From positions 1-21,490 of the IMG/VR virus record IMGVR_UViG_3300046836_000343: a stretch of DNA of 21,490 nucleotides. One strand, written 5' to 3'. Positions 1 to 21,490 of this stretch are shown here, piece after piece. The position numbers and the translations under genes are program-made. The notes below the pieces were generated by a model. That model had not been told where the DNA came from. It worked only from the letters and a program-made list of their open reading frames with translations, and did not search any database. Position 1 is the stretch's first letter; each line of letters opens with the position of its first letter. This stretch comes from a virus.

Positions 1-2
1 CG

Positions 3-215
3 GGAACATCAAGTCCGCTCCTTGATGGGTTCGCCTATTTCAACAACGGCAACGGCTTCTACAATCTGTTCGGTAACAACTGGGACGCTTCCGGTCTGTC
101 TCCCGATTGGGCCGTTGATCTGGAGTTTGACGATGCCCCGGAACCCACATCCCTGGTGCTTCTTGGGACCGCGATCCTGGGTGGCGTATTCGCGTTCCGC
201 CGCAAGCTCACCTAA
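3..215 (+). CDS. PEP-CTERM sorting-domain protein, 3' end only
   Basis: The reading frame is open from the left edge (codons from position 3) to a TAA at 213-215, giving the last 70 residues of a larger protein. The end has the three parts of a PEP-CTERM sorting signal: the PEPTS motif after an acidic stretch (EFDDAPEPTS), a hydrophobic helix (LVLLGTAILGGVFAF) and a basic tail (RRKLT). In this family the tail is recognised by an exosortase, cut at the motif, and the protein is released or anchored at the cell surface of diderm bacteria. The upstream part is rich in Asn, Gly and aromatic residues (FAYFNNGNGFYNLFGNNW), as is usual for these secreted proteins. The gene converges on the phage fibre gene with only 52 bases between stop codons. 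It may be host flank or a phage-carried gene; the window does not decide which. Confidence 0.88.
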   Translation, partial: GTSSPLLDGFAYFNNGNGFYNLFGNNWDASGLSPDWAVDLEFDDAPEPTSLVLLGTAILGGVFAFRRKLT

Positions 216-241
216 AGCACCTACCCAATTTTTAATACCAC

Positions 242-269
242 GCCGCCGAGTAAAATCTGGCGGCTTTTT
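242..269 (+). terminator. Rho-independent terminator of the PEP-CTERM gene
   Basis: A perfect 6-bp stem GCCGCC (242-247) / GGCGGC (259-264) encloses an 11-base loop and is followed directly by TTTTT (265-269). It lies 26 bases after the stop of the plus-strand gene. Read on the minus strand, the same hairpin has no T run after it, so it serves mainly the plus-strand gene. The stop codon of the minus-strand fibre gene (268-270) sits inside the T tract. Confidence 0.75.
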
Positions 270-2640
270 AGTGTAGCGTCCACGACCCAGCCGGAATCCC
301 GGTGACTTCCCAGTGGGTGGTGTCCACGCCAAGCACGCAAATCTCATCTCCTGCTGATCCCAAGGAAATGATGTAGCCGTTGCTTACGGACAGCGTTCCA
401 GAAGCAATGATGAACTGGCCGATGCTGGTTTGTATCTTCAGCGTTCCAGTATCGGCTGCTGACCCGTTGTAGCTGTTGGCGAAGCAGTATTTGCGGCCAG
501 CCGCCGCGCCAGGGAGGTTGTACACAATCGCTGTCGCCGCAGTCGCGTTCTGGTTCAAGTGGTAGCTGGTCTGGTTTGTGGTTCCAACCGTGACCGGAGT
601 GGTCGTGTCAATAAGGACCGGAATCTGTCCGTCGATCTTCCCGGTAACACTCAGCGATAGGCCAGTGGCTGCCCCAATGACCGGAGCCGTGAAGGTTGGG
701 CTCGACTGGTTGCCTATTGGAACCCAAGCGCTACCGTTGTAGAAGCACCAAACCTCGATAGACCCGCCACCAGTCGCGCAGTCTCCAGTCATCGAATCGT
801 GAATCCAGTCGGTCTTGATATTTCCGCCAGCAGGCAAGCTGCCCTGCACGGTCGAGCCGAAGGTGAGAGTGTTCACACCAGAGATGGCCGAAGCCACGAT
901 GGACTGCGAAGAGAACGTGCGCGTGGTTAGATCGAGGACCGTATTGCCAACGCTACCAGCATTGAAGTCGTCTACCGGACTGCCCGAAGTGTTGCTGTAG
1001 AGCACGGTAATAAAGTTGTTCTGCGAAGTGTTATCGACAACCTTAAAGCTGTGTATGCACTGGCTGGCGTCAGAAGATGAGTACGTGTACTCGCTACGAC
1101 TAGAGAATGAGGTCAGCTTGATGAGGCTTGCGTATCCGCAGTTCGTACCAAGAAACGGAGCCTGCTCACCCCACAGGGTAACGGTGTTGCCATAGTTCCC
1201 CGAACTGCGACCCTTGTTTTCAAAAGCCGCTCCGGTCGGATAGGAGTCCGAGTAGTCGCCCACCAAGTTAAGGAACTTCGTTACGTTCACATCGGCACCA
1301 AGAACTGCCCACTGCCGCATGTTCTGGAAGTGAACGTTGTCAATGTCCGGAGCGCCGTAGCCGCAGAAATCAGAGAGCGTCGATCCCGCAACGCAACTGG
1401 TGTAGGTTGCTGAATCGGGGTTGCCGAAGAACGCGCCATCGTTCGATGGGCAAGCGTGGGTACTATCAGCGCAGTTCCCCCCTCCACCCTGTGCTGGCGT
1501 CAAGCCACGGAATACAACGTTATGCAAAACAGGCGTGGAACCCGTGAAGATGATGCCCTTCGTGCTGGCCACGTCCATCGACACGTACATATCACGCAAG
1601 CCGCACGTGCCGAACTGTAAGCACTGGATATGCCAGTTGCTCGTGGCAAAAGTGAAGTGCAATCCAGACTTCGGAGGCGGAAGGGCGGCATTCAAAATAC
1701 TGCTCGGGTTGCCCATTGCCTCAATAATCGTGTTTGCTGGCAACACTAAGTCGCATGTCATCAACTTGGTGAGATTTGCTCCGGAAAGCTGAATGATCCC
1801 CCCACCAGCAGCCTGAACCTTCGCCAGCAATCCAGTGCCCCCCGTATTAAACGCCGCGCAGGCATCCGTTGAATCGTCTGCCGGAACACCGTACTCGTCT
1901 GCGATAAAACGGTTGGGGCTGACTACGACCGGGGTTCCACTTGCTCCCATACCAACCAGTTGACCCTGCGTTCCAACTAAGCTCGCAACGGCTCCGGTCG
2001 TAGTGGTCACCCATATCAGCCCGGTACTGAATCCACCAGAGAGCTTCAGTCCGCCAGTGCCCGCACTGTGCAGGTCCAAGATGCCAAGCGCTCCCAACGT
2101 ATGCGTGTGCGTGCCGCTGTTGTAGGTGAGATCGGTATCGCCACACAGAACTCCGCTGCAATTGAACTGCATTTGAGTGTTTGATCCGGCAGCCGTTCCG
2201 CCCACGATGGTGAGGGTGTAGTTGGGATCGGACCCACTGAACGAACACCCCACGCAGTTCAGAACTCCAGAAGAACTCATGACCCCAACTGGCGACCCGT
2301 TGTTTTGGAACCCTAGACTGGTGATACCGCTCCCAGCGTTCAAGACCACTCCGTTGAACATTAGCTGGTCGCTCACGTTTACGCACAGTCCGAGGTTGCC
2401 GCTGTTGGCGTTGTTCTTCCATGCCAAGCAGTCGCTCGTAGACATGCGCACCACGCCAGTGGACGCCGGATTTGTAGACTCGCTCAGGATGTACCCCAAG
2501 ATCGCGTACGGCATGGTCTGGGGAGCCGTGAACACGTTCGGATAATCCGTGGCAGCATAGGTGTGGGTTTGCGCTACGCCAACGCTGGCGCATAGCAGAA
2601 CGAGTCCGAGGATCGCAATCTTGCCAAAATTCGGCACCAC
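268..2640 (-). CDS. Exported tail-fibre/spike-like protein with pectate-lyase-type beta-helix segment
   Basis: 790 residues from a GTG start at 2640, chosen because GAGG lies 8 bases upstream; a longer TTG start (2670) would overlap the previous gene. Residues 1-23 form a signal peptide: K7, a hydrophobic run I8-A18, and a GVA|Q cleavage site at 21-23. No lipobox is seen. The segment NVFTAPQT (35-42) and NSGTHTHTLGALGILDLHS (174-192) resemble phage fibre stalk repeats. Residues 244-310 (RFIADEYGVPADDSTD, then AGGGIIQLSG) match the opening of pectate-lyase-superfamily parallel beta-helices, as in tailspikes and polysaccharide depolymerases. The last ~100 residues look like a compact beta domain ending in THWEVTG. 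The mature part has 20 Cys, many closely paired. It is the last gene of the minus-strand block. A spike or depolymerase role is inferred; no catalytic residues could be assigned. Confidence 0.8.
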   Translation of the reverse strand: MVPNFGKIAILGLVLLCASVGVAQTHTYAATDYPNVFTAPQTMPYAILGYILSESTNPASTGVVRMSTSDCLAWKNNANSGNLGLCVNVSDQLMFNGVVLNAGSGITSLGFQNNGSPVGVMSSSGVLNCVGCSFSGSDPNYTLTIVGGTAAGSNTQMQFNCSGVLCGDTDLTYNSGTHTHTLGALGILDLHSAGTGGLKLSGGFSTGLIWVTTTTGAVASLVGTQGQLVGMGASGTPVVVSPNRFIADEYGVPADDSTDACAAFNTGGTGLLAKVQAAGGGIIQLSGANLTKLMTCDLVLPANTIIEAMGNPSSILNAALPPPKSGLHFTFATSNWHIQCLQFGTCGLRDMYVSMDVASTKGIIFTGSTPVLHNVVFRGLTPAQGGGGNCADSTHACPSNDGAFFGNPDSATYTSCVAGSTLSDFCGYGAPDIDNVHFQNMRQWAVLGADVNVTKFLNLVGDYSDSYPTGAAFENKGRSSGNYGNTVTLWGEQAPFLGTNCGYASLIKLTSFSSRSEYTYSSSDASQCIHSFKVVDNTSQNNFITVLYSNTSGSPVDDFNAGSVGNTVLDLTTRTFSSQSIVASAISGVNTLTFGSTVQGSLPAGGNIKTDWIHDSMTGDCATGGGSIEVWCFYNGSAWVPIGNQSSPTFTAPVIGAATGLSLSVTGKIDGQIPVLIDTTTPVTVGTTNQTSYHLNQNATAATAIVYNLPGAAAGRKYCFANSYNGSAADTGTLKIQTSIGQFIIASGTLSVSNGYIISLGSAGDEICVLGVDTTHWEVTGIPAGSWTLH

Positions 2641-2659
2641 GTCTAATACCTCATCCTCT

Positions 2660-5119
2660 CTAATTCGCAACGGAAATCCCGCCGTTAGGCGGAATCACTT
2701 CACAGCATCCGACCGTTAAGCTATCTCCGCCCGCATGAAACAACGCTGGGTTTGTCGGCGCGAAGCCGAAAAGCAAATAGTTCTCAATGTCTTTTGCGAT
2801 AGTCGATGTCACCCACGCTGGAGGCGTCACAGTATTCCCGCTCACGTCGAAACCGTACAACTGAATTGCCGACTGCCCGAGGTTATAGGGCGCGGTAACG
2901 AACGTGAAGTGGTCGCCCGATGTAGTCCCAGTCAGTGCGCTGAAACTGATCGAGGTTGTCGTGTGCGAAGTGACGACTGCTGACCCTCGGAAGGTATTGA
3001 AGTCCGAGGAATAGACGGCTACCACGTCGGTGTTGTCCACGATACCCAGAGTGCTGAAGTTCACGTTTGTATCGTTGATCGTGGTCGTGCTGGTGCCGCT
3101 GGTGGCGACGTAATCTCCGCCCTGGCTGGCGCAGTTGATCGTGCTTGCTGCCTGTATCTTCCACCACGAGCAAACCGTTCGCGTCGAGTCCTGAAAGAAC
3201 GGATTGATGTGCTGGTCGTGCGTGCCCCAGTCCGTACCATACGTGCCGCCCGACGAGAAGTAGGCAGGGCGTACCTCTACCGTGTCTCCCCCTACATAGG
3301 TAGGGATAGCCCCAGTAAGCACGATGGCGTTGGCATTGGTGACGCTTTGAACTATGGCGTACGTGTTCGGGCTCTGCGTGACATCGACAATGTAATCCTT
3401 CGCTGCCGCGTTGGTGCCACAGCCAGTGCAGGCTACATTGACTCCGCCCGTGATCGTGACTGTTCCAGTAAAGGTCTTGGATGCTGTAGTTGGAACCGCT
3501 ACCCAACTCGGTGTGGCCCCGAGATTAACCTGAATCTGAGATGTCTTGGCCGCTCCGGCTCCGGGGTCGCCTGATCCCGGCATCTGCCAGAAGAAGTTCC
3601 AGTCGGTATTCGAGCTAGTCGCGGTCTGGCGAAACGTTGATCTGTAGGCAGACGACGAATGAATACCATCGTTGCCAGCAAGGCTCGTACCCTGTAAGGC
3701 CGAAGGAAGTACAAACAGGCTGTTGGCTTGCTTTAAGAACCCTCCGGCGTAGCAGTTAAGCTCGCAGATCGACCCGCCGAAATCGTTAAACATTGTGTCG
3801 TGCGTGATCGTGACCGTCTCGACCGATGCCGCATTAAGGGTGAAAAGTGTCCCGCTGGCGTTGATGTGAAGATCGTTGGTCGCAGTGTAAACTCCGCCAT
3901 CTTGGTAATCATCGCCAGCGTCGGAGGCGCGATAGCCATCTCCGTCAAAGACCATGTGGGTGTACGTGTTCGCCGTGGTGCCGCAAGTGTTGTTGGTAGC
4001 GACAATGTGGTGCTGGTTGGAAGTGTGATTCAGCATCACCCAATCAGAGAAAACATCAGCGCATGTTTTGGACGCCGAGAGCGCACTTGCACTGGTTGTG
4101 CCGGGGGCATTGATGCGGTCTACCACGTTGAGCACGTTCTGAAGCCCATTGCCCGTGCGTCCCGGAAACCGCATGAATACGTTGTAACCGATAAGACCCG
4201 GATGCGTACTGTCTCCACCTGTCATCCCGGTAACGTTCATATTGAGCTGATACTCATGAGACGAGGGATAGCCAGAAGCCGTGACGCGGAATGTGCGATT
4301 GCCGCTGGTGGTGGTGCTATTGCTAACTTCTAGACATTCGAACGGGTTTCCTCCGGCGCTCTGATCCTGGCAGCGCGTGAACGAGACGCCATCGAATGTA
4401 TCGGCCAGGGTGCCGCTGTTCCAGCCCATTAAAACTACGCCGTCGTTGTCGAACAGCGAATTGCCCTTCGCAATAAATCCGACAGTTGTCGGTGTTTGCC
4501 CATCATTGAAATTGATGGCCGGGAGAGCTGCCGCCCCATAGTTCGTTACCGCCCCACGAACCTGCGTCCAACCGGGAATCTGCCCGCTGAAGGCAGCGCC
4601 GTGGTTGATCGTGCAGGTGCTGGAAGAACCCTTAGCGCAGTTCAGGATACCCAGCGTTCCGGTTGTGGTGGTACACGTTGATTCGGCACAAATCTGCACG
4701 ACCGGCGATCCGCCGCCTTCGGTGTCGATGACATAGGCACGGGAATCTCCCGCGCCAGCCGGATCAAGCAAAAATGTTCCGCCATAGATGTCGAGTGCGC
4801 CTTTCATGGCTACACCACCACGCATTGTGAATGTCGCGCCTGCCAGCACTTTGAGCGTTCCGCCAGCGGCAATGGTGATGTCAGTACTTCCCGCGCCAGC
4901 AGCAGACGTGCCTAGATTGCAGGACTGTCCGGCCTCGCACTGCATTACGCAGGCGCTCTGGATGCTAGTGATCGTGTCGCCGAAGGTAGGCGTGCCGTTC
5001 GGTGTCCAGTCCGTCGAGGTATGCCAGTTGCGCGTTCCGGTTCCCGAGCATGAAGTAAATGTCGTGGCAGATGCAAACACCGGCAGCAGGAGAACGCACA
5101 GGAATAGTAGTTTCTTCAT
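2660..5119 (-). CDS. Exported beta-solenoid-like structural protein
   Basis: 819 residues, ATG at 5119 with an excellent ribosome site (AGGAGG, 5 bases before the ATG) that overlaps the stop of the upstream gene. The N-terminus MKKLLFLCVLLLPVFASA is a textbook Sec signal peptide with KK, a hydrophobic core and an ASA|T cleavage site after residue 18. The mature protein is Gly/Thr/Ser/Asn-rich with short repeating hydrophobic strands (for example GGTLKVLAGATFTMRGG). This is what a right-handed beta-helix or phage fibre looks like. It has 20 mature Cys, often as close pairs such as CELNC, CTGC and CAESTC, and ends VGCCEVIPP. No enzyme motif is recognised. It sits between two other signal-peptide proteins at the end of the structural operon, so a host-interaction or surface role is inferred. 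The exact family is unknown to me. Confidence 0.75.
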   Translation of the reverse strand: MKKLLFLCVLLLPVFASATTFTSCSGTGTRNWHTSTDWTPNGTPTFGDTITSIQSACVMQCEAGQSCNLGTSAAGAGSTDITIAAGGTLKVLAGATFTMRGGVAMKGALDIYGGTFLLDPAGAGDSRAYVIDTEGGGSPVVQICAESTCTTTTGTLGILNCAKGSSSTCTINHGAAFSGQIPGWTQVRGAVTNYGAAALPAINFNDGQTPTTVGFIAKGNSLFDNDGVVLMGWNSGTLADTFDGVSFTRCQDQSAGGNPFECLEVSNSTTTSGNRTFRVTASGYPSSHEYQLNMNVTGMTGGDSTHPGLIGYNVFMRFPGRTGNGLQNVLNVVDRINAPGTTSASALSASKTCADVFSDWVMLNHTSNQHHIVATNNTCGTTANTYTHMVFDGDGYRASDAGDDYQDGGVYTATNDLHINASGTLFTLNAASVETVTITHDTMFNDFGGSICELNCYAGGFLKQANSLFVLPSALQGTSLAGNDGIHSSSAYRSTFRQTATSSNTDWNFFWQMPGSGDPGAGAAKTSQIQVNLGATPSWVAVPTTASKTFTGTVTITGGVNVACTGCGTNAAAKDYIVDVTQSPNTYAIVQSVTNANAIVLTGAIPTYVGGDTVEVRPAYFSSGGTYGTDWGTHDQHINPFFQDSTRTVCSWWKIQAASTINCASQGGDYVATSGTSTTTINDTNVNFSTLGIVDNTDVVAVYSSDFNTFRGSAVVTSHTTTSISFSALTGTTSGDHFTFVTAPYNLGQSAIQLYGFDVSGNTVTPPAWVTSTIAKDIENYLLFGFAPTNPALFHAGGDSLTVGCCEVIPPNGGISVAN

Positions 5120-5128
5120 GGTGTCCTC

Positions 5129-5815
5129 CTAGTTGAACGTGTAGTTGACCTGCGCGAATAGCACCGCACTGGTCCCGTCTGCCGTCCCGTCTGCCGTGGT
5201 TTGGATTATGTCGCCAATGGCCAGGGAGGTTGCGGAGAGCGTTCCGCAGGTCACCGAGACGCCGCCGATGGTGATAGCTGTTCCGCCAGCGTTGACGCAC
5301 GCCACGTTTAGACCGCTGACCGATGCCGGGGTAATGGTTGCGGAAAGCGCAGTACATACCCCACCATTGAGATCGCAGAAGCGTATCGTGCTGGCTCCAG
5401 CGTCCGCCAGGACGATGATTTCCTTAACCGTCGCTGCCGCTGCAATTTCGCACAGATCGCCCTGGGAGCGAAGCTGGGCATTCACGAGTACCGGACCAGC
5501 GTTGTAACCCGCTCGGAACGGACAGCGCTGTATCAAGCCTCCGCCACCTGTACCACCAGCGGCGTGAACCCATACACTGCCGGTGTACTGACAGGTCACC
5601 AACGTAGAGCCGCTGCCCGCCGTACAGTCCGCTGAGTTAGTGCCGTCCGACACGGTGGCCAGCGTCCCAGCTTTTTGCCCGGTAGGAAGCGTTGCAACCG
5701 TGTAGGCTCCACCAGAAATAGCGAGCTTCGGATTGAACCCAGTTGACGGACCAATGTCCTGCCCGTAAAGCGCGAGCGGAAGAAAGACCAGGAACGCAAG
5801 TACTCGCTTCGTCAC
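5129..5815 (-). CDS. Exported fibre-like protein, Cys-rich
   Basis: 228 residues from a GTG start; AAGGGGGA lies about 8 bases upstream and directly follows the stop of the previous gene. The N-terminus MTKRVLAFLVFLPLALYGQ has KR, a hydrophobic core and a probable cleavage around Y17-G18|Q19, so it is a likely signal peptide. Residues ~37-85 (YTVATLPTGQKAGTLATVSD, later TCQYTGSVWVHAAGG) resemble the short 'YTVATLP..GQ.A.VSDG' modules found in phage fibre and receptor-binding proteins. The mature part holds 8 Cys in 210 residues. It is first of three consecutive exported fibre-type genes (with 5119-2660 and 2640-268). Function is inferred as fibre or surface protein; no catalytic motif is visible. 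Confidence 0.72.
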   Translation of the reverse strand: MTKRVLAFLVFLPLALYGQDIGPSTGFNPKLAISGGAYTVATLPTGQKAGTLATVSDGTNSADCTAGSGSTLVTCQYTGSVWVHAAGGTGGGGLIQRCPFRAGYNAGPVLVNAQLRSQGDLCEIAAAATVKEIIVLADAGASTIRFCDLNGGVCTALSATITPASVSGLNVACVNAGGTAITIGGVSVTCGTLSATSLAIGDIIQTTADGTADGTSAVLFAQVNYTFN

Positions 5816-5828
5816 GAAAATTTCCCCC

Positions 5829-6401
5829 TTAAAGAAGAGTTAGCGATGGCAAAATTTTGTCGCTAGTGGTTCCGTCGAACCAGTAGCTGTCGCTCGTTAG
5901 CCCTGGCGTGCTTCCGTACATTGGATCGGCAAAGTTGAACGGCTGAATGCCGCTCGACGTAAACTCCAGAATCGCAATCACGCCAACCCCGGTAGCCTTC
6001 ACCATAGTGGCTGAATTGCCGATGTAAATCTTGCCCGCATTGCCCTCGTTGCATTGCACAAAAAAACTGACGCAAGGAATTGCGAGTTGGACGAAGACAG
6101 TCGCAGCGTGTGAGAACTGCAATCCGAATCCATCTTGGCTTCGCACACGCAAGACAGTTCCGCTAACAACTTTCTGAATCAGCAATCGCTCTGGGTTAGC
6201 GCCAGCGGGATCGAGAATGATGTTGTCGCCATTCTTAAACCCACACCCTGGAATCAACGAGAACGCCCCAACCGTAAGATCGAAGTAGTTGCCACCCAGC
6301 AATGGGTTTGCGGCCACCGCTGTAGTCAGAGTGGTTCCGAATACCGGCTGCGGCGTTCCACCTGCCGCGAGCGTTACAAACCCCCATGTGCGCTTTCCCA
6401 T
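5829..6401 (-). CDS. Putative virion structural protein
   Basis: 190 residues, ATG at 6401 overlapping the previous stop in a TAATG junction, so translation is probably coupled. There is no signal peptide or membrane segment. The composition (Gly/Thr/Val/Phe with many short hydrophobic strands, e.g. GKIYIGNSATMVKATGVGVI) is typical of small beta-rich phage tail or head-surface proteins. Only three Cys are present, unlike the three exported proteins that follow. I do not recognise a specific family. Position, between the connector group and the fibre genes, suggests a tail or baseplate-like component. Confidence 0.7.
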   Translation of the reverse strand: MGKRTWGFVTLAAGGTPQPVFGTTLTTAVAANPLLGGNYFDLTVGAFSLIPGCGFKNGDNIILDPAGANPERLLIQKVVSGTVLRVRSQDGFGLQFSHAATVFVQLAIPCVSFFVQCNEGNAGKIYIGNSATMVKATGVGVIAILEFTSSGIQPFNFADPMYGSTPGLTSDSYWFDGTTSDKILPSLTLL

Positions 6402-6592
6402 TACTCGCCTCGCTTCCCGTTCGTGTTGGACTTAAACATGAACGTCGCGTCTCCGTCTCCACACCCGTCCGCATCCGGCATAGGGAACGACGGGAAGTCG
6501 AGCACGCTCCCTGGCTTCGCCGTGCTTGGGTAAGGCTCGCGTGGGTACTTCGGTTGCTGCGGAATGCACTCTTTCTGCTTCTTGCCTGCCAT
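6401..6592 (-). CDS. Small phage protein, unknown function
   Basis: 63 residues beginning MAGKKQKECIPQQPKYP, with the start at 6592 two bases after the upstream TAA and AGGG 5 bases before the ATG. The stop overlaps the next start (TAATG at 6401). It has a Lys-rich N-terminus, a Pro/Tyr-rich middle (PKYPREPYPSTAKPG), an acidic Gly-rich stretch (DADGCGDGD) and a basic end (KSNTNGKRGE). No family is recognised. It belongs to the coupled cluster between the basic proteins and the fibre genes. A longer frame exists upstream but would sit on the neighbouring gene. Confidence 0.68.
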   Translation of the reverse strand: MAGKKQKECIPQQPKYPREPYPSTAKPGSVLDFPSFPMPDADGCGDGDATFMFKSNTNGKRGE

Positions 6593-6594
6593 TG

Positions 6595-6864
6595 TTACCC
6601 TCTCTGGAGATTGTTGTGGTCGTAGTTGTAGGGCGCACTCGCTACGCCGTAAGCATTCTCTAGCTTGCGAAGCTGCCGCAAGCTCTGTACCTGGATCGGA
6701 GTGCCCTTGCCGTCGATGTGAGTCGAAACAAACGACTCGAAACCTTTCGCGGTATCGCGGTAGGCGGATGAATTGTGAAACTCGCACACCCACCCGTCGC
6801 CCTTTTGGACGAACCGTCCGCCCTCAGTCTTGCAGCCCTCAACCTTGCAATGGCTTCGCTCCAT
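6595..6864 (-). CDS. Small putative zinc-finger phage protein
   Basis: 89 residues from the ATG at 6864, which overlaps the connector stop in a TAATG junction; an ATG six bases further upstream is possible but lies inside the connector gene. The N-terminal third carries C6-x4-C11-x15-C27-x2-H30 (HCKVEGCKTEGGRFV then WVCEFH), a spacing compatible with one structural zinc site. The rest is a mixed helix-like region (QVQSLRQLRKLENAYG) with a polar tail. No named family is recognised. It lies between the connector candidate and the tail-end genes, so a virion or assembly role is possible but unproven. Confidence 0.68.
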   Translation of the reverse strand: MERSHCKVEGCKTEGGRFVQKGDGWVCEFHNSSAYRDTAKGFESFVSTHIDGKGTPIQVQSLRQLRKLENAYGVASAPYNYDHNNLQRG

Positions 6865-7856
6865 TACCATCCATCTCCCACGTCGTGTGATTGTTCATAC
6901 TGTGAACCGAACTGCGCCATTGGCCAGTTGTTGTAATCCCACTGCAAATCTTGCTGCCACTGGGTGTTGTCCATACCCTTCATCTTGTTGATCTCGACCG
7001 TGGCAAGGTTCTGGAAAATCTGGGAGGTCTCCGGGTTGTAGTACGGATTACCCTTGCCGCCGAACAGCAGAGCTTTCGCAACTCCCAGGTTCACCAAGAT
7101 GTCCGTCCGCAAGAACGACACTGGGTACGAATCATCGGCCTGCATGTCGGGAGGCTGAATAATCGCCAGATAGGGAAACGACTGCTGGAACGTCGGAGCC
7201 GGGTAAAGCTCCCACAACGGTGACCCGTCCGGACTCATCGCGTAGCTGGCAATCAGCCACGTCCATCCCATCTGCGTGCGCCACGTGTCGAAGCGATTCA
7301 GTGCTGCCTGCGTCATATTCGTAATCAACTGGTAGCCCTGTTGCTGGTTCACCATTTGATACACGCGCTTCACGTTGTTCCCCAGACTGACAATGCTCTG
7401 GAAAATCTGGTAGCCGATGCCGGTGTAAGTTGGACCACCCCAGTTCAGGTCCAAGGTGAACTGCCCTGCACCTTGCACGCTCTGAATTGTATAAATAGGT
7501 TGCGAGAACCCAATGCGGAACTGCCGCCCGATCATCGCATTGGTGAACATCGTTCCGGAGCCGGTGACAATCGGACTGCCGGTAATGACGGTGACCTGCC
7601 CTGCGCTGTAGTTCTGCGGCACCGTGACCAAGCCCTTCACGAGAAGTCCGTACCAGTTCCGCTCGTCAATCAGCGAACGGTACGCGGTCTGCACCCAGCG
7701 CTTCAGCATCATTGGCGGGACAGTCGGATTCCACTGTCCGATCTCTCCGCAGATTTGCCGGAACGTGAGTTGCGTTGTCGCAGGCTTCGACTGCAGGGTG
7801 ACCTGCTGGCCGACGCCGTACTCGAACGCAGGACCGCTTGGGGGAGGGGCGGGCAT
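6864..7856 (-). CDS. Head-tail connector / adaptor-type protein
   Basis: 330 residues, ATG at 7856 in a TAATG junction with the upstream gene. Residues ~28-75 (LTFRQICGEIGQWNP, then LKRWVQTAYRSLIDERNW) form an alpha-helical opening with the R-x-L-x-D-E-R-x-W pattern seen in phage adaptor proteins. A later segment (SPDGSPLWELYPAPT, then YLAIIQPPDMQADDSYP) resembles the 'LWPxP...Y...RRPP' part of gp11-like or head-completion adaptors of short-tailed and siphophages. Such proteins form the ring below the portal and bind the tail. Only one Cys is present. The call rests on remembered family features and on being the only mid-sized virion-like gene between capsid and fibre genes. It could instead be another tail protein. 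Confidence 0.6.
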   Translation of the reverse strand: MPAPPPSGPAFEYGVGQQVTLQSKPATTQLTFRQICGEIGQWNPTVPPMMLKRWVQTAYRSLIDERNWYGLLVKGLVTVPQNYSAGQVTVITGSPIVTGSGTMFTNAMIGRQFRIGFSQPIYTIQSVQGAGQFTLDLNWGGPTYTGIGYQIFQSIVSLGNNVKRVYQMVNQQQGYQLITNMTQAALNRFDTWRTQMGWTWLIASYAMSPDGSPLWELYPAPTFQQSFPYLAIIQPPDMQADDSYPVSFLRTDILVNLGVAKALLFGGKGNPYYNPETSQIFQNLATVEINKMKGMDNTQWQQDLQWDYNNWPMAQFGSQYEQSHDVGDGW

Positions 7857-8071
7857 TAGTCGCGACCACTTCCTGACTTACGCGTACGCTGTGCGCCACT
7901 GGGACGCGCTGGGCCAATCGCTGTGGACGGCCTGCGATCTCTGCCGCCTCCGCCGCCACGGCTCGCTAATGCTCCGACTGCAGCGCCCGCCATCGCGCCC
8001 TGGAAGCGCTTGTCCTTAGCGACCTTCGCCGCGCCCTTGCCGACTTTTCGTCCGAAGTCCTTGAGTCCCAT
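7856..8071 (-). CDS. Small basic Gly-rich protein with RKSGSGRD tail
   Basis: 71 residues from ATG 8071, preceded by GGAGG at 6 bases and overlapping the previous stop (TAATG). The first 35 residues contain a Lys-rich amphipathic stretch (GLKDFGRKVGKGAAKVAKDK) followed by a small-residue helix (AMAGAAVGALA). Then come GGGGG and an Arg-rich tail ending QRTRKSGSGRD. A longer frame to 8242 exists but overlaps two other genes and lacks their ribosome-site logic. The strongly basic character suggests nucleic-acid binding or packaging with DNA. The C-terminal tail is shared with its neighbours. The family is unknown. Confidence 0.7.
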   Translation of the reverse strand: MGLKDFGRKVGKGAAKVAKDKRFQGAMAGAAVGALASRGGGGGRDRRPSTAIGPARPSGAQRTRKSGSGRD

Positions 8072-8205
8072 TAGCGTCCTCCGCCGCGCAGGCGTTTCAT
8101 CCGCTTCATGCGCTTGATTGGTTTCAGTGGCTGAATACGCGTACCAGCTTCGGCGCGATAGACGCCGGTCTTGGGGACGCGCATTCCGGGTGTAGCCTTT
8201 CGCAT
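8071..8205 (-). CDS. 44-residue highly basic protein
   Basis: A short gene with ATG at 8205 and TAA at 8071-8073; both ends are TAATG overlaps with neighbours. The protein starts MRKATPGMRVPKTGVYRAEA and ends in a run of basic residues (PIKRMKRMKRLRGGGR). There is no strong ribosome site, so translation is probably by re-initiation after the upstream gene. It is far more basic than any of the head proteins. A nucleic-acid or negatively charged partner is inferred; the family is unknown. Confidence comes from the perfect fit of start and stop in a chain of coupled genes. Confidence 0.62.
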   Translation of the reverse strand: MRKATPGMRVPKTGVYRAEAGTRIQPLKPIKRMKRMKRLRGGGR

Positions 8206-8333
8206 TACATCCGACCTGCGCCGATCTTCTTCCGACCGCCACGCTTCTTTGACATCTTCCGCATGGGCTTCATCCCCATCGGAGGACCGGCCATTTCTTC
8301 ACGCTGCTTGTTGCGATACATTGACTTTGCCAT
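8205..8333 (-). CDS. 42-residue basic, Met-rich protein
   Basis: ATG at 8333 with GGGAGG 5 bases upstream, TAA at 8205-8207; both ends form TAATG overlaps. The protein starts MAKSMYRNKQREEMAGPP, continues with eight further Met-containing short steps (MGMKPMRKMSKK) and ends GGRKKIGAGRM. It contains eight Met in 42 residues. The C-terminus resembles the tails of the flanking small proteins (RK-x-G-x-GR). The strong ribosome site and the coupled position support it as a real gene. Function is unknown; a small virion or DNA-associated protein is plausible. Confidence 0.63.
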   Translation of the reverse strand: MAKSMYRNKQREEMAGPPMGMKPMRKMSKKRGGRKKIGAGRM

Positions 8334-8611
8334 TACTGCCTCCCTGAACCAGTTTTTCGAGTCTGCCCTCCACCACGCTTGCTCTCCGGCCAGCCTTCGG
8401 TTCCGAACCCATAGGTCCGACCGCCATCCGAATACCGCGACACCGAATTAGCGGTGCGATAGTCACCGCGCTGCAGCGCCATGTCTGTCGCGTGCTCCGT
8501 CGATGGAGGGGCAGAATCACGCTTTAGGTCTTGCATTGGCGTCCTATTCGGAGGCTCGTGCGACCGCCAGCTTTTACGTCTCCTGCCACGCTTGTCGAAT
8601 CTCTGTGGCAT
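8333..8611 (-). CDS. Basic 92-residue protein with RKTGSGRQ tail
   Basis: ATG at 8611 with GGAGG 5 bases upstream and a TAATG overlap with the previous gene; it ends in a TAATG overlap with the next. It opens with a very basic segment (MPQRFDKRGRRRKSWRS), has a polar middle with several Arg-Tyr steps (RGDYRTANSVSRYSDGG) and ends GGGQTRKTGSGRQ. The last residues nearly repeat the end of the 71-residue protein (7856-8071), with different codons. No domain is recognised. It probably belongs to the same functional set as its four small neighbours. Confidence 0.7.
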   Translation of the reverse strand: MPQRFDKRGRRRKSWRSHEPPNRTPMQDLKRDSAPPSTEHATDMALQRGDYRTANSVSRYSDGGRTYGFGTEGWPESKRGGGQTRKTGSGRQ

Positions 8612-8922
8612 TAGTACCTCCCGCTCTTACGCGACTTCTTCCGCCCCTTCACGCGCTCGCCCGCGTGCAACCGAACCGCTCCCGACTTGCGCACCGTTCC
8701 TCCGCGCTTGAAGCTGGGAACCTTAGTCATGCGCGGCGTCTCGTCTTCACGCGTGAGGTTTACCCGAGACAAATCTTGCAACTGCTGAACAGACTGACGG
8801 TTCAACTCGCGACTGGCATTCGCTGCCGCTCTGCCAACGCTTGACTGCTTTGGCTTACTACTTCGGTCATCGCTGACATCGTAGTTGTTCAGCACCGGCT
8901 CGCTACTGAAGTCGTCAGCCAT
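8611..8922 (-). CDS. Small phage protein with GG-V-x-K-x-G / LHxGE motif
   Basis: 103 residues, ATG at 8922 after AAAGGG at about 5 bases. The N-terminal 35 residues are acidic and polar, the middle (ASRELNRQSVQQLQDLSR) looks helical. The C-terminal part carries the pattern GGTVRKSGAVRLHAGE (residues 74-89), followed by a very basic end (RVKGRKKSRKSGRY). Sequences of the form 'GG.V.KTG...LHKGE.V' are familiar from many small phage proteins and tail or tape-measure C-termini, where they recur as a short module of unknown role. This gene opens the chain of TAATG-coupled genes running to 5829. Confidence 0.72.
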   Translation of the reverse strand: MADDFSSEPVLNNYDVSDDRSSKPKQSSVGRAAANASRELNRQSVQQLQDLSRVNLTREDETPRMTKVPSFKRGGTVRKSGAVRLHAGERVKGRKKSRKSGRY

Positions 8923-9042
8923 TTACACCCTTTCAAGAAACAATGGGCCGCACAACGCCGGAGGGCAATTCCGCATCGTGCGACCCACGCGATTCCCGCC
9001 CAGGGGAGCGACTCCCGGAACGAGAAACTTGTCGAACAGCTA

Positions 9043-9558
9043 CTACCGGCCAAGGAACAGCAAGCGGAATGTCGTTGCCGACAAGTCCGTGCCGTTGGTG
9101 ACCTCCACCAACCCTCCAGCAGCAGCCGGAGTACCAGTGAATGCGGGAGCCTGAACACCCGTCAAGCCCGTCAACGCTCCGCCAGCAGTTCCATTTGCCA
9201 GCGCAGAACTGTTCGAGTTCGGCGTAGTGATGTTCACGTTTCCGCCAGCGCCACCAGCGATGTTAATCGTTGGCGCGGCGACGGTGCCTGCCGGTGTGAA
9301 GCCAGCCGACCACACGAAGATCAACTTCTTCGTGGATGGCTGCCATGCGGCAAGGTAAAACGAAGTGCCACCGCTCTGCGCGATGCACTCTACTCCCAGG
9401 ATCGTGCCGGTTGCACCCAAGCCGATAGAAGCCGGAGTGATTGAGTAGCCGCCTGTCGCATAGTCGGAAGCTGCGGGAACGGCATCGTACAGTCGTACGC
9501 GATACCGCCCTCCCCAGACATCCTGACTATCCGTAACCTGCGTCAACGTGAGTGCCAT
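9043..9558 (-). CDS. Putative capsid decoration / head accessory protein
   Basis: 171 residues, ATG at 9558 with GGGGAGG 6 bases upstream. The start MALTLTQVTDSQDVWGGRYR, followed by YATGGYSITPASIGLG, resembles a frequent small protein found just after the major capsid gene in environmental phages ('MALT.T....G..R....F..SYPTGG..LTPADLG'). Those proteins are thought to decorate or stabilise the capsid. The C-terminal half is Gly/Ala/Asn-rich (GGAGGNVNITTPNSNSSALA). It follows the 190-residue gene by 12 bases. The call is by resemblance and position. A 120-base gap before the next gene holds no clear promoter or terminator. Confidence 0.66.
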   Translation of the reverse strand: MALTLTQVTDSQDVWGGRYRVRLYDAVPAASDYATGGYSITPASIGLGATGTILGVECIAQSGGTSFYLAAWQPSTKKLIFVWSAGFTPAGTVAAPTINIAGGAGGNVNITTPNSNSSALANGTAGGALTGLTGVQAPAFTGTPAAAGGLVEVTNGTDLSATTFRLLFLGR

Positions 9559-9570
9559 AATGGTCCTCCC

Positions 9571-10143
9571 CTATCCGGTCAGCCCGCCGAGCCCGACCGT
9601 GATAAGAACATCGGACTTGGTGCTGGAGACCGCAGTGAGTGCCATTGCGACCACTGTGTTGGTTGGTGCCGTGTTCGCTGCCACGCGAGCCGTCAGTTGG
9701 TTGCCAGACGTGCCGATCAACGCATCGCCAATCGCAGTCGAACCAGCTACAACCATCCCGGCCAAGAAGCCGAAGATTTGGATGTACACGTAGTTGTTGT
9801 ACGTGGCGCTTGCGTTAAGCAGGATTCCGGCGACACCGTTCACGCCATACGCGCCTTCAGTTGAAACCGGAGACACGATCTGGAACGTGTTGTCGGTGAA
9901 GTACACCGGGCCGACAATCAGTGAAGGTATAGCCGTGCTCACTAACTGTACGTACTTGTACAGCAGGATGCGGTTTTTGGAGTCGATGTCGTAGCCCACT
10001 GCACCCAGCAGGTTGCGAGCACCGCCCTTGTTGTCGTAGTCGCTGATGAGACCCGCACTTGCGGATAGAACGGGATCGTCCACCGTAGCGGCGACCCCGG
10101 TCGAGACCTGCATCAGCGAAGTTGTTGGAAGCCATCCGTACAT
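9571..10143 (-). CDS. Putative capsid decoration-type protein
   Basis: 190 residues, ATG at 10143 with AGGGGGA 4 bases upstream and only 10 bases after the major capsid stop. The sequence is beta-rich without Cys. The segment VGPVYFTDNTFQIVSPVSTE, then GVAGILLNASATYNNYVYIQ and VAGSTAIGDALIGT, matches the pattern of proteins that follow capsid genes in many phages (a trimer-forming decoration type with a 'GVAGILL' strand and an 'AGxGDxLI' turn). It presumably binds the outer face of the capsid. Family membership is judged by eye. Confidence 0.66.
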   Translation of the reverse strand: MYGWLPTTSLMQVSTGVAATVDDPVLSASAGLISDYDNKGGARNLLGAVGYDIDSKNRILLYKYVQLVSTAIPSLIVGPVYFTDNTFQIVSPVSTEGAYGVNGVAGILLNASATYNNYVYIQIFGFLAGMVVAGSTAIGDALIGTSGNQLTARVAANTAPTNTVVAMALTAVSSTKSDVLITVGLGGLTG

Positions 10144-10153
10144 AGTGTCCCCC

Positions 10154-11116
10154 TTAACCCGTGATGCCCGACAGCTTAAACATCAAGCGCGGTGCGACGT
10201 TGAGAAAGTTTCCGGCAAACAGGTACTGACCGGCCACGTCATCCGTGTTCTGCGCTTCCTTCCAGCCGGTGAAACCGAACTGGTATTTCGGAAGCGTGCT
10301 GATCCAGAACTGGATGTACTTCGTGTTCAGGCCGTACATGAAGCCGGCTGGCGAGTACTGGTCAACGGTAAGCGACGAACCGTTGTACCGGATCGCTTGG
10401 AACCCAGCCTTCACGACATCGCTGGATTCCTCCAGGAAGCGCTGTTGCGGCTGCAGCTTGTTCCAGAAGATGTCCCAAATGGATTGGGTTGTCACGATCA
10501 GGTCAACGTGCTCGTTGCCGAACCATGTCGCGCCATAAGCCGTCTGAACATCCTTCAATCCAAGCGTGGTTACCGAAGCGAAGTACGCGTTGATGCCGTT
10601 GTTCGCGCCGGTCGCAATGTTGGCCCGCACGATGTTGGCGTAGTTGGCGAAGTTCGATCCATCGTCAATGGCAGCGTTGAAGCCATCCAACTGGATAACC
10701 GAAGACGACGTGCCCTGACCATCCAGGAACAAATCGGTGCCAAGCAGCTTGGCCATCTTGCCCGCTGCGTTGACCATCTTCGATTCCACCAGTGACATGG
10801 CGGCTTCCGGCCCCCGGTTCAGCACGTTGTCCGTACCGAAGAGAGTGCAGTTCACGTAGTAGTACTTGACCAAGACTTCCAGCGCCGTGTCCGTCTGGAC
10901 ATAGCTGGTGTCGAAGGTAGCGCCACGCGTGAAAGCTCCGCCCTTCAGTTCGGCATACATGATTGGGTGCCGAATGGTCTGGCCACCCTCGAACTTTTCC
11001 ATGTTCTTCGTCCGAAGACGAGTGAAAATGGGGCTGGACTTGTAAACGTTGTCCACCAGACGCGGAACGATGAACTTGTTTGTCTTAGATGTGAGATCGT
11101 CGTAAGTCAAACTCAT
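10154..11116 (-). CDS. Major capsid protein (HK97-fold type)
   Basis: 320 residues, ATG at 11116 with AAGGA 7 bases upstream. It opens MSLTYDDLTSKTNKFIVPRL and has VYKSSPIFTRLRTKNMEKFEGG (first 20: VYKSSPIFTRLRTKNMEKFE) followed by IRHPIMYAE. This is the usual start of a phage coat protein: an N-arm, then a conserved 'splla.l....GG..i..P' strand. Further on, DLIVTTQSIWDIFWNKLQPQ and a YNGSSLTVDQYSPAGFMYGL segment match the P-domain/A-domain layout of coat proteins of about 320 residues. It has only one Cys. It lies directly between scaffold and decoration genes, the standard head-module order. A small GC hairpin (11147-11162) precedes its ribosome site. Confidence 0.85.
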   Translation of the reverse strand: MSLTYDDLTSKTNKFIVPRLVDNVYKSSPIFTRLRTKNMEKFEGGQTIRHPIMYAELKGGAFTRGATFDTSYVQTDTALEVLVKYYYVNCTLFGTDNVLNRGPEAAMSLVESKMVNAAGKMAKLLGTDLFLDGQGTSSSVIQLDGFNAAIDDGSNFANYANIVRANIATGANNGINAYFASVTTLGLKDVQTAYGATWFGNEHVDLIVTTQSIWDIFWNKLQPQQRFLEESSDVVKAGFQAIRYNGSSLTVDQYSPAGFMYGLNTKYIQFWISTLPKYQFGFTGWKEAQNTDDVAGQYLFAGNFLNVAPRLMFKLSGITG

Positions 11117-11146
11117 AGTCGTTTCCTTGTCCTTTTCTGAATTACC

Positions 11147-11162
11147 GCCCCATTGACGGGGC
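11147..11162 (-). other. Leader hairpin upstream of the capsid gene
   Basis: GCCCC (11147-11151) and GGGGC (11158-11162) form a 5-bp stem with a 6-base loop in the untranslated leader, about 20 bases before the ribosome site of the capsid gene. No T run follows on the minus strand, so it is not a terminator. It may be a processing or stability element. The rest of the 178-base gap (11117-11294) holds a 13-base palindrome and no convincing promoter. Confidence 0.35.
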
Positions 11163-11294
11163 AGAGATACCTACCTCTATCGACCTTCAGGGCTGCATCC
11201 GATAATCGGACTTCCCTTCAAATCGCTTTGTACCTCGGCCCGAACTCGGCTGCAGACTGTAGTCCTTCCGGGGAGCCGTTCTACTGCTGGAGCC

Positions 11295-12224
11295 CTAAAC
11301 CTTTCCTTCTTGACGCAACTCCTGCGCTGCAAGTGCCGCCAACTGACCCGTGCCAACTTCCACGTCCGGAGGAATGACTGGCTTTGCTTCGCCGTTTACG
11401 GGTGGAGTCGTCAATCGCAACTGCAAGTGACCAACACTGCCGTCCCCAGGTGTTACGCCGGAGCCAGGAATCTGCGCCTTGAGCGCTTCCTGCTTGCCTG
11501 CTTCCATGCCTTCCTTGCGGGCAGCTTCGATCTTGAACTGCAAGCGCCGGTCGCCCACGTACTGCTCGTAAGCCTGTCGCGGGTTGATGAGCTTGTTTTC
11601 CTGCATGAACTTTGCGAACTTCTCGCGGTCGAGCTTCTCTTTGAACTCGTCGCGATGGTCGGCCATGATGTCCACCATCTCGGTGGTGAACTGAACGGAT
11701 GCCGGGAAGTCTTCCTTGAAGAACCTGTCGCGGGCCTCGGTGTACTGTTCCGTGACGAGCTTCTTGGTAAGTTCCTCGGACTTCTGCAGGGCGATCTTGT
11801 CAAATTCAGCCTGGGAGACATAGCCGCGCTTGCCGACTTCTTCCATGATGTTCGATTTCAACTGATCCATTTGCGCTTGCGTCATCTCATCTCCCGATCC
11901 GCTTACGGCCTTGTTTACCCGATCCAGTAGGGTTTGGTTTTCGGTTTCCAGTCCGGCAACGCGGGTTTTGAAGGTTGCATTCTCAGCCATCACGGCGTCG
12001 TACTTCGGCCTGTTCTCCTCGTACCACGTGGTCGCTTTCTTGAGAGCCTCGTCCGCCTCTTTTTTTACGATCTTTCCTTCGTCCATCAAGCGGTCGTAAT
12101 CGTTTTGCCGGAGCCATCCTTCACCCAACCCCGGATTCGCCTCGCACAGCGGACGAAGAACTGTTTGTGTTTCGGCTGGTAGAGTTTTCAAATACTCTTC
12201 CAGTGCCGCGCTCAACTTTGCCAT
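11295..12224 (-). CDS. Capsid scaffolding protein
   Basis: 309 residues, ATG at 12224 after a GGGGAG at a somewhat long distance. It is highly charged and largely helical: ALKKATTWYEENRPKYDAVM, then ATFKTRVAGLETENQTLLDR (a clear heptad region near 75-110), then long Glu/Lys/Gln-rich helices to about residue 245. The C-terminus is Pro/Gly-rich (TTPPVNGEAKPVIPPDVEVG). This composition, size and position directly before the major capsid gene fit scaffolding proteins, which guide coat assembly and then leave or are cleaved. No serine-protease triad was recognised, so the prohead protease (if any) is not in this gene. Only one Cys is present. Confidence 0.78.
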   Translation of the reverse strand: MAKLSAALEEYLKTLPAETQTVLRPLCEANPGLGEGWLRQNDYDRLMDEGKIVKKEADEALKKATTWYEENRPKYDAVMAENATFKTRVAGLETENQTLLDRVNKAVSGSGDEMTQAQMDQLKSNIMEEVGKRGYVSQAEFDKIALQKSEELTKKLVTEQYTEARDRFFKEDFPASVQFTTEMVDIMADHRDEFKEKLDREKFAKFMQENKLINPRQAYEQYVGDRRLQFKIEAARKEGMEAGKQEALKAQIPGSGVTPGDGSVGHLQLRLTTPPVNGEAKPVIPPDVEVGTGQLAALAAQELRQEGKV

Positions 12225-12314
12225 CGCTCTTATCTCCCCTTCCCACTTCCCTTAACGGGCTGCATGGGCTGCAGGTCGATTCATCGGAATCGCGTCGCTA
12301 TTGAGGACTCGGCT

Positions 12315-12680
12315 CTAACCGGGGAATCCTGGTCCGGCTCCAGCGGGCACAGCCGACCCTTGCGGGGTAGGTTGCGATGATCCGCCAGACTGACCCGCAC
12401 GCGTAGCTTCCGCAACACCGGCTTTCAAGGTGTCGAGAATTTTAGCTCCGAAGGGAGCAAACGCTTCACTCATGCGGGACATTTGGGATACGACTTTCTC
12501 GACTGCATCGGCCTGGGCGGTGATCGCTCCACCGGGTTGCGGAGCGTCTGGTCCGGGTGGCTTCTGCGCCATCATGCCGCCGATGGCAGAGAGTGGATTG
12601 CCTCCACCCCCACCCATTTGTCCGGAGACTTCAGGTGGAAGCATAGGTGGTCTGTCGAGCGCTGATGGGTTGGCTGCCAT
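12315..12680 (-). CDS. Pro/Gly-rich small protein of the head module
   Basis: 121 residues, starting MAANPSALDRPPMLPPEVSG at 12680, six bases after the previous stop; no strong ribosome site is visible, so coupling is likely. Both ends are low-complexity Gly/Pro/Gln (MGGGGGNPLSAIGGMMAQKP; GSAVPAGAGPGFPG). The only structured part is an amphipathic helix around residues 55-95 (ADAVEKVVSQMSRMSEAFAP). Such proteins are common between portal and scaffold in environmental phages, but their role is not known to me. A 90-base gap before the scaffold gene contains no clear signal. Confidence 0.65.
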   Translation of the reverse strand: MAANPSALDRPPMLPPEVSGQMGGGGGNPLSAIGGMMAQKPPGPDAPQPGGAITAQADAVEKVVSQMSRMSEAFAPFGAKILDTLKAGVAEATRAGQSGGSSQPTPQGSAVPAGAGPGFPG

Positions 12681-12686
12681 TTGTGG

Positions 12687-12881
12687 TTACCGGGTGTCTT
12701 CGCCGCCAGAGCTTGAACCCGACTTCTTGTTGGGCGAGATCGCGGTGTCGTTCATCTCGGCAAAGGTTCCGACCGGCATGAACGTGCCTTTGCGGATCGC
12801 GCCGGTATTGCCGCCGTTTCCGCCGTGGCCTTCACGGCCACCTTCCGGATCAACCCGAATGTTCGTGTTCTTCATTGCCAT
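12687..12881 (-). CDS. Small Gly-rich protein, unknown function
   Basis: 64 residues (MAMKNTNIRVDPEGGREGHG...), ATG at 12881 with GGGAG 7 bases upstream. It is Gly/Asn-rich in the middle (GGNGGNTGAIRKG) and polar at the end (NKKSGSSSGGEDTR). No domain is recognised. It is the first full-size gene after the structured leader and 12-codon ORF at 12918-13042, and is followed after 6 bases by the 121-residue gene. Confidence 0.66.
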   Translation of the reverse strand: MAMKNTNIRVDPEGGREGHGGNGGNTGAIRKGTFMPVGTFAEMNDTAISPNKKSGSSSGGEDTR

Positions 12882-12917
12882 TTCGGTTCTCCCAAAAAGG
12901 TTATGGAGGGGTCAAGC

Positions 12918-12981
12918 GAGTGAGGGAGGCTCCTCTGGTTGATCCCTCCGGGGATTCAACTCACTCCGGCTTTACCCGGAG
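12918..12981 (-). promoter_or_regulatory. Two mutually exclusive RNA hairpins after the 12-codon ORF
   Basis: Hairpin A pairs CTCCGG (12964-12969) with CCGGAG (12976-12981), 6 bases after the stop codon of the 12-codon ORF. Hairpin B pairs GAGTGAG (12918-12924) with CTCACTC (12960-12966), with an inner GGAGG (12925-12929) / CCTCC (12945-12949). The two share bases 12964-12966 and so compete. Neither is followed by a T run on the minus strand, so any control would be on translation or RNA stability. The function is inferred from layout only. Confidence 0.35.
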
Positions 12982-12987
12982 CCTTGA

Positions 12988-13026
12988 TTAGCGCTTGGAC
13001 TTACGTCCGTGCTTCTTGCGTGCCAT
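12988..13026 (-). CDS. 12-codon basic mini-ORF with optimal ribosome site
   Basis: The ORF encodes MARKKHGRKSKR, stop TAA at 12988-12990. The ATG (13024-13026) is preceded at exactly 8 bases by AAAGGAGG (13035-13042), the best Shine-Dalgarno match in the window. Eight of twelve residues are Lys, Arg or His. It stands alone, between the MPW gene and the 64-residue gene, and is followed at once by competing hairpins. It may be a leader peptide that controls downstream head genes. Alternatively it may be a genuine tiny basic protein like those encoded at 7856-8922. Confidence 0.5.
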   Translation of the reverse strand: MARKKHGRKSKR

Positions 13027-13047
13027 ATCGGTGGCCTCCTTTCCCCT

Positions 13048-13080
13048 CTGACTGCTTGCTCGCTCGTACGTTGCAGTCAG
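13048..13080 (-). other. Inverted repeat at presumed mRNA 5' end
   Basis: CTGACTGC (13048-13055) and GCAGTCAG (13073-13080) form a perfect 8-bp stem with a 17-base loop, ending 5 bases before the AAAGGAGG of the 12-codon ORF. If transcription starts a few bases downstream of the TATAAA at 13090-13095, the hairpin would sit at the very 5' end of the head-gene mRNA, where such stems often protect against decay. Confidence 0.45.
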
Positions 13081-13089
13081 CGCGGGTTT

Positions 13090-13113
13090 TTTATACCGTG
13101 GCCTCCACCACGG
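13090..13113 (-). promoter_or_regulatory. Possible minus-strand promoter with inverted repeat
   Basis: Read on the minus strand, TATAAA (13090-13095) matches a -10 box in 5 of 6 positions. Directly upstream is a perfect 6-bp inverted repeat, CCGTGG (13096-13101) / CCACGG (13108-13113), in the spacer position. No good -35 hexamer is seen, so a promoter would need an activator or a phage-specific factor. It lies downstream of the terminator at 13352-13397 and upstream of the head genes, where a promoter would be useful. Confidence 0.3.
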
Positions 13114-13144
13114 TTCCCCCTCCGAAGAGAGGAGAACTCAAAAA

Positions 13145-13342
13145 TTAAGCGCGGCTGCTGCCACGCCTACGCGACCGTTTCTTACCTCGGTCTCTAACCA
13201 CGCCAGATGCCGCTCGAATCGCTGCACCTTCGTCGCCTGTTTTTTCAAGAACGGAGTTTGCAACGTGCGACCATTGGCGAGCGCTCTTTCCGCTTCTAGC
13301 CTTTTTTGTGTGTCGCTTCGCATCCTTCGAACTCCAGGGCAT
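13145..13342 (-). CDS. Small basic 'MPW' family protein
   Basis: 65 residues from ATG 13342, with GAGG 6 bases upstream. The sequence MPWSSKDAKRHTKKA, then ARQWSHVANSVLEKTGDEGA and AIRAASGVV, matches a small protein family I know from many bacteria and phages ('MPW.PKDA.RHTKKA....QWA.VANSVL..TGDEG.AIR.AN'); its function is not established. The C-terminus here is extended by an Arg/Lys-rich tail (RGKKRSRRRGSSRA). A terminator (13352-13397) ends 10 bases before the ATG, so its expression probably depends on readthrough. A 61-residue frame on the same strand (13138-13323) is a shadow. Confidence 0.75.
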   Translation of the reverse strand: MPWSSKDAKRHTKKARSGKSARQWSHVANSVLEKTGDEGAAIRAASGVVRDRGKKRSRRRGSSRA

Positions 13343-13351
13343 TATTGCCTC

Positions 13352-13397
13352 AAAAAAGAAAGCGGCCCAATGAGTCTCTCCACTCACTGAGCCGCTT
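13352..13397 (-). terminator. Rho-independent terminator after the portal unit
   Basis: On the minus strand AAGCGGC (from 13397-13391) pairs with GCCGCTT (13366-13360). An inner TGAGT/ACTCA stem and a 6-base loop extend the hairpin. It is followed by TCTTTTTTG (13359-13351). This is a classic intrinsic terminator. It lies 88 bases after the 65-residue gene and directly before the MPW gene, separating the packaging/portal genes from the head genes. Confidence 0.7.
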
Positions 13398-13484
13398 CGT
13401 GTCAACCCTTCAAGGGAACCCGAATCTGGGCTTAATCCGTTCTGCTATTCGCAAGTGTGGACAACACCACTCGCTTTTGTCAAG

Positions 13485-13682
13485 CTATTTATAGCGCTTC
13501 ACCGTCGTGGACTCCACTCCAGCTATCCCGCCATCCTTGAATTCGAGCTTCACCATCCCGGTTGTCTTCGCAATTACATGCGAGGCGATGGCTTCATAGA
13601 CTTCTTGCGTAATGACAATCGTGCGCCCTTGCTCACTCACCAGTGAGCACGTTGGTTTGTTGATTTGCGCAACTGTCGCCAC
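13485..13682 (-). CDS. Small protein with DUF2292-like C-terminus
   Basis: 65 residues from a GTG that overlaps the portal stop (TAGTG at 13682), so translation is coupled. The N-terminal part (TIVITQEVYEAIASHVI) is a strand followed by a helix. The C-terminal GMVKLEFKDGGIAGVESTTV resembles the 'G.V.I...DG.I..VE' end of small DUF2292/YezG-type proteins, although the match is weak. One Cys. Function is unknown. The gene is the last of the unit that ends at the terminator 13352-13397. Confidence 0.66.
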   Translation of the reverse strand: MATVAQINKPTCSLVSEQGRTIVITQEVYEAIASHVIAKTTGMVKLEFKDGGIAGVESTTVKRYK

Positions 13683-15496
13683 TACTTGTGCCCTCCGCCT
13701 TTCTTCGGCGGCAGCAGTGGAACCCCTGCCTCGCGCTCTTTCTTCAGGTTCTGCTCAACCGTGTCGGCGTTCAAGCCAAAGTCCAACCGCTCGAATAGCG
13801 TCTTGCGGTCGAGGTCACCCAGCTTGCGAAGTCCGAGTAACTGATTGGCTTCATCGAGCCGCTGGATGTGCAGTAAACTTCCCGGCTGAATCGAAAATTG
13901 AAACCGGCGAACGTGATCGGTTGGGTTGATGTCCGCTGGAACCATCGTGCCGGGATCGCTGTCAGTATCGGCAGCCAGCAATCCTTTCGACCCCAGCATA
14001 AAGAAGCGCCGTTCCTTGGTATAGAACTGCGTGAATCCGGAAATCCCCATTTGTCCAACCGGCGTCAAGAAGTTCTCGATCATCCTCCCCTTTAAGCGGT
14101 AGGGAGTATTCTTTGCTCGTCCAATCGCTTCCAGCGTGTCGCCACCCGGCACCTGCTTCTTCCGGAGAGCTTCGTCCATTGCCGACGCGCCCGACTGCTC
14201 CTTCATGTCCTTCGCGATCAAGCCATACGTCTGCATGACGTACGCGGGAATCTGTGGAGCTTGCGTGAGTTCCGGTTTGGATACTGCCATCTGGTTGTAG
14301 GCAGCCTTGAAGCTCGGCAAGCTGAGGTCTAGCATCTCCCACGTTGCGGGATCGAAGGCGTTGGTCGGCGCGATGATGCCTGGGTTGGTCGCCTTCTTAA
14401 TCATGTCCAACACGCCAGCCAGAATGCTATTCAGGATGTCCTGCAACTCCGACCATGAGCGCACGTCGCTCATGCCATAGAACTGCCACGGCACCACGTT
14501 CATCCGCAGGCACGCGAACGGCTTCATCCCGTGCCAATAGGGATTCGGCCCATCGTGTAGGATGGCGCTGTCGCCGCCCATGATAACCAAGCGGCCACGC
14601 GGATACAGTAAGTCCCCTGGCTTAACGTGGTACTCCCAGTTGGACCCCTTCAATCCCATGATGACTTCTTTGTTTGAAGTGTTATAGGAGAAGTCGTTAA
14701 ACCAGTGCTCGCGATACAGCGCCATTGGATAAGCGCTCTGCTTCAACTCGCCGGGCTTGCCCAGGAGCCGCTGCATCTGCGGCGACAGCAAGTTATATTG
14801 CATGGTACCGATATGTGCAGGTTTGGTATCGGGGAGAGCGAACTTCGAGTAGGTGGGATCAGCTTTGACTAGCGAGCCACGGGCTCCAAACTTGTGCTTA
14901 AAAAACGACAGCGGCTGTACGGCCTGATAAATAATCGCTTCGGCGGAATCCAGTGTCAGCTTCGGCTTCAGCGGCAAACAGTCGTTTGGTCCCAGCGGGA
15001 TGAGATCGAGGTCTCCCCATCCGTTCAGCTTGGATGGGTTCCACTCTACCTTCGCAAAGCCAGTGGTCAGCATCGCGTAGATAATGACGAGGGCAAGACC
15101 CAGGTCGGCAGATGATTGCGTCCACCACGCCTTAGTCAACTCGTTAAGCACCTTCGCCTGCATGAGAAATGCAGGGTTAGAATCAATCGACTTGACCTCA
15201 TAGATCGGCTTCAGGTCGGTGAGATTCCCGATTGCCTCCCAGAACAACTTCCACATGTGGTTGTTGACTGGTTTCGACTTCTTCTGCGAGCGAGCCCTGG
15301 GCCACTGCTTACCTGCAAGGTAGTCAATCATCTTCCCCATGTTCTGCACGTCTTCGCTGGCCGCAACGTCAGCCTTAGCTTCTTCGAGCGCAGCATTGCA
15401 CCAGTACGAAAGCTGGGCGTAATACGGCGACCCGCCTTCCGGCCACAACGTATCTGTACCGAGCTTTGGTTGCAAATCAGGGAAGAAGGTTCCCAT
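13682..15496 (-). CDS. Portal protein
   Basis: 604 residues, ATG at 15496. Portal hallmarks appear in order: MIDYLAGKQWPR (56-67) and PVNNHMWKLFWEAIGNLTD (76-94), the early 'Y..G.QW...N' motif; GWGDLDLIPLGPNDCLPLKP (159-178), the wing strand; PRGRLVIMGGDSAILHDG (299-316) with NPYWHGMKPF (318-327), the 'GGR.v......L.dgpnPy.hg..P' motif; YGMSDVRSWSELQDILNSIL (340-359), the clip/stem entry; and a long helical C-terminal part. It forms the 12-fold ring through which TerL packs DNA. The size and style are those of short-tailed (podovirus-like) and some siphovirus portals. It has 3 Cys. The ribosome site AAGGAA lies about 12 bases upstream. Confidence 0.85.
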   Translation of the reverse strand: MGTFFPDLQPKLGTDTLWPEGGSPYYAQLSYWCNAALEEAKADVAASEDVQNMGKMIDYLAGKQWPRARSQKKSKPVNNHMWKLFWEAIGNLTDLKPIYEVKSIDSNPAFLMQAKVLNELTKAWWTQSSADLGLALVIIYAMLTTGFAKVEWNPSKLNGWGDLDLIPLGPNDCLPLKPKLTLDSAEAIIYQAVQPLSFFKHKFGARGSLVKADPTYSKFALPDTKPAHIGTMQYNLLSPQMQRLLGKPGELKQSAYPMALYREHWFNDFSYNTSNKEVIMGLKGSNWEYHVKPGDLLYPRGRLVIMGGDSAILHDGPNPYWHGMKPFACLRMNVVPWQFYGMSDVRSWSELQDILNSILAGVLDMIKKATNPGIIAPTNAFDPATWEMLDLSLPSFKAAYNQMAVSKPELTQAPQIPAYVMQTYGLIAKDMKEQSGASAMDEALRKKQVPGGDTLEAIGRAKNTPYRLKGRMIENFLTPVGQMGISGFTQFYTKERRFFMLGSKGLLAADTDSDPGTMVPADINPTDHVRRFQFSIQPGSLLHIQRLDEANQLLGLRKLGDLDRKTLFERLDFGLNADTVEQNLKKEREAGVPLLPPKKGGGHK

Positions 15497-15511
15497 CAGT
15501 TCACCCGTTCC

Positions 15512-16258
15512 TTAAAGCCAGCCGTTCTCCATAGCGAATTTAATAATCCCGCTCAAGTAGAGATCGACTGGCATGTTGTTGAATTTGGCCTTTTCTTGTA
15601 TCTCACTGAACCTATCAGGCGTGAGGTAGATCGTTACTCCGTTTTGGCCAACCGGCATAGCCACACCCTTGGACTGCAACTGCTGCTTCATGTTCTCAAC
15701 GTCGGTTCGCAGATCGTCTCGCTGCTTCCGCAAGTCGAACACGGCTCCCGCTAACTGGAAGCCATCCTTGAAGGTCGCACCCAGGTGGCCAGTCAACGCC
15801 GCCGACACTTCACTGTTTACGATAAACGCCGCCGCATCAGTGAGCGCCCGAAAGACCGCTGCCAAGCTGGGCGCAAGTCGATCCGCGAAGCGTTGCTGCA
15901 GTAGCTGTAGCACGCTGGTTTCGACAATCAACTCGATCTTTGTTTCGCTCGGCTTGGGTCCAGTAGGGGCAGCCGACTTCAGGGGGGGGAGTTTCTTCGG
16001 CTGCACGTTGATGAGTTCGTCCATGTCGTGAAACTCATGCGACGAATCTCGCTGACAGATGAGACCGAATTTTCCGGGATACGAAAAGAGTCTACTCTCT
16101 ACTTCCTCGGGACACTTCGGGCATTGCCAGTTCGAGGGACGCGGGTTGTGACCGCTTGCGATCCCGTCGTTCTGATCGTGCTGCGCGACTCCGGTCTGCA
16201 GCGCTTGACTTACGCCGGTGTGACCCGTTGGGCCTAATGTTGGTGGTAGTGTCGCCAT
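15512..16258 (-). CDS. Zinc-ribbon protein with helical core, between TerL and portal
   Basis: 248 residues, ATG at 16258 with GAGGAG 7 bases upstream. After a disordered Gly/Pro-rich N-terminus, WQCPKCPEE (C46, C49) and LICQRDSSHEFH (C68, H74) make a one-zinc ribbon. A linker (LPPLKSAAPTGPKPSE) leads to a helical region with a coiled coil near 175-197 (LRKQRDDLRTDVENMKQQLQ). The last 40 residues (VTIYLTPDRFSEIQEKAKFN...) look like a strand-helix-helix unit, compatible with ribbon-helix-helix DNA binding. The family is not recognised. Its place in the packaging module suggests a role with terminase or portal. Confidence 0.7.
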   Translation of the reverse strand: MATLPPTLGPTGHTGVSQALQTGVAQHDQNDGIASGHNPRPSNWQCPKCPEEVESRLFSYPGKFGLICQRDSSHEFHDMDELINVQPKKLPPLKSAAPTGPKPSETKIELIVETSVLQLLQQRFADRLAPSLAAVFRALTDAAAFIVNSEVSAALTGHLGATFKDGFQLAGAVFDLRKQRDDLRTDVENMKQQLQSKGVAMPVGQNGVTIYLTPDRFSEIQEKAKFNNMPVDLYLSGIIKFAMENGWL

Positions 16259-16269
16259 TTAGTCGCTCC

Positions 16270-18429
16270 TCAATACAGTTTCCACTGATCGTCTTCCGGT
16301 GTTACGTCCGGACTCGACCCTCCATACAATGCCATCTCTCTTACCGCGTGCTCCGGAATTCCCTGCCCGTAATGCAGGTCGTGCTGTAGCCCCTTCCGGT
16401 CGTGAATTGGACTGAACTCGGAGTTGGCAAAGTCCGCTTTGGCCGGTCCCAGTTTAATCGACCACCCTGATTTTCCAGCCATAAATTCCTTCGCAGCCTC
16501 TTCAGACGGAAACGTACCACGCACGCGAAATAGGGAGTCGAGCACAATATGTATGCAGTCATTTTTGTCGGACGTGCGCGGCTTCGCAGCGGCTAACTTG
16601 CCAAAATCTGAATCGTGAGCACACCAACGAGCGATCATCATCGCGATGACGCGATCATCGTTCGACTCCTGCCCTTCGAAGCGCGAGCCTTCATCGCTGG
16701 AGAAGTCAAAACACTCTTCGATGAGGTAGTCGTCCCGCAGAATGATTGAGCCATCGTCAATCGCTTCGCGGAACTTCGCGATGATGAGGTCTCTGGTCTT
16801 CGAGTTTGTGTACCAACCGAACCAGTCCGTGATCGAGTGCTTAATCTTGTCGTAGTGCTTCCAGCGGAATAGGTTCTGATACTGCAGTACTCGCATCAGT
16901 TCGTTATTCGTTGTGGTGCCCACGTCGTTGCACTCGACTGCGACCTGCGCCGTGTTGTAGAAGTATCCCAGTGCCGCCAGTACGCTCGCATACGGAGTCG
17001 GGTTAATCCACCCATGCCAACAAGCCACCTGAACGTCTGGCTCTAAGCCGTGCCCAATCTTGATGATCTGAGCGCAGGAGTAATCACCGCCAACCAAGCC
17101 GTGCGCTACGTCTGCAGAAACGTAGTAGCTCTCGCCGCGCTCTGGCATCTCCCAGATGTAGAGGCGGGTTCCCACGTCTACCGCTTCTGGAACCTTATCG
17201 GGATCAAGTTCCCCAATCTCGCGTCCGACCTTTTGTCCCTTCAGCCTGTAGGTCTTATCCGAAGCGTCTTCGAGAATGATCTCTCCAACCCAGGCGGGCT
17301 GGGCAACTGTCGTCTCTCTGATTGACTGCAGCTTCCGTCTGTTGAACGCGCAGATGCCTGAACCTTGGAACGCTTCGTGCCACGACGTTGAAGGGTATTC
17401 CTGATAGAACAGCCACTCATCACCGTGAAGAGTTTCGAATTCCTTGATCTTCTCCCGCTTCCAGTACAACTGCTCGTCGGTGATGACGATGTTCCTGGCG
17501 GTCTTGATTTTTTGTTTAAGCGCGACTTCTTCCGGCGTCAACTGGAAGGAAAGGTTTTTCGGAATTGGCAGTGAGTACTTCTTGACGCGGAAGAACTCAA
17601 TGAAAATCGGAGTCCAGTCCTTAATCTTGCCTCGCGCCACATCGTTCCAGAACCGATACCACAAATTGTTTCTGCCGCGAGCCGTCGATTCAAGGATTGC
17701 CAGCGTGTCGGGAGCGTTCAACGTGGGGAAAATTTGCGTCGAGAGAACCTGCGCTTCCGGCCACGCGGAAAGCTCAGACAAATGGCAGGCGCGAAGAGTC
17801 TTGCCGACTGCGACTCCGGTGTACTTGTTTGCTGCTTCTACGAAGATGGCCGACTGCAGGCCGGGATTCAAGATGCGTTCGTACTCATCCTTGCGGTCGA
17901 GTTGCAGGTAGCGTCCCTTCGCTTCATACCGGGCTTCTGGGCGCATCCACCACGGAAGACGGTCGTACGCACGACGCGACATCGAGAACAGGTAATCAGC
18001 CTGCCCTGGGTCTTGCGCTACCACCAGCGTGTTGCAGACTTCGGTGAAGATCGTCTTCCAGAAGATCATGCCCTCGGATAAAGTCGAGAGCCCCAACTGC
18101 CGCGCCTTCAGCACGAGCACCTTACATGGCCTACCGGCCACCATGATCTCGATGCACTTGCCGAAGAAGATTTCCTGGGAATCCCAGAATGGGTTGAGAG
18201 TGTGAAGTCCTTTACTCTCGGAAGCGATTACGTGGTAGTTCTCCAGGTAGTAGCGCATCCCAGTGATAGGCTGGGAACACCGGGAAATTTCTTCATCAAT
18301 AATCTGCTTTTCGTATGAACTGAGGGAAAGAGCCGCCTCTTTCACATCTCCACGAGCCCGTTCGTAATGAAAATTCAAGACCTCTATCATCTCGTTCAGA
18401 TAGGGGTCTTTGCGGTGAATGCTGTCCAC
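16270..18429 (-). CDS. Terminase large subunit
   Basis: 719 residues from a GTG start at 18429 (GGAGAA 12 bases upstream, overlapping the TerS stop). The ATPase domain shows a deviant Walker A, KARQLGLST (108-116), of the R-Q-x-G-x-S/T type used by phage terminases. It also shows a Walker B/catalytic region, LRACHLSELSAW (212-223, E219), and the coupling motif ESTARG (247-252). The nuclease domain has SADVAHG (D440), GGDYS (D449), AVECNDVGT (E499, D502) and NDDRVIAMMIA (D591/D592), the expected RNase H-like acidic set. It is longer than the usual 450-600 residues; the extra length is mostly a C-terminal tail after about 610. It cuts and pumps genome DNA into the prohead with TerS and portal. 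Confidence 0.9.
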   Translation of the reverse strand: MDSIHRKDPYLNEMIEVLNFHYERARGDVKEAALSLSSYEKQIIDEEISRCSQPITGMRYYLENYHVIASESKGLHTLNPFWDSQEIFFGKCIEIMVAGRPCKVLVLKARQLGLSTLSEGMIFWKTIFTEVCNTLVVAQDPGQADYLFSMSRRAYDRLPWWMRPEARYEAKGRYLQLDRKDEYERILNPGLQSAIFVEAANKYTGVAVGKTLRACHLSELSAWPEAQVLSTQIFPTLNAPDTLAILESTARGRNNLWYRFWNDVARGKIKDWTPIFIEFFRVKKYSLPIPKNLSFQLTPEEVALKQKIKTARNIVITDEQLYWKREKIKEFETLHGDEWLFYQEYPSTSWHEAFQGSGICAFNRRKLQSIRETTVAQPAWVGEIILEDASDKTYRLKGQKVGREIGELDPDKVPEAVDVGTRLYIWEMPERGESYYVSADVAHGLVGGDYSCAQIIKIGHGLEPDVQVACWHGWINPTPYASVLAALGYFYNTAQVAVECNDVGTTTNNELMRVLQYQNLFRWKHYDKIKHSITDWFGWYTNSKTRDLIIAKFREAIDDGSIILRDDYLIEECFDFSSDEGSRFEGQESNDDRVIAMMIARWCAHDSDFGKLAAAKPRTSDKNDCIHIVLDSLFRVRGTFPSEEAAKEFMAGKSGWSIKLGPAKADFANSEFSPIHDRKGLQHDLHYGQGIPEHAVREMALYGGSSPDVTPEDDQWKLY

Positions 18430-18438
18430 TACATTGGT

Positions 18439-19086
18439 CTATTCTCCGGAATCTTTTTCATCTTCCCCTTCTTCCCCTACATACACCCCTTCACCCTGAA
18501 TCACTACGTCCCCGACCGGAGCCGCTGGCAATTCTAGTGTTCGCTTGCGGTTAATCTCTCGCAACCGTTCCTCGAATGCAAACCTACCAGACGGGCCAAC
18601 CGTGGTGTGGTCGATGACTGCTGGCTGTACTCCCACTTGCACGCCGGTCTGAATCGTAAGCCCCTTGCCGGGATGCAGGATTGCCAACCGCTTGGTGATC
18701 GTATCGGATGCCGCCTTGCGGGTTTCGAAGTCGGGCAATGGTTTTGCGGCCTCATCGACCATCGGCTGCCCTTCTGTGTTACGCTTCACCGCTCGCAACT
18801 GCAACCGTAACGACTCTTCCTCTTCCGACATGAGGTTCATCGTCATCTGAATAACTTGTCGCTGGAGTTGGTCTTCAGTGAAAAGCGACTGGAAGATGTC
18901 AAATCTCTCGACCGAACTCTGCACCGTCTTCTCGCTAACGTTGTCCTGTTTGGCGATGTCGGTGTAGCTCATCTGGAGCTTCTTGTTGCGAAGCCAGCGA
19001 GAGCGATGGACCGGCTCAATCGTTATGCTGGAGCCGGAATACTCGGCTATCTTGGTTCCTCGACGTTTTGGGGATCGCTGCGCCAT
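18439..19086 (-). CDS. Terminase small subunit (putative)
   Basis: 215 residues, nine bases upstream of TerL. The N-terminus is basic (MAQRSPKRRGTK). Residues 39-62 (MSYTDIAKQDNVSEKTVQSS) are a helix-turn-helix with the 'IA...NVS..TV' pattern, as in many TerS DNA-recognition domains. A charged helical middle (LMSEEEESLRLQLRAVKRNT) would fit oligomerisation, and the C-terminus is acidic (GEEGEDEKDSGE). Function is inferred from order and HTH. No good ribosome site is seen before the ATG at 19086, and the next in-frame ATG (residue 39) would cut the domain, so the longer start is kept. Confidence 0.75.
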   Translation of the reverse strand: MAQRSPKRRGTKIAEYSGSSITIEPVHRSRWLRNKKLQMSYTDIAKQDNVSEKTVQSSVERFDIFQSLFTEDQLQRQVIQMTMNLMSEEEESLRLQLRAVKRNTEGQPMVDEAAKPLPDFETRKAASDTITKRLAILHPGKGLTIQTGVQVGVQPAVIDHTTVGPSGRFAFEERLREINRKRTLELPAAPVGDVVIQGEGVYVGEEGEDEKDSGE

Positions 19087-19118
19087 CGACTAGATTGTGA
19101 GACGCGATTACCGACGCG

Positions 19119-19640
19119 TCAAGCCTCGTCAACAACTCGCAGGATAGGTGGTGGAGGGGGAACCATTGAATCGTTGACCTCGATGCCTTCCGCGCGGGCT
19201 TCCGCCTCCGCCTCCCTGCGAGCCTGTTCCTCGTCGGTAGCTCCCGGCCAGAACCTGCTCATCACCTTGGCTTGCTCGGTTGCAGCAACCGATGTAGGCC
19301 GAACTTCTTCTGGAACTTCACGGAACAAACCCTTCGACAAATTCTGCACTTGATCGGTCAACTGCTGAATCAGGCGACCGGCAGTCGGCCAGAACGCTGC
19401 CATGCGAACGAACGTGTCGGCTGCATTAGAGAAGGCTGGGTTACTCAGAACCTCAATCCCCTTCTTGGCGTCCATCACGTCTTCGCGCAAGAGTTTAGTG
19501 ATGTGGTTGAACTCTTTCACCGTTGTCTGTAGTGAGCGAGCCGCGAATAGCAACAGAGCGAGCAGGCCAATAAAGGCGATTAGTACGCCGCCAAACACGA
19601 AGCCAAGAATGAGAAACAGGATGTCGCCAGCGCCGTTCAA
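19119..19640 (-). CDS. Single-pass membrane protein, TTG start (holin candidate)
   Basis: 173 residues. The start is TTG (19640-19638), overlapping the previous stop as TTGA; GGAGG lies 7 bases upstream and no other start exists before residue 56. Residues 7-33 (LFLILGFVFGGVLIAFIGLL...) are a transmembrane helix. After it come an amphipathic stretch (RSLQTTVKEFNHITKLLRED) and a soluble helical tail with an Ala/Glu/Arg segment (EEQARREAEAEARAEG) and PPPPP near the end. The TM-plus-coil layout recalls DUF948-type proteins. As the only membrane protein near the endolysin it is a holin candidate. However, a single TM followed by a 140-residue tail is not typical, so this is uncertain. Confidence 0.65.
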   Translation of the reverse strand: MNGAGDILFLILGFVFGGVLIAFIGLLALLLFAARSLQTTVKEFNHITKLLREDVMDAKKGIEVLSNPAFSNAADTFVRMAAFWPTAGRLIQQLTDQVQNLSKGLFREVPEEVRPTSVAATEQAKVMSRFWPGATDEEQARREAEAEARAEGIEVNDSMVPPPPPILRVVDEA

Positions 19641-19909
19641 TTCGGTGCCTCCGTGCTCTCGATCACATTCTTGGAGTCGGTGTTGTCTTGGCAGATAACA
19701 AGCTGGGGAACCACTGGCGTGCCAGCAGCCATAGCCAAGTGGACCTCCACCATTACCACCACGTCAACCACGCCTTCGCGCACTTGGGGATGCGGCATTG
19801 GAATACCGCCAACCTTCACAAGCGTACCGACCAGCGGCTTAGGCAGGATGTCGCTGTTGATAACGACCTTCTGCCCCTCATTCAACATCCTGCCTAACAG
19901 ATCGCGCAT
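19637..19909 (-). CDS. Small phage protein, unknown
   Basis: 90 residues, ATG at 19909, three bases after the stop of the zinc-ribbon gene and overlapping the next start by four bases. The sequence is Val-rich with beta character: GQKVVINSDILPKPLVGTLV, then VREGVVDVVVMVEVHLAMAA. This would fit a small all-beta fold. No motif is recognised. It sits in a tightly packed four-gene early unit (20480-19119) ahead of the terminase genes. Confidence 0.62.
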   Translation of the reverse strand: MRDLLGRMLNEGQKVVINSDILPKPLVGTLVKVGGIPMPHPQVREGVVDVVVMVEVHLAMAAGTPVVPQLVICQDNTDSKNVIESTEAPN

Positions 19910-19912
19910 GGC

Positions 19913-20287
19913 TTACTCCGCTGCCGGTGGTGCCGGTAGAGTCTCGGCGCTCGCCTGGATTGGTTGAGTTGGAACTTCCACCTTCTGTTGGTCGGCTGGC
20001 GATAACGACTGCCTCATCTCCGCCAACTTCTCCGATGACGGCAGGACCGCTGGTGCAACGGACTCGATTGGCTTCAGAACTTCCGGCTCCGGAAGTGGCT
20101 CGTACACCGCAGGCATACAGTTGATGTACGGCAGCGACGCCTCGACTTGATACTTACAGGTGTCACAGGCGAACTGGATTGCAGTGAGCACGCCGTTCTT
20201 CTGACGCTTCAGTACCGGGCGCATGGTCTCGCCACACTGCGAACACAAAGCGTTATGAAACGCAAACGGACTATTCTTGGGAATCAT
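19913..20287 (-). CDS. Zinc-ribbon protein with disordered tail
   Basis: 124 residues, ATG at 20287, overlapping the previous gene by 17 bases. The N-terminal half has two CxxC knuckles, LCSQCGE (C15, C18) and ACDTCKY (C41, C44), spaced 22 residues apart, which is a standard zinc ribbon. The rest is Pro/Glu/Ser/Ala-rich and probably unstructured (YEPLPEPEVLKPIESVAPAV). The function is unknown. It lies near the promoter end of the minus-strand unit, where small regulatory proteins are common. AAAGGAAG about 11 bases upstream may serve as the ribosome site. Confidence 0.67.
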   Translation of the reverse strand: MIPKNSPFAFHNALCSQCGETMRPVLKRQKNGVLTAIQFACDTCKYQVEASLPYINCMPAVYEPLPEPEVLKPIESVAPAVLPSSEKLAEMRQSLSPADQQKVEVPTQPIQASAETLPAPPAAE

Positions 20288-20480
20288 TTGGGGTTTCTCT
20301 TCCTTTCACAACGGTTGGCAGTGAGTCGCGAACTTCCTTGAGGTCCATACCGCATTTAGTGCAGATGATTTCGAACTGGGAGACGATCAACTGAAAGCTC
20401 GGTTCCACGGCTTCAGCTATTTTAACGGATGACAACGAATGCCCATCAATCTGACAAACACCCCTCGACTTGTTCGCCAT
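20271..20480 (-). CDS. Small Cys-containing protein at head of minus-strand operon
   Basis: 69 residues from ATG 20480 (MANKSRGVCQIDGHSLSS), with GGAGGG 12 bases upstream. An in-frame ATG 60 bases earlier (20540) lacks this signal and would cover the likely promoter. Cys9 with His14, and IICTKCGM (C40, C43), could form one metal site. The end (KGRETPNDSQE) overlaps the next gene by 17 bases. No family is recognised. It is the first gene after the predicted divergent promoter. Confidence 0.63.
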   Translation of the reverse strand: MANKSRGVCQIDGHSLSSVKIAEAVEPSFQLIVSQFEIICTKCGMDLKEVRDSLPTVVKGRETPNDSQE

Positions 20481-20507
20481 GCTCGTGCGCTGCCCTCCGA
20501 CTTGATG

Positions 20508-20536
20508 GTTATAGTCCAAGAGTAGAGGAACTGCAA
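20508..20536 (-). promoter_or_regulatory. Predicted minus-strand promoter
   Basis: On the minus strand TTGCAG (20531-20536) and TATAAC (20508-20513) are separated by 17 bases. The -10 matches 5 of 6 consensus positions and the -35 matches 3 of 6. It lies 28 bases upstream of the ATG at 20480 and would drive the whole minus-strand block. Confidence 0.5.
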
Positions 20537-20555
20537 GCATAAAAGCGGGAACGCC

Positions 20556-20584
20556 TTTACTCGCCCTCGGATGAACGGTATGCT
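20556..20584 (+). promoter_or_regulatory. Predicted promoter of the endolysin unit
   Basis: TTTACT (20556-20561) and TATGCT (20579-20584) are 17 bases apart, each matching 4 of 6 consensus positions. A ribosome site AAGGAG (20597-20602) follows 8 bases before the ATG at 20611. It is back to back with the minus-strand promoter (20508-20536), only about 20 bases away. Confidence 0.5.
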
Positions 20585-20610
20585 CTGAGCGTCACTAAGG
20601 AGCCAACCTA

Positions 20611-21102
20611 ATGGATTCTATTACCACTGCCCGCCTACTAGAAATCATGCCGGAGCTTGCCGCCAAGATCGTACAAATGGACACCATCCTCGAACAAGAA
20701 GGCACCCTGATTCGTGTCGTTCAAGGTCTACGCACGTGGAGCCAGCAAGACGCACTCTACGCGCAAGGCCGGACGGCTCCCGGCGCACGCGTCACCAACG
20801 CCCGTGGTGGATGGAGTTATCACAACTTTGGACTCGCCGTCGATTGCGTGCCCAGCCAGTTCGATCCCGATCTTCCATACAACCCAGACTGGGACTCTTC
20901 TCACCCGAACTGGCAACGCATGATCGAAGTCGGCACATCACTCGGGCTCACCAGCGGTGCCCACTGGGAGACACTCGTTGACATGCCTCATTTTCAATTA
21001 ACAGGGCGCTTCCCGGAAGCCGCACCGACAGACGAAGTGCGGCAACTCTTCAAGGACGGCGGTACGGAAGCCATCTGGGATGAAGCAAGGAAGTCGCTAT
21101 GA
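20611..21102 (+). CDS. Endolysin, M15 (CwlK/VanY-type) peptidase
   Basis: 163 residues, ATG at 20611 with AAGGAG 8 bases upstream. The M15 zinc-peptidase pattern is complete: VVQGLRTWSQQDALYAQGRT (36-55, with R41 and Q45), GGWSYHNFGLAVD (66-78, zinc ligands H71 and D78), HWE (118-120, E120 as possible catalytic acid) and MPHFQL (125-130, ligand H127). Such enzymes cut stem-peptide bonds in peptidoglycan (L-Ala-D-Glu or D-Ala-D-Ala type). There is no signal peptide or membrane anchor, so it needs a holin or another release route, and no separate cell-wall-binding domain is seen. It is on the opposite strand from the structural genes and starts a two-gene unit. Confidence 0.88.
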   Translation: MDSITTARLLEIMPELAAKIVQMDTILEQEGTLIRVVQGLRTWSQQDALYAQGRTAPGARVTNARGGWSYHNFGLAVDCVPSQFDPDLPYNPDWDSSHPNWQRMIEVGTSLGLTSGAHWETLVDMPHFQLTGRFPEAAPTDEVRQLFKDGGTEAIWDEARKSL

Positions 21103-21449
21103 GCAAGCGAGACGTTGGGCTCGTGATGGTCAACACGCTGGTGAACGTTGATCGCGCCAGGGGAACAGTGAGGATGAAGGGGCTCGCCAGTGAGTCCGAT
21201 TATCGGACACTCGTTGCCGACCGGCCACCCAAGTTCAACGCCAAGCAGGTTGGCTACGAGGAGCACGCTTCGGGTAAGCACAAGTGCCATGGATGTTTTC
21301 ACTTGTACAAAACCTTTACCACGCCAGAGCGAGTCGTCTGTGAAGTCTTCCGTCCGGACAACGATGTAGACGTGAACCCGGAAGGCTGGTGCCGCTTCTG
21401 GTCGAAGGACGGCAAGAGCCTACCGGATTTGGAATTAGAAGAGAAGTAG
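21099..21449 (+). CDS. Cys4 protein with CxxC...GWC pattern
   Basis: 116 residues; the ATG (21099) overlaps the endolysin stop as ATGA, so the two are coupled. Residues 63-101 hold KCHGCFHLY (C63, C66), VVCEVFRP (C81) and VNPEGWCRFW (C98). The arrangement C-x2-C-xn-C-xn-P-x-GWC-x2-W/F recalls small phage and bacterial proteins with a high-potential-iron-protein-like cysteine pattern; four Cys could bind iron-sulfur or zinc. The N-terminal 55 residues have no recognised motif. Function is unknown. Its position after the endolysin suggests co-expression at lysis, and its stop is one base from the tRNA 3' end. Confidence 0.72.
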   Translation: MSKRDVGLVMVNTLVNVDRARGTVRMKGLASESDYRTLVADRPPKFNAKQVGYEEHASGKHKCHGCFHLYKTFTTPERVVCEVFRPDNDVDVNPEGWCRFWSKDGKSLPDLELEEK

Positions 21450-21490
21450 TGGAGCGGGGTACGGGAGTCCAACCCGTCGTTTTCTGCTTG
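21450..21490 (-). tRNA. tRNA-Gly (probable), 3' half, cut by window edge
   Basis: Read on the minus strand from the right edge, a tRNA 3' half is visible. It comprises anticodon-loop bases C36-A37-A38 (21490-21488), the anticodon-stem strand GCAGA (21487-21483), a 5-base variable loop AAACG, a T arm ACGGG / loop TTGGACT / CCCGT (21477-21461), the acceptor strand ACCCCGC (21460-21454), discriminator U73 (21453) and an encoded CCA (21452-21450). Position 36 = C limits the identity to Gly, Asp, Glu, Ala or Val. U73 with a GCGGGG-type acceptor is typical of bacterial tRNA-Gly. The T loop has G where C56 is nearly universal, which is odd. The 5' half lies beyond the window. Confidence 0.75.

Follow-up and report, generated by a model that had tools for sequence, protein, structure and literature searches.

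The three genes that close the structural operon of a podovirus-like phage each begin with a segment that has the features of a Sec signal peptide, and genes tagged in the same manner recur at the equivalent position in many related phages. We consider it evenly balanced whether these genes encode Sec-exported, disulfide-stabilized fibers or spikes of an Acidobacteriota phage that join virions late. The window, meaning the whole stretch of DNA that was analyzed, is a 21,490-base IMG/VR virus record that carries its structural operon on the minus strand. The operon runs from terminase through an SU10/P22-like portal, a phrog_9953 capsid protein, a neck-type protein and a conserved 190-aa gene to the three genes, here called FibA, FibB, and FibC. 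Their place downstream of neck-type genes is that of tail fiber and tailspike genes in Caudoviricetes, and their coordinates were found to be those given in the initial annotation.

16270 to 18429, minus strand: terminase large subunit
13682 to 15496, minus strand: portal protein (SU10/P22-like)
10154 to 11116, minus strand: major capsid protein (phrog_9953)
6864 to 7856, minus strand: conserved neck/adaptor-type tail protein, marker for the fiber block
5829 to 6401, minus strand: conserved gene (190 aa) immediately upstream of the fiber block, with homologs in 18 related loci, used as a synteny marker
5824 to 5830, minus strand: FibA ribosome binding site AAGGGGG, 8 nt before the GTG start at 5815
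5129 to 5815, minus strand: FibA, 228 aa, fiber-type, predicted Sec signal peptide at residues 1 to 18, 8 Cys in the mature part
5762 to 5815, minus strand: FibA signal peptide MTKRVLAFLVFLPLALYG, predicted cleavage before Q, score 6.4
5125 to 5130, minus strand: FibB ribosome binding site AGGAGG, preceding the ATG start at 5119
2660 to 5119, minus strand: FibB, 819 aa, fiber-type, predicted Sec signal peptide, 20 Cys in the mature part
5066 to 5119, minus strand: FibB signal peptide MKKLLFLCVLLLPVFASA, predicted cleavage before T, score 9.7
2649 to 2652, minus strand: FibC ribosome binding site GAGG, 8 nt before the GTG start at 2640
268 to 2640, minus strand: FibC, 790 aa, fiber/spike-type, predicted Sec signal peptide, 20 Cys in the mature part
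2572 to 2640, minus strand: FibC signal peptide MVPNFGKIAILGLVLLCASVGVA, predicted cleavage before Q, score 7.4

By eye, FibC also displays an N-terminal NVFTAPQT fiber motif and, around residue 257, a stretch that resembles tailspikes. At the window edge, positions 3 to 215 of the plus strand encode the C-terminal part of a PEP-CTERM/exosortase-type protein that converges on FibC, and a terminator-like hairpin follows the end of this gene at about 240 to 270. Among 28 records, a PEP-CTERM match was present in just one other (that of locus L067, 90403). The gene could be host DNA bordering a provirus, cargo carried by the phage, or part of a chimeric end of the contig.

Signal peptides were assessed with a hand-set score that rewards a positive n-region, an uncharged hydrophobic core, and an AxA-type site, and that was set without calibration on a large training set. 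On this scale the trio falls within or slightly above the range of eight exported E. coli proteins (5.8 to 9.4), whereas the other seven window proteins scored reach about 3.0 or less, and a value of at least 5.5 is attained by chance in 1 of 414 internal 80-codon windows. All three N termini combine a basic n-region and an uncharged hydrophobic core with small residues at −3 and −1, as is typical of signal peptidase I substrates, with the FibA site (LYG followed by Q) being the weakest. Neither FibB nor FibC contains a second hydrophobic segment of equal strength. Because ribosome binding sites lie upstream of the starts, the signal peptide segments are predicted to be translated. Both the scores and the starts thus bear out the claim of the initial annotation that all three proteins carry Sec signal peptides.

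Direct searches of IMG/VR and INPHARED returned no homolog of FibB or FibC. Comparison of the trio with the 66 viral loci recovered by a capsid search, and with the loci added by a neck-profile search, yielded no real homolog and one short, weak match. Likewise, searches of Pfam and PDB with the trio gave no match for a beta-helix or other fiber fold, no N-terminal virion-binding domain was detected in the three proteins, and single-sequence AlphaFold gave no usable model (pLDDT 35 for FibA and 33 for FibC). A weak resemblance between a central FibA motif and Escherichia phage proteins (E 0.3) was set aside, as the one inspected is a moron protein without a signal peptide. Because the FibB and FibC homology searches were empty, synteny was used in their place.

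Fiber genes at the syntenic position in related IMG/VR phages, although not homologous to the trio, often carry signal peptides, frequently in runs of two to four consecutive genes. Three tagged genes occupy the fiber position in L002/L084 and in L008/L078, two or three do so in L038/L099, and tagged genes are also present in L006, L043, L047/L108, L064/L085, L080, L087, L088, L092, L093, and L101. Two loci fetched after the idea had been formed, L199 and L200, contain three and four. On a tree of the neck protein, tagged loci all fall within one large part of the family; the L014/L020/L051/L058 and L026/L060/L063 branches have none, and several untagged loci inside the tagged part show no large fiber gene. 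Signal-peptide tagging is a family-wide trait and not a quirk of one contig. Conservation of the signal peptide is seen here by position, among non-homologous genes, since homologs of the trio itself were not found. Two further loci deserve mention. A 2187-aa frame downstream of the neck gene in L083 has an additional signal peptide in its interior, around residue 773, and probably represents two tagged genes fused by an assembly frameshift; it was left out of the parity test described below. A small lipoprotein-type signal peptide (LLVGC), spanin-like by eye, is encoded at 8224 to 8649 of L182 (the record of L067).

The tagged proteins also share a distinctive cysteine content. Among complete proteins encoded downstream of the neck gene, the median is 2.32% Cys for tagged and 0.92% for untagged proteins. 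The latter value is 0.71% for untagged proteins of at least 350 aa (p 5e-6), a set that includes nozzle-type and non-structural proteins besides fibers, so that the cleaner contrast is provided by Tunturi_3, a same-host phage considered below. The number of cysteines in the mature part is even in 29 of 32 tagged proteins, with p 1e-6 against an expectation of 0.5 and p 3e-4 against the rate in untagged proteins, of which 62% have even counts, although the tagged proteins are in part kin to one another and these statistics overstate their independence. Even counts were likewise found in all seven tagged proteins of L199 and L200, as they are in the trio (8, 20, and 20), and the cysteines of tagged proteins are close neighbors more frequently than in 500 shuffled versions, indicative of paired clustering. 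This cysteine-rich, even-numbered pattern points to real export of the tagged proteins. Together with recurrence in relatives and isolates, it gives good support to the export cassette proposed in the initial annotation, whereas the beta-helix fold assigned there to the same proteins found no counterpart in Pfam or PDB.

The same features bear on whether the N-terminal segment is removed at all. If it stayed uncleaved and worked inside the cytoplasm or as part of the virion, such as a hydrophobic plug anchoring fiber trimers in the tail hub, no new step beyond normal cytoplasmic assembly would be needed, and homologous tailspikes of other phages do assemble without such a segment. We regard this explanation as improbable, because basic n-regions, sites of the type AxA followed by Q, and a Gln at +1 in 20 of the 32 tagged proteins correspond to what signal peptidase needs of a substrate, and the even, paired cysteines would be left unexplained. 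A Gln at +1 is also common in one sampled Acidobacteriota genome.

Evidence that the tagged proteins are fibers or spikes comes from relatives of the window phage. Four of these (L078, L080, L084, and L085) share an N-terminal domain located directly behind the signal peptide; among annotated phages, this domain best matches the N termini of tail spikes from Enterobacter phage Arya and Escherichia phages Alux-21 and ECO1230-10. The tagged fiber of L085 additionally ends in a C-terminal tail-fiber domain (phrog_863, 7e-28). L193, the clearest occurrence of the N-terminal domain in a sample of Pseudomonadota, is without a tag and opens with the domain itself. When 396 Acidobacteriota genomes were searched with a profile of the domain, one further tagged gene emerged, and a neck-profile search of 297 Acidobacteriota genomes gave one distant full-length match, on a short contig that shows no tagged fiber. 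The further tagged gene (L187; L197 13809 to L198) lies in an Acidobacteriota chromosome, and its 1121-aa product combines the tailspike-type N-terminal domain with 22 cysteines in the mature part; the gene is close to a recombinase-like gene, outside any recognizable phage structural block.

The trait also extends beyond this family. Among annotated phages, the capsid search gave distant matches to phages of Tunturiibacter (Acidobacteriota). In the isolated podovirus Tunturi_1, five of the six consecutive genes gp12 to gp17 (gp12, gp13, gp14, gp16, and gp17) carry signal peptides, two of them annotated as "tail spike" (gp14) and "virion structural protein" (gp17); one other protein outside this block passes the score among the 38 scored (100 aa or more). 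In Tunturi_1 and Tunturi_2 the signal-peptide genes are the main fiber candidates, there being no other large one between the neck gene and the lysis genes. The Tunturi_2 counterpart of the tagged Tunturi_1 gp14, also named gp14 (L178, 9363 to 12119), is annotated with "pectin lyase activity." In the unrelated siphovirus Tunturi_4, gp113 and gp114 are tagged and the tail fiber gp111 is untagged. Tunturi_3 infects the same host strain as Tunturi_1, and its fibers are untagged and cysteine-poor, which shows that the trait is not imposed by the host. No signal peptides were found on the tail proteins of Myxococcus phage Mx8, Stenotrophomonas phage BUCT555, or two Manatee Spring podoviruses.

Could the signal peptides be mere remnants, carried along passively when the phages captured genes for secreted host proteins? 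In favor of this, fiber modules are swapped frequently, and a similar tagged gene resides in a host chromosome. Nevertheless, the signal peptide is kept by non-homologous proteins at the same operon place in many phages, and Tunturi_1 gp17 and Tunturi_4 gp114, which share modules in different architectures, both begin with one. Such an origin therefore appears very improbable.

The alternative that the proteins are exported without entering the virion is a serious rival, although we judge it less likely than not. As secreted fiber-like adhesins or depolymerases, they might coat or clear the surface of the infected cell, prevent superinfection, keep progeny from adhering to debris, or loosen the polysaccharide of the matrix. 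Neither signal peptides nor even cysteine counts go beyond export-type features, and the untagged Tunturi_4 tail fiber beside two tagged proteins, the pectin lyase annotation of Tunturi_2 gp14, and the tagged chromosomal gene outside a structural block would all fit free secreted proteins. Set against this are the signal peptides that precede tailspike-type N-terminal domains in relatives and the lack of another large fiber candidate between the neck and lysis genes of Tunturi_1 and Tunturi_2; moreover, it would be unusual for one phage to encode three to five secreted adhesins. Given these tailspike-type N termini, the tail-fiber C terminus in L085, and the tagged main fiber candidates of Tunturi_1 and Tunturi_2, a role as the virion's own fibers seems at least as likely as the surface change, superinfection block, or matrix degradation put forward in the initial annotation.

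If the trio are virion fibers, they would be synthesized as tail fibers or tailspikes bearing a cleavable Sec signal peptide, be translocated across the inner membrane, and shed that peptide, after which disulfides would form in the oxidizing periplasm. The hardened fibers would then join virions late, and the simplest occasion for this would be lysis, when periplasm and cytoplasm mix. The host is probably a member of the Acidobacteriota: the Tunturi phages infect this phylum, the further tagged gene lies in one of its chromosomes, and an Acidobacteriota metagenome-assembled genome (MAG) contains a capsid match; a second capsid match lies in an Alphaproteobacteria MAG. Tailed phages assemble in the cytoplasm, and an exported fiber would thus be kept apart from the particle until lysis, which counts against the virion-fiber reading, as do the tagged chromosomal gene and the undetected virion-binding domain in the trio.

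More generally, we tentatively propose, with the balance tipping slightly against it, that certain tailed phages infecting Acidobacteriota finish their receptor-binding fibers outside the cytoplasm, through Sec export, periplasmic disulfides, and attachment at or after lysis. If true, Sec-routed fibers would need a late assembly step that departs from standard cytoplasmic assembly, and disulfides would become available to phages for fiber stability, perhaps a useful property in acidic soils. Some signal-peptide-bearing "pectin lyases" in soil viromes may likewise be tail fibers that are miscounted as secreted metabolic genes. No earlier report of an assembly route with Sec-exported tail fibers was found in the open-access literature. 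The Tunturi paper (PMC11924767) makes no mention of signal peptides in its main text, and no proteomics was found in it.

The tail fibers and tailspikes of Caudoviricetes such as Arya, Alux-21, and ECO1230-10 resemble the trio in operon position, and their N-terminal domain is homologous to that of the window's relatives. Unlike the tagged versions, however, these Enterobacteriaceae phage spikes begin with the domain directly at Met, without a signal peptide and without the two cysteines. The coat proteins of filamentous phages have signal peptides and pass through Sec before joining the particle, and in this respect they are virion proteins routed as proposed for the fibers; filamentous phages, however, assemble at the membrane during extrusion, whereas the window phage has tailed-phage terminase, portal, and capsid genes. 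Phage signal peptides are also found on lysis, spanin, and superinfection-exclusion proteins, which are usually small membrane or periplasmic proteins. These share predicted use of the host Sec system with the window's fibers, but the tagged fibers are 200 to 1400 aa long, cysteine-rich, and encoded in a structural operon. Although Tunturi_1, Tunturi_2, and Tunturi_4 have other capsid lineages and podo- or siphovirus morphologies, and homology to the window's fibers was undetected, they resemble the window phage in having rows of fiber genes whose products carry signal peptides and even numbers of cysteines. Because Tunturi_1 to Tunturi_4 are cultured, the proposal is directly testable.
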